The notes below the pieces were generated by a model, which was not told the DNA's origin, did not search any database, and was given only the letters and a program-made list of their open reading frames with translations. From Oceanobacillus senegalensis (GTDB taxonomy: Bacteria > Bacillota > Bacilli > Bacillales > Amphibacillaceae): a stretch of 64,000 nucleotides of DNA. This document shows, piece by piece, positions 1-64,000 of the stretch; within the stretch, counting starts at the first letter, position 1, and every line of letters begins with the position of its first letter. Location of the stretch: positions 833,049 through 897,048 of the forward strand of contig NZ_LT839648.1 in NCBI RefSeq assembly GCF_900176885.1. Reading direction: 5' to 3'. Both the position numbers and the translations under genes were made by a program.

Positions 1-49
1 TGGCTCTAAAATATATGTTGGGGTTTTAATAAAATTTAAGCATAAAAAA

Positions 50-114
50 ACACGCAAGCTCCTATATCCTTTAAACTTGAATTGACGAGAAACAAGTGGA
101 TAGGAGTTGCGTGT
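50..114 (+). promoter_or_regulatory. Hairpin that buries the transposase ribosome binding site
   Basis: The arm at 50-69 (ACACGCAAGCTCCTATATCC) pairs with the arm at 98-114 (GGATAGGAGTTGCGTGT) with small bulges across a 28-nt loop. The 3' arm carries the AGGAG at 102-106 that serves the transposase. Transcripts entering from outside the element would carry both arms and hide the site, as is known for IS10 and IS50. Seen: the pairing. Inferred: the protective function. Confidence 0.6.
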
Positions 115-116
115 AT

Positions 117-1331
117 ATGTATTTTAACATGAAATTACCTGGATTAGAAGAAATGAAAATAACGAAAACAGAGGAGATAGAGGGATCCTTTCATATTCAT
201 GTTCAGTTGCCAAAAAAACCTCATAAATGCCCTTCTTGTGGGGAGATAACAGAGCGTATTCATGATTATCGAGTGCAAAAAATTCAGCATTTAAAATTGT
301 TTGAACGTAGAACCTATATTTTTTATCGTAAGCGTCGTTATAGGTGTAAGTGTGGAAAGAGGTTTGTAGAAAACAATAATATTGTCTATCGTTATCAGCG
401 ACATACGGTGGAATGGAATCAGGCGTTAGGTTTTCGAGTGATAAAGGGGAAGAATTTCAAGGATACTGCTGCCCAATTTCATACGTCATCCAATACAGCT
501 ATGCGACGTTTTGATAACGTATCAGCTGGTAAATTACGTGAGGTTAAAGCTCTGCCACGGGTAATAGCGATCGATGAATATAAGGGCGATACAAATAAAG
601 GTAAATATCAGACCATTATCGGTAATGGTGAGACAGGTGAGCCTTTGGATATTCTTCCTGATCGGTCCGTAAAAACGGTGAAAAAGTATCTACAGGAAAA
701 GGGAGAAAAAGTAGAAATAGTCATTATGGATATGAGTCATAGCTTTAAATCAGCTGTTCAACAAGCATTGGGGAATCCTATTATTATAGCGGATCGATTT
801 CATTTCTGTCGTTATATTTATTGGGCACTCGAACGTGTGCGAAGACGAGTTCAAAAAGAATTCCACCCTTATGATCGTAAAAAGTGCAAGCGAATGAAGC
901 ATGTATTTTATAAGCATTATGAAGCCCTTAGCGCAAAACAACATTGGTACTTAGAAAGATATTTAGGGTTATCAGAAGATTTGAGAACAGCTTATGGGTT
1001 AAAAGAATCTTATCGAACTTGGTTTGAAGAAGCAAAGAAAATAGGAAAAGATAATATGAAAGAGGTTAAAGAAGGGCTGTATCAGTTTTATACGCAAGTA
1101 AAAGATGCGGGTTTAGAGGAATTTGAAAAAGCGATACAGACGCTACAAAATTGGCAACCTGAAATATTGAACAGCTTTGCCTTTGGGTATAGTAATGGGT
1201 TTATTGAAGGATTGAATAATCAAACAAAGGTTATCAAGAGAAATGCCTTTGGATTCAAGAGATATGATCGATTGAGATTAAGGGTATTATTACACCATCA
1301 ATTTAAATCCGTAGCCAATTCAATAGGTTAA
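117..1331 (+). CDS. ISL3-family transposase
   Basis: This DDE-type transposase of about 404 residues mobilises the surrounding element. The N-terminus has a zinc-ribbon-like region with CPSC and CKCG cysteine pairs, followed by a helix-turn-helix-like stretch. The catalytic core begins near the segment VIAIDEYKG and ends near the segment GFIEGLNNQ, as expected for the DDE_Tnp_ISL3 domain. The ATG at 117 is chosen because AGGAG at 102-106 lies 10 nt upstream; GTG codons at 96 and 111 are in frame and possible. The frame is uninterrupted, so the gene looks intact. The family call is secure; whether it is active is unknown. Confidence 0.92.
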   Translation: MYFNMKLPGLEEMKITKTEEIEGSFHIHVQLPKKPHKCPSCGEITERIHDYRVQKIQHLKLFERRTYIFYRKRRYRCKCGKRFVENNNIVYRYQRHTVEWNQALGFRVIKGKNFKDTAAQFHTSSNTAMRRFDNVSAGKLREVKALPRVIAIDEYKGDTNKGKYQTIIGNGETGEPLDILPDRSVKTVKKYLQEKGEKVEIVIMDMSHSFKSAVQQALGNPIIIADRFHFCRYIYWALERVRRRVQKEFHPYDRKKCKRMKHVFYKHYEALSAKQHWYLERYLGLSEDLRTAYGLKESYRTWFEEAKKIGKDNMKEVKEGLYQFYTQVKDAGLEEFEKAIQTLQNWQPEILNSFAFGYSNGFIEGLNNQTKVIKRNAFGFKRYDRLRLRVLLHHQFKSVANSIG

Positions 1332-1440
1332 AGGGGTAGGAGCTAATAGCCCCACCCCAACATTTGACTTAGAACCTTATTTTTAATGATATATATGATA
1401 AGTGCGGTGATTAGAAAGGGACCTGGTGCATGGATTTTTT

Positions 1441-1971
1441 TCAGTATTCGTTACCTAAGTCGGTATTTTTCTTATAATATTGTCCTTTCTCAACATAGGA
1501 TTTGCGAACTCGTTCCATTTCTTTATAATCTGCTTCGGTTAGTTCACGAACTACTTTGGCGGGGCGTCCCATTACTAAGGTATGTGGAGGAATTTTCTTC
1601 CCTGGTGGAACAAGGCTTCCTGCTCCAACGAAAGCATTTTCTCCAACTTCTGCACCATCCAATATGATGGATCCCATTCCAATTAATGCATTTTTTCGAA
1701 TAATCGAAGAATGTAATGTAACTTGATGTCCAATCGTTACATCATCATCGATGATTAATGGTTTGTCTGGACTTTGATGTAACATGGATAGGTCTTGCAC
1801 ACTCACACGTTTACCTATACATGTTGGTGCTACATCTCCACGAATAACTGTTTGAAACCAGATGCTTGATTCACTATCTATGGTTACATCACCAATAATT
1901 ACTGCATCCTTTGCAATGAACGTTGTTTCATGTATTTTCGGCTTTTTTCCATTATAATCTCCAATCAACAT
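1441..1971 (-). CDS. ytoA: Gamma-carbonic-anhydrase-like hexapeptide protein (YtoA type)
   Basis: A left-handed beta-helix protein of about 176 residues made of hexapeptide repeats with the [LIV]-G-x(4) pattern. Three histidines that could bind metal in a gamma-carbonic anhydrase trimer are visible in MLHQS and in IGHQVTLH. Family members include B. subtilis YtoA and E. coli PaaY/YrdA; enzyme activity is not certain for this group. The second ATG (1971) is preferred because the upstream AAGAAAGG is then spaced 6 nt. In B. subtilis ytoA is near ytpB, and here it lies divergently from ytpB, which supports the identification. Confidence 0.85.
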   Translation of the reverse strand: MLIGDYNGKKPKIHETTFIAKDAVIIGDVTIDSESSIWFQTVIRGDVAPTCIGKRVSVQDLSMLHQSPDKPLIIDDDVTIGHQVTLHSSIIRKNALIGMGSIILDGAEVGENAFVGAGSLVPPGKKIPPHTLVMGRPAKVVRELTEADYKEMERVRKSYVEKGQYYKKNTDLGNEY

Positions 1972-2223
1972 TATCATCCTTTCTTACGTATTTGTTCGCG
2001 GTTTTTGTATTCTGTTTTTCTCCGTAATTGAAGTAGTATTAAGTTAATGATCATGATATCTATGTTGTGCAACTAAGTAGTTAACTGCTAACTTTAGAAC
2101 TCTTGTAAATCCCCTTCTAACGGAAAACTTTCGATATCTTTTACTTATAGAATGAAAGCTTGGAAACTAGGGAAAGATATATGAAAAATGTTAAATGTTT
2201 TCCACCTTTTCTATCTCCTGTGT

Positions 2224-2409
2224 TTTATCGCAGGTTAAGGGGCAGTAAAATTCCCACCTCAAAAATGGAAAAAACATTAATCATTTTAGGTGAGGGAGGG
2301 CCTTGTGTCATACCCTTGTGGTATAAACTACCCCTAAAAGCCCGATTCGTTCATCTAACAATCAGTGGGGGGGGAAAGATCCCCCACTGATTGAAGATTC
2401 ACTTTATGG
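2224..2409 (+). repeat. Intergenic repeat, copy A (long form)
   Basis: Begins TTTATCGCAGGTTAAGGGGC and ends TTGAAGATTCACTTTATGG. The same beginning and end occur at 3577-3721, 60651-60706 and 61268-61324. This copy carries a middle section with a near-perfect hairpin at 2362-2392 (arms TCAGTGGGGG and CCCCCACTGA). It fills most of the otherwise gene-free stretch 1978-2500. A 76-codon ORF crossing it has no other support. Confidence 0.75.
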
Positions 2410-2500
2410 TTGGTCGTTAAGAGGGAATCTGAACAACTATGCTAATATAATAAGTATAGCAAAGTAAAAAGGTTTTGAAAAAAAGATCGGAGGAAATAGC

Positions 2501-3574
2501 TTGTCTTACGTACCATCAACACCACTTTCATTAGTAACCACTGTCTTTCGTAGAATTTTCCCTCAAGTTAATCATGAAATTAATTATTGGAAAAAAAGGG
2601 CAAATCAAATTCCGAATAAGGAATTGCGAACACAGGCACTATCGAGTATTGCTTCCAAGAAGTTTCATTGTCAGGGTGGAGCAGTATTTTCTTTGCTAGC
2701 AGGAGATAAATGGAAAGAAGCAGTTCGATTTATTGTAGCTTACCAAACCATTAGTGATTACTTAGATAATCTGTGTGATAGAAGTACATCCCTTAATCCT
2801 AATGATTTCAAGCAATTACATTTATCAGCTGAAGATGCTCTTCAACCAGAAAACCAGCCTAGAAATTACTATAAGTTACGTGAAGATCAAGACGATGGAA
2901 ATTATTTATATGAACTTGTAGTTACGTGTCAACAAACTATAAGTATGATTCACTCCGTGGAAAAGATAAAAGTACAATTAATTAAGTTGGAAGATATGTA
3001 TTCTAGTTTACAAGTACATAAGCATGTTAGGGTAGAGGAAAGGGTCCCTAGATTGACACATTGGTATGAAGAAAATAATAGAATCCCTACTTTAAGTTGG
3101 TATGAGTTTGCAGCTGCTACAGGATCCACCTTAGGAATTTTCTGTCTTGTATCTTATGCTCTCTCAGGTAAGATGTCAAACCAATTAGCATCTAATATAT
3201 ATGAGGGGTATTTTCCATACATACAGGGTCTACATATACTTTTGGATTATTTTATAGATCAAAACGAAGATTTAGATGAAGGTGATTTAAATTTCTGTAG
3301 CTTTTACCCTAATAATGAAAAGATGATAGAAAGGTTTAGTTTTTTTATTCAACAAGCGGATAAAAGGGTGGAATTTTTACCAAATCCACAGTTTCATAAA
3401 ATGGTTTGTCATGGATTAGTTGGTCTATATTTGGGAGATATCAAGGTTAAATCAATTAAGAATGGAAATAAAATGGCTAAGGAATTACTTAAAATAAGTG
3501 GATATCCTGCTAGGTTTTTCCAAATCAATACAAGGATGTATTATAAATTAAACGGAAATGGTAAGGTGGTTTGA
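2501..3574 (+). CDS. ytpB: Tetraprenyl-beta-curcumene synthase (YtpB, DUF2600)
   Basis: A 357-residue terpene cyclase of the YtpB family that converts heptaprenyl diphosphate to tetraprenyl-beta-curcumene, the precursor of C35 sesquarterpenes in Bacillus. The sequence contains the aspartate-rich segments SDYLDNLCD (near residue 86) and LLDYFIDQNEDLDEGD (near residue 246), as in family members. The TTG at 2501 is used, with CGGAGG 8 nt upstream. The neighbours ytoA and ytqB match the B. subtilis ytqB-ytpB-ytpA-ytoA order, although ytpA is missing here. The assignment rests on family similarity recalled from memory and on the synteny. Confidence 0.88.
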   Translation: MSYVPSTPLSLVTTVFRRIFPQVNHEINYWKKRANQIPNKELRTQALSSIASKKFHCQGGAVFSLLAGDKWKEAVRFIVAYQTISDYLDNLCDRSTSLNPNDFKQLHLSAEDALQPENQPRNYYKLREDQDDGNYLYELVVTCQQTISMIHSVEKIKVQLIKLEDMYSSLQVHKHVRVEERVPRLTHWYEENNRIPTLSWYEFAAATGSTLGIFCLVSYALSGKMSNQLASNIYEGYFPYIQGLHILLDYFIDQNEDLDEGDLNFCSFYPNNEKMIERFSFFIQQADKRVEFLPNPQFHKMVCHGLVGLYLGDIKVKSIKNGNKMAKELLKISGYPARFFQINTRMYYKLNGNGKVV

Positions 3575-3576
3575 AA

Positions 3577-3721
3577 TTTATCGCAGGTTAAGGGGCAGTA
3601 ATATCCCGACCTCAAAAATGGAGGAGAGCGTGGGTCTTTAGGAGGCGTTGTGACATTAGCTTTTGTTCCTTTGTTTTAGTGTGGGATAGAAGAATCCCCA
3701 CTAATTAAAGATTCACTTTAT
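3577..3721 (+). repeat. Intergenic repeat, copy B (long form)
   Basis: Starts TTTATCGCAGGTTAAGGGGC immediately after the ytpB stop and ends AAAGATTCACTTTA. It shares with copy A the section CCxACCTCAAAAATGG and a terminal hairpin (TAGTGTGGGAT paired with ATCCCCACTA). It separates ytpB from the small zinc-ribbon gene and may end transcripts. Confidence 0.75.
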
Positions 3722-3744
3722 CATTAGAAAAGAGGAGCGTTAAA

Positions 3745-4035
3745 ATGCCGGTTTGCCAAAGCTGTAATAAAGAGTGGACATGGAAACAGTCAATAACAAA
3801 TTTACGTAATATTTGTCCATACTGTGGAACAAAGCAATTTCTAACCGAGCAATCGAGAAGATGGAACGGTATATCTACGTTAATTCCTATTATTTTTATT
3901 TTCTTTTTCAATTTGATCATTGACATGTCTATTACAACCGTATTTATTGTTGCATTAATTGTTAGCTTCGTAACGATAGCTATACAACCACTATTTATGG
4001 AATTGTCTAATGAGAAAAAGCCGGTCGGTAGATAA
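3745..4035 (+). CDS. Small zinc-ribbon membrane protein (TIGR04104-like)
   Basis: A 96-residue protein. The N-terminus has a CxxC pair (CQSC) and, 19 residues later, a second pair (CPYC), forming a predicted zinc ribbon. This is followed by two hydrophobic segments, roughly residues 44-62 and 65-83, that should span the membrane. The layout matches the small CxxC-20-CxxC family found in Bacillaceae, whose function is unknown. The start ATG has AGAGGAG 7 nt upstream. It converges on the ytqB-like gene and shares a two-way terminator with it. Confidence 0.75.
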   Translation: MPVCQSCNKEWTWKQSITNLRNICPYCGTKQFLTEQSRRWNGISTLIPIIFIFFFNLIIDMSITTVFIVALIVSFVTIAIQPLFMELSNEKKPVGR

Positions 4036-4073
4036 AAAATAAGCAGTAGCAGAGGCTTACTGCTTATTTTTTT
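4034..4073. terminator. Two-way intrinsic terminator
   Basis: The arms AAAATAAGCAGTA and TACTGCTTATTTTTTT surround a short loop and are flanked by A and T runs on each side, so the structure can end transcripts from both convergent genes. The stop codon of the minus-strand methyltransferase lies inside the hairpin. Confidence 0.85.
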
Positions 4074-4629
4074 GAATAGCAATAATAAATGGTGGATTAT
4101 TTTTCTGGTTAATAAAGCCATACTGGAGGACACTATATTTTTGTTGACTTAAATGGAGTACATGCTTTAATATTGCTTCTTTTTCTTCTTTTCCACCTTC
4201 GTGTCCGTGATAAACCACTAAAATAATCAAGCCATTTTTCTTTAATACTTCTAATATATCATCCATCGCCTTAATGGTTGATTCTGGCTTGGTAATGATT
4301 TTTTTATCACTCTTTGGCAGATATCCTAGATTAAAAATAGCGCCACCAATTGTTTGTCGCTCATCCTTTGGTAGGTGTTGTTTAATATTGGCATGACTAT
4401 CATGAATGAGTGACACGTTGGATTTACCATGTTTAATAATGACCTCTCTAGTCGATGTAATGGCAAGTTCCTGGACATCAAATGCAAGTACATGACCATC
4501 TTGCCCTACAAGATCGCTTAAAAATAATGTATCATTACCATTTCCGCATGTAGCATCGATAACTGTTTCCCCTTTATTGACAGATTCCTCTAATAGGTAG
4601 TGCGCATAATTGAGAACTCCTTTGAGCAT
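4057..4629 (-). CDS. ytqB: Class I SAM-dependent methyltransferase (YtqB family)
   Basis: A Rossmann-fold methyltransferase of 190 residues, annotated in the family as an rRNA-methylase-like protein. The SAM-binding motif I is DATCGNGNDTLFL near residue 25, followed by an acidic residue at the end of strand 2 (FDVQ). The downstream FNLGYLPKSDK segment is characteristic of YtqB. The true substrate is not known to me. Start ATG has GAGG about 8 nt upstream. Synteny with leuS and ytpB matches B. subtilis. Confidence 0.85.
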   Translation of the reverse strand: MLKGVLNYAHYLLEESVNKGETVIDATCGNGNDTLFLSDLVGQDGHVLAFDVQELAITSTREVIIKHGKSNVSLIHDSHANIKQHLPKDERQTIGGAIFNLGYLPKSDKKIITKPESTIKAMDDILEVLKKNGLIILVVYHGHEGGKEEKEAILKHVLHLSQQKYSVLQYGFINQKNNPPFIIAIQKNKQ

Positions 4630-4729
4630 AGATATAACCTCACTATTCTTTTTCTTATTGCTACGATTTAAATTGTGATGATGACTACTTAAATTATTTT
4701 AACATAATTATGTTTAGATTTAAGAAGTG

Positions 4730-4758
4730 TTGACAAAGATGGTACTATTATTTATAAT
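4730..4758 (+). promoter_or_regulatory. Sigma-A promoter of leuS
   Basis: TTGACA at 4730-4735 and TATAAT at 4753-4758 are separated by 17 bp, matching the consensus exactly. The T-box leader starts just downstream. Confidence 0.85.
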
Positions 4759-4767
4759 TTCGATATA

Positions 4768-5016
4768 ATATGACAATGACTTTGCGAAGGATTAGTAGTG
4801 TATTATTCAAGGCATAGAGAGACAGTGGTTGGTGAAAACTGTTGCTTGAACATGCACGAACTCACCTTCTTTGTCGCAGGGTACGAAATCGTAAGTAGTT
4901 CCTGCCGTATAGATCCGCGTTAAGGGCGCAAGAGAACGTGAAGTCTACGTTAATTTGGGTGGTACCGCGGGAGCTAAGCTTCTCGTCCCTTTATAGGGAT
5001 GAGTGGCTTTTTTTTA
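4768..5016 (+). promoter_or_regulatory. Leucine T-box leader of leuS
   Basis: The T-box sequence GGGTGGTACCGCGGG is at about 4957-4971 and is followed by a terminator (CTCGTCCC at 4982, GGGATGAG at 4996, T-run to 5015). In Stem I the segment GAACTCACC presents CTC (4861-4863) as the specifier codon, a leucine codon, which agrees with the downstream leuS. Uncharged tRNA-Leu should stabilise the antiterminator and allow leuS transcription. Confidence 0.95.
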
Positions 5017-5143
5017 GGTAAGACAAGTTTAAAATTTTAGCTAAGAACCGCTTCGACATAGTCAAAATTTTACCGTACCAAGTATTAGAAAAAAGTACGT
5101 AAAAAGAGGGGTTAGTCGTGTATTAAAAAGGAGGATATGGAAC

Positions 5144-7558
5144 GTGAGCTTTGATCATCGAAAAATAGAAAAGAAATGGCAAAACTATTGGCAAGAAAAT
5201 AAAACATTTAAAACAGATACATATTCTGAAAAAGAAAAATTTTATGCTTTAGATATGTTTCCCTATCCATCTGGTGCAGGTCTTCATGTAGGGCATCCAG
5301 AAGGATATACAGCAACAGATATTCTCTCGCGTATGAAACGTATGCAGGGATACGAAGTAATGCACCCAATGGGCTGGGATGCATTTGGTCTTCCTGCTGA
5401 GCAGTATGCGATTGATACGGGAAATAGCCCGGCTGAATTTACAGCGAAAAATATTGCAACCTTTAAGCGCCAAATTCAAGAACTTGGCTTTTCCTATGAT
5501 TGGGATCGTGAAATTAATACAACAGATCCAAACTACTATAAGTGGACACAATGGATTTTTGTTAAACTTTACGAAAAAGGGCTTGCATATATTGATGAAG
5601 TACCCGTTAATTGGTGTCCTGCACTTGGAACTGTACTAGCCAATGAAGAGGTTATAGATGGAAAAAGTGAGCGTGGAGGACACCCCGTTATTCGTAAACC
5701 TATGAAACAGTGGATGCTTCGAATTACTGCATATGCAGATCGTCTATTAGAAGATCTCGATGACTTAGATTGGCCTGAAAGTCTAAAGGATATGCAACGC
5801 AACTGGATTGGTAAATCTGAAGGTGCAGAAGTAACATTTACCATTGATGGACACAATGAAGAATTTGTTGTTTTTACAACAAGACCAGATACTCTTTTTG
5901 GCGCAACATATGCAGTCCTATCTCCTGAACATCCTTTTGTTGATAAAATTACAACAGCCGAGCAAAAAGAAAAAGTAAAGGCATATGTCGATGAAGTACA
6001 GAGAAAATCGGATTTGGAGCGTACAGACCTTGCGAAGGACAAGACGGGGGTATTCACTGGAGCGTATGCCATTAACCCGATAAATAATGAAAAAGTACCA
6101 ATTTGGGTAGCTGACTATGTATTAATGTCTTATGGAACAGGTGCAATTATGGCAGTTCCGGCTCATGATGAACGTGACTATGAATTTGCTCAAAAATTTG
6201 ATTTGCCAATTATAGAGGTAGTTGCTGGTGGAGATGTTTCAAAAGAAGCGTACACTGGTGATGGTGAGCATATTAACTCTGATTTCTTAAATGGGTTAGG
6301 AAAAGAAGAGGCAATCTCGAAAGCAATCGAATGGTTAGAGGAAAATGGAAAAGGTGAGAGGAAGATTACCTATCGACTACGTGACTGGCTATTTGCTAGA
6401 CAGCGTTACTGGGGTGAGCCTATTCCTGTAATACATTGGGAAGATGGTACTATGACAACAGTTCCAGAAAACGAACTGCCGCTAGAATTGCCAAAAATGG
6501 AGGAAATTAAACCTTCAGGAACGGGTGAATCGCCACTTGCTAATAATAGTGAATGGGTGAATGTCGTAGATCCAGAAACAGGGAAGAAAGGTCGTCGTGA
6601 AACGAATACAATGCCACAGTGGGCGGGAAGCTCTTGGTATTTCTTGCGCTATATCGATCCAAATAACACGGAAAAAATAGGTGATCCAGAAGCACTTAAG
6701 AAATGGCTGCCAGTTAATGTATATATTGGCGGTGCAGAACATGCTGTATTGCATTTGCTTTATGCACGTTTCTGGCATAAATTCCTATACGATCTTGGTG
6801 TAGTACCTACAAAAGAGCCATTCCAAAAATTATTTAACCAAGGAATGATACTTGGTGAAGGTAATGAAAAAATGAGTAAATCAAAAGGTAATGTCGTTAA
6901 CCCAGATGATATCGTATCATCCCATGGTGCAGATACCTTGAGATTGTATGAAATGTTCATGGGGCCACTTGATGCATCTGTGGCGTGGTCAACCAATGGC
7001 CTGGACGGAGCAAGACGATTCCTTGACCGCGTATGGCGTTTATTTGTTAATGAAGATGACTCTCTAACAAATAAAATAGTGGATGAAGAAAATGATACTT
7101 TAGATAAGGTTTACCATGAAACAGTGAAAAAAGTAACCGAGGACTTTGAAAACCTTCATTTTAATACAGGGATTTCCCAAATGATGGTGTTTGTGAATGA
7201 ATGCTATAAGGTAGATAAGCTTCCTAAGCAATATGTTGAAGGTTTTGTTAAGTTACTATACCCTGTTGCACCACATATTACAGAAGAACTTTGGGAAAAA
7301 CTAGGACATGGAGAGTCGATAGCCTATGAAGGCTGGCCAGCATTTGATGAATCAAAACTAGTAGAGGATGAAGTAGAAGTCGTACTTCAAGTTATGGGTA
7401 AAGTTCGTTCTAAAGTTAATGTTGCAAAAGACTTGCCAAAAAATGAATTAGAAAAACTTGCACTCGAAGACGAAACAATGAAAAAATGGTTAGAAGGAAA
7501 AACCATTCGCAAAGTAATTGTAGTACCCGGAAAATTAGTAAATGTTGTTGCTAATTAA
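5144..7558 (+). CDS. leuS: Leucyl-tRNA synthetase
   Basis: A class I aminoacyl-tRNA synthetase of 804 residues that charges tRNA-Leu. The HIGH-type motif appears as HVGH in [12 protein letters not shown], and the KMSKS motif is present in [10 protein letters not shown]. Between them is the editing (CP1) domain, with a [12 protein letters not shown] segment. The length is normal for bacterial LeuRS. The start is GTG at 5144 with AGGAGG about 9 nt upstream. Expression is controlled by the leucine T-box upstream and ends at a hairpin at 7588. Confidence 0.98.
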
Positions 7559-7587
7559 AGTACAAAAGTAAAAGTTCTTTTATTAAA

Positions 7588-7627
7588 CAAAAAAAGGATC
7601 TTTCCAAATTAGGAGAGATCCTTTTTT
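7588..7627. terminator. Terminator between leuS and the convergent gene
   Basis: The arms AAAAAGGATCTTTCC and GGAGAGATCCTTTTTT form a stem with A and T tracts on both sides, so it can serve leuS and the gene converging from the right. Confidence 0.85.
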
Positions 7628-7637
7628 ACACTTTCAG

Positions 7638-8390
7638 TTAAGGAGTTTCCTCTTTCCATTCCGATTTTAAGATTATCCATTCCCCATCGATATAATACCA
7701 AATTGCTTCAATCGTTCCTAACTGATCAGCGTGGTAAGCGCCACTTACTTGTTTGTAGCTTTTTAATCCATTTCCTTTTCGTTCAGTTAGTTTTACAGGC
7801 TCAAAAAAAGCAATAGGATCAATTATTAAGGATTTTGCTTTTTTTAATTTCCCTTTCTTATTATATATTCCTTGACGAATATATTCTTTAGATCGATTTT
7901 TTACATCTACTTCAATGGGTTTCTCATTTGGTGTAAACTGAATTTTAATTTTAAAACCATCAGCAAATTTACCTGAAATATATTCCTGTTTAGGTAATGG
8001 AATTTCCAATAAATCACCATTTGCTAATGTGTGTAAGTCATAATGGTATAATCCACCACTTCCACCTGTTGGGCTTTGATACAACATATCTTGAACATTG
8101 TCATGATTTATATCAACGAATTGAATCGCTGGTTCGTATCCATCTCCATAACTAATTTTCCAACGACCGTCCTCATGTCCTTTGCTTTTAACTTCAACCC
8201 ATATATTATGGAAGTATTCCGCCCCCTTTGAAAATGGAATTCCTTTTAAGTTAATTTCATCTAAAATACCATCCCCAGTAACATCGGCCTGGTATGTATT
8301 GATGAGGACAGCTTCCTCTTTCATTCCGTATACAGAAAAAGGGGAGATTAACATAAGAATAACGAGTATTAGAAAATGTTTATATACCAT
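7638..8390 (-). CDS. Secreted protein with FG-GAP/VCBS-like calcium-binding repeats
   Basis: A 250-residue protein with an N-terminal hydrophobic signal sequence (VYKHFLILVILMLISPFSVYG) and a predicted extracellular body. Two segments, ADVTGDGILDE and VDINHDNVQD, have the D-x-[DN]-x-D-x spacing of calcium-binding FG-GAP or VCBS repeats. I do not recognise a specific function. The ATG at 8390 is preferred over the longer frame because ATAGGAGAG lies 7 nt upstream and the signal peptide then begins at the N-terminus. It stands alone between two terminators. Confidence 0.65.
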   Translation of the reverse strand: MVYKHFLILVILMLISPFSVYGMKEEAVLINTYQADVTGDGILDEINLKGIPFSKGAEYFHNIWVEVKSKGHEDGRWKISYGDGYEPAIQFVDINHDNVQDMLYQSPTGGSGGLYHYDLHTLANGDLLEIPLPKQEYISGKFADGFKIKIQFTPNEKPIEVDVKNRSKEYIRQGIYNKKGKLKKAKSLIIDPIAFFEPVKLTERKGNGLKSYKQVSGAYHADQLGTIEAIWYYIDGEWIILKSEWKEETP

Positions 8391-8535
8391 TGACGACTCT
8401 CCTATTTGTAAATAAAGTTTCATTTTATATTGTGCGAAAAATGATATCCTATTCAAGGAACATTAGTCGATTGTGTAAAAGAGACAGGGATTACATTAGA
8501 ATGTCATATAATTTATTAATAATTAATTCTAACTA

Positions 8536-8572
8536 AAAGAGATCCTCCCAAATGCTTTCATTTGGGAGGATT
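8536..8572 (-). terminator. Terminator of the symporter gene
   Basis: Perfect stem TCCTCCCAAATG / CATTTGGGAGGA with a 4-nt loop; on the minus strand it is followed by a T-rich stretch. It lies about 50 nt after the symporter stop codon. Confidence 0.75.
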
Positions 8573-8621
8573 AGGAATAAGGGATATAAAAGCAACATTT
8601 TTGCTCGTTTTTTGGTAAAAA

Positions 8622-9782
8622 TTATGATTTATCTTTTTGTAGGGAACTGATAATAGAAGTAATAGCACCATCACCAGTTACATTTGCAGCAGTACCAAAG
8701 CTATCTTGAGCAAGGTATAATGCAATCATTAATGAAATCATAGTTGGTCCAAATTCAAGCATACTTTCAAGAAGTCCAATAGCTGCCATGACACCGCCTC
8801 CTGGAACGCCGGGTGCAGCTATCATCGTAATGGCTAGCATTAGTATAAATGGTAAATAGGATTGGATAGTCGCTGATTCTCCTTGTAAAAATAACACAGC
8901 TAAAGAACAACTGACTATAGTTATCGTGCTTCCTGATAAATGGATATTTGCGAATAACGGTACGGTAAAATCTGCAATACTTTCACGAGATTTTAAAAGC
9001 TTGGATTGCTTTAGGGTGACAGGTATAGTTGCAGCAGATGATTGTGTACCGAGTGCTGTAAAATAAGCAGGCGACATGGTTTTTAACATCGATAATGGAT
9101 TTTGTTTACTTAACGTTCCAGCAACTGTGTATTGAAAAATTAAGTATAAAAGGTGCAATATAATAATCATGATAAATACTTTCATAAATACACTTAAGAT
9201 TGTTGCGACTTGACCTGTGTAGGTCATATTAGCGAAAATCCCATAAATATGAAATGGTAATAATGGAATAATGAATTTCTCAATTACTAGTTGTACAATT
9301 TCGCGAAAATCAATCATGATTTTAAGTAGTGCTTCCCCTTTAATGGTAGCAAGTCCAATACCAAGTACAAATGATAATAGTAATGCAGTGATTACTTCCA
9401 TTGGCGGTGCCATCTCTATTGAAAGAAAGGGCTCACTTAGACCTTTAGTAGGGTCCGTAAAGGCTTGTATGGATTGACCCCCTAAAATGGATGGGTAGAT
9501 GGTTTTAGCAACTAAAAATGCAAGTAATCCGGCGATAATAGTGGATATATATGCAAAACATGCACTAAAGCCTAGTATCTTTCCAGCACCACGTCCCATC
9601 ATACCAATTCCTGGTGTTATAAACCCTATGATTATGATGGGAATGATAAAGGTTAAGAAGTTTCCAAATAATCCAGTAAACGTTGCAAATAATCGAATAA
9701 AGAACTCATTTGAGAAAGAGCCAATTATAATACCTAATATAATTGCAGTAATAATTCGTGTTAATAGGCCGAACTGTTTCAT
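8622..9782 (-). CDS. Dicarboxylate/amino acid:cation symporter (DAACS family)
   Basis: An integral membrane protein of about 386 residues with eight or more hydrophobic segments. The helical hairpin segments LGTQSSAATIPVTL and DGAITSII resemble the serine-rich re-entrant loop and C-terminal cation/substrate site of GltP/DctA-type symporters. The substrate, for example glutamate, aspartate or a C4-dicarboxylate, cannot be decided from sequence. The start ATG at 9782 (MKQFGLLTRI) has GGGGG upstream; a longer frame would run through the terminator hairpin at 9818-9848 and is rejected. It appears to be monocistronic. Confidence 0.82.
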   Translation of the reverse strand: MKQFGLLTRIITAIILGIIIGSFSNEFFIRLFATFTGLFGNFLTFIIPIIIIGFITPGIGMMGRGAGKILGFSACFAYISTIIAGLLAFLVAKTIYPSILGGQSIQAFTDPTKGLSEPFLSIEMAPPMEVITALLLSFVLGIGLATIKGEALLKIMIDFREIVQLVIEKFIIPLLPFHIYGIFANMTYTGQVATILSVFMKVFIMIIILHLLYLIFQYTVAGTLSKQNPLSMLKTMSPAYFTALGTQSSAATIPVTLKQSKLLKSRESIADFTVPLFANIHLSGSTITIVSCSLAVLFLQGESATIQSYLPFILMLAITMIAAPGVPGGGVMAAIGLLESMLEFGPTMISLMIALYLAQDSFGTAANVTGDGAITSIISSLQKDKS

Positions 9783-9817
9783 TCTTTTCCCCCTTTCGAT
9801 AAGAGAATTTACTAAAC

Positions 9818-9848
9818 TTAAAAGCGCGCCCAGAAGACGCGCTTTTTC
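9818..9848 (-). terminator. Hairpin between a small gene and the symporter gene
   Basis: AAAAGCGCGCC and a degenerate partner ACGCGCTTTTT form a stem with A/T ends. On the minus strand it lies after the 54-codon gene and just before the symporter ribosome binding site, so it probably ends the small transcript. Confidence 0.6.
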
Positions 9849-9872
9849 TTTCACAAGTGTAAGGTAAAGTAA

Positions 9873-10037
9873 TTAACTACCTTGTTGTTGATTGCCGCCT
9901 GTACTTATCATGAATGGTAGCACTTTTTGGACAGTTTGACCAAGGGTTTGATTATTCCTTGTCATTGTATAATAAGTTGCAGCTCCAATTCCAACAGATG
10001 CTATAATAGGTAGCCAATTTTGGTTTTTCATTTGCAT
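9873..10037 (-). CDS. Small single-span membrane protein, 54 residues
   Basis: The protein starts MQMKNQNWLPIIASVGIG, continues with a hydrophobic glycine/alanine-rich segment, and ends with a polar tail rich in Gln and Gly. AAAGGG lies about 9 nt before the ATG. Its layout resembles that of the larger protein at 32847-33116 (short N-terminus, GxGAAxY-type helix, Gln-rich end) and the small Bacillus DUF3918/YrzQ-like proteins. No function is known to me; the family link is weak. Confidence 0.55.
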   Translation of the reverse strand: MQMKNQNWLPIIASVGIGAATYYTMTRNNQTLGQTVQKVLPFMISTGGNQQQGS

Positions 10038-10177
10038 CCATTAACACCCTTTCTTAGGTATTGGTTCAATGAAATTCAGGACGGCTTGCTTTAGAAAATA
10101 TTAATTGATTGTCTGCATCGAGACACTCATAGCTTCTCCTGAAAAGTACAATGCATGCAAGGTATCATCTACCAGAA

Positions 10178-11437
10178 TCAGTCAGCACTTTCATTTGCGG
10201 CATTCATACCAGCTAAACGTCCAGTTACAAGTGCAGATGTAATGTTATATCCACCAGTATAACCGTGAATATCAAGGATTTCTCCGCAAAAATATAGTCC
10301 ATGCATCCGTTTAGACTGCATGGTATTAGGCACTATTTCCTTTATGGAAACACCTCCGCCTGTTACAAATGCTTTTTCTAACGGAAGCGAACCATTCACG
10401 TTAAAGGTGAAGTTTTTGATATGATGTGTGATAGTTCGTATTGATTCTTTAGAAATATGTGCACATTTTTCTTCATCCGTAATATGATTTTGTTTCAAGA
10501 TGAAGGATAACAAACGTTCAGGAATTAATCCTTTCATCACATTTTTAAATGCCTTTTTAGGATTTTCCTTCGTCGATTTCATGATAGCTTGATATAGCTT
10601 TTCTTCTTTCTCCTCAGGTAATGCATCTAGAACCATAGTAACTTTTTCGCTTCCACGCATTAATTCTTTAACAACAAACTGGGAACATCGGAGGACAGCT
10701 GGACCAGAAACTCCGAAATGTGTAAATATCATATCCATCTGATGGCTTATAATAGGTTTGTTTCGTTTATTTAATACAGTTAATGATACGTTTCTTAATG
10801 ATAACCCTTGTAAGCTTTTATCTTTGATAAAGTCCTCATTTGAAGTTAAAGCAACTTCTGTGGGGTAAAGTTCTGTGATGGTATGACCTGCTTTTTTTGC
10901 CCAAGCATATCCATCACCAGTTGAACCAGTGTGCGGTACCGCTTTTCCTCCAGAAGCAATAACTATTGCTTTCGTTTGGATTTTTTCAGCACCTTTTAAA
11001 ATAACCATGTGTTCATTCTCATCATAGTGAATCGCCTCCACTGAAGTAGTTAATCTTATTTCAACATTTAGTTCTTCCATTTTACTAATCAAGGCATTCA
11101 CAACTGTTTTAGCCGAATTTGATTTAGGGAACATTCTTCCATGATCTTCTTCTTTTAGTCCAACTCCCATATTTTCAAAGAAGTCAATAATATCGTAATT
11201 ATTAAAAACAGAAAAAGCACTATATAAAAACTTTCCATTCCCTGGGATATGTTTGATAACCTCATCCTGTGGCAAGCGGTTCGTAACATTACATCTTCCA
11301 CCACCAGAAATCGCAAGCTTTTTCCCTAATTTTTTTCCTTTTTCTAAAAGTAATGTACGTGCACCGTGTTCTGCTGCTGCAATAGCTGCCATTAATCCAG
11401 ATGGTCCACCACCTATTACTGTGACATCGTAGGTCAA
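10178..11437 (-). CDS. HI0933/BaiN-type flavoprotein (YtfP-like)
   Basis: An FAD-dependent oxidoreductase-like protein of 419 residues. The N-terminal dinucleotide-binding motif GGGPSG (residues 9-14) is followed by [11 protein letters not shown], a hallmark of the HI0933 family. The C-terminus has [16 protein letters not shown], which contacts FAD in this family. The reaction is unknown; BaiN in gut clostridia acts on bile-acid intermediates, but this cannot be transferred here. The start appears to be TTG at 11437. Its neighbour ytgP/murJ is also close to ytfP in B. subtilis. Confidence 0.85.
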
Positions 11438-11682
11438 AACGCTTCATTCCTTTCTACCCTTAGTATCTTACCACTAAGTATGGTAGGCACACAATTAACG
11501 AATATATTATATTTTTCCTTCCTATAATTTTCCTTTATTATAGTAAAGGTTATTAAGAGTATTGTTTATGACGCATCATTGATATGATGCGCAGTAACTT
11601 AATACGAAAAAAGGTGCGTAAATACCGATTCCCTCCGCTATTTTTGAGCATATGCTTCTATTATTGTTTTAGCTATAATAAT

Positions 11683-11826
11683 GTTGATTGGAACGAAGGG
11701 CAGTTGACTCCTTGAAAAAGAAAAACACTTTTTCTCACGAAGATGTAACACTGACGAAGCCTCCCTTGTACTGTGGGAATAGCACGTGTCTAAAGCCGTG
11801 CCTTAATGCCCGCGGTGGAAATCAAC
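11683..11826. repeat. Degenerate Bacillaceae intergenic repeat
   Basis: Begins GTTGATTGGAACGAAGG and ends GGTGGAAATCAAC, so the ends are inverted (GTTGATT and AATCAAC). The interior has GACTCCTTG, CGAAGCCTCCC and CCCGCGG. This is the arrangement of the roughly 150-bp GC-rich dispersed repeat common in Bacillaceae. Its composition is clearly more GC-rich than the flanks. It lies in the gene-free stretch 11438-12018; a 61-codon ORF across it has no coding support. Confidence 0.6.
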
Positions 11827-12018
11827 GTGCACTTTACCCAGTTATTTCACATCATCCTTCTAATATGACATAGCAAATAATCAACATGGTTAGTGTAAAT
11901 CAAAAAAGTTGTGCAATTACGTTATATGTCCATGCCTGGTATATGATAGAATATAACAGGTATGTAGAATGTACGAAGGTTTGGTACATTAAATTATAAA
12001 AATGTTATGGGTGAAAAC

Positions 12019-13641
12019 ATGTCGAATATTGTAAAGGGTGCATTTTTACTTACGGTTGCCTCTTTTTTATCAAAATTTTTAGGAATGATTTATGTTATTC
12101 CATTTAATGCGTTAGTAGGTGAAACAGGAGGTACCTTATTTAGCTTTGCCTATACGCCATATAGTATATTTATTAGTTTATCTACAGTGGGAATTCCTGT
12201 TGCTGTATCGAAATTTGTTTCACGATATAATTCGCTCGGTGACTATGAAACGGGAATGCGATTATTTAAGGTTGCTAGTATGTTGATGGCTTGTACAGGA
12301 ATTCTTGCATTTCTGATTATGTTTTTTAGTGCAGAGTGGCTAGCAGAATGGATGATCACAAGTGATGATCCGAAAGGCATTACAGTGGAAGATGTAACAT
12401 TTGTAACTAGAATGGTCAGTATAGCATTATTAATCATACCAGTTATGAGTATTGTTCGAGGTTTTTTCCAAGGACATGAATCGATGAAGCCGACAGCGGT
12501 TTCACAAGTTATTGAACAAATTGTTCGTATAACCTTTATACTAATAGGTTCTTTTATTATTTTAAAAATTTTCGATGGGTCCATCGTTACTGCAGTTGGT
12601 TTTTCTACTTTCGCAGCTTTTATTGGTGCTTTGGCATCTTGTGTTATTTTGTTCATGTTTTGGAAGATTCGAAAGCCATATTTTAACAAACAAATTCAAT
12701 CACAGACACAGTCGTACAATCGGAGTACGAAAGAACTAATTGTTGAGTTATTTAGTTATGCAGGTCCATTTATTTTGGTAGGATTAGCTATACCTCTTTA
12801 TCAGTTAGTTGATCAATTTACCTTTGAGAGGGCAATGGTAGCTACTGGTTTAGAAGACACTTGGGAGCTGGCATATGGTGTAATTAATTATTACGGTCAT
12901 AAGGTTGTAATTATTCCTATGACGATTGCTACAGGGCTTTCTCTCTCCTTGTTACCAACACTAACGAAATCATATACACAAAATAATAAGCAGTTATTAA
13001 CCAAGCAAATTAATCAAGCCCTACAAATTGTATTAGTCTTAGTTGTTCCGGCATTTGTGGGAATGGCTATGTTATCAGATGAAATATATGGTTCCCTATA
13101 CGGCTTGGAAATTATTCCTATTGCAGGACCGCTTTTAGCTTGGTATGCGCCTGTTGTATTATTGTTTGGACTGTTTAGTGTAACAGCAGCTATTTTACAA
13201 GGAATTAATGAACAGCGGTTTGCAGTTTTTAACTTGTTAGCTGGGTTATTAACAAAAATATTATTAAATATCCAGTTCATTCATTGGTTTGGAGCAAAGG
13301 GAGCCATTTTTGGTACAGCATTAGCGTCAGGGATTGCCGTTGTATTAAATCTGTGGCGGATCAAGATAGCTATTGATTTTAATTACAAGGAAACAATGAA
13401 ACGAACAACGCTTATTAGCATATTTGTCATCATTATGGCAGTTGTCATATGGTTAGTACAGTTTGGTTTTGGTTTCATTATCCCTAATGACGAGCGATGG
13501 GGAGTTATTTTAATGCTTGTATTAGGTGTAACCATTGGTGGTGGGGTATACTTATACCTAGCTAGTGTCTCAACGTTATTAGAACGTATATTAGGAAGTC
13601 GAATTTCCATTGACAAGTTAAAAAGGAAGCGTAATAAATAG
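12019..13641 (+). CDS. murJ: Lipid II flippase of the MOP family (YtgP/MurJ)
   Basis: A polytopic membrane protein of about 540 residues with around 14 hydrophobic segments, in the polysaccharide transporter (PST/SpoVB) branch of the MOP exporters. It matches B. subtilis YtgP across the segments STVGIPVAVSKFVS and RGFFQGHESMKPTAVSQ. YtgP (MurJ) helps flip lipid II across the membrane for peptidoglycan synthesis. The second ATG (12019) is preferred because GGGTG lies just upstream; an ATG at 12007 lacks a binding site. It leads a run of + strand genes that includes a pseudouridine synthase and thpR. Confidence 0.88.
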   Translation: MSNIVKGAFLLTVASFLSKFLGMIYVIPFNALVGETGGTLFSFAYTPYSIFISLSTVGIPVAVSKFVSRYNSLGDYETGMRLFKVASMLMACTGILAFLIMFFSAEWLAEWMITSDDPKGITVEDVTFVTRMVSIALLIIPVMSIVRGFFQGHESMKPTAVSQVIEQIVRITFILIGSFIILKIFDGSIVTAVGFSTFAAFIGALASCVILFMFWKIRKPYFNKQIQSQTQSYNRSTKELIVELFSYAGPFILVGLAIPLYQLVDQFTFERAMVATGLEDTWELAYGVINYYGHKVVIIPMTIATGLSLSLLPTLTKSYTQNNKQLLTKQINQALQIVLVLVVPAFVGMAMLSDEIYGSLYGLEIIPIAGPLLAWYAPVVLLFGLFSVTAAILQGINEQRFAVFNLLAGLLTKILLNIQFIHWFGAKGAIFGTALASGIAVVLNLWRIKIAIDFNYKETMKRTTLISIFVIIMAVVIWLVQFGFGFIIPNDERWGVILMLVLGVTIGGGVYLYLASVSTLLERILGSRISIDKLKRKRNK

Positions 13642-13657
13642 GAGGAGATTCTTCACC

Positions 13658-14371
13658 ATGCGTCTTGATAAACTTTTATCAAATATGGGATACGGAAGCC
13701 GAAAAGATGTGAAAAAACTTCTTAAGAAAAAGCAGGTTAACGTAAATGAAGAGGTGATTAAAGATGGTAGTCATCACGTAAATCCCGATCAGGATACCAT
13801 TAAAGTGAATGAAGAGGTAGTTACATACAAACAATATATTTATCTTATGATGAATAAGCCTCCAGGTATAGTGTCGGCTACTACGGATTTACGTGATAAA
13901 ACGGTAGTCGATTTATTATCTAAAGAAGAAAAGATGTTTCAACCATTTCCAGTTGGACGTCTTGATAAAGATACAGAAGGGTTATTACTACTAACCAATG
14001 ATGGGAACCTCGGACATCGGTTAACTTCACCAAATAAAAATGTTGGTAAAACTTATTTTGCCAAAATAAAAGGAAAAGTAACTGAAAAGGATGTCATAGC
14101 ATTTAGAGAAGGTATTACTTTAGAAGATGGTTATCAATCAAAACCGGCAACATTAAAAATTCAGATTAGTGGTGATGTATCAGAAATAGAAATTACCATT
14201 ACAGAGGGGAAATTTCATCAGGTAAAACGAATGTTTGAAGCGGTTGATAAGAAAGTAATCTATCTGAAACGTTTGAGTATGGGTGAACTGCAATTGGATA
14301 CATCATTGGCATTAGGTGAATATCGTGAACTAAACGAAGAAGAATTAACATATTGTCAGTCGTTAAACTAG
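13658..14371 (+). CDS. Pseudouridine synthase of the RsuA/RluB type (YtzG)
   Basis: A 237-residue protein with an N-terminal S4 RNA-binding domain (MRLDKLLSNMGYGSRKDVKK) and a pseudouridine synthase domain. The catalytic aspartate lies in PVGRLDKDTEGLLLLTNDG. It converts a uridine in 16S or 23S rRNA to pseudouridine; the exact position cannot be told from sequence. GGAGGAG precedes the ATG, and the gene begins 16 nt after murJ, as ytzG follows ytgP in B. subtilis, so the two are probably cotranscribed. Confidence 0.9.
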   Translation: MRLDKLLSNMGYGSRKDVKKLLKKKQVNVNEEVIKDGSHHVNPDQDTIKVNEEVVTYKQYIYLMMNKPPGIVSATTDLRDKTVVDLLSKEEKMFQPFPVGRLDKDTEGLLLLTNDGNLGHRLTSPNKNVGKTYFAKIKGKVTEKDVIAFREGITLEDGYQSKPATLKIQISGDVSEIEITITEGKFHQVKRMFEAVDKKVIYLKRLSMGELQLDTSLALGEYRELNEEELTYCQSLN

Positions 14372-14382
14372 GAGGAATAAAC

Positions 14383-14949
14383 ATGGCTTCTCTTCCGCAT
14401 TATTTCATTGCCATTCCACTACCAGAGGAGTTGCAAAACTACTTTTCGTTATGGCGAAATGAATTACATGATAAATTGCCTTACAAACAGTGGTATCATA
14501 AACAGGACCTTCATATTACTTTAAAATTTTTAGGTGCAGTTAATCAGGAAAAAATAGAAGCACTTTATCATGCATTAAAAAAAGTGGAGGGAGAGCGTGC
14601 ATTTGAACTTGAAGTAGGCTCGATAGGGATATTTGGAAATCCAAAGAGACCGAGAGTTTTATGGGCAGGTGTTGAAAATGCAAATGCTCTATTATCCATT
14701 CAAAAGAAGATAGAAGATGTCTGTCTAGAAGTCAGTTTTAGCAAGGAAAACCGTCCATACCGTCCACATATTACCTTAGCCAAAAAATGGACTGGTAATC
14801 CCAAGGAATCTTACGACAATGTGCTAGAACAAATACAAAGACAATTTACACAAATAGAAAGAATGCATGTTCATGAAATAGTTGTTTTTCAAATTCATCC
14901 AGGTAGACAACAAAAATATGAGCCGACCAAACGTTATCGATTATCATAG
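14383..14949 (+). CDS. thpR: RNA 2',3'-cyclic phosphodiesterase (2H family)
   Basis: A 188-residue member of the LigT/ThpR group. Two HxT[IL] motifs are present, HITLKFLG near residue 43 and HITLAKK near residue 127, forming the catalytic pair of 2H phosphoesterases. It opens 2',3'-cyclic phosphates in RNA; older annotation calls it 2'-5' RNA ligase (YtlP in B. subtilis). The ATG at 14383 follows AGGAGG and lies 11 nt after the pseudouridine synthase stop, so the genes are likely cotranscribed. An earlier in-frame codon has no binding site. Confidence 0.9.
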   Translation: MASLPHYFIAIPLPEELQNYFSLWRNELHDKLPYKQWYHKQDLHITLKFLGAVNQEKIEALYHALKKVEGERAFELEVGSIGIFGNPKRPRVLWAGVENANALLSIQKKIEDVCLEVSFSKENRPYRPHITLAKKWTGNPKESYDNVLEQIQRQFTQIERMHVHEIVVFQIHPGRQQKYEPTKRYRLS

Positions 14950-14980
14950 AAAATAATTGTCATTAGCGCACTAATTTAGA

Positions 14981-15118
14981 ACAAAAGCGTAAGCGTCCTT
15001 ATAAGTTGAATCATGTCGTCTTGGGACTGTGGTTACTTGTTCCACTGAAGACCACTCATCTAAAGCACCTGTACTAGCATGTCCAGTACCGTGTAGCGGT
15101 ATATAAGTTGGTGTGTTT
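14981..15118. repeat. Probable dispersed intergenic repeat segment
   Basis: Begins AAAAGCGTAAGCGTCCTTATAAG, close to the AAAAGCGCAAGCGCCCT at 41093. It is followed by a more GC-rich stretch without a supportable ORF (GACTGTGGTTACTTGTTCC region). The AAGCGCAAGCG core is a familiar element of Oceanobacillus-type genomes. The identification as a repeat rests on two partial copies in this window. Confidence 0.4.
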
Positions 15119-15140
15119 TGATTAAAGGGGGGGGAAGGGT

Positions 15141-16096
15141 ATCGCGCAGTTAATCAAGCTTCGGGATTATATTTCGCGGTATGAGTGGGACACATATCGT
15201 TATCCAACCCAATTTATACGTGTGAAAAAGCAAAATTGGGATAAACTATATCGCTTATGGGCCGAACCAGTAGAAATGAATGATGAAAAGGAAGCAGAAT
15301 CAAAAAAGTCTGTTTCGATGAGGAGTAGGTTTAGTAGTAAATGGAAGCAATTTCTTAAAAAGGAAACGAATCAAGACCAGGAACAGAAAACTTCAAAACA
15401 GGATCCAATTGAATGTATTCGAAATGAAGAGGAACTAAAACATTATTTTATGGATAGAATATTACATTTCCAATTAAAATGGGCGACTTCAACAGTAAAT
15501 CGAATTTCATATGTACATCATCAATATTATTCCGATCCAATATTAAAATATTTATTGCAACGTTTCCCAGATACTTATTTGCTGATGTACAATCCTGTTT
15601 TTAATATAAAAAAGCCTCTATTGATGGGGATATAATTATGATTTCGCCGATAGGGATTGAGATTCTTTATTTTTTAGAAAAAGATTCGCAATCTATCATT
15701 ATTGCTAGTGATGAACGAACATGGGTGGTTCAGGGACAACAAACATCTACTAAAATATTAAATCCAATCATTGCTCTTAAAAGAACGGAACAAATTGTAA
15801 AAAGCATTTTACATACAAATGGAGTGGATTTTCCCATTTCGAAAACGGTTATATCTAGGAGTAATCCAATTGTTTTTGCAACAGAACCGTATCAGACTAA
15901 GTTAATTGGCAAACAAAAGTATGACCAGTGGTTTAAAGAAAGAAGAAACTTAAATTCTACCTTAAAGAATAAACAATTAAAAGCAGCTGAAGAATTATTA
16001 CGGTATTGTTTGACGGAGTCTGTCCAACGTCCTGAATGGGAAGAAGATGATAATTTTAAAACCATTGGGGACTTGGAGGATATGGATTCGTTTTAA
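15141..16096 (+). pseudogene. ytlQ-like gene with a frameshift and no standard start codon
   Basis: Two adjoining reading frames together make one protein of about 318 residues resembling B. subtilis YtlQ, an uncharacterised Bacillaceae protein, in the expected place beside thpR/ytlP. The first frame ends at 15635 and the second continues from the run GGGG at 15626-15629; one extra base there would join them (GDIIMISPIG). At the 5' end the frame is open from 15126 but has no ATG, GTG or TTG before 15222. The conserved-looking N-terminus AQLIKLRDYISRYEWD is preceded by ATC at 15141, with a G-run 6 nt upstream. The gene may be decaying, or one or both oddities may be sequencing errors. Confidence 0.7.
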
Positions 16097-16130
16097 TCTA
16101 ATGACAATTAAAGTAATAACAGAAAGAGAT

Positions 16131-16432
16131 TCAAAAAGGGGGAGGGATGAAAAATCATTCCATCCGCCAAAATTGTACCAGACGATATGAAAACTACCTT
16201 TACATCATATTTCTAAATGGAAGGTTCTTATTTTATTTATGACTGTATTTACTGATATGCATGTAAATTTTAAAGAATTGGAAATACTAGTGGCAATAGA
16301 ACTTCATGTAGCATCTTCAGAATCACTGTAAATTCAAGTAGATGGACAGTCTTATAAAAGTCGTACAAGTTTTTACAAAAGCAATCCAGACCTGTTCAAG
16401 TCATTGGTACAAAAACGGAAGAAACCTTATAA
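16131..16432 (+). pseudogene. C-terminal remnant of a YtlR-type diacylglycerol/lipid kinase
   Basis: Translating across frames recovers the end of a DAGK-family protein: GGGMK, then IIPSAKIVPDDMK, then ISKWKVLILFMTVFTDMHV, an in-frame TAA, IQVDGQSYKS, and after another shift KFLQKQSRPVQVIGTK. These correspond to the conserved GGGMK, SKWKxLLLF and VDGE segments in the last third of lipid kinases. At least two frameshifts and one stop are present and the N-terminal two-thirds is missing. In B. subtilis ytlR lies beside ytlQ, which fits this location. Confidence 0.72.
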
Positions 16433-16516
16433 AAAGATATAATATGGTTGTAATTTAAACTTTATACCTATAAAATATGTAAAAGGAATGCTATTTTTGA
16501 AAGATGTGAAGACTAT

Positions 16517-17338
16517 ATGTTGGAATGGCTTGAAAAAGCATTAGGAGATGGCTGGAAGCTAACACCAGCTGGTGGATTAACAGGAGAAGCATTTATTGCT
16601 GAAAAAGAAAATAAACGGCTCTTTTTGAAACGTAATTCCTCACCATTTTTGGCTGTATTATCGGCTGAGGGAATCGTCCCAAAGTTGATTTGGACGAAGC
16701 GTATGGAAAATGGGGATGTCATCACTGCTCAAGAGTGGCTCGAAGGACGGGAACTGAAACCAAGTGATATGAAAGATGAGCGCGTTGCAGATCTTTTGCA
16801 TAAAATTCACCATTCCACGGAATTACTCGATATGCTAATGCGAATAGGGATAACGCCATTAACCTCTGATGAGATTTTTGGTACGATAAAGAAGCAGTTA
16901 ACTGATCTTAATTTATTAACGAAATATAAAGATGTTCAAGTTGCATTAGATTTCCTTGAACGTTTATTACCTAAGACGAGAAACCAGAACTTAGTCGTTT
17001 GCCATAATGACTTAAACCATAATAATTTATTAATGTCTAAGGACGGTAAAAACTTATATTTAATTGATTGGGATAATGCAACCATTGCTGACCCTGCTTC
17101 CGATTATGGATTAGTATTAAAATGGTACATTCCACAGGAAAATTGGGTAAACTGGTTAAAAAAATATGGAGTTAAAAAGAACGATTACATTATTGAACGT
17201 ATGTATTGGTATTTACTGCATGATTCACTCCATTATTTAGTTTGGCATTTAAAACGAAAAGAACCCGCAAAGGTAGTGGAAAGATTGCGGGATTTACAAG
17301 AATTAAACGAACAAGTTTCGGTGTTTATTGAAGATTAA
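16517..17338 (+). CDS. ytmP: Aminoglycoside/choline-kinase-like phosphotransferase (YtmP)
   Basis: A 273-residue kinase-fold protein. The catalytic motif CHNDLNHNNLL near residue 160 corresponds to HxDxxxxN, and LIDWDNATIADP contains the metal-binding aspartate. The ATP-binding region LKRNSSPF has the expected lysine. Family members phosphorylate small molecules such as thiamine, choline or sugars; the substrate is unknown here. Position between the ytlQ region and ytzH-trmB matches the B. subtilis order. The start has only a weak binding site. Confidence 0.82.
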   Translation: MLEWLEKALGDGWKLTPAGGLTGEAFIAEKENKRLFLKRNSSPFLAVLSAEGIVPKLIWTKRMENGDVITAQEWLEGRELKPSDMKDERVADLLHKIHHSTELLDMLMRIGITPLTSDEIFGTIKKQLTDLNLLTKYKDVQVALDFLERLLPKTRNQNLVVCHNDLNHNNLLMSKDGKNLYLIDWDNATIADPASDYGLVLKWYIPQENWVNWLKKYGVKKNDYIIERMYWYLLHDSLHYLVWHLKRKEPAKVVERLRDLQELNEQVSVFIED

Positions 17339-17612
17339 CGTGTTCTATTGCACTCATCCATGTTTTGAGATTATTTTTATTTACGGTTATGTGTTCTTCA
17401 ATATTTTGTGCATTTTCGCCCTGTCTTCCATAGTTATATATTTCTGGAAGCAGCTGGAGAAGTTGTTCGTTAGTAATCTCATTATTGGACATCATATTTT
17501 TAACTAACCTTCTTATTTGTTGATATTCTGATACTTCTCCACAGCAGCCAACACTCTGCTCGTCGAGGATGTCATGCAGCAAGGTTAATAAATTATTTGT
17601 ATTTAGTGTCAT
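17325..17612 (-). CDS. ytzH: YtzH-like protein
   Basis: A soluble, largely helical protein of 95 residues with the segments LLHDILDEQSVGCCGEVSEY and a Cys-Cys pair, as in B. subtilis YtzH. Function is unknown. The ATG at 17612 is preferred because AGGTGG lies 8 nt upstream. It overlaps the 3' end of ytmP by 14 nt in convergent orientation and lies divergently from trmB, an arrangement known from Bacillus. Confidence 0.75.
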   Translation of the reverse strand: MTLNTNNLLTLLHDILDEQSVGCCGEVSEYQQIRRLVKNMMSNNEITNEQLLQLLPEIYNYGRQGENAQNIEEHITVNKNNLKTWMSAIEHVNLQ

Positions 17613-17747
17613 TTGAATCACCACCTCATGGCACTATTTTTTGTCATATTTAGTTTTCTATACTTGAAATTAGAGGACAATCTTTCCTGTAAAAGGAATA
17701 AAGCTAAGCGTTTTCCACGATCAAGAGAACAAAGAGAGGTATTTTAT

Positions 17748-18383
17748 ATGCGTCAACGAAACAAACCATGGGCTGATGATTTTTTAAAGGAGCACAGGAA
17801 GTTAATTATTCCAAATCCAAGTGAATACAAAGGACGATGGAAGGATGTATTTGAAAATGACCGACCAATTCACATTGAAGTTGGAACAGGTAAAGGTCAG
17901 TTTATTGTAGGAATGGCAAAGCAATATCCCGATGTCAACTTTATTGGGATTGAAATAGCAAAAAGTATCGTTGTGACTGCAGCACAAAAGGTTTTAGCAG
18001 CAGAGAATGATAATATTTTATTATTAAATGAAGATGCAAGTGACTTGAGGGAGTACTTTGCAGATAATGAAATTGATGGCATCTATTTAAACTTTTCGGA
18101 TCCATGGCCAAAGAATCGTCATGAAAAACGTCGATTAACATATAAGAAATTTCTTGAACAGTATCAAAAAATTCTAAATCCATCTGGTAAGGTTATATTT
18201 AAAACCGATAATAGGGGATTATTTGAATATTCGTTAGTAAGTCTAACTGATTTTGGTATGAATCTAGAGGAAGTAAACCTCGATTTACATGCCATTGAGG
18301 ATACGACTAATATAATGACGGAATATGAAGAAAGATTCTCAGCAAAAGGACAGCCTATTTATCGATTGAAAGCAAGTTTTTAG
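17748..18383 (+). CDS. trmB: tRNA (guanine-N7)-methyltransferase
   Basis: A 211-residue SAM-dependent methyltransferase that forms m7G46 in tRNA. Characteristic segments are IHIEVGTGKGQFIV (SAM binding), FIGIEIAKSIV, and YLNFSDPWPKNRHEKRRLT (family signature). The ATG at 17748 is chosen because AGAGAGG lies 8 nt upstream and homologues start MRxRxKPWA; the longer frame begins inside the divergent ytzH promoter area. No regulation is visible. Confidence 0.95.
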   Translation: MRQRNKPWADDFLKEHRKLIIPNPSEYKGRWKDVFENDRPIHIEVGTGKGQFIVGMAKQYPDVNFIGIEIAKSIVVTAAQKVLAAENDNILLLNEDASDLREYFADNEIDGIYLNFSDPWPKNRHEKRRLTYKKFLEQYQKILNPSGKVIFKTDNRGLFEYSLVSLTDFGMNLEEVNLDLHAIEDTTNIMTEYEERFSAKGQPIYRLKASF

Positions 18384-18545
18384 AACTAGTTATAGAATGG
18401 CTTCTTTTTTTGTTGGCTGCTTTCTAAAAGAAAAGCGACTATTGGATTAAATTATTTGTGTATATGCCTAATTTAGATAGGTCATGCTTCCATTTTAAAA
18501 TTCCTGAATAGGTTATAAATGTCTAGGCTAAGAGGAGGAGATAAA

Positions 18546-19043
18546 ATGGAAGCAAATACGAATCGACCAAATCATTTGGCATGGCATGAAACACTTGAAA
18601 TTCATGAGTTAGTTGCATACCAATCCTTTTGTCTTATGAAAATGAAAAAATTTATTAAAGATGTAAATGATTCGGAACTTCGTAAGCTTTATGAACATAC
18701 CATACGTGGGGTTGAATCAAACCTGAATGAGTTGTTGGAATTTTATGCTTTGACTCCTAGAGAGGATGTTGAGGATGCGAGAAACCTGGATATGGGATTT
18801 TTCGCTGGAGATTTATTAGCGTTTGCGAAAACGTCAGTACGAAATTATTCTATCGCCATTACGGAAACAGCAACCCCCGTGTTGCGACAAGTATTAAGTA
18901 AACAGCTACAACGAGCAATTAAAAATCATGAGATGATTTATTTCTTTATGTATAAGAAAGGATTATATCCGTCCTATGACTTAGAAAAATTACTTCAGAA
19001 CGATATGAGTCTTGCCAAAAAAGCCTTAAATATGGATTACTAA
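18546..19043 (+). CDS. Spore coat protein, CotF-like
   Basis: A 165-residue helical protein of the CotF/ferritin-like family seen in spore coats. The N-terminal part HLAWHETLEIHELVAYQ is typical of Bacillaceae coat proteins of this group. AGGAGG lies 5 nt before the ATG at 18546. It is followed by a strong terminator and, on the other strand, a gamma-SASP-like gene, so this is a small cluster of spore genes. The exact coat layer is unknown. Confidence 0.75.
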   Translation: MEANTNRPNHLAWHETLEIHELVAYQSFCLMKMKKFIKDVNDSELRKLYEHTIRGVESNLNELLEFYALTPREDVEDARNLDMGFFAGDLLAFAKTSVRNYSIAITETATPVLRQVLSKQLQRAIKNHEMIYFFMYKKGLYPSYDLEKLLQNDMSLAKKALNMDY

Positions 19044-19050
19044 GTTAGGA

Positions 19051-19096
19051 AAAACCTGTATTGAAAATGTTGAACACTTTTAATACAGGTTTTTTT
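19051..19096 (+). terminator. Terminator of the CotF-like gene
   Basis: AAAACCTGTATT pairs with AATACAGGTTTTTT around a 20-nt loop; the inner loop also has pairing potential. A run of seven Ts follows on the + strand. Confidence 0.8.
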
Positions 19097-19110
19097 GGGG
19101 TCTTGATTAA

Positions 19111-19272
19111 TTACTTGTTGCGTTTGTTGTTACGATTACGATTGTTGTTATTGTTTTCATTGTTGTTATCGATATCGTTAAACTCATTTTCGTTCGCAAA
19201 CTCAACATTGTTTACATTGTTGTTATTATTGTTATTGTCTTTGTTGCGATTACGATTGTTGTTTTTAGCCAT
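19111..19272 (-). CDS. Asparagine-rich small spore protein, gamma-SASP-like
   Basis: A 53-residue protein, MAKNNNRNRNKDN followed by long Asn runs. In the middle is VEFANENEF, resembling the EFASE sequence cut by germination protease GPR in gamma-type small acid-soluble spore proteins. AGGAGGG lies 7 nt before the ATG. On the opposite strand an apparent Leu-rich frame exists but is a shadow of these AAC/AAT codons. Gamma-SASPs supply amino acids at germination. The identification rests on composition and the one motif. Confidence 0.65.
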   Translation of the reverse strand: MAKNNNRNRNKDNNNNNNNVNNVEFANENEFNDIDNNNENNNNNRNRNNKRNK

Positions 19273-19633
19273 TAATCGACCCTCCTATATTTAAGTATTT
19301 GATGAAATAAATTCATCCTGAAAAGGCTTTCTTTTCGAGGTGAACTTTCATCGACAAAAGTTATTTTAACCAATTTCCCAAAATTAAACCCTTAAATTTT
19401 ATTAATTAATTTTTATTAATACTCCCAATTGTAAGTAATAATATAGGTTATTTAAGAAAAGAGAGAGGTTTATGTTTTGTGTTTTATTCCTCTCCGCTGC
19501 ATTTAGTATAGAGTGAAGTCTCACTTTATTTTATTCTTTTGGAATTGTTTTTTCTTTGGATAATGTGTACTTAAATGGATAACCTAACCATCAAAGGATA
19601 ACTTCGACACAAATTCGGGAGGTGATGGAGTCA
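19273..19633. other. Gene-free region upstream of nrnB
   Basis: No conserved gene is visible. The stretch is very AT-rich. It contains a possible 14-codon frame at 19472-19516 preceded by GAGAGAGG, which could also pair with CCTCTCC in a hairpin, and a terminator-like GAGTGAAGTCTCACTTTATTTT near 19512-19533. I cannot assign a function. Confidence 0.35.
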
Positions 19634-20803
19634 ATGTATAAATTATTATCACATAATGATTTGGATGGTGTTGGTTGTGGTATTTTAGCAAAATTAGCAT
19701 TTGGTGACAGGGTGAAGGTTCGTTATAACTCGATTGGAGGATTAAATCGTGAGGTTGAATGGTTCTTAGATAATGTCAAGGACACTTTTCTATTAATTAC
19801 TGATTTATCGGTAAATGAAGAAAATGAAAAACGTCTGGATGATTATTACAAACAAGGGGGAAAACTAAAGCTGATTGATCACCATAAAACAGCTTTAGAC
19901 TTTAATGACTATGATTGGGGACATGTAGTTGTTGAAGATGAAGAAGGGAATGCTACTTCTGCCACATCGCTATTATATGAATATCTTATAAAACATAAAT
20001 ATCTTGAACAAAAGGATGCTATAACAGAGTTTGTTGAATTGGTTCGTCAGTATGATACGTGGGAATGGGAGAAGTATGAAAATGAAAAGGCTCAACGTCT
20101 TAATTCGCTATTTTTCCTCGTGTCAATGGATGAGTTTGAAGAAACTATGATAAGACGCCTTCAATCAAGTGACCATTTTTATTTTGATGAGTTTGAAGAG
20201 AAAATTCTTGATATGGAAGATGATAAAATTGACCGGTATATTCGTAGAAAACGTCGTGAGCTCGTACAAAAAAAGGTAGGAGAGCTTTATGCAGGGGTTG
20301 TTTTTGCAGAATCCTATCATTCCGAGCTTGGCAATCAGTTAGGTAAAGATTACCCTCATTTGGACTATATTGCCATATTAAATATGGGTGGAAGAAGGAT
20401 GGGCTTTCGTACCATACACGAAGAAATTGATGTTTCTGAGGTAGCTGCACGCTTTGATGGTGGAGGTCATGCCAAAGCAGCTGGTTGTTCGATGAATGAT
20501 ACAGCATTTAATTTATTTGTAGAAGGAACCTTTCACCTGGAACCACTTCGTGAAGATGCCAGGCGTAATCGATTTAATGTGAAAGATTCTTCTTTTGGGG
20601 CTCTATATCAAAGTCGTTCCGATGATATTTTTCTTATATTTCAAGAAGAAGAACATTGGATAATTAAAAAAAATGATGAGAAAATGGAGCACAGTTTTTC
20701 AAACTTTATGAACGCAGAATTTTTTTTGAAACGCTACTATGAAGCATGGCTTGCTCGTGATGATGTATTTGTGAAATATTTAATGGATAGGGTAAAGAAT
20801 TAA
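19634..20803 (+). CDS. nrnB: NanoRNase/DHH phosphoesterase (NrnB type)
   Basis: A 389-residue DHH-family phosphoesterase that degrades short oligoribonucleotides from the 3' or 5' end depending on family branch. The metal-binding motifs SHNDLDGVGCG (near residue 7) and LIDHHKT (DHH) are present, followed by the DHHA1 motif FDGGGHAKAAGCS. The protein matches B. subtilis YngD/NrnB. The ATG at 19634 is preferred; GGAGG lies 11 nt upstream, whereas the ATG at 19625 would leave only 2 nt. It is monocistronic, with a terminator at 20881. Confidence 0.87.
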   Translation: MYKLLSHNDLDGVGCGILAKLAFGDRVKVRYNSIGGLNREVEWFLDNVKDTFLLITDLSVNEENEKRLDDYYKQGGKLKLIDHHKTALDFNDYDWGHVVVEDEEGNATSATSLLYEYLIKHKYLEQKDAITEFVELVRQYDTWEWEKYENEKAQRLNSLFFLVSMDEFEETMIRRLQSSDHFYFDEFEEKILDMEDDKIDRYIRRKRRELVQKKVGELYAGVVFAESYHSELGNQLGKDYPHLDYIAILNMGGRRMGFRTIHEEIDVSEVAARFDGGGHAKAAGCSMNDTAFNLFVEGTFHLEPLREDARRNRFNVKDSSFGALYQSRSDDIFLIFQEEEHWIIKKNDEKMEHSFSNFMNAEFFLKRYYEAWLARDDVFVKYLMDRVKN

Positions 20804-20880
20804 TTATTACCAGAAAGTGAACACAGAGATAATATGGATACGTAATTTTTACAAATAAAAAGTATGAAATGAATAAAAAG

Positions 20881-20922
20881 AAGTGCCAAGGTTCGTATTC
20901 GATGAACCGGCACTTTTTTTTT
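20881..20922. terminator. Terminator between nrnB and the DUF2512 gene
   Basis: AAGTGCCxxGGTTC pairs with GAACCxxCACTT, followed by a run of ten Ts. It ends at the stop codon of the convergent gene. Confidence 0.8.
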
Positions 20923-21377
20923 CAATCCTTATGTTTGTTTTTCTTCTTAATATAATCTACATTCTCTTCCTCAGAAAATTCAGCTTGTAAACGAGTATTC
21001 ACATAGGTGTTATCCTTTCTTTCATGGTCATTTTCTAATATCTTATTCTGCATGTAAGCATGAAATAGAGCTTCGCAAATAGCAAGGAAAAATGCTGAAG
21101 TCGCTGAAATAATAATAAGCGGGGAAGCGGTATCGATAAAGAATGCTGATAATGCCCATATGGAGGCAAATGCTAATCCAAAATCTGCAAGAGCTGCTAC
21201 AAAGTTACCAAAACGAGGGAGAATCAATAAATCTCCAATCACATATGCTAATCCGGTTACAAGTAAACTAATGAGAAATATTTCTGATAATGTTGCTGTA
21301 TTAAATATTGTCAAAAAAGAATAAAGGACTACTGAGGTTATCAAAAACTTGATTACTAAGGCTTTTAAATGTTTCAT
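20922..21377 (-). CDS. DUF2512 (YndM-like) membrane protein
   Basis: A 151-residue protein with four predicted membrane segments followed by a charged C-terminal tail of about 45 residues containing KKKNKHKD. This is the layout of DUF2512 proteins such as B. subtilis YndM, whose function is unknown. The ATG at 21377 (MKHLKAL) is preferred because AGGAT lies upstream and homologues begin in this way. It converges on nrnB with a shared terminator. Confidence 0.72.
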   Translation of the reverse strand: MKHLKALVIKFLITSVVLYSFLTIFNTATLSEIFLISLLVTGLAYVIGDLLILPRFGNFVAALADFGLAFASIWALSAFFIDTASPLIIISATSAFFLAICEALFHAYMQNKILENDHERKDNTYVNTRLQAEFSEEENVDYIKKKNKHKD

Positions 21378-21571
21378 TGAAATTATCCTTTCTATCAAAA
21401 TTATTTACTTTTAATATTCGACAATCGCCTAAAATTATTCAAAACCTCCATGTAATAAAATTCGTAGCAGTAATTGTTTTAGGACATTAGTTTATTAATG
21501 ATTGAGGGATGACAAGCACCCTTTCATAATTTATCTATCCTCATAGAATGCATAAGAGGGAGGTGGAAAAG

Positions 21572-21910
21572 GTGCAAGAAGGAATAAATACTTTTTTACG
21601 AAAATCACTAGCAGAGTTAAATATGTACCCAGTTTTGGAACGGATGAACAAAGGAGTAAGTAAACAGAAAATTATTTCAGCATTCGAGGAAAATATGCTT
21701 TATCAAAATCCACAATATCAAAAAATGATAGAAGCTAACATGAAACAAAAGCTGAGTGCTGAGCAATGGAATCAATTGATTACGATGTACAAAAAGCAAC
21801 ATTTACTCCAACAACCTAAAATTAATCTAGTGTATCAATTCCTTCAGTCAATGGATCATAATACTACTTCAACAAATTCAACCACTTCCAAGTCAGGAGT
21901 CAACGAGTAA
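21572..21910 (+). CDS. Small hypothetical protein of a two-gene unit
   Basis: A helical, hydrophilic protein of about 112 residues (starting with GTG at 21572, with GGGAGGT 9 nt upstream) with a Ser/Thr-rich C-terminal tail. I do not recognise a family. It lies 18 nt before the beta-rich protein at 21929 and is probably cotranscribed with it. Both lie in a spore-gene neighbourhood, so a spore-coat or appendage role is possible, but nothing in the sequence proves this. Confidence 0.6.
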   Translation: MQEGINTFLRKSLAELNMYPVLERMNKGVSKQKIISAFEENMLYQNPQYQKMIEANMKQKLSAEQWNQLITMYKKQHLLQQPKINLVYQFLQSMDHNTTSTNSTTSKSGVNE

Positions 21911-21928
21911 AAAGGGAGGGAGAATATT

Positions 21929-22321
21929 ATGGCTGATAAAGAAAAAAAAGAGAAAAAGAAGTATCAGATTTCGAACAATGTAATTGACCAGCATAATGTG
22001 AGTATTTTTCAAAGTCAAAATAGCAATGGTACGAACCAAGTTGTATATGAGAATGTTTCTAGTGGGAATAACAGGGCACAAATAACAGCTTTTAATTTTA
22101 CACCAGCTCCAAATACAACTATTTTAGTGATTGAAGCAAGAAATCAACCATTGATTGAGAGGGTTATCCCGGATAATGTAGCTGCTGGACAATCTGCATA
22201 TGCAATCGAAGTGGAGAATTTAAAGCGTTTATCTGTTCGATGTCAAGGTAATCCATCTGGAGCAGGAACGTATCAAATCAATGTTGATATGTCCTTCTAT
22301 ATGAATAATTCCAATTCGTAA
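21929..22321 (+). CDS. Beta-sandwich protein, possibly related to Ena spore appendage subunits
   Basis: A 130-residue protein: a Lys-rich N-terminus (DKEKKEKKKYQ), then alternating hydrophobic strands. The last third (VENLKRLSVRCQGN ... GTYQINVDMSFYM) resembles the end of Ena1B-type DUF3992 jelly-roll subunits, where a VxRFxTVTI strand is followed by a final beta strand. Only one cysteine is present, and the N-terminal Cys pair that cross-links S-Ena fibres is absent, so it cannot be a typical S-Ena subunit. The family call is inference from memory. A terminator follows. Confidence 0.45.
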   Translation: MADKEKKEKKKYQISNNVIDQHNVSIFQSQNSNGTNQVVYENVSSGNNRAQITAFNFTPAPNTTILVIEARNQPLIERVIPDNVAAGQSAYAIEVENLKRLSVRCQGNPSGAGTYQINVDMSFYMNNSNS

Positions 22322-22329
22322 AATGAAAT

Positions 22330-22364
22330 AAGTACCGCATTCATGTTTCACGCGGTACTTTTTA
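22330..22364 (+). terminator. Terminator of the two-gene unit
   Basis: AAGTACCGC pairs with GCGGTACTT, followed by TTTAT on the + strand. Confidence 0.7.
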
Positions 22365-22431
22365 TAAATGATTAAAGTCTATAAAATACGGGGTAATTCA
22401 ATTATCAACAGTTAACAGGAATCGGGTTATT

Positions 22432-23451
22432 TTAAATCTTGTTATAAAACATCTTATACCATTCAACGAAATGTTTTAAACCTACTTCAATAGACGTGGT
22501 TGGAGTAAAACCTATATCCTTCTTAAGTTCGTCGATATCCGCATATGTTGTTTTAACATCACCTGGCTGCATGGGTAAATATTTCAAATTTGCTTTTCTT
22601 CCTATTAACTTTTCTAGTGTTCGTATGAAATCCATGAGGTGGACTGGTTTGTTGTTTCCAATGTTATACACCTTAAAAGACTTATTACTTGCACTTGGGG
22701 TAGGATTGCTCCAATCATAATTTGGGTTTTCTTTTGGTGGACGGTTAATCAGGCGGATAATACCCTCTACAATGTCATCGATATACGTGAAATCCCGTTT
22801 CATGTTGCCATGATTGAAAACCTTAATTTCCTTTCCTTCTATAATATCTCTAGTAAAGGAATAATATGCCATATCTGGTCTGCCCCATGGACCGTACACA
22901 GTAAAGAAACGTAAACCAGTGGTAGGGATTCCATATAGATGACTGTACGTATGGGCCATTAATTCATTCGCCTTTTTCGTTGCAGCATACAGGCTAACCG
23001 GATGGTCGACAGAATCATCAGTGGAGAAGGGGAGTTTGATATTTGCGCCATATACAGAACTGGATGAAGCATAAATAAGATGTTTTGTATTGTGGTGCCT
23101 GCATGCCTCTAGGATATTTTGAAATCCAACTAAATTGGAATCTATATAGGCCATCGGATTTTCAATACTATAACGTACTCCGGCTTGAGCGGCGAGGTTA
23201 ATCACAATTGGAAAAGGTGTTTCATTAAAAACATCTAATATCTTATTATAATTAGCTATATCCAATTGAAAAAAATTGAACTTAGAGTGTTTATTTAATT
23301 GATTTAATCGTTCATACTTTAATTTCACATCATAGTAATCATTCAAATTATCGATACCAGTGATAGGATAGCCTAGTTTTAATAAACGTTCTGTTAAATG
23401 GTAGCCGATGAATCCTGCTGCACCTGTTACGAGAATATTCTGTTCCTTCAT
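22432..23451 (-). CDS. UDP-glucuronate 4-epimerase-type NAD-dependent epimerase
   Basis: A short-chain dehydrogenase/reductase of 339 residues. The NAD-binding motif GAAGFIG lies near residue 9, the catalytic YxxxK as YAATKKA near residue 150, and the SSSSVYG segment supplies the active-site serine. The segments AAQAGVRYSIENP and RFFTVYGPWGRPDMA are typical of UDP-glucuronate/galacturonate epimerases. It may make UDP-galacturonate from the UDP-glucuronate produced by the dehydrogenase at 27214. It is divergent from the glycosyltransferase gene, in a block resembling the B. subtilis ytdA-ytcABC spore polysaccharide region. Confidence 0.85.
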   Translation of the reverse strand: MKEQNILVTGAAGFIGYHLTERLLKLGYPITGIDNLNDYYDVKLKYERLNQLNKHSKFNFFQLDIANYNKILDVFNETPFPIVINLAAQAGVRYSIENPMAYIDSNLVGFQNILEACRHHNTKHLIYASSSSVYGANIKLPFSTDDSVDHPVSLYAATKKANELMAHTYSHLYGIPTTGLRFFTVYGPWGRPDMAYYSFTRDIIEGKEIKVFNHGNMKRDFTYIDDIVEGIIRLINRPPKENPNYDWSNPTPSASNKSFKVYNIGNNKPVHLMDFIRTLEKLIGRKANLKYLPMQPGDVKTTYADIDELKKDIGFTPTTSIEVGLKHFVEWYKMFYNKI

Positions 23452-23657
23452 CCTTACTTTCCCCCTTTCAAATGAATAAAAGGTTCTATTATCATTAATT
23501 CAGTCCTGCCTTACTTGGTAAGGGGTATGCACCTAAGAAAAAGGAATATAGGCATGAAAAGAAAATGTAAATGCAATCTACTAAACGTTTGTCTCTAATT
23601 CATCTATTTTAGGCGATATTCTCTTCCTATTCGTCCATGCTTTCCGTAAAGATATTG

Positions 23658-23666
23658 CATAGAATA
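23658..23666 (+). promoter_or_regulatory. Possible mother-cell sigma (E/K) -10 element
   Basis: CATAGAATA matches the CATAnnnTA -10 pattern shared by sigma-E and sigma-K, about 50 nt before the glycosyltransferase start. No convincing -35 element is visible, so this is only a suggestion, in keeping with the spore-coat setting. Confidence 0.3.
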
Positions 23667-23714
23667 ATGAGAAACAAATAGAAAAGTAAATGCGATTGAA
23701 AGGGGAAGATATTA

Positions 23715-24779
23715 TTGCGAACAGTGATGCATTTAAACTTAAGAGTAGATCCAACACAATATATACCGCAAATCCGTCAAGTTCCTCGTTATGATTATAT
23801 CCATCTCGTTAGGCAACCAAAATATATGATAGATATGTCACTGCAAAATGAAAAGGTTCAATATTTAAATGAAATTTTCTCTCCAAAAAAATTTATAAAA
23901 CGGCATAATATTCATACGTTGCACGCTCACCATATACAGCTTGGAATGCTACTAATGCCTTTTAAAAAGAAAACCAAACTCCCGTTAATCACTAGTGTTC
24001 GTGGTAGGGATGCAACACTAGCAGACCAGCCGGTTGGCTATATGGATGGGGCAAAAAAGCTTTTTGAAGAAGGTGATTTATTTTTACCTGTATGTGAATA
24101 TTTAGCCGAACGAATAGTGGATTGGGGATGCCCTCCTGAAAAAATAAAAGTGCTATATGGTGGAGTGGACTTAGAGCAATTTAGTTTCCGTCCACCCGAT
24201 ATCAACCGGGATACAAAAAATATCTTATCGATGGGGCGATTGGTAGATAAGAAAGGCCATGATGTGCTCATGAAGGCTTTTAAGAAAATAAAAGAGCATT
24301 TCCCAGATGCGACTCTTACCATAATAGGTAGCGGAGTGTTAGAGGATGAACTTCGAAAGTTAGCTGAGGAGTTAAATTTAGGAAAGTCCTTTCAGCTATT
24401 AAATAAAATACCAAAGGCCATTGTTCAGGAGAAAATGCAACAAGCAGATCTCTTTGTTGCCGCTAGCAAGGAAGCGGCTAATGGAGACGTTGAAGGAATT
24501 CCCAATACCGTTAAAGAAGCAATGGCAACAGGTTTACCAGTCATTTCTACTACTCATGCAGGGATTCCAGAGTTAGTTACAAACAATAAAGACGGAATAT
24601 TGGTTAAGGAGGATAATGTTGATGAATTAGCAGAAGCAATAGAGTTTATGCTGTTAAACCGTCCGTTATGGGAGAGCTATGCATTAAATGGCCGTGATAA
24701 GGTAGAGCGATTCTTCAGTCAACAAAAACAGCTGGAGGAACAAGCGAGAATTTACGATGAATTGTTAGGAGGATCGTGA
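23715..24779 (+). CDS. GT4-type glycosyltransferase (YtcC/CotSA-like)
   Basis: A 354-residue GT-B-fold glycosyltransferase of family 4. The C-terminal half has the donor-binding segment EGIPNTVKEAMATGLPVIST with the E-x(7)-E arrangement, and GRLVDKKGHD. It transfers an activated sugar to an unknown acceptor, probably a spore-surface glycan, given similarity to B. subtilis YtcC and CotSA and the sugar-nucleotide genes beside it. The start is TTG at 23715 with AGGGGAAG upstream. Its stop overlaps the start of the kinase-like gene (TGATG), so the two are translationally coupled. Confidence 0.82.
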   Translation: MRTVMHLNLRVDPTQYIPQIRQVPRYDYIHLVRQPKYMIDMSLQNEKVQYLNEIFSPKKFIKRHNIHTLHAHHIQLGMLLMPFKKKTKLPLITSVRGRDATLADQPVGYMDGAKKLFEEGDLFLPVCEYLAERIVDWGCPPEKIKVLYGGVDLEQFSFRPPDINRDTKNILSMGRLVDKKGHDVLMKAFKKIKEHFPDATLTIIGSGVLEDELRKLAEELNLGKSFQLLNKIPKAIVQEKMQQADLFVAASKEAANGDVEGIPNTVKEAMATGLPVISTTHAGIPELVTNNKDGILVKEDNVDELAEAIEFMLLNRPLWESYALNGRDKVERFFSQQKQLEEQARIYDELLGGS

Positions 24780-26173
24780 TGAGCAAAAAGACGAAAAAAA
24801 ACAAACAAAAAGATAGTAAAGACAAAAAGAAAAAAGGATTTAAAGACATAAAGAAAATTACAGTGACTAAAGGTGAAAAAACATTACTCATTGACAATCC
24901 AACAAACTACTCATTTATTGGAATGGGGGCTCAGGGGGCAGTATTTAAACTATCAGACGATAAATGTGTAAAAATATACCCGGATCCTTTAAAGGCTAAG
25001 ATGGAGCAGGAAGCTTTGAAGGCAGGTAAGAATTTAGATTTTTTCCCTAAAATATATGATATGGGAGAAAATTATATTGTTATGGAATATTTTGATGGAC
25101 CTAACCTCAAAGAGTATTTAAAAAACAGCACGTATCTCCCAGAATCCATCACAAAAAAATTGCTTCATATTTTAAAGGAGTTAAAGAATGAAAAATTTAC
25201 AATGATTGATGCACCATTACGTCATATTTTTGTTCAAGAAAATGAAGAACTAAAAGTAATTGACCACGTTAATTCCTTCAAAAGACAACATCCTGTACCC
25301 CTTAAATTATTAAGAGACTTAAACATTATCCTTTTAAAAGATATGTTTCTAGAGCAAGTAGCTAAATTAGAACCGAAAATATCTAAAGAATGGGATAACT
25401 ATTACAACAAAAATAAATTAGATTATAAGAATATTGAGGTATCTTCAGGTGGCTCTGGTAGCGCAGTAAAAGTTGATAGCGCTATTTCACAACCATTAGT
25501 TGGAAAAGGCCATCAAGGTGCGGTTTACCGAATTTCAGAAGATAAATGCGTAAAAATCTATCCAAAAGTGGACCATGCTAAAAAAGAACAAAAGGCATTG
25601 TTAGATAATCAGAATCTGTCTTTTATTCCTAAAGTTTATGATACCGATGACAATTATGTTGTTATGGAATATCTGCTAGGCCCAGACCTAAATTCATATC
25701 TGAAGAAGCAAACAGAATTATCAGAAGAAGTAACCAAAGGCTTGATTCAAATTCTAAAAGAACAGAAGAAGGCAGGTTTTAAATTAATTGATGCTCCGAT
25801 ACGACATGTCTTTGTTACAGCTAATGGTTTTAAGATGGTGGATCACGTTTATTCCTATACCCGTGATCAGTATCGTCCGATAGAAATGTTTCAAGATCTC
25901 CATGAAAGGAATTTCTTAGATGCATTTTTAGAACAGTTAAAAGAATTGGAGCCTAAATTGTATAAGGAATGGACAAAAGAACCAATTCCATTAGAAGAAG
26001 AGGAACAAGAAGAATTGCCGAAAAAATCTATGAAGAAAGTTAAAAAAGACTCCAAGAATAAAGATGATAAGAAGGCTAAAAAAGGAAAAAATTCTTCAAA
26101 TAAACAAAAAGATAAGGAAAAGAAAAAAGGAAAATATAAAGATAAATTTTTCTCCTATGAGATTGATGAATAA
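24779..26173 (+). CDS. Tandem kinase-like protein with Lys-rich tails
   Basis: A 464-residue protein with two similar kinase-fold domains, about residues 45-205 and 238-398, joined by a Gly/Ser-rich linker. Each has a glycine-rich loop (GMGAQGAVF; GKGHQGAVY), a VKIY lysine, and a catalytic-loop-like segment (IDAPLRHIFV; IDAPIRHVFV) in which the aspartate remains but the usual HGDL/HRD histidine and the asparagine are changed, followed by VIDHV/MVDHV in place of DFG. Basic tails at both ends are rich in Lys. It resembles YrzF-type kinases of Bacillus. It may be an active or a degenerate kinase, possibly of coat proteins. It overlaps the glycosyltransferase stop by one base. Confidence 0.7.
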   Translation: MSKKTKKNKQKDSKDKKKKGFKDIKKITVTKGEKTLLIDNPTNYSFIGMGAQGAVFKLSDDKCVKIYPDPLKAKMEQEALKAGKNLDFFPKIYDMGENYIVMEYFDGPNLKEYLKNSTYLPESITKKLLHILKELKNEKFTMIDAPLRHIFVQENEELKVIDHVNSFKRQHPVPLKLLRDLNIILLKDMFLEQVAKLEPKISKEWDNYYNKNKLDYKNIEVSSGGSGSAVKVDSAISQPLVGKGHQGAVYRISEDKCVKIYPKVDHAKKEQKALLDNQNLSFIPKVYDTDDNYVVMEYLLGPDLNSYLKKQTELSEEVTKGLIQILKEQKKAGFKLIDAPIRHVFVTANGFKMVDHVYSYTRDQYRPIEMFQDLHERNFLDAFLEQLKELEPKLYKEWTKEPIPLEEEEQEELPKKSMKKVKKDSKNKDDKKAKKGKNSSNKQKDKEKKKGKYKDKFFSYEIDE

Positions 26174-26306
26174 AAGACTGGTTTAATAGGCTATTGATTA
26201 TATCTTCATAGTCAATAGCCAATTCTAGGGGATATAGGCTTTAAACGTTACTCCTGTAGATATTTTCACATATACAGATAAGTAAGAGCTAGAAGGGGGG
26301 CATAGA

Positions 26307-27212
26307 ATGAAAATTCGAAAGGCTATTATACCAGCAGCTGGACTTGGAACAAGATTTTTACCTGCATCAAAAGCTCAGCCCAAGGAGATGCTGCCAATAG
26401 TCGATAAACCGACCATTCAATATATTGTGGAAGAAGCAATTGCCTCAGGGATTGAAGAGATTGTAGTTATAATTGGTAGGGGAAAAGAATCGATAGAAAA
26501 TCATTTTGATAAAACGTATGAGCTAGAAGATACATTACTAAGAAAAAATAAGCTAGACGTTTTAGATGAAATGGAAGAAATATCTAATCGAGTCAATATC
26601 TTTTATGTGCGGCAAAGGGAACCTAAAGGGCTTGGTGATGCGATTCTTACGGCTAAAAGCTTTGTGGGAAATGAGCCATTTGCCGTATTATTGGGGGATG
26701 ACATCGTGATGTCGGAGACTCCATGCCTAAAACAGTTAATGGATGTTTTTTATTATTATAATAGTTCTGTGGTAGCTGTAAAACAGGTTCCAGATAAGGA
26801 TGTTCATAAATATGGAATTATCCGTCCTAAAGGAAACAAATCTGAATCGAAGCTTTTGCAGGTTGATACTTTGATTGAGAAGCCTCCAAAGGAGACAGCT
26901 CCTTCTAACTATGCCATTATGGGGCGATATATTTTACGACCTGAAGTCTTTGCCATTTTAGAACAAATTCCATATGGTTCCGGAAATGAACTTCAATTAA
27001 CTGATGCTATTAATGAACTGAACAAACATCAGGCTGTGATGGCATATGAATTTGATGGAAAACGATTTGATATTGGAGATAAAATCGGTTTTATTAAGGC
27101 AACATTGGATTTTGCACTACAAAGGGAAGATACAAGAGAAGAAATCCTTCATTATTTAAATGACGTGATTCAAAGGGAAAACTTTCCTGGATTATTGGAA
27201 GGGTTTGATTAA
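26307..27212 (+). CDS. galU: UTP-glucose-1-phosphate uridylyltransferase
   Basis: A 301-residue nucleotidyltransferase that makes UDP-glucose. The N-terminus PAAGLGTRFLPASKAQPKEM is the conserved nucleotide-binding signature, and later segments VLLGDDI (metal-binding aspartates) and EFDGKRFDIGDK are typical. B. subtilis has three paralogues (GtaB, YngB, YtdA); the neighbourhood suggests the YtdA role. GGGGGG lies upstream of the ATG. Only 1 nt separates it from the UDP-glucose dehydrogenase start, which uses its product. Confidence 0.93.
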   Translation: MKIRKAIIPAAGLGTRFLPASKAQPKEMLPIVDKPTIQYIVEEAIASGIEEIVVIIGRGKESIENHFDKTYELEDTLLRKNKLDVLDEMEEISNRVNIFYVRQREPKGLGDAILTAKSFVGNEPFAVLLGDDIVMSETPCLKQLMDVFYYYNSSVVAVKQVPDKDVHKYGIIRPKGNKSESKLLQVDTLIEKPPKETAPSNYAIMGRYILRPEVFAILEQIPYGSGNELQLTDAINELNKHQAVMAYEFDGKRFDIGDKIGFIKATLDFALQREDTREEILHYLNDVIQRENFPGLLEGFD

Positions 27213-27213
27213 C

Positions 27214-28524
27214 ATGAGAATTGCAGTACTAGGTACAGGCTATGTTGGTCTATCAACCGGTCTTTGCCTAGCTGATATCGGGCACGAGGTAGTATGTATT
27301 GATGTCGATGAGGAGAAAATTGGTTTGCTTTCGAATGGTATACCAACTATTTATGAACCAGGATTGGAACCAGTCCTTAAGGAGAATATTCTAAATGGGA
27401 GACTTCGATTTACGACGTCTCATGAGGATGGATTAAAACATGCAGAAATTATTATTATAACTGTTGGAACACCACAGACTAAGAGTGGTGAAGCGGATTT
27501 AAGTTATTTAATGCAAGCAGCAGAGGATATTGCAATCCATCTTAAACACGATACGATTGTTGTAATCAAAAGTACTGTACCAGTAGGAACGAATGATAAA
27601 GTTAAAGAAATACTAGAACAGAACAAAAGACGGGATGTAACTATTTTAATGGGGTCAAATCCGGAGTTTTTAAGACAAGGATCTGCAATCAATGATACGA
27701 TTTATGCTGATCGAATCGTTATTGGTACGGATAATAGGGAGGCCGCATTACAACTAGAGAATATGTACCAACCATTGAGTCTACCAATTCTGCATACAAC
27801 CATAAGAAGTGCAGAGATGATTAAGTATGCATCAAATGCCTTTTTAGCTACGAAAATTAGCTTTATTAATGAAATAGCGAATCTTTGTGAAATGGTTGGA
27901 GCAGATGTGGAAGATGTTGCAAGGGGTATGGGGAAGGATAAACGGATAGGAACAGCATTTTTAAATGCTGGAATTGGATATGGCGGATCATGTTTTCCTA
28001 AGGATGTGCAGGCACTAGTTCATGTAGCAAATGAATATAATATGCGCTTTGGTTTACTAGAAGAAACAATGTCTATCAATAACCTTCAACGTGAGCGTTT
28101 AGTATGGAAAGCATTATCCCGATTGGGTCATTTACAGGATAAGAAAATAGCGATGCTTGGATTATCATTTAAACCAGAGACAGATGATATGAGGGAAGCC
28201 CCATCCATTGTATTAGCAAACGCACTTATAGAAAAAGGTGCAAAGGTATTTGCTTATGATCCGGTTGCTACAGATAATGCGAGGAAAGTGATAGGCAGTA
28301 AAATAGAATATGCTACAACTATTGAAGAAACAGTAAAAAATGCAGATGCCCTATTTATTGTAACGGAGTGGAAAGAATTTCTAGAAATGGATTTAGGAAA
28401 GGTAATCCAATATATGAATAATCCTATAATATTTGATGGTAGAAACTGCCTAAACGAAGTAGAAATAAGAAAATGTAGAGAAATAGAATATTATCCAATT
28501 GGAAAACCATGCATCATAAAATAA
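27214..28524 (+). CDS. ugd: UDP-glucose 6-dehydrogenase (YtcA/TuaD-like)
   Basis: A 436-residue enzyme that oxidises UDP-glucose to UDP-glucuronate with two NAD. The N-terminal GTGYVGLSTGLCLA binds NAD; the active-site cysteine lies in GIGYGGSCFPKDVQAL. The ATG at 27214 starts 1 nt after galU ends, and GalU supplies its substrate; the epimerase at 22432 could use its product. The name TuaD versus YtcA cannot be decided from the protein alone, but the neighbourhood favours the spore-coat set. Confidence 0.93.
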   Translation: MRIAVLGTGYVGLSTGLCLADIGHEVVCIDVDEEKIGLLSNGIPTIYEPGLEPVLKENILNGRLRFTTSHEDGLKHAEIIIITVGTPQTKSGEADLSYLMQAAEDIAIHLKHDTIVVIKSTVPVGTNDKVKEILEQNKRRDVTILMGSNPEFLRQGSAINDTIYADRIVIGTDNREAALQLENMYQPLSLPILHTTIRSAEMIKYASNAFLATKISFINEIANLCEMVGADVEDVARGMGKDKRIGTAFLNAGIGYGGSCFPKDVQALVHVANEYNMRFGLLEETMSINNLQRERLVWKALSRLGHLQDKKIAMLGLSFKPETDDMREAPSIVLANALIEKGAKVFAYDPVATDNARKVIGSKIEYATTIEETVKNADALFIVTEWKEFLEMDLGKVIQYMNNPIIFDGRNCLNEVEIRKCREIEYYPIGKPCIIK

Positions 28525-28532
28525 AAAGCGGG

Positions 28533-28559
28533 GTCCGCCATTTGGGAAATAGGCGGACT
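28533..28559 (+). terminator. Possible terminator after ugd
   Basis: GTCCGCC pairs with GGCGGAC around a 12-nt loop, but no convincing T-run follows, so this is a weak terminator or a transcript-stabilising hairpin. Confidence 0.4.
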
Positions 28560-28743
28560 GTCTATTAAGAGATGAATAAGTATAAGTCCAATTTTTAACA
28601 GGGATAGCAATGGCCATACTTTTTTGAGTGTGTAGCTATTCATTCACATTCGAAAAATGTCAACTAAACATCGGTTTGGTTTATACATAGAGGTTATGGA
28701 AATAATGAAGGCATAAATGATATTTTAGATAGGAGTATCGTAT

Positions 28744-29424
28744 ATGGTTGATATCACTATAGAACTTCTTGTCGGATTTTTGCTCTTATTCATTATCGTT
28801 CGTTTAGTTGGGAAAAAGATAATAAACCAAATCTCACCATTTACTTTTATTGCTGCCATTGTATTAAGTGAAATTGTGGGGAATGCAATATATGAACCGA
28901 AGATTAATGTTTTTTATATTTTTTATGCGATGGTTCTATGGGGTGGATTACTATTTTTATTAGAATACAGTAGCCAAAAATTTATACGATTTAGAGGAAT
29001 CACGGAAGGAAAGCCTTCTGCACTTATTGAGAATGGGAAGGTCAATCGAGAACAATTAAAAAAGAATAGGATGACTATTAATCAATTACAAAGTTTGCTT
29101 CGGCAAAGTGAAACTTTTTCAATACGTGAGGTTGCCTTTTGTTATCTGGAGTCAAATGGTGCTATCAGTATATTGAAGAAGTCTGCATATCAGAAAACAA
29201 CGCAAGAAGACTTTAATTTGCCAGTTCAATCAGTCCATGTACCAGTGACCATTATACGAGATGGGGAGGTTCTTTGGGATGAGGTACGGGATTTGGGATA
29301 TGATGAAAAATGGTTAAAAAATTTATTCGTATCTAATGGAATACAAAATATGGACTATTCACAAATATTTTTAGCCGAATGGCACCAAGTACAAGGTCTT
29401 TTTTATCAAACATATCAAGAATAG
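28744..29424 (+). CDS. DUF421 membrane protein (YetF/YrbG family)
   Basis: A 226-residue protein with three predicted membrane segments in the first 80 residues and a soluble DUF421 domain containing IENGKVNREQLKKNRMT and the conserved Leu-rich helix. Proteins of this family sit in the Bacillus membrane; several are made in the forespore and help spore germination proteins (SpoVA neighbours, YetF). The specific role here is unknown. TAGGAG lies 8 nt upstream of ATG and a terminator follows. Monocistronic. Confidence 0.82.
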   Translation: MVDITIELLVGFLLLFIIVRLVGKKIINQISPFTFIAAIVLSEIVGNAIYEPKINVFYIFYAMVLWGGLLFLLEYSSQKFIRFRGITEGKPSALIENGKVNREQLKKNRMTINQLQSLLRQSETFSIREVAFCYLESNGAISILKKSAYQKTTQEDFNLPVQSVHVPVTIIRDGEVLWDEVRDLGYDEKWLKNLFVSNGIQNMDYSQIFLAEWHQVQGLFYQTYQE

Positions 29425-29447
29425 AAAAAGAATATTATGTAGAAATG

Positions 29448-29471
29448 GAACCCCTACCAAAATAGGGGTTC
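29448..29471 (+). terminator. Terminator of the DUF421 gene
   Basis: GAACCCCTA pairs with TAGGGGTTC around a 6-nt loop, followed by a short T-rich stretch. Confidence 0.7.
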
Positions 29472-29504
29472 TTCATACTACTTACCTTATATTTGTTCGA
29501 GCGA

Positions 29505-29726
29505 TTATTCAGATTGTTGTTGCTGTTGTGTTAAAAGAGCACTTTGTACTTGGCTAACTGCTGTTTGTGCTGAAGCAATTTCACTCGTTGCTTGTTTTAT
29601 CGCTTCTTGAGCAAGAGCTTGGTCAGATGAAGATTTTTCAATAGCCTGTGTCAGTAATTCCTGTGTTAATGTTACATTTGCTTTTGCTTGTGTTAGTTGG
29701 TTTATATCAATTGATTGTTGTGCCAT
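29505..29726 (-). CDS. Small Ala/Gln-rich helical protein
   Basis: A 73-residue protein beginning MAQQSIDINQLTQAKAN and ending in a run of Gln. The composition (Ala, Gln, Ser, Thr) suggests a long amphipathic helix or coiled coil. AAAGGAGAG lies 7 nt before the ATG at 29726, so expression is likely. I do not recognise a family; a small spore-coat protein is one possibility. Confidence 0.5.
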   Translation of the reverse strand: MAQQSIDINQLTQAKANVTLTQELLTQAIEKSSSDQALAQEAIKQATSEIASAQTAVSQVQSALLTQQQQQSE

Positions 29727-29855
29727 GAATAATCTCTCCTTTGTAATGGTAATCGGTAGGACAAGCATATTTTGTGCTCTTTTTCTAAAATTATTAGGTC
29801 TTTCATTCAGAATTTTTATCCTCTATTAGGATGATTAGAATTAAATTCTTCAACC

Positions 29856-30956
29856 TTATTTGTTGCGGGTTACCGTACTCTTTAAAATCCCTTTCATATT
29901 ATTGACATTGATTTGTTGATGAAAGAAATGCATCGGCTGTCTATCTCCCATTCGTAACCATTCAAGGATCTTTTTCTCAATGGGAGGATTAAAATCATTT
30001 AAATGAAATGCAAACCTCTGTTCTATCAAATAACGTAAATTAAATTCCTCTTGTCCTGGTAATGCTTCATAAATGAGGATGGGTAGTTTCTTCCATAAGC
30101 ATTCTGTTATTGTGACTCCCCCTGGTTTCGTTATGACAGCATCAACTGTATCATATAATTGATTCATTTTAGATTTAGAATCAAGGTATGGTAAAGGAAT
30201 TATTGATGGATGATTTTGCTGATCCAATTTTTGAAATAATTTTTTATTTTTTCCGCATAGTACATAGTATATTAGGTCTCCCTGTGGCTTTAGGCGATGA
30301 ATGAGTTTATCCATGGATCCTGCTCCCATGTTTCCACCACTAATTAGTATAGAAAATTTGTCTTTTTTGGTATCTCTTATTGGCTGGTTTCGAAAAATCG
30401 GATCGATAGGGATTCCTGTTAATACGATACGGTGTTTAGGAATTCCTTTATCCATTAGATACTGTTTTACTTCATGGCAAGGAGCAAAATGATAATCAAT
30501 CTGTTCCAATCCCCAAAGGTCATTAACAAAATAATCTGTATAAACATTAATGACTGTACCGCTCCACTGTTTTTTTTCTTTTAAACGATTCAACAGGTAA
30601 GAGGGAAGAGCATGTGAACAAATAACGACATGTGGATTTTTTTCTCGGATAGCATTCCATAACTTCTTTAAAAATAACTGGTCATAAATGGAATAATGTT
30701 TCCTTTTTGTTCCTTTTACGGCAGCTATCTTATAAAGTTTGCTGTATATATTAGGCACCGTATGAATAAATTTTAGATATAAGGATGAAATCAGTTTTTC
30801 CATAGGACCGTAACAATGGGAAAGTATTTCAAGCTTTTCACAATAAAATTCCCCTGTCGTCTCATCATTCTGTTTAAGTTGTGCACTTATTGTATCTGCC
30901 ACATGGTGATGGCCTGAAGGTATTTGCAATAGTGGCATAAACAAAACTCGTATCAT
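29856..30956 (-). CDS. GT28-type glycosyltransferase (YkoN/UgtP-like)
   Basis: A GT-B glycosyltransferase of about 366 residues, similar to MGDG synthase/UgtP. The N-terminal domain has PSGHHHVAD as in the MGDG-synthase signature, and the C-terminal domain has ILISGGNMGAGSMDK and ITKPGGVTITECLW (donor-binding loop). The acceptor is probably a lipid such as diacylglycerol, but this is inference. The next two genes downstream on the other strand match B. subtilis ykoP and ykoQ, so this is probably the ykoN equivalent. ATG at 30956 with GGAGG upstream is preferred over the in-frame GTG. Confidence 0.78.
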   Translation of the reverse strand: MIRVLFMPLLQIPSGHHHVADTISAQLKQNDETTGEFYCEKLEILSHCYGPMEKLISSLYLKFIHTVPNIYSKLYKIAAVKGTKRKHYSIYDQLFLKKLWNAIREKNPHVVICSHALPSYLLNRLKEKKQWSGTVINVYTDYFVNDLWGLEQIDYHFAPCHEVKQYLMDKGIPKHRIVLTGIPIDPIFRNQPIRDTKKDKFSILISGGNMGAGSMDKLIHRLKPQGDLIYYVLCGKNKKLFQKLDQQNHPSIIPLPYLDSKSKMNQLYDTVDAVITKPGGVTITECLWKKLPILIYEALPGQEEFNLRYLIEQRFAFHLNDFNPPIEKKILEWLRMGDRQPMHFFHQQINVNNMKGILKSTVTRNK

Positions 30957-31103
30957 ATTTTCCTCCACTGATTTTCGTTTTTAATATTCTGTGGAGGAAT
31001 TCCTAAATCATTCTAGATTTTGTTAATCCCTTCATAGTTTTTAAAAACTAATACAAAATAAGATTGTATTTACTTTGTAAGTTTATTTGTGAGGGGAACC
31101 TAG

Positions 31104-31673
31104 ATGATTAAAAAAAATTGTCTTTTTGTTTGGAATGTTCTAGATCCGATTTATTATCAATTTACCCGTTTAAACTACATTAAAAATAACGTAGGTGAAC
31201 GCACCATTATTCGTGTTAGGCTAACAAGATATAAGGGTAGAGACGCTATGTTACAGGATGGAACAGCTATTCGTAAAAATGATTTACTTTTAAAAATACA
31301 TCTACATAATGTGCGATTATTAAATGAGATGCAGTCCTATAATAGTGATATTCGTAGAGCGCTGGTAACATATAAATGTGTAAAAGATGCACTACCCTCA
31401 TTAGCGCACTATATCCAATCTAATGGTAATATGTGTCAGGTTAAAGGATTAGTAGGCATTACGACCCTACATAAAGGGTGTAAGACATTGGGGTTTGAAG
31501 TGTATCCTATTAAAAATAAATATTATAAATGGTTTAAGCAAATCGCTCTTTTTCCAATACATCTATTATCAAGTCGAACAATAAAAAAAGAATATCCAGC
31601 ACCAATGTATTTAATGATGTCCGTAAATAACTTAATAAAAAAATATGGAAGCGAAAATAAAGATCATCTATAG
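31104..31673 (+). CDS. ykoP: YkoP-like protein
   Basis: A 189-residue protein of the Bacillus YkoP family, with segments RVRLTRYKG and IHLHNVRLLNEMQ. No function has been assigned to the family to my knowledge. GTGAGGGG lies just before the start. It is divergent from the glycosyltransferase and followed by a metallophosphoesterase, which reproduces the ykoN-ykoP-ykoQ grouping of B. subtilis. The identification rests on this synteny and remembered sequence. Confidence 0.65.
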   Translation: MIKKNCLFVWNVLDPIYYQFTRLNYIKNNVGERTIIRVRLTRYKGRDAMLQDGTAIRKNDLLLKIHLHNVRLLNEMQSYNSDIRRALVTYKCVKDALPSLAHYIQSNGNMCQVKGLVGITTLHKGCKTLGFEVYPIKNKYYKWFKQIALFPIHLLSSRTIKKEYPAPMYLMMSVNNLIKKYGSENKDHL

Positions 31674-31827
31674 TGGGTGGTCTTGTTTCCACTGTTATTT
31701 TATTATAACCGATTCATTTGGTAAAAGTAGGAGGGTATGGGAAATAACTACTGAAAAAACCATAAATTGCAACTAAAAATATGTAGGACTCTCCATTATA
31801 ATGTAATAGAGGAGGGCGATTTAATTT

Positions 31828-32691
31828 ATGATTTATTTTATACTTTTTATTATTGCCATTCTACTAAGTTTCTTTTTTTATAAAGGTTTTAATAATACTC
31901 AAATAGCTGTAATTAATACCGTAAAAATCAATCAGACAAACTCTCCAGTTAAACATTCTTCTATACGAATCCTTCATATTTCAGACATGCATTTAGAAAA
32001 TATATCCATTACACCAGAACAATTGTATGAGGATTTAAAAGATCAGCAAATTGATCTAATTGCATTAACAGGCGACTTTCTCGATCGAAAAAGAACCATT
32101 CCAAAGCTTATTCCATATTTAGAGCAACTGAATCGGTTAAATCCTGTTTACGGTTCTTATGCAGTTTTTGGTAATCATGATTATGTACTACGAGAGAAAA
32201 GTCTAAAAGAGTTAAAAGATTTGTTAACCAATTATGGATATAAAACCATGCAGAACGAGCACGAGTGCATTGACGTGAATGGACAAGCAGTAAATATCAT
32301 TGGTATTGATGATTTTAGTACAAATCGAAGTAATATTGATAACTCATACAAAGGAATCGAGTCTGGTTATAATCTAGTTTTAACCCATGATCCGAATATT
32401 GTTCTTCATATGGATCATGTTCATTTTGATTATTTGTTATCCGGACACTTTCATGGTGGACAAATTTACTGGCCCAAACCGTATCATCTCATTAAAATGG
32501 GTAAATTAGTTCGCATGAATATGGTGAAAGGCTTACATTATTACAAAGAACGCCCATTTTATATTAGCGAGGGACTTGGCCAAACAGGTGTAAATATCCG
32601 CATAGGAAGTAAACCAGAAATTACATTACATGAAGTGCAACTTCAAACGGTAGAAAAACAAAATGATGTTGAAAGTACTATAGCTGGATAA
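31828..32691 (+). CDS. ykoQ: Membrane-anchored metallophosphoesterase (YkoQ-like)
   Basis: A 287-residue calcineurin-like phosphoesterase with one N-terminal membrane segment (residues 2-18). All metal-binding motifs are present in order: HISDMHLE (DxH), LTGDFLD (GD), FGNHDY (GNHD), LTHDP (H) and SGHFHGGQ (GHxH). The protein probably cleaves a phosphate ester or UDP-sugar-type substrate at the membrane; the true substrate is unknown. It follows ykoP, as in B. subtilis. Confidence 0.83.
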   Translation: MIYFILFIIAILLSFFFYKGFNNTQIAVINTVKINQTNSPVKHSSIRILHISDMHLENISITPEQLYEDLKDQQIDLIALTGDFLDRKRTIPKLIPYLEQLNRLNPVYGSYAVFGNHDYVLREKSLKELKDLLTNYGYKTMQNEHECIDVNGQAVNIIGIDDFSTNRSNIDNSYKGIESGYNLVLTHDPNIVLHMDHVHFDYLLSGHFHGGQIYWPKPYHLIKMGKLVRMNMVKGLHYYKERPFYISEGLGQTGVNIRIGSKPEITLHEVQLQTVEKQNDVESTIAG

Positions 32692-32767
32692 TTTCTCTAG
32701 GTATTTTTTTAAGTTGAGAAAAACAGGGTATGAAGCTGTAATCATCTTAAAAAAAGTGGCAGTAAAG

Positions 32768-32803
32768 AAAAAAATAGCCTGGAATTTACTTGCCAGGCTA
32801 TCT
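32768..32803 (-). terminator. Terminator of the minus-strand Gln-rich protein gene
   Basis: ATAGCCTGG pairs with CCAGGCTAT; on the minus strand a run of seven Ts follows. It may also serve ykoQ, which stops about 75 nt to the left. Confidence 0.75.
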
Positions 32804-32846
32804 AAATTGTAATTCGCTTCAAATTTCTCTTTAGTTTAAACGGATG

Positions 32847-33116
32847 TTACCCTTGTTGGTTTTGGAGGTTGGTTGTAGTATTTTGATTCATTGACAATTG
32901 TTGTTGCTGACCTTGATTTTGATGATTCATCATGTTTTGGAATGACTCTGTTGCCTGTTGTAAATTTGGATTACTAAAGGTGCTTTGTACTGCATTGGTT
33001 ACCTGTTGTGGTAATTTTTGGAATGTGCCATTTTGTACACCACGTGCGATACCATAAATGGCCGCACCAGCAGCACCGATTGTAAGCAAAGATGTCATCA
33101 TACCGCGGTTGTTCAT
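32847..33116 (-). CDS. Small Gln-rich membrane protein, DUF3918-like layout
   Basis: An 89-residue protein. After MNNRGMMTS there is a hydrophobic Gly/Ala-rich helix (LLTIGAAGAAIYGIA) and a long Gln/Asn-rich tail. It has the same architecture as the 54-residue protein at 9873-10037, and both resemble small Bacillus proteins of the DUF3918 type. The ATG at 33116 is preferred, with AAGGATG upstream. Function unknown. Confidence 0.55.
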   Translation of the reverse strand: MNNRGMMTSLLTIGAAGAAIYGIARGVQNGTFQKLPQQVTNAVQSTFSNPNLQQATESFQNMMNHQNQGQQQQLSMNQNTTTNLQNQQG

Positions 33117-33237
33117 GAAATCATCCTTTTTTGTTGGCATTAGCTTCTACAAAAGAAGCATTATTAATTTTCGCTATATACGATTAACTATACGTATTAT
33201 TGATTTCCAACTTTTAATTATTGCATTAGTGAAAACA

Positions 33238-33480
33238 AAAAAGAGGCCGGGGCAAAAGTGTTTATATCAATGTGAAATCCGAACATGGTCGCGCATATAA
33301 TCCGCTACGGAAATACACTACGCGCACCTTAGTCCGCTGATGAGCCTACTTCGAGCTATCGCTCTTCGTAGTCTCGCCTAGGCTTTTCATCCACAGGAGA
33401 TCCGTGTGTTTCATTCGCTAGTATGATGCAATGTTCGGATTTGGGCTAAACACTTTAGTTATGTCCCAGACTCTTTTTTT
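33238..33480. repeat. Fold-back intergenic repeat of about 240 bp
   Basis: The outer ends are inverted: AAAAAGAGGCCGGGGCAA at the left and TATGTCCCAGACTCTTTTT at the right, with CAAAAGTGTTTA and AAACACTTTAG inside them. A second inverted pair is ATCCGAACATGG and GCAATGTTCGGATTT. The interior has CCGCTACGGAAATACACT, a phrase known from Bacillaceae intergenic repeats. The segment is more GC-rich than its surroundings and carries no supported ORF. It probably acts as a mobile-like or transcript-ending element. Confidence 0.7.
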
Positions 33481-33649
33481 ATGATTCATTATCGCTAGCG
33501 TCATACTCGTCATAAACAAGTCTAGTTACCATTGTTGTATTATTATTTTTGATATCTTCTTTAGTTGCTTTTTTTCCATAAGAATCTTCTGGATCTATTC
33601 CAGGTGCTTGCGCTGATTCTGGAACATGTTTCTTCCTTTTCTTATTCAT
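33479..33649 (-). CDS. DUF4025 protein (YozQ-like)
   Basis: A 56-residue hydrophilic protein beginning MNKKRKKHVPESAQAPGID, with the segment PEDSYGKKATKEDIK and ending in an acidic DEYDASDNES. This matches the short YozQ/DUF4025 family of Bacillus. AGGAGGA lies 6 nt before the start. Function is unknown. It overlaps the outer end of the fold-back repeat, which may supply its terminator. It is followed upstream by another small gene and may form a two-gene unit with it. Confidence 0.7.
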   Translation of the reverse strand: MNKKRKKHVPESAQAPGIDPEDSYGKKATKEDIKNNNTTMVTRLVYDEYDASDNES

Positions 33650-33661
33650 GATTCCATCCTC

Positions 33662-33868
33662 CTAATGTATAAGATAATTTTGTTCGATTAATGCTGTAGC
33701 AATTTGTTCTTCTGTAATTATGTTTTCATCAAACTCAATTTTTAATTCACCATCGTCTGTGTCGATAAGCACCCTTTCCATCCCATCATATTCGTTTAGC
33801 AACTGTTCGATTTGCTGTATCTCTGGTTCTGTTGTTGCTTCTTTAACAAAAAAAGTAACCTCAGTCAT
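33662..33868 (-). CDS. Small ferredoxin-like-fold protein without metal-binding Cys
   Basis: A 68-residue protein with a beta-alpha-beta-beta-alpha-beta pattern (MTEVTFFVKEA ... LLNEYDGMERVLIDTDDGELKIEFDEN ... ALIEQNYLIH). The arrangement is like heavy-metal-associated (HMA) domains, but the CxxC metal-binding pair is absent. AAGGAGAG lies about 7 nt before the ATG. It is only 12 nt upstream of the DUF4025 gene and probably cotranscribed with it. The HMA-like fold is inference. Confidence 0.55.
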   Translation of the reverse strand: MTEVTFFVKEATTEPEIQQIEQLLNEYDGMERVLIDTDDGELKIEFDENIITEEQIATALIEQNYLIH

Positions 33869-34012
33869 CGTTGCTCTCCTTCAAAGTTTTTCTAAATGCC
33901 TAATTAGGGAATTATCGTTTCCATAATATTATCCCAATTTATTTAGAAAATATGTTTAAAACCTATGATGATGTGTCAAAATAAGAACAGACGTTCCTTT
34001 GGGGGTATTTCA

Positions 34013-34228
34013 ATGGAAAGATGGCTTAAAAGATCGCTTTATAAGAAAGAAAAAATCGATATCATTTATCTATCAAAATCAAATGAACTGACCAAAAGAA
34101 CGATTCGCGTTATTCAATTTAATGAGGATCGTATTTTAGCATATTGTTATTTAAAAGAACGTTTAAGGTTATTTAGTGTCGAAAATATTTTAGCTGTGGA
34201 ACTAACACGGAATCATTATGGCGCTTAA
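34013..34228 (+). CDS. Mini WYL-domain-like protein
   Basis: A 71-residue basic protein. The segment IDIIYLSKSNELTKRTIRVIQ, followed by RILAYCYLKERLRLFSVENILAVE, resembles the beta-barrel WYL domain of transcription regulators that sense nucleic acids or ligands, but there is no DNA-binding part. The ATG at 34013 is preferred, although the upstream region has only weak binding-site potential (GGGGG a few codons before). The comparison to WYL is by eye. Confidence 0.5.
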   Translation: MERWLKRSLYKKEKIDIIYLSKSNELTKRTIRVIQFNEDRILAYCYLKERLRLFSVENILAVELTRNHYGA

Positions 34229-34255
34229 AAAGTGTCGGTTTTTGTCAAAAAATAC

Positions 34256-34284
34256 TTGACTATTGGTATATTCATCTGTAATAA
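34256..34284 (+). promoter_or_regulatory. Sigma-A promoter of the uracil permease gene
   Basis: TTGACT at 34256-34261 and TAATAA at 34279-34284 are separated by 17 bp. The transcript would start just before the PyrR leader. Confidence 0.7.
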
Positions 34285-34287
34285 TAA

Positions 34288-34440
34288 GTATAGTTTATAG
34301 AACCTTTAAATCAGTCCTGTGAGGCTGGCAAGGGTGTGCGGAAAATTTTGTCTATCATACGCAAAATAGGCTTATGCTTGATTTTGCTGTGTACAAATGT
34401 GTATGCACCTTGCCAGGACGCCAGGCAAGGTGCATTTTTT
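34288..34440 (+). promoter_or_regulatory. PyrR-dependent attenuator
   Basis: CAGTCCTGTGAGGCTGGCAAGG near 34312-34333 matches the PyrR-binding loop of Bacillus pyr leaders. It is followed by an alternative stem and then the terminator GCACCTTGCC ... GGCAAGGTGC with TTTTTT at 34405-34440. When UMP is plentiful PyrR should bind and allow the terminator, reducing uracil uptake. Confidence 0.88.
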
Positions 34441-34467
34441 ATATTTTATTAATAGGGAGAGAATAGA

Positions 34468-35727
34468 ATGTCACAACGTGAAATACAAGTTGATGAACGT
34501 TTACCAATTTTACAAAGCTTGCCATTAAGCTTTCAGCATTTATTTGCGATGTTCGGTTCAACCGTACTTGTACCCATAATATTTGGAGTAGATCCAGCTA
34601 CCATTTTATTGATGAATGGTATTGGAACGATTATATATATATTTATCACAAAAGGAAAAATTCCAGCTTACTTAGGTTCTAGCTTTGCATTTATTTCTCC
34701 AGTAACTGCTGTTTTAACAATTGGTGGTGGTTATGGAGCAGCATTAGGTGGTTTTTTCGTTGTTGGACTAGTTCTTACCATAGTCGGTTTACTAGTGAAA
34801 TTTGTCGGAACATCATGGATTGATGTTATATTTCCTCCGGCGGCAATGGGGGCAATTGTTGCTGTGATCGGATTGGAATTAGTGCCTACAGCTGCGGAAA
34901 TGGCTGGCCTAGTACGCCCAGCAGATGTACCAATTGATACAACGGCCATTACAGTCTCTATGTTAACATTAGCCTCAACGATCATTTACTGGGTAACCAT
35001 GAGAGGTTTTTTAAAAATTATTCCTATTCTTTTAGGGATTGTAACAGGATATATTATTGCCACAATCTTTGGAATCGTTGATTATACAGCTGTTAAAGAA
35101 GCAGCGTGGATTCAGATGCCAACTTTTTACGCAATCGAATTTAACTTGTCGGATATCTTAATCATATTACCTGCAGCACTAGTACTAATACCTGAACATA
35201 TTGGCCATTTAGTTGTCACGGGGGATATTGTTAAAAAGGATTTAGTAAAGGAACCAGGACTTGATCGTTCATTATTTGGTAATGGTATTTCAACGATGAT
35301 TTCCAGTTTCCTAGGTTCTACACCAAACACGACATATGGGGAAAATATTGGTGTGCTAGCAATAACAAGAGTATATTCTACTTGGATTATCGGTGGAGCG
35401 GCATTGGTTGCCATGGTCCTATCCTTCTGTGGAAAACTAGCGGCATTGATTCAATCCATTCCAACTCCAGTAATGGGGGGAATCTCCTTATTACTATTCG
35501 GAATTATTGCGGTAAGTGGTTTACGTATGCTGGTAGAAAAAAATGTAGATTATAACAATTCCCAAAATCTAATTTTAACTTGTGTTGTATTAGGAATTGG
35601 TATTAGCGGTGCTTCTATCACACTTGGAGAAGTTGCTTTATCCGGAATGGGTCTAGCAACCATTGTAGCTATCCTATTAAGCCTGTTCTTTAAACTCTTA
35701 GACGTACTAAAATTATCAAATGAATAA
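34468..35727 (+). CDS. pyrP: Uracil permease (NCS2 family, PyrP/UraA)
   Basis: A 419-residue membrane protein with about 12-14 hydrophobic segments, of the nucleobase:cation symporter-2 family. The NCS2 motif region IPEHIGHLVVTGDIV contains the substrate-binding Glu, and PNTTYGENIGVLAIT contains a second substrate-contacting Glu. It should import uracil. The PyrR attenuator just upstream supports pyrimidine control. In B. subtilis pyrP is the second gene of the pyr operon, whereas here it is alone. Confidence 0.92.
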   Translation: MSQREIQVDERLPILQSLPLSFQHLFAMFGSTVLVPIIFGVDPATILLMNGIGTIIYIFITKGKIPAYLGSSFAFISPVTAVLTIGGGYGAALGGFFVVGLVLTIVGLLVKFVGTSWIDVIFPPAAMGAIVAVIGLELVPTAAEMAGLVRPADVPIDTTAITVSMLTLASTIIYWVTMRGFLKIIPILLGIVTGYIIATIFGIVDYTAVKEAAWIQMPTFYAIEFNLSDILIILPAALVLIPEHIGHLVVTGDIVKKDLVKEPGLDRSLFGNGISTMISSFLGSTPNTTYGENIGVLAITRVYSTWIIGGAALVAMVLSFCGKLAALIQSIPTPVMGGISLLLFGIIAVSGLRMLVEKNVDYNNSQNLILTCVVLGIGISGASITLGEVALSGMGLATIVAILLSLFFKLLDVLKLSNE

Positions 35728-35761
35728 TACTTACTAGGGAGTACCTAGTATTTTGTCTAAG

Positions 35762-35800
35762 GCCTTGCGATTGAATGAAGAAATCGCAAGGTCTTTTTTT
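35762..35800 (+). terminator. Terminator of pyrP
   Basis: GCCTTGCGATT pairs with AATCGCAAGGTC, followed by seven Ts. Confidence 0.85.
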
Positions 35801-36094
35801 GATTTAGGTAAAACAAGATTTTGCATAAAGAAATAATAGAATTTAAACTTATAAATAATATACTTAGAAACATGTGAATTTCTTCTAATTATAAATGAAG
35901 AAGGAATTAACACTTTGTACGTATCGATACCTTTGACACATCCCGGATTTTCCGAATGTTCATTTCATTTTCTTCTAACCATCTCATTAATAGTTAATAG
36001 CCTTGATACAGGTTGTTTGTTATGTCTATCCCTTACCATCTATAGCATACGAGCATAAGATGGCATAACGGCGGTTGAATATGGAGGTGAGATG
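35801..36094. other. Gene-free AT-rich region
   Basis: Nothing with conserved coding potential is visible. The segment before the next gene includes CATACGAGCATAAG, which is loosely like a sporulation sigma -10 element, but no -35 partner could be found. Confidence 0.3.
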
Positions 36095-36364
36095 ATGTCA
36101 AGGTATTACTTTGATTTATGTAATCGTTATAGAGGAAGGGCTGTTGAAATAACAACACGAAATGGAAGGAAGCATAGAGGGATAATTCGTAATGTGGATC
36201 AACGTAGGGTTTATATCCAGCCTATTGGTAGACCAAGTGGGTTTAGAGGCTTTGGCTATGGGTTTTATGGATCACCATATGGAGGTTTTCGCCCCGGCTT
36301 TGGCTTTGGTATTGCATTAGGTGCTATTGGGACCTTAGCATTACTTCCATGGCTATGGATCTAA
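36095..36364 (+). CDS. Sm-like (LSM) small protein with Gly/Phe-rich tail
   Basis: An 89-residue basic protein. The N-terminal 45 residues (RGRAVEITTRNGRKHRGIIR, then NVDQRRVYIQP) have the G-x-V-x-I-x-T-x-x-G-x-x-x-x-G-I pattern of Sm-like barrels. The remainder is a GFxxGF-rich stretch and a hydrophobic C-terminal segment that could span the membrane. It may bind RNA or another ligand at a membrane or spore surface; I know no described function. GGAGG lies 7 nt before the ATG at 36095. Confidence 0.6.
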   Translation: MSRYYFDLCNRYRGRAVEITTRNGRKHRGIIRNVDQRRVYIQPIGRPSGFRGFGYGFYGSPYGGFRPGFGFGIALGAIGTLALLPWLWI

Positions 36365-36528
36365 ATGGAAGGGAATCGGCGTAATGTCGATTCCCAATTG
36401 AAAGATTAATTTAAAATATGGCTGTAGATGTTAAATGATTTGATATCTCTATGATAGGAACCTTTTCAGAAATAGATAAGATTGAATATTTTATTTATAA
36501 CTCTTTAGGAAAGTGGAGGTGATAAAGA

Positions 36529-36795
36529 ATGTTTCCTGAACGTCCTAGAAGACCAGCACGCCCTATACGACCAGCACCACCTAGACCCAAGCATGACCCT
36601 TTTCAGTTACGCCCCCGTCATAAAAAACAAATGGAACCAAAACAAGGGCAGTTATCAAATGTTAGGCATCTATTAGCGATGTTTCAGACATCAGATGGAA
36701 ATATAGATATGGAAAAATTAATGGGAACAGCGGGTCAAATAAATGATTTATATAAGCAAGTAAGTCCAATGATTTCAAAATTTATCAAAAAGTAG
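36529..36795 (+). CDS. yppG: YppG-like protein
   Basis: An 88-residue protein with an Arg/Pro-rich N-terminus (FPERPRRPARPIRPAPPRP) and a C-terminal helix-rich part with FQTSDGNIDMEKLMGTAGQ, which corresponds to the conserved FQTxDGxxDxxKxxxTxGQ segment of YppG-like proteins (Bacillus spore-related family PF14179). Function unknown. AAGTGGAGGTG lies 9 nt upstream of the ATG. It lies beside the Sm-like gene but is probably transcribed separately. Confidence 0.72.
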   Translation: MFPERPRRPARPIRPAPPRPKHDPFQLRPRHKKQMEPKQGQLSNVRHLLAMFQTSDGNIDMEKLMGTAGQINDLYKQVSPMISKFIKK

Positions 36796-36826
36796 GTTGT
36801 ATCCTAATTGAAACAAGGTGATATAT

Positions 36827-37543
36827 TTGAATGACTTGTATTTAGATGCTCTTGCAAAGTTAGGAGTTGGCGGTGCTCATCCAGGTGGTTTAATGCTTAC
36901 GAAAAAGTTACTTACAAATGAAGAAATGAATGAGAAAACTGTATTCTTAGATGGAGGATGTGGAACCGGGCAAACGGCAGCATATGTCTCACACTATTTT
37001 GGTAGCTCCGTAACAGCAATTGATATAAACCAAACAATGGTGGATAAAGCAAAGACAAGGTTTGATGCATGGAATGTACCTGTTCACCTCTTGAAAGGTA
37101 GTATAGAGGACTTACCTTTTGAAAAGAATACATTTGACGTCATAACATCAGAATCTGTAATTGCTTTTTCCAATGCAGCTAAATCTGTGAGCGAGTTTCG
37201 CCGAGTATTGAAAAATCATGGTGTTTTACTTGCGATAGAAATGGTGTTAGAAAAATCGATGAATGATAACGATGTACGTGCATTGCGTAATTTTTATGGG
37301 ATTAACCGATTTTGGACATCAAAGGAATGGGTTCAAATGTTTCAAGATGCCGGATTCGCTCAAATTCAGGTCACAAAATATGAACAGCAGTTTGACCCAA
37401 ATGATGTAGATAACGCAGCTGATTTTACGTTATCCGATCAACTGAATGACCAACTATTTGATGCAATTATCCAACACGAACACTACATGGAAAAATATAA
37501 AGACATCCTAGGATTTAGAATTTTTCGCTGTAGTAAAGTTTAG
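36827..37543 (+). CDS. Class I SAM-dependent methyltransferase
   Basis: A 238-residue methyltransferase. The SAM-binding motif is FLDGGCGTGQTAAYV near residue 40, followed by AIDINQTMVDKAK (acidic residue at the end of strand 2) and LPFEKNTFDVITSESVIAF. The methyl acceptor is unknown; ubiE/cyclopropane-synthase-like proteins share these motifs. The start is probably TTG at 36827, with AAGGTGA 5 nt upstream; a GTG at 36818 would sit inside that site. Confidence 0.78.
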   Translation: MNDLYLDALAKLGVGGAHPGGLMLTKKLLTNEEMNEKTVFLDGGCGTGQTAAYVSHYFGSSVTAIDINQTMVDKAKTRFDAWNVPVHLLKGSIEDLPFEKNTFDVITSESVIAFSNAAKSVSEFRRVLKNHGVLLAIEMVLEKSMNDNDVRALRNFYGINRFWTSKEWVQMFQDAGFAQIQVTKYEQQFDPNDVDNAADFTLSDQLNDQLFDAIIQHEHYMEKYKDILGFRIFRCSKV

Positions 37544-37600
37544 GATACTTCCTATATTATGTATGTCGAATAACGTGAATAATAGGATGTAAAGTTATTT

Positions 37601-37636
37601 GCTCTGTAGGGATAGTTGCTACAGAGCTAGATTTTG
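37601..37636 (+). terminator. Terminator of the methyltransferase gene
   Basis: GCTCTGTAG pairs with CTACAGAGC around a 9-nt loop, followed by TAGATTTTG. The T-run is short. Confidence 0.6.
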
Positions 37637-37756
37637 TATTAGATTTAAGTACATGAATAAGATACATATAATTAGGAAACTCTGCTTGAAAAAGCGTTGA
37701 ATACGTTAATCACGAATCAAGTCGCTATTTTAACACTGAAAAGGAAAGGTACCACA

Positions 37757-38518
37757 ATGATGTTTCATCAAATGTGCTTCGAAAAAATAGTACAAAACCT
37801 GGGAAATGACAGGCAACAGCCATGGATTATGACGCAAAGGTGGGAGAATTTGTTATTTGTCCATTGGTCTGTCTCCCCAGAAGTCATGAAAAGTTATCTT
37901 CCGACTGGGCTTGAATTAGATACATATGATGGGAAGGCTTGGATTAGCGTCGTTTCTTTTAAAGTAGACAAAGTCCGTTTGCGTTATTTACCAAGAGTGC
38001 CATTTGTACGCTCCATGTTTCAAGTAAATGTTAGAACCTATGTAAAGAAGAACGGAGAAAGGGGGGTATATTTTTTTAGTTTGGAAACCAATAAGTTTCT
38101 GGCTGTTTTAGGTGCGAGAATGGCAACACTACCCTTTTTTCGTGCAAGTATAATAATGAAGAAATGGAAAAACTTCTTTTATTTGCGAAGCATTCGTAAC
38201 AGTATGGATCAAAAAAGATACAAAGTTCAGTACAACCCAATTGGTGACAAGAGATTACTAGAAAGAGATGGTTTAGATTTCTGGTTATTAGAACGATATA
38301 TTTTATGGACCTATAAATCGAATACACTATATCGGGCTGATATCCGTCATAAAAGTTGGAAGGTACGTGATGTACAGGTAAATATAAAACATAATTCCTT
38401 GTTATCATTTTTGCCTAATAATGCGATAGAGCATGAATATTATGCGCATTATGCAGAAAGCAAAGAAGCCTTGATTTGGATGATTCATGAGGCTAAAGGG
38501 GAAGATGCTGAAAATTAA
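37757..38518 (+). CDS. DUF2071 (YqjF-like) protein
   Basis: A 253-residue protein of the YqjF family (DUF2071), with WENLLFVHWSVSPEVMKSYLPTGLELDTYDG near residue 30, which is characteristic of the family. Members have an acetoacetate-decarboxylase-like fold but no known activity. The ATG at 37757 has AAAGGAAAGG 7 nt upstream. It is followed by the hairpin at 38525 and converges on prfC. Confidence 0.78.
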   Translation: MMFHQMCFEKIVQNLGNDRQQPWIMTQRWENLLFVHWSVSPEVMKSYLPTGLELDTYDGKAWISVVSFKVDKVRLRYLPRVPFVRSMFQVNVRTYVKKNGERGVYFFSLETNKFLAVLGARMATLPFFRASIIMKKWKNFFYLRSIRNSMDQKRYKVQYNPIGDKRLLERDGLDFWLLERYILWTYKSNTLYRADIRHKSWKVRDVQVNIKHNSLLSFLPNNAIEHEYYAHYAESKEALIWMIHEAKGEDAEN

Positions 38519-38524
38519 AGAAGT

Positions 38525-38552
38525 GGGAGGACCCTAATGAAAGAGTCCTCCC
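38525..38552. terminator. Hairpin between DUF2071 gene and prfC
   Basis: GGGAGGAC pairs with GTCCTCCC around a 12-nt loop. There is no strong T-run on either strand, so terminator function is uncertain. Confidence 0.45.
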
Positions 38553-38588
38553 GGTTTACATGTGGATAGAGTAAAAATTTGGTAAATC

Positions 38589-40169
38589 TTATTGGGAATA
38601 TTGATTGAATTCAAGTAAATCGATTAGGTCTACTTTTGGGTTGTTTTCTTTGAACCAGTTAAGCGCGAATTGATTTTGGAAAAGAACAAGATAATTATCA
38701 TCTCGATCTCTGACAAGCAATCTTCGTTCATCAAAAAGAGATTCATTTATGTCCTGTTCAGGGTTTAACCAACGAGGAATCCTTTCTCCAATGCTGTCAA
38801 ACATTACTTCAACATTGTATTCGTTTTCCATACGGTATTTAAAGACATCGTATTGTAGTTCACCTACTGCACCAAGAATATAGGATTCTGATCGTTTATC
38901 TTTAAATAATTGAATCGCACCCTCTTGAACGAGTTGTTCGATTCCTTTTTTAAACTGTTTTGATTTCATTACATTTTTCGCTGTAACTTTTCTAAATATT
39001 TCAGGTGGGAATTGTGGAAGTTCATTATATTCAAACTGTGCCTTTCCTTCTATTAAAGTATCCCCAATTTGGTAGGCGTTAGGATCATAAATTCCAATGA
39101 TGTCCCCAGCAAAGGCTTCCTCTACAGTTTCTCTTGTCGAGGCAATGATTTGCTGAGATTGGGCAAGTTTTAGTGCCTTTCCAGTTCTAGATAGTTTTAC
39201 GTTCATGCCACGCTCAAATTTACCTGAACAAACTCTTAGAAATGCAACACGATCACGATGGGCTGGGTTCATATTTGCCTGTATTTTGAAAATAAACCCG
39301 GAAAAATCCTCGTTAGCCGGATGAACGAGTCCTTCTGTTGTTTTTCTTGGTTTCGGAGTAGGTGCCATGGAAATAAACGTGTCAAAAAATATATCAACCC
39401 CAAAAGGAGCTAATGCACTACCGAAAAATACAGGTGTTTGCTCCCCTTCAAGGATAGCGTCTATTGAAAAACTATTTCCTGCCTCATCTAATAATGCAAC
39501 CTCATCTTGTGCGGCTTCAAAAGTTGTCTGTCCTGTCAAACTTTCATCTTTTTCTAGCTCGTCATATGAAATATATGTCTCTTCTTCATTGCCGTTATAC
39601 TTAACAAATTGTTTTTTGTGACGATCAAAGATACCTAGGAAACGTTTGCCCATTCCGGCTGGCCAGTTCATTGGATATGTCTCAATATCAAGAACCTCTT
39701 CAATTTCCTCTAACAAATCAAATGGCTCTTTTCCTTCACGGTCTAGTTTATTTATAAAGGTAAAAATAGGAATTCCTCTCATCCGACACACTTTGAATAA
39801 CTTAATTGTCTGTGCTTCAATTCCCTTTGTAGCATCAATAATCATCACGACACTATCGACAGCAGTTAATGTACGATAAGTATCTTCACTGAAGTCTTCG
39901 TGTCCAGGTGTATCGAGAATATTTACTTGGAAATTGTTATATTCAAAATTCATCACACTAGATGTAACGGATATTCCACGTTGTTTTTCAATTTCCATCC
40001 AGTCAGATGTAGCAAACTTACCTGATTTCTTTCCTTTAACTGTCCCTGCAGAACGAATGAGGTTACCTACGAGGAGTAATCTTTCCGTTAAAGTAGTTTT
40101 ACCTGCATCCGGGTGGGAAATGATGGCAAATGTTTTTCTTTTATTTACTTCTTCTTTAATAGTTGTCAT
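38589..40169 (-). CDS. prfC: Peptide chain release factor 3
   Basis: A 526-residue GTPase that helps recycle RF1/RF2 from the ribosome after termination. The P-loop is [19 protein letters not shown], the switch regions include [10 protein letters not shown] and the G3 motif LDTPGHEDF, and FINKLDREG provides the NKxD motif. Domain order and length match RF3. AAAGGGAC lies about 7 nt before ATG. It is monocistronic on the minus strand. Confidence 0.96.
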
Positions 40170-40517
40170 AAAAAGTCCCTTTCTTGATTAGTATAGTTTA
40201 ACTAGTATATTTAGGGATTTTAATATAAAGTAAAAGCTTCTTTTTTCTAGCTTAAACATTATTCCTAACCCATTTATAAGTTTTATAAGTCACTATTTTT
40301 CATAGGATAGTGTTTTGATATTATACAATATACTATAATACCATAAAAAAATAGCATAAAAATAGTATGGAAAACTTTATCAAGTTCCAGATAATTTCAC
40401 CTAAATATTAAGGATAGTTGTTATTTCATTAAGAAAATTATGTTATAATTAGATTTTGTAAAGTCTTTGTAAATTTACGGGCGTTAAGGTTAATAATTTG
40501 AGGAGGGACTAGCAAGC
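40170..40517. other. Gene-free region between prfC and the macrodomain gene
   Basis: Very AT-rich. A TATAAT at 40444-40449 could serve the macrodomain gene, but the nearest -35-like TTGTTA lies 20 bp upstream, which is too far for a good promoter. No RNA element or coding frame is recognisable. Confidence 0.35.
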
Positions 40518-41120
40518 ATGAAAATAGAGATTAACGGAAATTCTCTAGAACTGATGATAGGAGATATAACAAAACAATCAACAGAAGCCATAGTTAATGC
40601 AGCAAATGGTACGCTCATGGGTGGTGGTGGTGTTGATGGCGCGATTCATCAGGCTGCTGGTAGTGATTTAGTAGAAGAATGCAAAAAAATTCGTAAGGAG
40701 GATTTGGATGGCAACTATCTACGTACAGGTAAAGCTGTAATCACTAGCGGATATGAACTTCCTGCAAAATTTGTTATTCATACAGTTGGACCGATTTGGG
40801 ATGGGAATAATTTAGTAGCAAAAGAACGGTTGAGACATTCATACCAAAATTCTTTACAGCTAGCAAAAGAAAACGGTATTACGAGTATTTCATTTCCCTC
40901 CGTTTCAACAGGTGTCTACAGATATCCAGTCCAATTAGCATCTGTTGTTGCTATGAAGGCTATTCTGGACTTTCTTCAAGATAATTCATTTGGACAAGTC
41001 GTGATGACATTGTTTTCTAAGAAGGATTTAGAGGCCTATGAAGGTGCTCTCAAACAAGTATTAACTAATTTCGAATGTGTAATATTAGAAAATAAAAGCG
41101 CAAGCGCCCTAACAGGATAA
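40518..41120 (+). CDS. Macrodomain protein (O-acetyl-ADP-ribose deacetylase type)
   Basis: A 200-residue MacroD-type protein. The ADP-ribose-binding loops are IVNAANGTLMGGGGVDGAIH near residue 27 and PSVSTGVYRYP near residue 136. It should hydrolyse O-acetyl-ADP-ribose or remove ADP-ribose from proteins. AGGAGG precedes the ATG. The last residues (ENKSASALTG) are encoded by the AAAAGCGCAAGCGCC repeat at 41093, so the C-terminus is extended by a repeat. It converges on niaR. Confidence 0.87.
   Translation: MKIEINGNSLELMIGDITKQSTEAIVNAANGTLMGGGGVDGAIHQAAGSDLVEECKKIRKEDLDGNYLRTGKAVITSGYELPAKFVIHTVGPIWDGNNLVAKERLRHSYQNSLQLAKENGITSISFPSVSTGVYRYPVQLASVVAMKAILDFLQDNSFGQVVMTLFSKKDLEAYEGALKQVLTNFECVILENKSASALTG
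41090..41112 (+). repeat. AAGCGCAAGCG-type repeat fragment
   Basis: AATAAAAGCGCAAGCGCCCT resembles the start of the segment at 14981 and a motif common between genes in Oceanobacillus-like genomes. It lies inside the 3' end of the macrodomain gene. Confidence 0.5.
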
Positions 41121-41200
41121 AAAAACAATTGCACATCTCGATGGACGAATTGTGGTTACGAATGAAATAATGCTTAAAATTTTATATTTTCATACAGACT

Positions 41201-41230
41201 TAAAAATCCCTTGGCTATCAAGGGATTTTT
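41201..41230. terminator. Two-way terminator between the macrodomain gene and niaR
   Basis: TAAAAATCCCTTGG pairs with CAAGGGATTTTTA around a 4-nt loop, with A/T tracts on both sides. Confidence 0.85.
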
Positions 41231-41234
41231 ATAT

Positions 41235-41774
41235 TTACCGGGATACTAATATTCCCGCGGTTTCCAGATCGTTACACACTGCTTCTAATTTATCCTCTGT
41301 ATCTGCTTCAAGTGTATGTAAATGGACACCATTTGTTAACACGGATAAATACGAGGCACTGGCATCTTCAATTTTTTTAACGAATTGGTTTGCTTCCTTA
41401 CGATTACTAACATGTATGGTAGCTGTGATATCTCCATACACGGGATGTTCTACAATAACATTTTTTAAGGACACACCATGGTCCGTAATCAAATGTAGTT
41501 CTTCGGCAGTTCGTTCAGGAGGATGGTTACAAACAATGACTTTTTTGTGTGCTTTATTTTCCTCTACTTTATTTAAGTAAATATAACCTTGGCTTGTGGC
41601 GACAATTGGTTTTCCTTTTGCTTTAAGAAGGGATATATCTTGAACGATAACCTGTCTACTAACATTTGTTTTTTGTGAAAATTCATTCCCGGTGATTGGC
41701 TTTGTTGTTTCCTTCAACAATCGGGTAATAAGTGCCTGCCGCTCCTTGGAAGACATTTTTTCCTGTTTGCTCAT
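41235..41774 (-). CDS. niaR: NAD biosynthesis repressor NiaR (YrxA)
   Basis: A protein of about 179 residues with an N-terminal winged helix-turn-helix (FSQKTNVSRQVIVQDISLLKAK) and a C-terminal 3H domain whose conserved histidines appear in HPVYGDI, IHVSN and GVHLH. B. subtilis YrxA/NadR uses nicotinate as co-repressor to control NAD synthesis genes. It is divergent from nadC with a palindrome TGTCAAGACA between them that overlaps its own -35 element. The ATG at 41774 is the likely start, with AAGGTGG upstream. Confidence 0.88.
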   Translation of the reverse strand: MSKQEKMSSKERQALITRLLKETTKPITGNEFSQKTNVSRQVIVQDISLLKAKGKPIVATSQGYIYLNKVEENKAHKKVIVCNHPPERTAEELHLITDHGVSLKNVIVEHPVYGDITATIHVSNRKEANQFVKKIEDASASYLSVLTNGVHLHTLEADTEDKLEAVCNDLETAGILVSR

Positions 41775-41912
41775 CTTTATATAATCCACCTTCTTCAAAT
41801 TCATTTTTTATCAAGTTTTATCAACGTTTTACTAGAATAATTTTACTTCCCATTATTCCCTAATATTAGAGGATAAGAATTAAATTTCTTCAAAAAAATT
41901 AATAAAATTCTC

Positions 41913-41954
41913 TTGCCATAATATTAATATTGTGTAAATATAGATGTCAAGACA
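41913..41954. promoter_or_regulatory. Divergent niaR/nadC promoters with a probable NiaR box
   Basis: On the minus strand TTGACA (41950-41945) lies 18 bp from TAATAT (41926-41921) for niaR. On the + strand TTGCCA (41913-41918) and TAAATA (41935-41940) could drive nadC. TGTCAAGACA at 41945-41954 matches the TGTCTTGACA-type site I associate with NiaR and overlaps the niaR -35 and the nadC start site. The binding assignment is inference. Confidence 0.6.
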
Positions 41955-42193
41955 GGTGAATAGACTTACAAAATAACCAACATAAGAACGATCAGGGAGG
42001 GGCATCAAGAATGGAAGAAAAATAGTATAATTCCCTCTATTTATATAAGGGAACAATACGTATTGTTTTGAATGTGATATTTTTCACATAAGGAACTCAA
42101 TAATCGTACAAATCTAGTAAAAGGATATATGTTAATTATTATGTGAAGTGATTAACAAAAGATGTCTAATTAGCATGCAAGGGGGATAATATA

Positions 42194-43081
42194 ATGAATC
42201 AATTAAAATTACGTACACTTTTACAATCATTTTTATTAGAAGATATAGGAGATAACGATATTACCAGTCGCTCTATATTTCCACCAGATCAGGTTGGTAG
42301 AGGAGTTTTTATAGCAAAAGAAGATGGGGTTATATCTGGCATGGAAGTCATTAAGGAAACCTATCATTTATTGGATTCCCAAATTGAAGTTGTGAATCAT
42401 TTTACAGATGGGGATAAGGTATTAAAAGGTCAGAAAATTGCTGAAGTGTATGGACCGATTGTTCATTTATTAACAGGGGAAAGAGTCATTTTAAATGTTA
42501 TACAAAGAATGAGCGGTATCGCGACAATGACGAACCGTTGTATAGAAGAATTGGATGATCCTTCTATACAACTCTGTGATACAAGAAAAACAGCTCCAGG
42601 CTTACGTATGTTTGATAAATATGCTGTTGTGTGTGGCGGTGGTAAAAATCACCGACAAGGATTAAATGATGGTGTCATGATTAAGGATAACCATATATCA
42701 TTCTGTGGTTCGATTTCAAAAGCCATACAAACAGCCCGGGAAAAAATTGGACACATGGTTAAAATTGAAGTGGAGACAGAGACGAAAGAAGAAGTACTCG
42801 AGGCAGTAGAAGCTTCAGCGGATGTCATTATGTTTGATAATCGTTCACCAGAAGAAGTAAAGGATTTTTCTCAGCATGTTCCAGATTCGATCGTAACGGA
42901 GGCTTCAGGGGGAATTAATTTAGATAATCTAGCAAGCTATCGTGGTTGTGGAGTTGACTATATTTCACTAGGATTTTTAACTCATTCTGTTAGAGCATTG
43001 GATATTAGTCTACAAGTGAACGAGGGAAATAAAAAGGTTTTGAATTTGGAGGACAATCAGATATGCTACGCTACCAATTAA
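42194..43081 (+). CDS. nadC: Nicotinate-nucleotide pyrophosphorylase (quinolinate phosphoribosyltransferase)
   Basis: A 295-residue enzyme that converts quinolinate and PRPP to nicotinate mononucleotide, CO2 and PPi. The signature DTRKTAPGLRMFDKYAV appears near residue 136, KNHR near residue 155 and the PRPP-binding SGGINLDN near residue 240. A G-rich site precedes the ATG. No nadA or nadB gene is in the window, although these accompany nadC in B. subtilis. Its 3' end overlaps a TRAP substrate-binding protein gene by 19 nt, so the two are translationally coupled. Confidence 0.95.
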   Translation: MNQLKLRTLLQSFLLEDIGDNDITSRSIFPPDQVGRGVFIAKEDGVISGMEVIKETYHLLDSQIEVVNHFTDGDKVLKGQKIAEVYGPIVHLLTGERVILNVIQRMSGIATMTNRCIEELDDPSIQLCDTRKTAPGLRMFDKYAVVCGGGKNHRQGLNDGVMIKDNHISFCGSISKAIQTAREKIGHMVKIEVETETKEEVLEAVEASADVIMFDNRSPEEVKDFSQHVPDSIVTEASGGINLDNLASYRGCGVDYISLGFLTHSVRALDISLQVNEGNKKVLNLEDNQICYATN

Positions 43082-44082
43082 AAGTAAGTACTCTCCTTAT
43101 TCTTGGACTTTTACTACTAGTAGCATGTGATGGAGGTTCCATAGACAAAGGGGCAAGTACTTCAGAAACAGAGGGCTTAACGAACCTAACGATTATGGGA
43201 GGACGAACCGGTGGTGCTTGGTCTGTATTTTCGGAAGGAATTGCGGAATCCATACGAGGAGAAAATGAGGGTTCCGTTATTACAGTAGAGCCAGGGGGGA
43301 TTGTTGAAAATCCAGCTACCGTTGGCACAAATAAAGTTTCTTATGGATTATCGTATGGAATGACTGCCTATGCTGCATATAGCGGAGACGAACCATATAA
43401 TCAGACATATGCTGATATACGAGCCGTAAGTGTTGTCATTCCCGCTAATTATTATCAATTTGTTGTAAGGTCTGACTTTAAGTATGATTCGCTTGTTGCG
43501 ATTATAGAAAACCAGGCGCCCATTCGTTTGGCTGTCGACCAAAAAGGTTCAGCAGGAGAAATTATAACCCGACAAATTTTGAATGAATATGGGGTTTCAT
43601 ATGATGATATCATTTCTTGGGGAGGTTCGGTTGATTATTTGAGCGGGGCCAAATCATTTGAACTGATGGCAGATAAACGAATTGATGCAACTGGAGATGC
43701 TGTTTCTATTCCATCAAGCGATATTATTGAAGCATCAACTACAAATGATTTGAAACTTTTTGGATTGAATAAGGAAGTTATTCAACATATATCTGAAAAA
43801 TTAGGAATGGAAGCTGGGACTATTGAGGCTGGTAGTTATGAATTTTTACGAGAAGATATCGCGACGGTAAATACTCCAGCTATCTTAATGGTAAATAAGC
43901 ATGTACCAGAAGAAGAGGTTTATCAAGTAACCAAAGCAATTTATGAAAACTTGGATTACTTAAGTAATGTACATGAGGAATTTAAAAATCTAACGGAAAA
44001 AAATATGATGAATGTCGGCAGTGTACCATTACATCCTGGAGCAGTTAAGTTTTTTAAGGAAATGGGATTAATGGGGAAGTGA
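43063..44082 (+). CDS. TAXI-family TRAP transporter solute-binding lipoprotein
   Basis: A 339-residue secreted receptor. The N-terminus is a lipoprotein signal (LLILGLLLLVAC, lipobox LVAC), and the mature part starts LTIMGGRTGGAWSVFSEGIAE, the GG-x-GG-x-[WY] pattern of TAXI proteins. GGAGG lies 10 nt before the ATG. It is encoded overlapping nadC and directly before the TRAP permease, so it should deliver a carboxylate substrate to that permease. TAXI receptors often bind glutamate or similar; here the nadC link points to an NAD precursor such as quinolinate. The substrate is inference. Confidence 0.87.
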   Translation: MLRYQLKVSTLLILGLLLLVACDGGSIDKGASTSETEGLTNLTIMGGRTGGAWSVFSEGIAESIRGENEGSVITVEPGGIVENPATVGTNKVSYGLSYGMTAYAAYSGDEPYNQTYADIRAVSVVIPANYYQFVVRSDFKYDSLVAIIENQAPIRLAVDQKGSAGEIITRQILNEYGVSYDDIISWGGSVDYLSGAKSFELMADKRIDATGDAVSIPSSDIIEASTTNDLKLFGLNKEVIQHISEKLGMEAGTIEAGSYEFLREDIATVNTPAILMVNKHVPEEEVYQVTKAIYENLDYLSNVHEEFKNLTEKNMMNVGSVPLHPGAVKFFKEMGLMGK

Positions 44083-44135
44083 TGAATAATTGAATATCAA
44101 CATAAACATCATTTTCCCTGAAAGGAGTTCTTCAA

Positions 44136-46109
44136 ATGGGCGTTAAAAAAGTGTTAAGAGGTTGGTTTCAGGAAGGGTATCGACGCCCTTTATCAGGTTC
44201 CCATTTATTATTCGGTGTAATTATTGCTTTTTCTTTATCGATTTTTCAAATTTGGTCTACTATTTTTAGTAAACTAGATCCTATGAATCAAATGGCCATT
44301 CATTTATCATTTATATTAGGTTTAACCTTTTTATTTTATGGTTTTTCCAAAAAAACGAAGGAGGAGGGCTCCCTTGCACCTAGTATATTAGATTATGCCT
44401 TTGTCATATTGGCTTTAGGGACAGGAGTTTACTTTACTATTCATGCTGAACGAATAGCAATAAGAATCCCAATTATGGAACCATTGACAGGATTAGATAT
44501 CTTTTTTGGATCCATATTTGTTGTTTTATCTATAGAAGCAGCTCGACGAACAATTGGTCTGCCAATTGTCTTTATAGTATTTATCTTTTTTGGTTATACC
44601 TTATGGGGGCATTATTTACCAGGGTTATGGGGGCATCGTCCATTTACCATAATTGAATTTTTGGATGAGTTGGCTTTTAGTTTTAATGGATTATGGGGAT
44701 CACCCATTTCAGTTGCCGCATCCATTGTATTTATGTATATGTTGTTTGGATCTTTTTTGCAAAAGGCCGGCGCTGGTGAATTCTTTTTCAAGTTGGCTAC
44801 TGCAATTGCAGGAAGAACAAGAGGTGGGGCAGCAAAGGTAGCAATACTAGCGAGTGCTTTCTTCGGTTCCATATCTGGGAGCCCTACAGCAAATGTTGTA
44901 ACAACAGGATCATTTACAATCCCTGTGAGTAAGAAAACTGGCTATAAACCTTCCTTTGCAGCAGCTGTTGAGGCGGCCGCTTCAACAGGTGGAAGTATTC
45001 TACCACCAATAATGGGATCCTCTGCCTTTTTAATGGCAGCTGTAACACAAATACCATATGGAACGATTGTTATTGCAGCATTAATTCCCGGAATCTTGTA
45101 TTATATTTCATTACTAACAATGGTTCATTTAGAGGCATTGCGATTAAATTTGCCGCGTTCTGCTAAAGAAGATATACCAAAAATCACCACTTGCTTAAAA
45201 GAAGGCTGGTATTATTTTATTCCATTAGTTGTCCTAGTTTATTTCCTTATCGAAGGCTACAGTGCATCAAGGACAGGTTTTTATGGAATCTTAACAATAA
45301 TCGCTGTTAGCTGGTTTCGAAAACAAACAAGAATGGAAATCCGTTCCATTTTTAACGCGCTCGTAGATGGGGCAAAAGCTTCTATCCCCGTCACAACTGC
45401 TTGTGCGGCTGCTGGTTTAGTTATCGCTGGAATGATGACGACAGGACTTGGTGGGAAGCTAACAAGCATTGTCCTCGGATTGACAGAAGGTTTGTTATTC
45501 CCAACTTTAATTTTCGTAATGTTCATATGCATTATTCTTGGAATGGGAATGCCTGTTGCAGCAGCATATATCCTAACGGCAATGTTAGCTGCACCAGCAT
45601 TAATTGAATTAGGTGTACCATCTATATCCGCACACCTATTTATCGTATATTTTTCCATTTTTTCAGCGATTACTCCACCAGTTGCTGTGGCAGCATTCGC
45701 AGCAGCTGGGATTGCAGACGCAAATCCAAATCGTGTAGGCTTTGAGTCTCTTCGGTTAGGTTTAGTTGGATTTATTGTTCCTTATATGTTTGTATTAGAG
45801 CCATCATTACTCATGAACGGCTCCATTATGGAAATAGTCGTATCGTTTGGTACAGCTATAATCGGTGTCCTCGCATTGGCAACCGGTGTCATTGGTTGGA
45901 TGATTACAAAAACCAATGTTTTGGAGCGAGTTATATTAATGAGCGGTGGATTGTTGAGTCTTTATCCTGGTCTATTATCAGATAGTATTGGGGTAGTAGG
46001 GATTATCCTTGTATTTGTTTTACAAAAAAGACGGAGGGGACTAGAAACATTCCAAAAGGAACAAGAAGTACAGGTGAATAAAAGTCAATCCATAAGCGTA
46101 GAAAGTTAG
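44136..46109 (+). CDS. TRAP transporter fused permease (DctQ-DctM type)
   Basis: A 657-residue membrane protein with many hydrophobic segments, representing the fused 4TM and 12TM permease used with TAXI receptors. The large domain has the conserved segments AFFGSISGSPTANVVTTGSFTIP and AAYILTAMLAAPALIELGVP, typical of TAXI-TRAP permeases. Together with the binding protein at 43063 it would import a carboxylate driven by a sodium or proton gradient. The start has AGGAG 10 nt upstream. Located 53 nt after the receptor gene without a terminator. Confidence 0.9.
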   Translation: MGVKKVLRGWFQEGYRRPLSGSHLLFGVIIAFSLSIFQIWSTIFSKLDPMNQMAIHLSFILGLTFLFYGFSKKTKEEGSLAPSILDYAFVILALGTGVYFTIHAERIAIRIPIMEPLTGLDIFFGSIFVVLSIEAARRTIGLPIVFIVFIFFGYTLWGHYLPGLWGHRPFTIIEFLDELAFSFNGLWGSPISVAASIVFMYMLFGSFLQKAGAGEFFFKLATAIAGRTRGGAAKVAILASAFFGSISGSPTANVVTTGSFTIPVSKKTGYKPSFAAAVEAAASTGGSILPPIMGSSAFLMAAVTQIPYGTIVIAALIPGILYYISLLTMVHLEALRLNLPRSAKEDIPKITTCLKEGWYYFIPLVVLVYFLIEGYSASRTGFYGILTIIAVSWFRKQTRMEIRSIFNALVDGAKASIPVTTACAAAGLVIAGMMTTGLGGKLTSIVLGLTEGLLFPTLIFVMFICIILGMGMPVAAAYILTAMLAAPALIELGVPSISAHLFIVYFSIFSAITPPVAVAAFAAAGIADANPNRVGFESLRLGLVGFIVPYMFVLEPSLLMNGSIMEIVVSFGTAIIGVLALATGVIGWMITKTNVLERVILMSGGLLSLYPGLLSDSIGVVGIILVFVLQKRRRGLETFQKEQEVQVNKSQSISVES

Positions 46110-46226
46110 GCGTAAGAAGGAATTCCACGTATCAAAACGATAAAATTCAAAGATGCCATCTCGAAAATCATTAACATAGGACTGGTTCATTTGATATATA
46201 CATGTATCAGATGGGAGGGTACGAAT

Positions 46227-46577
46227 GTGTTAATGAGTAATGGGAAGATTACAAATGAAGGGCTATGGTTGGAGAAGAAGGGGAAGATTTATAAAATAGG
46301 CTTAAGGAGAGAATTAATTCAATCAATTGGGGCCATTACTTACCTTGATATCCTTTATGATGCGAAGTTTCATAACGAGGAACCACTTCTTCATATTGAA
46401 TCATTAAAAGCAGCATATGAAATATCCATTCCAATCCCTGGAGAAATATTGGCATTAAACAAAGAAGCTCTAGATAATCCAGATATTCTAAATGAATTTA
46501 CTTGGCTTTTAGAATTAACAAGTACAGTGGAATCGCATGAATATTATGACGATAAACCTGCAATGGTAACAGAATAA
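46227..46577 (+). CDS. GcvH-like lipoyl-carrier protein
   Basis: A 116-residue protein with the lipoyl-domain fold of glycine-cleavage H protein. IESLKAAYEISIPIPGEILALN aligns with the VESVKAxSDLYAPVSGEVVEVN region of GcvH, so the lysine in SLKA is the likely lipoyl site. It is shorter than normal GcvH and differs at the N-terminus, so it is a GcvH-like protein. The start is GTG at 46227 with GGGAGG 8 nt upstream. It follows the TRAP genes by 117 nt without a visible terminator and may be part of the nadC operon. Confidence 0.7.
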   Translation: MLMSNGKITNEGLWLEKKGKIYKIGLRRELIQSIGAITYLDILYDAKFHNEEPLLHIESLKAAYEISIPIPGEILALNKEALDNPDILNEFTWLLELTSTVESHEYYDDKPAMVTE

Positions 46578-46694
46578 AAACTAAATTCTTTCTTTCGACA
46601 AGAATTATAAACATATTTATGCAATAAACAACATTTGTAGGAAATAGACCTTACAAAATGAACAATATTCGAGAAGTGCCAAGCACTTCTCGGA

Positions 46695-48605
46695 TTAAAT
46701 TGTTTTTAGGAGTAGTTTCTTTAATAGGGGGGCAAATTGTTCAGGTAGTTCTGCTACACTCGGGATCATTAAGCGTTCTTTTCCATAAATATTTTTCATG
46801 GTGAGGTCCTCTTGTTCTTCAATTTTCTCATCCGAAAGAAACATCCCAATTACTTCGATTCCTTTTTTTCGTGCTTCTGATACAGCTAAATGTGTATCAA
46901 CAATCCCATTTTGGTCATATCCAGAGGCGGCAGGCTCACCGTCTGAAAATACCAATAAGAATTTGTCCTTCTCACGTCTTGCTTCTAGCTCTTTCGTTAT
47001 AACTCGAATACTAAATCCATCTCGATTGTCTTCCTCTGGTTCAAGCTGCATAATTTTTGCCCCGTTATTTTGGTAGAAAGAATTATTAAAGGAATGGATG
47101 ATATGAAAGTAATTGGGTTGATAATTTTCACTTACTTCCATTGCATCTTCCCAAAAACCAATAATAGAATGTGGAATATGAAATTGCTTTAAAACTTCAT
47201 GAAAGAGGACAATTCCTCTTTTTGTTTCTTCCATTTTTCCATGCATGGATGCAGAGCAATCCACAAGCAAAGTAAAAGCTGCATCAAATTCCTTCGATTC
47301 TTGATTTTTCTTGTAAAAGACCCGTGGATTTTCATCCAATACGATTGGTAGTAATTTTCTAGATAGCCGCCCAAAATGAAGGTCTTTTCTTGGTGCATTC
47401 TTTTTATGTTCAATCGTCTTCTTAATCGTATTAGCAAGCTTCCGTTTGTATGGTTCAATATCAAGAAGAAAATCACGATAATTTTGTATATCTTCATGAG
47501 ATGGAGACTTAGCCTCTTTAAGAAGTTTCACAGCATCTTTATTTTCTTCACCGAACTCATACTCAATGCTTTTTCCTTGGGTAGCTTCTTGCTTGTCCAA
47601 CGATTCTAATTCAGAGAAGTCATTGTTTTTGCTCTTGCCAGATGCACCTTGGATGGTTCCCATAGCTTGATCAGCATCCTCGGTTTCCCTTGCACCACCA
47701 CCCATGATGTTGGTCTTCGTCCCGACTTCTAATTCGAACTGCAGAAATGTTTGTTTTCTATCACTGTTTTGATTTTCTCGGTGCCAACTAGAAAAACGTT
47801 CGTCAATGTATTCATTATTATCCTCATCGACTTCTTCTTTATCATCATTCTTAAGCTCATCCGTTCGTGTTAACTCATCAAACAACGTGTTTTCTTTCAT
47901 ATCCTCTATATGGCCAATTGGGAAAATAAAATATTCATAAATCGTATCCTTATAACTGTCATCTAATCGAAAAACAATTTGTTCACAAATGTTTGCAATA
48001 TCTCTAGTTGTCTTTGCTTCAAAAACGGTATATAAAAGCGGTTTTAGGTTGTCTAGCCTATTTAGTTGAATCTCATTGGCCCTTGGAAAGACGGGGTCTG
48101 GAGTATCTGCTTGTATTAATAAGTACATAAGACAGAATAGTTCATCCAATGCAAGACCTCTTGTTACATGGGAATGTAGTTCATTCATAAACTTATGTTT
48201 TAAATATTGTCTTCGAATGTTAAAGACTTTGATCGTTCCTGGACGATCTTTTTTGATTTTTTCTTCCAGCCTGATATCCTCTAATAAAGCAAATAATTGA
48301 GATGAAAACTTAGGTAAACTAGAATCATGTGTTTCTTTGAGGTATTTCTTCATGGATGTAATATTGGAATAACGAAATGTTCCTATCGTACGCAAAAATA
48401 CATCGGATTTCAATCCAGCCTTTCTAAATGATTCCTTCGCTGTATCCCACATGCGGCTTGCAGTAACTTTCTCATCAATGATGTCAATATACGCCCCAAA
48501 ACTGTACTCAAATGCCATATTTTGATTAGCAGAAAGGACAGTTGTTAAATCCTGTAGTTGCATAAATAGGTCCGTATCTACCTTTCGATCATGAAAACGA
48601 TACAT
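46695..48605 (-). CDS. yojO: VWA-domain protein (YojO-like)
   Basis: A 636-residue protein. The C-terminal part has a von Willebrand A domain with the MIDAS motif DCSASM and later FSDGEP, and a long central region rich in Asp, Glu and Lys. It resembles cobaltochelatase CobT/NorD proteins that partner a MoxR-type ATPase, and the partner is the adjacent upstream gene (21 nt gap). B. subtilis yojN-yojO is the same pair. The substrate of the complex is unknown. Confidence 0.83.
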   Translation of the reverse strand: MYRFHDRKVDTDLFMQLQDLTTVLSANQNMAFEYSFGAYIDIIDEKVTASRMWDTAKESFRKAGLKSDVFLRTIGTFRYSNITSMKKYLKETHDSSLPKFSSQLFALLEDIRLEEKIKKDRPGTIKVFNIRRQYLKHKFMNELHSHVTRGLALDELFCLMYLLIQADTPDPVFPRANEIQLNRLDNLKPLLYTVFEAKTTRDIANICEQIVFRLDDSYKDTIYEYFIFPIGHIEDMKENTLFDELTRTDELKNDDKEEVDEDNNEYIDERFSSWHRENQNSDRKQTFLQFELEVGTKTNIMGGGARETEDADQAMGTIQGASGKSKNNDFSELESLDKQEATQGKSIEYEFGEENKDAVKLLKEAKSPSHEDIQNYRDFLLDIEPYKRKLANTIKKTIEHKKNAPRKDLHFGRLSRKLLPIVLDENPRVFYKKNQESKEFDAAFTLLVDCSASMHGKMEETKRGIVLFHEVLKQFHIPHSIIGFWEDAMEVSENYQPNYFHIIHSFNNSFYQNNGAKIMQLEPEEDNRDGFSIRVITKELEARREKDKFLLVFSDGEPAASGYDQNGIVDTHLAVSEARKKGIEVIGMFLSDEKIEEQEDLTMKNIYGKERLMIPSVAELPEQFAPLLKKLLLKTI

Positions 48606-48626
48606 TTTCTATACTCATACTCCTAT

Positions 48627-49502
48627 CTAAAAAAGTGTTTCTGTGAGATTCATCACAAATTCACGTTCTCTTTCTTCATCTAGCTTATCAATGATTGCAC
48701 GTTGGATGGCACGAACTGGCGGAATGAGTGCACTTAAGTCACAAGCATCTAAAAGTGCACGAACAGAGGCTGCATCCTCCGATATTTTTCCCTGATATGC
48801 CCCTTCAATAAGGTCACTTGATAAGCGAACAAATAAATCTATAATTGTTTCATTTGTGAGGTTAGTATTTGTTTGAATAAGTTTTTTTAATTGTTCCCCT
48901 TCAATATATGGGACCTCAATAACTATAAAACGGTTCTTTAAAGCTTCATTCAGAGGGACGGTTCCGATGTAGCCCTCATTGATAGCTGCAATTACACCGA
49001 AGCCTGCTTTTGCTGTAATCATTTCGTTTGTAAATGGATTTGTTATGGTTCTTCGATAATCTAATACTCCATTAATTAGTGGCAATGTCTCAGGCTTTGC
49101 CATATTTATTTCATCTATATATAGAAAGGTTCCATGTTTCATTGAATTAATTACAGGACCTGGAACAAATTCGATTACTTGTTTATCTTCTTCATAAGAA
49201 AGGGTTTTAAACCCGAGTAGACTCTCCGCATCTAAATCCACAGAACAATTAACACTGAACATTGGCTGGCGAAATAAGTTAGATAGTGTTTCAGCAAACT
49301 TGGTTTTTCCTGCTCCAGTCGGGCCTTTTAGTAGAACGTTTTTCCCCATACTAAGTGCAGTAATCGCATCAACCAGCAGATCAATATGTGGTGGCATGTA
49401 TCCACCATCACGTACTAATTCGTGAAAGCTGCTGTTATCTTCCTTTTGATGTTCATTCAATAGCTTCGAAATTGATTCAGGTAATTGATAATTTGTCGTC
49501 AT
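48627..49502 (-). CDS. yojN: MoxR/NorQ-type AAA+ ATPase (YojN-like)
   Basis: A 291-residue AAA+ ATPase with Walker A LKGPTGAGKTKFAE, Walker B FLYIDEINMAKPE, and an arginine-finger region. Together with the VWA protein it should form a chaperone-like complex that inserts or activates a metal or protein cofactor, as NorQ/NorD and CbbQ/CbbO do. The start codon has AAGGAG 7 nt upstream at 49502. It is transcribed from the region divergent to bioY. Confidence 0.85.
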   Translation of the reverse strand: MTTNYQLPESISKLLNEHQKEDNSSFHELVRDGGYMPPHIDLLVDAITALSMGKNVLLKGPTGAGKTKFAETLSNLFRQPMFSVNCSVDLDAESLLGFKTLSYEEDKQVIEFVPGPVINSMKHGTFLYIDEINMAKPETLPLINGVLDYRRTITNPFTNEMITAKAGFGVIAAINEGYIGTVPLNEALKNRFIVIEVPYIEGEQLKKLIQTNTNLTNETIIDLFVRLSSDLIEGAYQGKISEDAASVRALLDACDLSALIPPVRAIQRAIIDKLDEEREREFVMNLTETLF

Positions 49503-49652
49503 AAACAAACTCCTTTCCCCAATATTGTAAGGCTTTTAAATGAACCTGTCACCTCCCGAGATTTGCTAATTTTTGTCGGATTTGTGAAGGTAGATTGAAA
49601 TGATGATAATTCCCCACATTGAACTCCTATATGGGTATAATTTTCCTTTTTA

Positions 49653-49705
49653 TTGTTAACTTTAAAATAATCCGGTTGACAATAAATGTAACTTTAATCT
49701 ATAAT
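49653..49705 (+). promoter_or_regulatory. BirA-type operator and sigma-A promoter of bioY
   Basis: The half-sites TTGTTAAC (49653-49660) and GTTGACAA (49675-49682) form an inverted repeat with a 14-nt spacer, as in the BirA biotin operator. The right half includes the -35 TTGACA (49677-49682), which lies 17 bp from TATAAT (49700-49705). BirA with biotinoyl-AMP should block polymerase. The spacing is one base short of the B. subtilis bio operator as I recall it. Confidence 0.75.
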
Positions 49706-49755
49706 CAAAACAACAAGAAAATGATCGATGTTTTTTAGAAGGGATGGGGAAAATA

Positions 49756-50322
49756 ATGAATGAAAAAAGCAAAAGGTTGAGGGTATTGCTCAATTGCTCG
49801 ATTTTTGCAGCAATTACAGCCATTTTAGCGCAGGTTGAAATTCCACTTCCGCTTATTCCTATCAGTGGACAAACGCTTGCTGTTGGAATAGCCGCTACGA
49901 TATTAGGTAGCCGACAAGGTGCACTTGCAATGGTTTGTTATATGGCGATTGGAGCGGTAGGTATTCCGGTATTTGCAGGCTTTAGTGGGGGACTGCAGGT
50001 AATTGTTGGACCATCTGGAGGTTACATATATGGTTTTATTGTAGCTGCCTTCTTTATTGGTTTGATTTTAGAAAAAACAAGGTTCACCATGCCTATAGCG
50101 TTGTTTGCTAATGTGATTGGGATGTTTATTACGTTATTTTTCGGAACATTACATTTAAAATTCGTACTAGATTTAAGCTGGAATGCAGCTCTTGTAGCAG
50201 GAGTCTATCCATTTCTTGTAGTTGGCTTTATTAAAGCTTTTCTTGCAAGCTGGATAGGGATCACTGTAAGACAACGTTTGATATCAGCAAATCTTCTTAT
50301 AAAACGGGGAGAAGCAGCTTAA
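49756..50322 (+). CDS. bioY: Biotin transporter BioY
   Basis: A 188-residue substrate-binding (S) component of a biotin ECF transporter with six hydrophobic segments. Characteristic motifs are PISGQTLAVGIAATILG and GFSGGLQVIVGPSGGY, the latter typical of BioY. GGGATGGGG lies before the ATG at 49756. The BirA-type operator just upstream supports a biotin role. The energising EcfA/EcfT genes are not in the window and are normally shared. Confidence 0.92.
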   Translation: MNEKSKRLRVLLNCSIFAAITAILAQVEIPLPLIPISGQTLAVGIAATILGSRQGALAMVCYMAIGAVGIPVFAGFSGGLQVIVGPSGGYIYGFIVAAFFIGLILEKTRFTMPIALFANVIGMFITLFFGTLHLKFVLDLSWNAALVAGVYPFLVVGFIKAFLASWIGITVRQRLISANLLIKRGEAA

Positions 50323-50340
50323 AATAATTGTAATGGTGTA

Positions 50341-50380
50341 TAAAAAGGTTAGTTACTATATTCAGTAACTGACCTTTTTA
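50341..50380. terminator. Terminator after bioY
   Basis: AAAAAGGTTAGTTACT pairs with AGTAACTGACCTTTTTA, a long stem with A/T tracts on both sides. Confidence 0.85.
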
Positions 50381-50487
50381 TATGTGGTGGATAAATTATC
50401 TAGTTTACTTTTCTGAAATTATCGTTAACAATAGGTATATGTTTACTATCTATAAGGTTAACAACCTCTATAAGGAGTATTAATTAG

Positions 50488-51219
50488 ATGAGTCAATTTT
50501 TAACATTAGAAGAAGTCCAACAAAAATGTCATCAACTATCGGATGTTTACGTAATTGATGAAAACAAGTTTTATATGATTGTGGAAAAGTGGGCAGATCA
50601 AACTTCATCTACAGAAGAAAAGGTATTAGCTAGTTTTACTGAATTGCTACAGGCTGTTAGTGATGAGATTAGTAGTATGGAAGAAAAAGTACAAATGGAA
50701 TCAACCTGTCGTTTAGGCTGTGCTTTTTGTTGTTATTTTCCAATCATCATTAATGAAATGGAAGCTAAAATAATGAAAAAAGCAATAGAGCAATTTCCTG
50801 AGCAAAGAAAAAATAAGATAAATGTTCATTTAAGAAGTTATTATGAGAAACATGGAGAAAAGTTAAAGAAGATTACGTCTTTGGATTTTGAAGAGGATGA
50901 GGAATTTAAAAAGAAGTATCGTAAAAGTTTTATTCCGTGTCCATTATTAGATATAAAGACTAACCAATGTATGGCATATGAAATTAGGCCAATTCCATGT
51001 CGTACATATGTAAATTATACAGATCCAGCTGTTTGTGAACAAAATTTAATGCCAAAGGAAACCGTTAGTTTTGAATTTCTATATGAGCAATATATGGGAG
51101 CGTTAAATGAATTTATGCAGTTTTTATATGAGGAAGACGACACAGCCTATATTCGTTATCCAGACGACTTATTTACCCATGACTATATTGCAAACTGGAT
51201 GCTCTCCTTTCGAGCATAA
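50488..51219 (+). CDS. YkgJ-type cysteine-cluster protein
   Basis: A 243-residue protein with the zinc/iron-chelating CxxxxCxxCC cluster (CRLGCAFCC near residue 73), and later CPLLD and CMAYEIRPIPCRTY. This is the UPF0153/YkgJ arrangement. Its cellular role is unknown; related proteins chelate a metal. It stands alone between terminators. AAGGAG lies upstream of the ATG. Confidence 0.8.
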   Translation: MSQFLTLEEVQQKCHQLSDVYVIDENKFYMIVEKWADQTSSTEEKVLASFTELLQAVSDEISSMEEKVQMESTCRLGCAFCCYFPIIINEMEAKIMKKAIEQFPEQRKNKINVHLRSYYEKHGEKLKKITSLDFEEDEEFKKKYRKSFIPCPLLDIKTNQCMAYEIRPIPCRTYVNYTDPAVCEQNLMPKETVSFEFLYEQYMGALNEFMQFLYEEDDTAYIRYPDDLFTHDYIANWMLSFRA

Positions 51220-51493
51220 TTTCTAAATCACTTTTATACCTTGTAACTTCAAGATATAGAGGTGGTTTTTTTATTGTAGTTAGTACCATCTAAGTCTTTT
51301 AACCTGTAACTTTTGACTTAATTTGGTAATTTTTATTTTAAAAAATAGTCCTATTCTATCTTAAAAACGGTCATAAAATACCATACAATTAGATATAATT
51401 GGTAAAGGAACGTGGTACTTTGTATTAGAATTTTCTTTGGAAATCGGTCTGAGTGATTTATATACGCGTAGAAGAAGGGAGTTTGCTGATTAA

Positions 51494-51772
51494 ATGAATG
51501 AAATAAAACTCGAACAAAGCTCAGTGGAAAAGGCACTAACTGACTTAAAACAAGCAATACAATCATTAGATCCTAGCTTCCATAAAGAATTTAAAGGGAA
51601 TAATGTTTTAGATATGATGGATAAATTAAATGAAATTAATCTCTTGTTAGAAGAATTCCTAATTCAGTACCAAGAATTATTAAATCAAAATCAAGAAGGA
51701 ACAAAACAATCGATTGAAACACTTAAACAAACTGATCAGGAACTAGGAACAAATATACGGGTAATGAGATAA
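51494..51772 (+). CDS. YwqI-like protein (type VII secretion-associated, DUF5344-like)
   Basis: A 92-residue helical protein with segments VEKALTDLKQAIQSL and LNEINLLLEEFLIQYQELL, then a Gln/Thr-rich end. It resembles B. subtilis YwqI, a small partner that binds LXG toxins of the type VII secretion system. No LXG toxin, YwqH-like partner or immunity gene lies beside it, so it is an orphan. The similarity is recalled rather than searched. The upstream GGGAG lies 12 nt from the ATG. Confidence 0.55.
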   Translation: MNEIKLEQSSVEKALTDLKQAIQSLDPSFHKEFKGNNVLDMMDKLNEINLLLEEFLIQYQELLNQNQEGTKQSIETLKQTDQELGTNIRVMR

Positions 51773-51777
51773 ATGAA

Positions 51778-51817
51778 GCCTCTTAAGAATAAATCTGTCT
51801 TAAGAGGTTATTTTTAT
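51778..51817 (+). terminator. Terminator after the YwqI-like gene
   Basis: CCTCTTAAGA pairs with TCTTAAGAGG, followed by TTATTTTTA. Confidence 0.75.
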
Positions 51818-51898
51818 GCAAAAAATATTCAAACCTCTCGACTTTGAGTAAAAACAACTATTTTGTATAAAATAAAATAGCATAATGGAGGTGCTACA

Positions 51899-52114
51899 AT
51901 GGACCAAAATAATCAACAAGATTCCGGGAATTTTACGGTTGCTGGAACTGATATTGATGAAGTCAAAAAATTAAATGCCAATTCAGGTATGTCCTATAAC
52001 GAAGTCAAGGAATGGCTTGCTAAAACTGGAGGAAAAAATACAAGCGTGTATAGTGATACAGATACCGAAACGGTTAAAATTGAAAATCAACGTAGGCTCA
52101 AAAAGAAAGAATAG
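51899..52114 (+). CDS. Gamma-SASP-like small protein
   Basis: A 71-residue hydrophilic protein with two TD-x(3)-VK segments (TDIDEVKKLNANSG and TDTETVKIENQRR) and a YNEVKEWLAKT segment between them. These resemble the repeated T-x-xxVxxxN units of gamma-type small acid-soluble spore proteins, but no GPR site EFASE is visible. GGAGG lies 6 nt before the ATG. The next gene (DUF3892) starts 10 nt after its stop, so they are probably cotranscribed. Confidence 0.5.
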   Translation: MDQNNQQDSGNFTVAGTDIDEVKKLNANSGMSYNEVKEWLAKTGGKNTSVYSDTDTETVKIENQRRLKKKE

Positions 52115-52124
52115 GAGGATTAAA

Positions 52125-52439
52125 ATGCCTGGAAAGGATTTTGAACAAATATACAACGAATATAAAGCACAAAGTAACCTGGAGCAAGAGCAACCATCAC
52201 GGGTAAAGGATGTTGTAGGAAAAGAAGCGATTATAGCCGTACGAAAAAATGATTCAGGAGATATGATAGCATTTAAAACCGACGCAGGACGGGAACTTGA
52301 CTATCTGACTGCATTAGAAGAAGCAAAGGCCGGAAACCTTGCACATGTTGATGTATTTCATAAATATGGAAGAGATATTATTAGGAGTGAACCAGACGGT
52401 ATAAAAGAAAATAATTTGGATAACCTACCTTCGTTTTGA
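52125..52439 (+). CDS. DUF3892 protein
   Basis: A 104-residue protein. The DUF3892 core is VRKNDSGDMIAFKTDAGREL followed by AKAGNLAHVDVFHKYGRD and a conserved end RSEPDGIKENNLDNLP. This is a common Bacillaceae family of unknown role, likely spore or stress related. The ATG at 52125 has AGGAGG 6 nt upstream; a longer frame overlaps the preceding gene and is rejected. Confidence 0.82.
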   Translation: MPGKDFEQIYNEYKAQSNLEQEQPSRVKDVVGKEAIIAVRKNDSGDMIAFKTDAGRELDYLTALEEAKAGNLAHVDVFHKYGRDIIRSEPDGIKENNLDNLPSF

Positions 52440-52595
52440 TTCTAAATGTGCTTAGAAGATCTGACCAACAATTGGATAGGTCTTCTAAGCGCTACCATGT
52501 AAAAAGTTGTTGTTTTTTCGATATATTCCAAAGTCCTTGTCTTTTTTTAGCTTATTATATAAAATGAAGTAATAGCATAGTAATACATATGAAAT

Positions 52596-52757
52596 AAGGT
52601 GTCTAGTTTTATAAAGACTATTGACTTAAAAGGGAAGTTGGTGAAATTCCGACGCGGTCCCGCCACTGTAAATGGTAGTTTACTACAAATACCACTGTAC
52701 TTTATTGTATGGGAAGGTGTAGTGATGTATAAGCCATGAGCCAGGAGACCTGCCTTA
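52596..52757 (+). promoter_or_regulatory. Cobalamin (B12) riboswitch
   Basis: Contains the B12-box GCCATGAGCCAGGAGACCTGCC at about 52733-52754 and GGGAAGTTGGTGAAATTCCG with GGTCCCGCCACTGTA in the core at 52632-52670. It controls the late-cobalamin operon; a terminator follows at 52844. Adenosylcobalamin or methylcobalamin should repress expression. Confidence 0.96.
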
Positions 52758-52843
52758 TTTGTTGCACCAATACCTACGAGGATAGGGAGTGTGTAGTATT
52801 CATAGATTCGATGTGCATTCATGTGTCATATATCTAGTATACT

Positions 52844-52884
52844 AGCATCTCTACTTTTCATTTAAGTAGGGATGCTTCTTTTTA
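52844..52884 (+). terminator. Riboswitch-controlled terminator
   Basis: AGCATCTCTACTT pairs with AAGTAGGGATGCT, followed by TCTTTTTA; it is the likely off-state terminator for the operon. Confidence 0.85.
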
Positions 52885-52915
52885 TTCAAAAATTTAAACG
52901 AGGGAATGCGGTAAG

Positions 52916-53878
52916 ATGGTATATCATTTGATAGCTATCCTGGTAGCGGTGTGCTTAGATTGGATGATAGGGGACCCCCCTTCATGGCCACATCCTGTTA
53001 GATGGATTGGAAGCGGGATATCAGCATTAGAAAAACAACTCAATACAGAGAAGGCACGTAAATGTAAGGGGATTTTAATGATTCTAATTCTAACTAGTAT
53101 AGCTTTTTTAATTACGTTTATCCTCATAACGGTTCTTTACTATATACACCCTATTATTGGAGTGCTGGGAGAAGGAGTCGTTATTGCTACAACGATTGCT
53201 CAAAAAGGATTAATAAAAGCTGGATTGGATGTCTACAATCCGTTAAAAAGTGGCCAATTACTAGAAGCAAGGGAGCAGCTATCTTATGTTGTCGGCAGGG
53301 ACACAGAACATTTGGACGAAAAAGAAATTGTAAGGGGGGCGGTTGAAACCGTTGCAGAAAATGTTAGTGATGGAGTGACGGCACCTTTATTTTGGGCATT
53401 TATTGGCGGAGCGCCATTTGCAATGGTTTACCGAACCATTAATACATGTGATTCGATGGTAGGGTATACGAATGAAAACTATAAGGAATTTGGATGGGCA
53501 TCAGCTAAACTAGACGATATCGTCAATTGGCTACCAAGCCGCATAACCGCGCTCCTCCTTATCATTGCCAATAAGCCTGTCCATATGAAAAGAAATGTAG
53601 CTTTTAAAATTTTATTTCGTGATGCTAAGAAACATCCAAGCCCAAATAGCGGTTGGTTAGAGGCCGCACTAGCATCTATATTAGGCGTGGAGCTTGGTGG
53701 AATCAACTATTACAAGGGTATTCTTTCACGAAGAGCAAAAATGGGAGATGCTATTGTAGCTTTAGACAAGAGTCATATTATCCTAACGAACCGGATTCTA
53801 TCAAGAACAACGATATTATTTCTATTAGCTATTGGAATAGGAGGGATACTTATTGAACTGGCCAGAGCATGGTTCTAA
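52916..53878 (+). CDS. cbiB: Adenosylcobinamide-phosphate synthase (CbiB)
   Basis: A 320-residue membrane protein that joins (R)-1-aminopropan-2-ol phosphate to adenosylcobyric acid. The N-terminus LDWMIGDPPSWPHPVRWIG is the family signature, and AENVSDGVTAPLFW near residue 148 is also conserved. It is the first gene of the operon and overlaps cobD by 26 nt, so the products are probably made in equal amounts. The B12 riboswitch upstream controls it. Confidence 0.94.
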   Translation: MVYHLIAILVAVCLDWMIGDPPSWPHPVRWIGSGISALEKQLNTEKARKCKGILMILILTSIAFLITFILITVLYYIHPIIGVLGEGVVIATTIAQKGLIKAGLDVYNPLKSGQLLEAREQLSYVVGRDTEHLDEKEIVRGAVETVAENVSDGVTAPLFWAFIGGAPFAMVYRTINTCDSMVGYTNENYKEFGWASAKLDDIVNWLPSRITALLLIIANKPVHMKRNVAFKILFRDAKKHPSPNSGWLEAALASILGVELGGINYYKGILSRRAKMGDAIVALDKSHIILTNRILSRTTILFLLAIGIGGILIELARAWF

Positions 53879-54938
53879 TCCACAATATACTTTTAAGAAA
53901 ATGGGATTTCCGATGCCAGATAACTATATTGATTTTAGTGCAAATATTAACCCTATGGGACCTCCAAAGAAGTTAAAACAGCAATGGGGGGCATTTATTG
54001 AAAAAATAGCTGAATATCCTGATCCGTATGCTTACACTCTAAAGAAAAAAATTGCACAGAAGGCTAATGTAGAATCTTCATCTATTTTAATTGGAAACGG
54101 AGCATCGGAAATTATCCATATGATTGGTCAAATGCTTGCTTTTAAAAAGGTATTAATTATAGAACCATCCTTCTCGGAGTATGAAAAAGCTTGTCGCGTC
54201 AATGGTTGCCAAATTGAATATTTTTATTTGAAAGAACCAACCTGGGAAATAGAATGGAGAGATCTAATTAATAAATTATCGGTGGTAGATGCTGTATTTC
54301 TATGTAATCCAAATAATCCAACGGGCATACAGTATTCTTATTCAACCACTATTCGGTTACTTGAGGAATGTAAAAAAAGAGATGTGCTCTTCATTATCGA
54401 TGAAGCATTTTATGATTTCTCTACAAACTATGAATCAATAACATCACTTGTAAAGGAATCAAATCAAATAGTTCTTCTCCGTTCTTTGACAAAAATATAT
54501 TCCATACCTGGCCTAAGACTTGGGTATTTAATTGCTCATCCGTCTATTATTGAGAAGCTTTCACCGTATCAGCCCCAATGGAGTATTAACTCTGTTGCGA
54601 TGCAGGCAGGGGAAGTTTGTTTGGAAGAAGATAGCTTTATTCATAAGACGGTTGGTTTTATTAAGGAAGAGCGTGCTAGGCTTTTTTCATTTTTTGATAG
54701 AGAAGGATTTAATGTATCCGCTTCAAGTGTAAATTTCTATTTACTTCAGGATCCATCAAAAGAAGCACTAGCACTTTTTGCATATTTATTAAAAAGGGGT
54801 TTGGTTCCAAGACATACTTATAATTTTCCAGGTCTTGATGGAAAATGGTTACGATTCGCGATTAAAAGTACAGAAGAAAATAGTCGTTTGATGGAGGTGT
54901 TATCTGAATGGAAAAGACTTCCATGCTCACCTTTATAA
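53853..54938 (+). CDS. cobD: Threonine-phosphate decarboxylase (CobD)
   Basis: A PLP-dependent class I/II aminotransferase-fold enzyme of 361 residues that makes (R)-1-amino-2-propanol phosphate for CbiB. The N-terminal HGSNPQYTFKKMG and IDFSANINPMGPP segments are typical of CobD; SLTKIYSIPGLRLGY holds the PLP lysine. The start is TTG at 53853 with GGAGG 7 nt upstream, inside the 3' end of cbiB. It also overlaps cobU by 31 nt. Confidence 0.92.
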   Translation: MNWPEHGSNPQYTFKKMGFPMPDNYIDFSANINPMGPPKKLKQQWGAFIEKIAEYPDPYAYTLKKKIAQKANVESSSILIGNGASEIIHMIGQMLAFKKVLIIEPSFSEYEKACRVNGCQIEYFYLKEPTWEIEWRDLINKLSVVDAVFLCNPNNPTGIQYSYSTTIRLLEECKKRDVLFIIDEAFYDFSTNYESITSLVKESNQIVLLRSLTKIYSIPGLRLGYLIAHPSIIEKLSPYQPQWSINSVAMQAGEVCLEEDSFIHKTVGFIKEERARLFSFFDREGFNVSASSVNFYLLQDPSKEALALFAYLLKRGLVPRHTYNFPGLDGKWLRFAIKSTEENSRLMEVLSEWKRLPCSPL

Positions 54939-55477
54939 CCGGTGGGGTTCGAAGCGGAAAAAGTAGTATTGCTGAAAAGTTAGCAATCAAAGCGGCTTCG
55001 GAGATAGACGGTCAGCTTCATTACGTAGCAACAAGTAAATTAACAGACAAAGAAATGGCAGATCGAATCAAACGGCATCAAAAGGATAGAAAATGCAGTA
55101 GCTATCCATGGAATACATGGGAAAAGGAAAGTAATCTTGAGGTTTTATCAACTTCCTTTACGAAAAACGACATTGTTTTATTGGATTGTATGACTACATG
55201 GTTATCTAATGAGTTATTTTCTGAACATGAGATGTGGAAGAAGCGTGAGTCAGAAGTCGTTCATCACATGATAAAGGCAGTACATCACATTTCAGAAAGC
55301 TGTCATCACTTAATCATTGTTAGCAATGAAGTATTTTTTGAACCTGTATATGAAAATGAACTTGTATTTACTTACTGTCGACTGCTTGGCAAGCTTCATC
55401 AAGAAATTGTTAGAATAGCAAATCAAGCGTACCTTGTGGAATTTGGACTACCAATAACAATGAAAGGAGGAAAATGA
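54908..55477 (+). CDS. cobU: CobU-like adenosylcobinamide kinase/guanylyltransferase
   Basis: A 189-residue protein with the P-loop GGVRSGKS and the guanylyl-accepting histidine segment RIKRHQKDRK near residue 55-64. The later VSNEVF corresponds to the NEVG of CobU, but the following GxGIVP motif is missing. It should phosphorylate and guanylylate adenosylcobinamide. The protein starts at an ATG with GGAGG 9 nt upstream and overlaps cobD. A shorter second CobU-like protein is encoded at 58309. Confidence 0.85.
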   Translation: MEKTSMLTFITGGVRSGKSSIAEKLAIKAASEIDGQLHYVATSKLTDKEMADRIKRHQKDRKCSSYPWNTWEKESNLEVLSTSFTKNDIVLLDCMTTWLSNELFSEHEMWKKRESEVVHHMIKAVHHISESCHHLIIVSNEVFFEPVYENELVFTYCRLLGKLHQEIVRIANQAYLVEFGLPITMKGGK

Positions 55478-56985
55478 TGAAAGGGATAATGATTCAAGGT
55501 ACAGGTTCGGATGTAGGGAAAAGTTTAATTGCCACAGCATTTTGCCGTTTGTTTGCGAACGAAGGATTAAAGGTGACCCCATTTAAATCCCAAAATATGT
55601 CTAATAATTCCTACGTGACAGTAGATGGGAAGGAAATTGGACGGGCCCAAGGGGTTCAGGCGGAGGCAGCAGGCATGGAGGCAAATGTGTGGATGAACCC
55701 CATATTATTAAAGCCACGTTCAGATATTCAGTCAGAAGTGGTTCTGCTAGGAGAAGCAGTTGAAACGTTTTCTGGTAAGGATTATCGAGAGAGGTTTTAT
55801 GACAAAGGATTAGAAGTCATACGAACATCCCTCCATTACATAAAAGAAAATTTTGATGTCGTTGTAATTGAAGGTGCGGGAAGTCCAGTAGAAATTAATT
55901 TAAATGACAGAGAACTTGTGAATATGAAAGTAGCAGAATTAGCGGATGTTCCAGTTGTATTGGTCGCAGATATAGAACGTGGTGGAGTGTTTGCTAGTAT
56001 TATCGGCACATTGGAGCTTTTAGCTATGGAAGAAAGAAATCGAATAAAGGGTCTAATTATAAATAAATTTCGCGGTGATATTCAATTGTTTCAGGATGGA
56101 GTAAATTGGCTGGAAGAAAATACAGGGATTCCAGTCTTTGGAGTACTTCCGCATATCGACAATCATCAAATTGATGAGGAGGATTCCTTATCACTCCAAG
56201 CAGAACCGTATCAAAGAGGTAACAGAGAAATTGATATAGCGGTAATTCATTTCCCTTATATTTCGAATTATAGTGATGTCGAGCCATTTTTTTATGAAGA
56301 AGATGTAGCTGTGCGATTTGTTAAAGACCCGTCCGAGTTTGGTAAACCAGATGCGGTAATCCTTCCTGACACGAAAAGCACGATACAAGATTTACAAATG
56401 ATAAAAAATAATGGATTCGAAAAATTGCTCGTTAAATATGTACAGGATGGAGGCTTTATTTTTGGGATTAGTGGGGGTTACCAAATGATGGGAACTGAAA
56501 TTACTGATGAGTTTGGAGGAGATACGGGAATAATTGGTTGTAATATTAAAGGTCTAAATCTAATCCCAGCAAGAACTTTTTTTCGCGATGCTACAGAAAC
56601 AGTTCGTTCGAATGGACATTATCATCTGAGGACAAGCCTAAAGGGAAATACAACCATTACAGGATATGAAATTCACTTAGGTAGGACGGAAGTAAATGCG
56701 GAATATAAATCCTTTTTGATGCTAGATGATGGTAAAAGTGAAGGGTACTATGGAGAAAATGGCAGAGTGATTGGGACATACGTTCATCATCTGTTCCATA
56801 GTGATGAGTGGAGAAATCAATGGCTGAATCATATTAGGAATAATAAATCCTTACCAAGTAAATCAGTAGTTAACACAGAAGAATTGAAAAAAGAAAGATA
56901 TGACAGGCTGGCAAATAATATGAAAGAGCACTTGGATTGGGAAAAAATCAAAGATATGGTGAATAGTTGGGAAAGTGAAAAATGA
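55474..56985 (+). CDS. cobQ: Cobyric acid synthase
   Basis: A 503-residue amidotransferase (CbiP/CobQ) that amidates the b, d, e and g side chains of adenosylcobyrinic acid a,c-diamide. The N-terminal ATPase domain has MIQGTGSDVGKSLI, and the C-terminal glutaminase-like domain has FGISGGYQMMG, where the catalytic Cys of the usual ICGGYQ is replaced by Ser, followed by YVHHLFHS. The 4-base overlap ATGA with cobU and with cobS shows tight coupling. The Ser in place of Cys would affect glutamine use and is worth checking. Confidence 0.9.
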   Translation: MMKGIMIQGTGSDVGKSLIATAFCRLFANEGLKVTPFKSQNMSNNSYVTVDGKEIGRAQGVQAEAAGMEANVWMNPILLKPRSDIQSEVVLLGEAVETFSGKDYRERFYDKGLEVIRTSLHYIKENFDVVVIEGAGSPVEINLNDRELVNMKVAELADVPVVLVADIERGGVFASIIGTLELLAMEERNRIKGLIINKFRGDIQLFQDGVNWLEENTGIPVFGVLPHIDNHQIDEEDSLSLQAEPYQRGNREIDIAVIHFPYISNYSDVEPFFYEEDVAVRFVKDPSEFGKPDAVILPDTKSTIQDLQMIKNNGFEKLLVKYVQDGGFIFGISGGYQMMGTEITDEFGGDTGIIGCNIKGLNLIPARTFFRDATETVRSNGHYHLRTSLKGNTTITGYEIHLGRTEVNAEYKSFLMLDDGKSEGYYGENGRVIGTYVHHLFHSDEWRNQWLNHIRNNKSLPSKSVVNTEELKKERYDRLANNMKEHLDWEKIKDMVNSWESEK

Positions 56986-57773
56986 AGTTTCTCAAAGGTT
57001 TTTTAATTAATGTTCAGTTTTTTACTTCGATACCTATTCGTCTATCACTACCCATGGATAAAGTGCATATAGAAAAAAGCATTCTAAGCTTCCCATTATT
57101 TGGGCTATTTCAGGGAATATTATATAGTTTATTATTTTATGCTCTATATGAATGGACTCCTTTTTCAATGGCAGCTGTTGCATTTTTAGTTTGGTTATGG
57201 ATGATTATTTTGACTGGTGGAATCCATTTGGATGGTTGGATGGACACGAATGATGCATTTTTCTCCTTCCAGGAACAAGATAAAAGATTGGAAATTATGA
57301 AGGACCCACGAATGGGGGCTTTTGGGGTAATATCTATCATAATTCTATTAAGCTCGCGTTTATTCTTTTTATATGAGATTACCACTTTTATATGTTCACT
57401 GTCCTATTTTCTGATCCTATTTATTCCCTTTTTAAGTAAAAACGTGATGGGGATTGTTTTGTTGACCATTCCAACTGCTAAGGAAGAAGGAATGGCAGCC
57501 TTTTTTAAGAATGCTGCGAGACCAAAAATATTATGGATCTATCCCATTTATATCATTATATTGATAGGTGTAATGGGGAGTATAAATGGAAATTTAATTT
57601 ATATACTTCTTATGCTAGCCATAACAGCAATGGGATGTTATTTATTTATACGTTGTAAGGTCATTAAATGGTTTGGAGGAGTTACTGGTGATGTACTTGG
57701 TGCTACGGTGGAAGGGACGGAACTTATTCTATGGATGATGGTTTGGCTATTACATTATTTCGTCATGGTATAA
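56982..57773 (+). CDS. cobS: Adenosylcobinamide-GDP ribazoletransferase
   Basis: A 263-residue membrane enzyme that joins adenosylcobinamide-GDP with alpha-ribazole (phosphate) to form cobalamin (phosphate). The GGIHLDGWMDTNDAFFSF segment with its acidic metal-binding residues and PRMGAFGVISI are conserved. It overlaps cobQ by ATGA and the phosphatase gene by 43 nt. The alpha-ribazole it needs could come from the cblT-cblS genes downstream. Confidence 0.93.
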   Translation: MKFLKGFLINVQFFTSIPIRLSLPMDKVHIEKSILSFPLFGLFQGILYSLLFYALYEWTPFSMAAVAFLVWLWMIILTGGIHLDGWMDTNDAFFSFQEQDKRLEIMKDPRMGAFGVISIIILLSSRLFFLYEITTFICSLSYFLILFIPFLSKNVMGIVLLTIPTAKEEGMAAFFKNAARPKILWIYPIYIIILIGVMGSINGNLIYILLMLAITAMGCYLFIRCKVIKWFGGVTGDVLGATVEGTELILWMMVWLLHYFVMV

Positions 57774-58357
57774 CAATGGGGAATAAAATGAAGCAATATT
57801 TGGGATGGAATGATTCCCCATTAAGTGAGGAGGCTATTCAAGAGTTGTTAGCCTACTCCTTAGACCAAAAACCATATGATTTATTTCTAAGTAGTGATTT
57901 ACAACGCTGCTTAACTACTTTTTCCCTGCTATTTCCTGAAGAGCATCCAATAACTCTTACGGAATTGAGAGAGATGGATTTTGGAATTTTTGCAGGAAAA
58001 ACGTATGAGGAATTAAAGGAAAGTAAAGCTTACCAGAGTTGGTTGAATCAAATAAAACAAGTGAAACCTCCTGGAGGTGAATCCTATGCGTTATTTACAA
58101 CTAGGGTTCAAAAAGGCTGGGATAAAGTGAGAGATATTATCATAGATAATGGAGCAACAAACCCATTTATTGTGACACATGGAGGGGTAATTCGCTACCT
58201 GTTGTCTCGGTATGGACCAGTAGAAAAAAGTTTTTGGGAGTGGAATATTCCGCATGGGACAGGGATTGTATTACTGTTTAATCAAGACCAATTAAGGAGG
58301 GGAGAGCGATGCACTTTGTTACGGGAGGTGCTTTTAACGGAAAACGAGGATGGGTAA
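57731..58357 (+). CDS. Histidine phosphatase, probable alpha-ribazole phosphatase
   Basis: A 208-residue member of the histidine phosphatase superfamily with the RHG motif LFRHGITMGN and later THGGVIRYLL. Position in the operon suggests it removes phosphate from alpha-ribazole phosphate or adenosylcobalamin phosphate (CobC role). A second phosphatase at 59959 could do the same, so the assignment of roles is open. ATG at 57731 overlaps cobS by 43 nt. Confidence 0.78.
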   Translation: MDDGLAITLFRHGITMGNKMKQYLGWNDSPLSEEAIQELLAYSLDQKPYDLFLSSDLQRCLTTFSLLFPEEHPITLTELREMDFGIFAGKTYEELKESKAYQSWLNQIKQVKPPGGESYALFTTRVQKGWDKVRDIIIDNGATNPFIVTHGGVIRYLLSRYGPVEKSFWEWNIPHGTGIVLLFNQDQLRRGERCTLLREVLLTENEDG

Positions 58358-58734
58358 AAAAATATTATCCATCGTATGATTGGATTTCCTTATATGATGG
58401 GGATGATTTAAGAAATGATTTTTCACATATGAATAGTTCCATCCTTGTAATAGAAGGGATTGAAACGTGGTTTAAAAAATTGTGTTACGAAATGGATGTA
58501 ACAGAAGCTATTTGTGAATGGAGAACCATGTTGGAAAAATGGGAGGAATGGGAATGTAAAGATCCCAACCGGCAAGTTATTATTATTGGTACAGATATTA
58601 CAAAAGGTATTGTTCCGATAGAAAAGATAGATAGAAATTGGCGGGATTTAACAGGATGGGCTTACCAAGATTTAACGCATAAAAGTAACCGGGTTGATAT
58701 CATCTGGTATGGATTATGTCATAGGATGAAGTAA
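58309..58734 (+). CDS. Short CobU-like protein
   Basis: A 141-residue protein with a P-loop-like GGAFNGKR near residue 6 and, at the end, GTDITKGIVPIEKIDRNWRDLTG, matching the NEVGxGIVPxxxxxRxxRDLxG of CobU. The part that carries the guanylylated His in CobU (RIxRHxxRR) is absent. It therefore looks like a reduced CobU paralogue that keeps what the CobU at 54908 lacks. It overlaps the phosphatase gene by 49 nt and precedes cblT by 23 nt. Confidence 0.72.
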   Translation: MHFVTGGAFNGKRGWVKKYYPSYDWISLYDGDDLRNDFSHMNSSILVIEGIETWFKKLCYEMDVTEAICEWRTMLEKWEEWECKDPNRQVIIIGTDITKGIVPIEKIDRNWRDLTGWAYQDLTHKSNRVDIIWYGLCHRMK

Positions 58735-58757
58735 TATAGTGGAAGGGGGAGTTTTCG

Positions 58758-59252
58758 GTGAATAGTAGAAAAATAAGTATACTAGCCTTATTTATTGCTT
58801 TATCTGTAGTTGGTGCAGCAACAAAAATTCCAGCTATCATAGGAAGTGTTGCGTTAGACGCTTTTCCAGCTTTACTTGCAGGCACATTTTTCGGTATAGG
58901 AGCCGGTGCGGTCGTCGGCGGATTTGGTCATATGGTGTCTGCATTAATTGGAGGGATGCCAATGGGGGCTTTACATGTTGTTATTGCCATTGAGATGGCA
59001 TTATTAGTTGCTATGTTTACCATTTTAATCGAGCGAGGAAAAAATATCTTTGCTGCAATTATCTTTGTTATCGGCAATGTTTTACTAGCTCCTGCTCCTT
59101 TTATTTTTTTATTTGGAGTTGAGTTTTATATGGCGCTAATACCTTCATTGTTCATTGGTTCTGTATTAAATGTATTGGTAGCACTCATCGTTTATTCTCG
59201 TATACGACCATTTTTTGTAGCAACTTATTTTAAGGAGGAAATGAAAGGATGA
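58758..59252 (+). CDS. cblT: ECF transporter S component, probable alpha-ribazole transporter CblT
   Basis: A 164-residue membrane protein with five to six hydrophobic segments, including LDAFPALLAGTFFGIGAGAV and GGFGHMVSALIGGMPMG, matching CblT-type S components of ECF transporters. Listeria and Geobacillus CblT import alpha-ribazole. It is followed by cblS with a 4-base overlap, supporting the role. Uses shared EcfAAT components not in this window. Confidence 0.82.
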   Translation: MNSRKISILALFIALSVVGAATKIPAIIGSVALDAFPALLAGTFFGIGAGAVVGGFGHMVSALIGGMPMGALHVVIAIEMALLVAMFTILIERGKNIFAAIIFVIGNVLLAPAPFIFLFGVEFYMALIPSLFIGSVLNVLVALIVYSRIRPFFVATYFKEEMKG

Positions 59253-59947
59253 GAAATGCTATAACCATTCCATTTAATCATGAGGAAATGCTCGTAGTCA
59301 CTAATGACAATAGTGGAGCAATAGGAATGAAAGAAGCGGACAAGGTTCACGTTCCATATGAAATGGTAGGTTATTATTCTTTCCGAGTAGCAGTAATGGA
59401 ATGCATGGCTTCAGGGGCAGAGCCTATTTCTGTTGTGATACAAAATTTTTGCGGGGAAGATGCTTGGAAAGGATTAGTACAAGGAATTAAAAAGGGCTTA
59501 ACTGAGTTACTAATGGAGGATGTCGCTATAACAGGATCGACTGAAAGCAATTTTTCTTTAACACAGTCAGCCGTTGGATTACAGGTTCTTGGCAAAAAGT
59601 TAAAAATTAGATCTGAGGAAGAAAAGTTTTATTTGGAAAATGTCGCATTAATTGGATTGCCATTAGTCGGGGAAGAGGTTCTTTCTCAAAAGAAGGATAT
59701 TGCCCCATTATCCATTTTCCGAGACCTTAACAACCTTCAAGATGTTTTTGTATGGCCTGTTGGTTCGAAGGGAGTACTTTCCGAAATAGAAAAAATGGCA
59801 CCTATGTTTAGGGACAAAGTGAATGTATCTGGGGAAATTGATTTGAAAAAGTCAGGTGGACCTTCTACTTCATTCTTGGTTACTTATTCCAAAGAAAAAG
59901 AGAACCAAATCCGGACGATTGCAGGAACATATTACCACAAACTTTAA
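59249..59947 (+). CDS. cblS: Alpha-ribazole kinase CblS
   Basis: A 232-residue AIR-synthase (PurM)-like protein, with VTNDNSGAIGMKEADKVHVP at the N-terminus and the GSTESNFSLTQSAVGL segment. CblS phosphorylates alpha-ribazole, giving the alpha-ribazole phosphate used by CobS and bypassing CobT. It overlaps cblT by 4 bases, as described for Gram-positive cbl pairs. The CobT gene is absent from this cluster, in line with this bypass. Confidence 0.84.
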   Translation: MRNAITIPFNHEEMLVVTNDNSGAIGMKEADKVHVPYEMVGYYSFRVAVMECMASGAEPISVVIQNFCGEDAWKGLVQGIKKGLTELLMEDVAITGSTESNFSLTQSAVGLQVLGKKLKIRSEEEKFYLENVALIGLPLVGEEVLSQKKDIAPLSIFRDLNNLQDVFVWPVGSKGVLSEIEKMAPMFRDKVNVSGEIDLKKSGGPSTSFLVTYSKEKENQIRTIAGTYYHKL

Positions 59948-59958
59948 GGAGGAATACC

Positions 59959-60579
59959 ATGTTACATATATATTTTGTTAGACATGGTGAAACAGAATGG
60001 AATAGAGAAAGCCGCTTACAAGGTCGTTTAGATTCTCCTTTAACAGTAAAAGGGATACAGGATGCAAAGCAACTAGGAGAACGATTAAAGCCAATAAATT
60101 TCCAGCAAATAATATCTAGCCCGAGTGAGAGAGCGGTTAAAACAGCGAGATTACTAATTGAAAATCGCAGTTTACCTTTTAAAACAGATAAAAGACTGAT
60201 GGAGATTGATTTAGGGAGCTGGCAGGGGAAAACGATTAAGGAAATTAGAAAAGAAGATCCAACTACATATAATCAGTATATCCATTATCCCCATTTATAT
60301 GATAAACAGGATGGGGAAACAATAAGAGATGTTCAATTTAGGATAAGATGCTTTTTGAAGAATCTTGAAAAGGTATATACGGCAGGTGATGTCCTAGTAA
60401 TTACACATGGAGTTGTTATAAAGGTGTTACAAAGTCTATGTAAAAATATTTCCCTCCAAAGAGTATGGGAGCCACCGGAGATTGATGGAACCAGTGTGAC
60501 AATTGTTCAATTAACTAATGGAAATAAAAAGCTTCTTTTAGAAGGAGATACTTCACATAAAAATCATATAGTAACATAA
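59959..60579 (+). CDS. Histidine phosphatase, second CobC-like candidate
   Basis: A 206-residue protein with the RHG motif YFVRHGETEWN and THGVVIKVL near the C-terminus; SSPSERAVKTARLL is also typical. It lies 11 nt after cblS and has GGAGG upstream, so it belongs to the cobalamin transcript. It could dephosphorylate alpha-ribazole phosphate or adenosylcobalamin phosphate. Which of the two phosphatases (the other is at 57731) serves B12 synthesis cannot be decided from sequence. Confidence 0.8.
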   Translation: MLHIYFVRHGETEWNRESRLQGRLDSPLTVKGIQDAKQLGERLKPINFQQIISSPSERAVKTARLLIENRSLPFKTDKRLMEIDLGSWQGKTIKEIRKEDPTTYNQYIHYPHLYDKQDGETIRDVQFRIRCFLKNLEKVYTAGDVLVITHGVVIKVLQSLCKNISLQRVWEPPEIDGTSVTIVQLTNGNKKLLLEGDTSHKNHIVT

Positions 60580-60650
60580 ATAAGAAAAATAAAGTAGAAT
60601 TACAAAGCCTTGGGACGCAAGTATGATGGGATTTCTTGTGTTTCAAGTTT

Positions 60651-60706
60651 TTTATCGCAGGTTAAGGGGCAGTAATAACCCCATTGATTAAAGATTCACT
60701 TTATGG
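60651..60706 (+). repeat. Intergenic repeat, copy C (short form)
   Basis: TTTATCGCAGGTTAAGGGGC followed by AGTAATAACCCCATTGATT and AAAGATTCACTTTATGG. The GGGG/CCCC pair forms a small hairpin. It lacks the long middle section found in copies A and B and lies after the cobalamin operon. The 304-base gap 60580-60883 holds nothing else I can identify. Confidence 0.8.
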
Positions 60707-60883
60707 CGTTAAATAATATAGGATGTGCAAGTTTTAGTTGTGCGCGATGTTTTCATTGCCGACTGTCGCGGTCCATAAAAAGGTACGGTTTTAGCCTTCT
60801 CAAAGAAATCCCCCTTCATGCATGAAAAAATGGGATTAGCTTAAAAATAAGATATATTCCGATTGTGGAGGGGGTGACTGAAT

Positions 60884-61237
60884 ATGCGCTTCTTAAATAG
60901 TGTTGCATTAACATTGATTATTATTGGTGCTATTAACTGGGGGCTTATTGCGTTTTTTCAATTCGATTTGGTTGCTGCGCTTTTTGGAGGACAAGATGGC
61001 TTTTTAGCGAGAGTGGTTTATGGATTAGTCGGTATTAGTGGGCTATATTATCTTACAAGAGCTATATATCCAATAGGTGACAATCCAGCGAATCGTCCGG
61101 ACCTGAATACGGGGAAATTGAATTATGGAACGGAATTTGGAGAAGAGGAGACCGATATAGATAACCCATCGGCACATTCATTGCAGACATCTGAACAATT
61201 TAAAAGACCAACAGGACATCATTATAAAGAGGATTAA
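60884..61237 (+). CDS. DUF378 small membrane protein
   Basis: A 117-residue protein. The first 65 residues hold two membrane segments with the DUF378 signature NSVALTLIIIGAINWGLIAF and GLVGISGLYYLTR; the rest is a hydrophilic tail. Function unknown; related to B. subtilis YuzA. GGAGGGGGTG lies before the ATG. A terminator and another copy of the intergenic repeat follow. Confidence 0.82.
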   Translation: MRFLNSVALTLIIIGAINWGLIAFFQFDLVAALFGGQDGFLARVVYGLVGISGLYYLTRAIYPIGDNPANRPDLNTGKLNYGTEFGEEETDIDNPSAHSLQTSEQFKRPTGHHYKED

Positions 61238-61240
61238 TTT

Positions 61241-61269
61241 AAAAGCCCAGTGTACAACTGGGTTTTATT
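61241..61269 (+). terminator. Terminator of the DUF378 gene
   Basis: AAAAGCCCAGT pairs with ACTGGGTTTT around a short loop, followed by T-rich sequence that runs into repeat copy D. Confidence 0.75.
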
Positions 61270-61324
61270 TATCGCTGATTAAGGGACACTAATACCACCA
61301 CTGATTTAAGATTCTCTTTATTTG
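61268..61324 (+). repeat. Intergenic repeat, copy D (short, divergent)
   Basis: TTTATCGCTGATTAAGGGAC, then ACTAATACCACCACTGATTT and AAGATTCTCTTTATT. It is the most divergent copy but keeps all segments of copy C in order. Confidence 0.65.
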
Positions 61325-61397
61325 ATGGAATGATACCTTATATATAAAGGGTGTGGGGAATTCTAAACGAAATAGAAGTCTAAATCTAGTTTTTTAA

Positions 61398-61406
61398 TGG
61401 TATACT
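61398..61406 (+). promoter_or_regulatory. Extended -10 promoter of the toxin RNA
   Basis: TGGTATACT at 61398-61406 is an extended -10 element. The transcript would start near 61413, just before the inverted repeat CAATGACCGA at 61416-61425. A matching element faces it on the other strand at 61724-61732. Confidence 0.55.
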
Positions 61407-61415
61407 AGTAAATAG

Positions 61416-61666
61416 CAATGACCGACTTCTCAGGGGGACGGCTTTAACTCCTAAAACCGATTTTGATATGTTGCGATGTCAGTTCGGAAGGGGGTGAGGC
61501 CTTTGGACGATTCTACCTATCAAGTTCTAAATTTACTTTTTCTGTTTGGAACATTGATAGTAATGATTATGTCCAATAAAGATTAAGAGACCTCCTCTGA
61601 GTTGGCTGCTCGTAATTGGGAGATCCCTATTATGTGAGTCGTCCCCTTGATGGGGATCGGTCATTG
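61416..61666. repeat. Inverted repeats bracketing the toxin gene
   Basis: CAATGACCGA (61416-61425) pairs with TCGGTCATTG (61657-61666), and TCAGGGGGACGGCT (61430-61443) pairs with AGTCGTCCCCTTGA (61637-61650) with one G-U and one mismatch. They would join the 5' end of the mRNA to its 3' part, as in type I toxin mRNAs that are kept untranslated. Confidence 0.7.
61503..61586 (+). CDS. 27-residue membrane toxin-like peptide (type I toxin/holin-like)
   Basis: A tiny protein starting with TTG at 61503: MDDSTYQVLNLLFLFGTLIV, then MIMSNKD. It has one hydrophobic span and a charged end, matching the holin-like toxins and TxpA/BsrG-type peptides of Firmicutes. GGGGGTGAGG at 61490-61499 is a strong binding site 3 nt upstream. 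The mRNA has 5'-3' complementary ends and a terminator, and a facing promoter could make an antisense RNA. Identification as a toxin is inference from these features. Confidence 0.72.
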   Translation: MDDSTYQVLNLLFLFGTLIVMIMSNKD

Positions 61667-61717
61667 TGAAACGTTCCATGTTAAGTCATGGAACGTTTTT
61701 TATTTTATGTCCCTAGC
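61600..61717 (-). ncRNA. Possible antisense antitoxin RNA
   Basis: On the minus strand TGGTATACT at 61732-61724 is an extended -10 element, the same as that of the toxin. The RNA would start near 61717, pass the hairpin at 61669-61706 and be complementary to the 3' part of the toxin mRNA. The 3' end is not defined; the coordinates given are approximate. No experimental evidence is available here. Confidence 0.45.
61669..61706. terminator. Terminator of the toxin transcript
   Basis: AAACGTTCCATG pairs with CATGGAACGTTT around a 6-nt loop, followed by TTTTATTTT on the + strand. On the minus strand only a short T-run follows. Confidence 0.85.
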
Positions 61718-61732
61718 ACCTATAGTATACCA

Positions 61733-62066
61733 TTTTTTAAAAAGTTAAGCTGCTTTTGTATATTTTCATGCTTTATTCTCCATTAAAGCTAATACTTCAT
61801 AATGGTTTGAATTGATTTTTACAAAAAGCTATAGCATATTTCCCTAGCGGTAGTTACAACAATAGAGTTGTGTCCCCATTTACATAGATAAAAATCAAAT
61901 ATGGATTGAATTATCAACCCTAATTCTCGAGTGAAACATAATTGTAATATCTTTATAACAATTATGTTATTTAGAAATGATATACTTCAAAAGCAATAGA
62001 TTTGAAATATTAAAGTTACTAGGTAATATAGCAAAATATAATTTTTTTAAAGGAAGCAGGGAAAAA
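61733..62066. other. Gene-free region upstream of the cell wall protein gene
   Basis: AT-rich, no RNA element recognised. ATTGTAATATCTTTATAACAA near 61940-61963 is loosely similar to a paired WalR site (TGTWAH-N5-TGTWAH), but only one half is good. A c-di-AMP (ydaO) riboswitch was looked for and not found. Confidence 0.3.
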
Positions 62067-63173
62067 ATGCGTTATAAAATGACTATCTTTACCTTTGCTT
62101 TAGCCTTAATAATAGGATTTACATACTTTGACTCTTACGTCTATGCAGATACAAATCAGGATATAAAGCAGATTCAAAATGAGCGTAAGGATATTAAAGG
62201 TAATATAGCGGAAGCAGAGGAAAAAGTATCAAATATATTATCGGAAATAAAATCCTTGAATAACGAGATTAAACAAGTTAATCAAGAATTAATAGAAAAA
62301 CAAGAAGAAATAGATCATACACAGGAAGATATTGATAGATTAATAGAAGAAATCAATGTACTTCAGGATGAAATCAAAGAGTTAGAACAAAGCATTAATG
62401 AACGATATGAAATTTTGAGGGATAGAATCTCATCCTACCAGCATTCTGGTGGTTCGGTTAATTACTTGGAAGTAATTTTTGGATCGGAAAGTTTTAGTGA
62501 TTTTATTAGCCGTGTAACAACTGTTAATAAAATTGTAGAATCAGATGCATCATTAATGGAACAGCTTGAGCGTGATATAGAGAAGGTAGAAAAAAATAAG
62601 GTCGATTCTGTAGAAAAACTTGATTTGCTAAATGCGAAAAAATTAGAGCAAGAAGCGGCAATGAAGGTTATGGAAGAAAAGAAGAGGTTGAATGAACAAA
62701 AGAAAGCCACATTAGAAAGTAAGAAAAAAGAGATTACATCATTGGTGAAAGAATTGAAAACGAAAGATAGCAATTTAGCATCATTAGAAGCAGATATTAA
62801 GGAAAGCTTGAAACCAGACAAGCAACAAGCTAGTCAAACAGTTAAGAAGGTACAAGAAAATTCCAATAAACAGGAGAATAAAGACAAAGAGACGTTTACT
62901 GTTACTGCTACTGCCTATACAGTTAGTAGTGCTGGTGGTTCAGGAATAACATATACTGGAATTAATTTAAGAAAAAATCCAAATGCCAAAGTTATTGCTG
63001 TTGATCCAAGTGTGATACCTTTAGGGTCTGTTGTACATGTAGAAGGATATGGCTATGCTGTAGCAGGTGATATTGGTGGTGCTATTAATGGTAAAAAGAT
63101 TGATGTTTTTGTTCCTAACCAAAAAGCAGCAATGAATTGGGGAGTCCGAACCGTTAAAGTTACTATTCAATAA
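62067..63173 (+). CDS. Coiled-coil/3D-domain cell wall protein
   Basis: A 368-residue secreted protein. A signal peptide (about residues 1-28, ending YVYA) is followed by a long coiled coil (about residues 30-260) like the CwlO/PcsB N-terminal domain, including the SVNYLEVIFGSESFSDFISR segment. The C-terminus is a 3D domain with AVDPSVIPLGSVVHVEGYG and the last DIGGAINGKKIDVF, the lytic transglycosylase-like fold with three conserved aspartates. It should cleave or bind peptidoglycan. The ATG at 62067 (with AGGG upstream) is preferred over an earlier frame without a signal peptide. A terminator follows. Confidence 0.85.
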   Translation: MRYKMTIFTFALALIIGFTYFDSYVYADTNQDIKQIQNERKDIKGNIAEAEEKVSNILSEIKSLNNEIKQVNQELIEKQEEIDHTQEDIDRLIEEINVLQDEIKELEQSINERYEILRDRISSYQHSGGSVNYLEVIFGSESFSDFISRVTTVNKIVESDASLMEQLERDIEKVEKNKVDSVEKLDLLNAKKLEQEAAMKVMEEKKRLNEQKKATLESKKKEITSLVKELKTKDSNLASLEADIKESLKPDKQQASQTVKKVQENSNKQENKDKETFTVTATAYTVSSAGGSGITYTGINLRKNPNAKVIAVDPSVIPLGSVVHVEGYGYAVAGDIGGAINGKKIDVFVPNQKAAMNWGVRTVKVTIQ

Positions 63174-63194
63174 AAGAAAAAGTTTAATAGCAAT

Positions 63195-63254
63195 AAAAAC
63201 TGCACCGTAATTGCTGAATAAATTTTTAGCAATTATAGGTGCAGTTTTTTGTTT
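63195..63254 (+). terminator. Terminator of the 3D-domain protein gene
   Basis: AAAACTGCACC and TAATTGCT pair with AGCAATTA and GGTGCAGTTTTTT, giving a long interrupted stem with T-run. Confidence 0.85.
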
Positions 63255-63345
63255 TATGTTTTTATTTAATATTTGAATGTAGTAAAAAAAGTGATATTGC
63301 TATAGATTTTAGGCGACCATTTCAAAGTTGCCTTTTGGATTCTAA

Positions 63346-63942
63346 TTAATCAATAGCAGATAATTCATCTTCTACCACCCATTTATGATTGGTAACCTTT
63401 TTATCGGTAATTGTTGATACATAATTAATCATATATACCGTTGTTTTATTTATGGAGTTAATGGTTGCTGTTGCACCTCTCATACCCTTCATGTGATCTG
63501 CTTCTAATATTACTTCTTCTCCAATTGAAAAAGGATGCTTGTCGGCTCCTTTTATTTCTTCATGGATAACCCACTTATGGTTGGATATTTTACCTTCACC
63601 AGTTGTGGGAATAAAGGATACGGTATATGCAATCGTGTCGTATGCACCAACAATGGTTGCTTTGGCACCTTCCATACCAGCTTTATGTGCTGTATGTATA
63701 TAAGCTTTACTACCAATTTGGAAAGTTGGATTTGCAGCTACCCTTAACCCCTTAGGAATGATTTCATCCATAACGGAATCGTTTTTTTCCACTTTTATTT
63801 CATTTGAATTTTTAACATTAGTAATATTTACTTCGGATGGTTGACTCGCATTCTCCCTCTCCGTATTACTATTTTCACAAGCCGATACAGTTAAAATAGT
63901 GAAAATAGCTATAAATCCAATAAAGGCATATTTCCAAGACAT
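63346..63942 (-). CDS. ydhK: YdhK-like lipoprotein (two DUF1541 domains)
   Basis: A 198-residue lipoprotein with lipobox LTVSAC at residue 17-22. Two tandem DUF1541 domains follow, each with HxxGMxGAxATI (HKAGMEGAKATIVGA and HMKGMRGATATINSI) and ending SNHKWVIHEE/TNHKWVVEDE. Function unknown; B. subtilis YdhK has the same layout. GGGAGGAG lies before the ATG. It is the last gene in the window and is transcribed toward the 3D-domain gene. Confidence 0.85.
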   Translation of the reverse strand: MSWKYAFIGFIAIFTILTVSACENSNTERENASQPSEVNITNVKNSNEIKVEKNDSVMDEIIPKGLRVAANPTFQIGSKAYIHTAHKAGMEGAKATIVGAYDTIAYTVSFIPTTGEGKISNHKWVIHEEIKGADKHPFSIGEEVILEADHMKGMRGATATINSINKTTVYMINYVSTITDKKVTNHKWVVEDELSAID

Positions 63943-64000
63943 TTATTAAACTCCTCCCATTTTTAGACCTTATTAATACACTGCCCAGTTTTCCGTAAGT

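Follow-up and report, generated by a model that had tools for sequence, protein, structure and literature searches.

The window analysed here, a 64,000-nt stretch of Oceanobacillus senegalensis DNA, holds at positions 61396-61734 (+ and - strands) a compact element composed of a short putative toxin ORF, two pairing arms, a terminator and an inward-facing extended -10 promoter on each strand. The element sits between a DUF378 gene (60884-61237) and a gene for a PcsB-coiled-coil/3D-domain protein, the start of which lies near 61977 or, more likely, at the ATG at 62067. The first-pass annotation had described a hydrophobic 27-residue ORF with a strong ribosome site, repeats that pair the mRNA ends, a terminator and facing extended -10 promoters, all of which are present. 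It had also placed the locus at 61396..61733, which stands except that the right repeat reaches 61734, one base further. This outermost inverted repeat, AATGGTATACTA (61396-61407 / 61723-61734), is matched at 12/12 positions. The extended -10 promoter TGGTATACT is found at 61398..61406 on the + strand and, as the putative antisense promoter, at 61724..61732 on the - strand, 29 nt past the terminator stem. A clear -35 is not seen at either TGGTATACT promoter and, since the promoter scan demands a -35 hexamer, both are absent from its output.

The toxin mRNA would start near 61412-61414. The predicted 5' arm of a helix of 11 + 4 + 10 bp that closes the molecule is located at 61415..61439 (+) and its 3' arm at 61641..61667 (+), both arms being derived from the fold and from inverted repeats, namely CAATGACCGA (61416-61425 / 61657-61666), matched at 10/10 positions, and TCAGGGGGACGGCT (61430-61443 / 61637-61650), matched at 86%. 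A predicted ribosome-site hairpin (61440..61501, +) is formed by the pairs 61448-61452/61490-61494 and 61440-61446/61495-61501 and encloses the Shine-Dalgarno region AAGGGGGTGAGG (61488..61499, +), with a mean paired probability of 0.82 over 61488-61500. It is followed by the ORF MDDSTYQVLNLLFLFGTLIVMIMSNKD (61503..61586, +), with 27 codons from TTG and the stop codon at 61584-61586, the peptide of which is compared with Hol_Tox below. Both the terminator scan and the fold give a 13-bp intrinsic terminator for the toxin mRNA (61668..61699, +), with perfect arms at 61669-61680 / 61687-61698 (12/12), which is one of 4 in the region 60000-63500 when both strands are scanned and 1.6 are expected. 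On the - strand, an antisense (antitoxin) RNA of ~130 nt would be expected at 61587..61717, approximate at both ends and able to pair with the mRNA over its 3' part; a terminator-like stem with a weak U-run lies at 61587..61627 (-), where 61587-61595 pairs with 61619-61627, read leftwards. The homology, the ORF, the predicted fold, the terminator and the consensus promoters are thus evident from the sequence.

In Rfam, the only family matching the element at E <= 0.01 is RF01412 (BsrG). Its covariance model is matched over the whole length (1-259) at 61415..61694 (+), with 40 bits and an E-value of 4.3e-8 in 551 nt, or 7.9e-8 genome-wide, and misses the curated cut-off of 55 bits, a gathering score which is a database threshold and not a biological trait. 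An nhmmer profile made from 113 relatives, with the window element excluded, recovers the element with 61.2 bits (E 1.4e-18) as the sole match at E <= 10 in the 64-kb window, and a 5-sequence profile also finds it (E 1.1e-14). The encoded peptide scores 23.1 bits (E 6.8e-5) against the Pfam family PF16935 (Hol_Tox), which has a curated cut-off of 23.3. With these Hol_Tox, BsrG and profile matches, the initial proposal, a holin-like type I toxin-antitoxin locus, is the best reading. The accompanying view that no named system has such a layout finds no support, given that the mRNA fits the BsrG RNA end to end and that 5'/3' pairing and facing promoters recur in relatives. Judged by homology, the locus belongs to the type I toxin-antitoxin systems of the BsrG/BsrE family, as a well-formed but ordinary and diverged example.

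Copies in relatives, for which a search had been suggested, were found both by DNA similarity and by family scans. A DNA search of 58 genomes gave matches in 7 at E <= 0.001, the genome of origin included, and the best other match spans the 3' part, the terminator and the antisense promoter. Among the 8 other loci that the DNA comparison yielded, L009 (62.2 bits) and L011 (60.3 bits) score above the BsrG cut-off. In the genome of origin, RF01412 has six matches at E <= 10, of which three reach E < 0.01, namely C4:94292 (59.6 bits), the window element (40 bits) and C4:74108 (21.5 bits). The stronger copy, L024 (C4:94292-94582; 59.6 bits), encodes a 37-aa peptide and is flanked by two similar ~145-aa SMI1/KNR4-like ORFs and an IS3-type transposase pair, named by reading. 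For the comparisons that follow, 114 elements were assembled, consisting of the window element, L009, L011, L024, L026, 29 of 30 loci from the family scan (L040, cut by a contig end, was left out) and 80 further best matches; as they are drawn from the best matches, percentages over the 114 describe strong members of the family rather than a random sample.

The RNA is common in related genomes. In the taxonomic family, 148 of the 159 genomes have an RF01412 match at E <= 0.01, which is above the cut-off in 110 of them; in the order, the RNA is detected at E <= 0.001 in 286 of the 397 genomes drawn, 182 of which are above the cut-off; in both scans, B. subtilis was the only one of 14 control genomes to be matched. 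A 2019 review (PMC6562991) places txpA/bsrG-like systems in one Paenibacillus and a small number of Bacillus species, and bsrE/bsrH-like systems in Bacillus, Lactobacillus, Halobacillus and Enterococcus, and a literature search pairing 'type I toxin-antitoxin' with Oceanobacillus returned no publication. The locus itself matters little, being one further diverged copy of a known kind; what the genome scans reveal is how widespread BsrG-type RNAs are.

The reading frame of the peptide is also open from an ATG at 61476, which would give 36 aa according to the ORF listing. The TTG at 61503 was taken as the start because it has the spacing of the relatives, 6 nt after GGTG, as for the ATG of L009. 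Peptides were picked mechanically, which yielded an ORF from 111 of the 114 elements, with a few (L182, L222, L232) clearly in wrong frames; a stricter ORF filter was passed by 88 elements, and these 88 underlie the codon and U-run counts. In L011:1366-1431 the toxin frame no longer has the stop codon of the family and, counted from its ATG, is open over 65 codons. Many relatives' peptides share a pattern like MTVFETLVLMISFGTLIVAILSxxKK, and the pattern of the window peptide is one that we take to be BsrE-like. The peptides most similar to it, judged by eye, are those of L009, L186, L246 and L248. Its best 17-residue stretch has a hydropathy of 2.38, and its C-terminus reads NKD, where many relatives end in a double lysine. 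Substitutions between 274 pairs of the 88 ORFs, differing by 5-30%, fall on codon positions 1, 2 and 3 in proportions of 31/11/58%, as would be expected of a constrained peptide, with the reservation that the pairs are not independent and that RNA folding also constrains these ORFs. The window peptide has no match in plasmid records at E <= 1, and in PHROGs it matches only phrog_9488, a family of unknown function (E 0.001).

Folding of the mRNA, one of the checks proposed with the original description, gave a structure far more stable than chance. The predicted RNA (61408-61708) folds at -126 kcal/mol, compared with -75.7 +/- 4.9 kcal/mol in 100 shuffles (z -10.3). The minimum-energy fold joins the ends of this RNA through the 11 + 4 + 10 bp and pairs CTCCT with the ribosome-site GGGGG, the mean pairing probability being 0.82 for the ribosome site and 0.90 for the start codon. 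The predicted 5'/3' end pairing and the hairpin-held ribosome site are as in the BsrG family. Across the 114 loci, the mean score of the closing-helix arms is 17.15 for arms of the same locus, 12.89 when arms are swapped between loci and 10.97 when they are shuffled, and the 5' strands of the helix comprise 70 distinct sequences. The helix thus seems to be kept while its letters change, since own-locus arms score above swapped and shuffled ones and the 5' strands are so diverse. The window element, with an arm score of 25.5, ranks third highest of the 114. Minimum free energy folds contain at least 10 closing pairs in 112 of 114 elements (mean 24.3), compared with 15 of 40 shuffled elements (mean 8.75), which is a weaker control for the closing helix. 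A consensus fold (RNAalifold) of 45 elements out of the 114, aligned with MAFFT, recovers the Shine-Dalgarno hairpin and the terminator; for 10 of its 16 pairs, one or more sequences carry changes in both partners. The closing helix is missing from the consensus of these 45 elements, in an alignment whose 5' ends look out of register.

The facing arrangement of the promoters also appears to be a family trait. A sense -10 site with a score of at least 7 lies directly upstream in 97 elements (86% of 113), at -16 to -11 in 91 of the 97 and at -14 in the window element. On the antisense strand, a -10 site with a score of at least 6.5 occurs in the 80 nt downstream of 63 of the 114 loci (55%). The share is 4-6% in four control windows, with 6% for the opposite strand, 5-6% farther downstream and 4% for the upstream side, and it is 11% in shuffled sequence; the remaining 45% of the 114 loci are without an antisense -10 of score 6.5. 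Most of these sites (53 of 63) occur 26-40 nt past the terminator stem; at 29 nt, the putative antisense promoter of the window element lies within this family range and is directed towards the 3' end of the mRNA. The first-pass annotation had stressed that the two promoters are identical. Their facing position recurs in relatives, but their identity as a special feature does not stand out from chance. The exact 12-nt promoter repeat is the longest among the 114 loci; nevertheless, the mean longest repeat is 6.61 within loci and 6.63 between loci, and 12 nt are reached by 0.57% of 3000 random swapped pairs, so that about 0.65 such cases would be expected. Promoter identity as a functional signal was rejected, as chance resemblance between consensus-like sites accounts for it.

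The antisense stretch 61560-61716 folds at a z of -4.6 and its terminator stem is present. Its U-run of 6/9 is the lowest of the 88, tied with L189, while 71 of the 88 have 8 and 15 have 7. In view of this U-run, the TTG start and the NKD end, the antisense RNA might extend into the ORF, or this might be a copy in decay.

Taking these features together, the locus is very probably a type I toxin-antitoxin module of the chromosome, a homologue of bsrG/SR4 and bsrE/SR5, in which a membrane peptide would be controlled by antisense RNA; transcription, antisense action and toxicity at this locus are proposed by analogy. The extended -10 promoter would produce an mRNA of ~290 nt for a 27-residue, single-span membrane peptide, the translation of which would be poor owing to the pairing of the mRNA ends and to the ribosome site being held in a hairpin. 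The facing promoter past the terminator would give an antisense RNA of ~130 nt over the 3' part of the mRNA and, as with SR4 and SR5, the resulting duplex would be cut and the mRNA would decay. If the antisense RNA fell short, the peptide would enter the membrane and harm the cell. In the B. subtilis systems studied, according to PMC6562991, the antitoxins bind the 3' end of the toxin mRNA over 100-140 bp and promote its decay, bsrG/SR4 combines 3'-end antisense pairing with a sequestered ribosome site, SR4 adds to the stem around the ribosome site, making it 8 bp instead of 4, and the mRNA and antisense folds of bsrE/SR5 are strikingly similar to those of bsrG/SR4.

With regard to known systems, the closest comparison is with bsrG/SR4 of the B. 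subtilis prophage SPbeta, a comparison made through the RF01412 model and the published description. Both would have a short membrane toxin, an antisense RNA to the mRNA 3' end and a sequestered ribosome site. The window locus differs in being chromosomal and set between genes, in its 27-aa peptide and TTG start, and in scoring 40 bits against the cut-off of 55. Compared by description, bsrE/SR5 and bsrH are reported to have similar mRNA and antisense folds, the host of the window locus being Oceanobacillus, and txpA/RatA consists of a small toxin with a 3'-overlapping antisense RNA (PMC6562991). Control of txpA/RatA is reported to act through decay only. The ComI peptides resemble the window peptide in length (28-30 aa, with 27 in the window), whereas their reported role is competence inhibition (PMC5503854).

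As far as scanned, the element seems to be lineage-specific at this site and to occupy a variable slot. The nearest named relatives of the DUF378 protein are in Oceanobacillus halophilus (73%) and O. salinisoli (69%), in a search which may omit records very near the window's own genome. Both neighbours are kept in these two species, the 3D protein at 53% and 61%, respectively (L060, L061), and between them lie genes named by reading as GGDEF/EAL-type in O. halophilus and peptidase-type in O. salinisoli, with no BsrG match between the DUF378 and 3D genes of either. As other genes fill the slot, an exact empty site is not definable. None of the 8 named loci has a BsrG match in flanks of up to 4 kb; two of these, L060 and L061, come from the same genomes as L141 and L142. 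Of 24 congeners searched, 4 were without a DUF378 match, and an RF01412 scan of the other 20 DUF378 loci with 1.5-kb flanks detected no element at the place that it has here, which is the basis for regarding the placement as lineage-specific. One partial BsrG match (L160:1-215; 29.3 bits), truncated where the locus ends, is the sole one in the 20 congeneric loci and lies ~1.3 kb from DUF378 in the opposite orientation. The surroundings also contain a dispersed ~57-nt repeat (TTTATCGC.GGTTAAGGGGCAGTAATA...TGATTAAAGATTCACTTTATGG), present in the window at 60648-60704 and 61265-61321, the latter copy directly upstream of the toxin element, and as split copies at 2220-2256/2382-2409 and 3577-3607/3696-3721, with halves about 90-130 nt apart. 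At E <= 1e-4 this repeat has at least 41 occurrences in the genome, query included, with 40 of 131 candidates scored.

Several other explanations of the element were weighed. It might be a decaying copy, still recognisable, in which a poor start codon and a weak antitoxin terminator leave no working pair. The TTG start, an antisense U-run (6/9) tied for the lowest of the 88, Hol_Tox and BsrG scores that are both below the curated cut-offs and the lack of an equivalent at this position in the 20 scanned loci of congeners are all consistent with decay. However, the ORF is open with the family spacing, the terminator arms are perfect, the closing helix ranks third of 114, the fold has a z of -10.3 and both promoters are at family positions, which makes decay an unlikely, though still sizeable, alternative. 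The perfect 12-nt terminal repeat and the absence beside DUF378 at the corresponding place in 20 congeneric loci would also suit a small MITE-like transposable element, the 12-bp terminal inverted repeats of which happened to be promoters. Such an element would be expected to leave near-identical copies, and their absence from the genome strongly disfavours this reading: no second DNA copy was found, the other 35 matches at E <= 10 being at most 30 nt, and relatives are without such repeats, the 12 nt of the window being the maximum of the 114. Its probability is minimal, and the transposon reading was rejected on the single copy and on the relatives' lack of terminal repeats. A role as a cis-regulator of the downstream PcsB/3D-domain gene was also considered, against which stands the terminator between the element and that gene.

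A further alternative arises from ComI, since the peptide could act on the DNA-uptake machinery as a competence inhibitor instead of as a general membrane toxin. The 28-aa ComI peptide of B. licheniformis matches Hol_Tox (E 1.3e-9), and a 30-aa 'putative holin-like toxin' of the plasmid pBS32 (L259:9918-10195) lies inside an end-to-end RF01412 match of 33.9 bits, below the cut-off; this locus is also found by nhmmer (E 4.1e-14). From its size and plasmid, we take the pBS32 peptide to be comI. Nonetheless, the promoter scan revealed no good promoter at either family position of the pBS32 locus, which counts against a simple equation of ComI with BsrG, and the window peptide scores only 13.8 bits against the NCBIfam ComI model NF052249, with a cut-off of 55 that B. 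licheniformis ComI itself misses (35.3 bits). In B. licheniformis, deletion or overexpression of ComI changed transformability two- to threefold (PMC5503854); the words 'toxin' and 'antisense' are both absent from the main text of that paper. ComI is not named in the type I toxin-antitoxin review (PMC6562991), the word 'antitoxin' is absent from PMC10601692, the relevant passages of which do not treat ComI as a toxin, and a literature search joining ComI with 'type I toxin' yielded one paper, in which both terms are confined to the reference list. On this evidence, a ComI-like function of the window peptide seems improbable in comparison with the type I module.

The sequence comparisons suggest that the ComI and BsrG/BsrE peptides form one family. 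At E <= 10, B. licheniformis ComI matches 499 plasmid records, 485 of which are below 60% identity, and 19 phage records. It would be a bold extension, to which we attach little weight, that ComI and BsrG/BsrE are one family in which many chromosomal loci, including that of the window, chiefly act on DNA uptake or membrane energy, as switches gated by RNA and not as suicide modules. An RNA fold common to ComI would make the general function of these peptides testable. RF01412 is matched in all 4 ComI-matching loci examined, from three plasmids and one phage, with 69.9-119.1 bits. In the Brevibacillus phage SecTim467, a skipping-rope RNA (L263:890-967; 67.6 bits) lies ~450 nt upstream of the BsrG element (119.1 bits).
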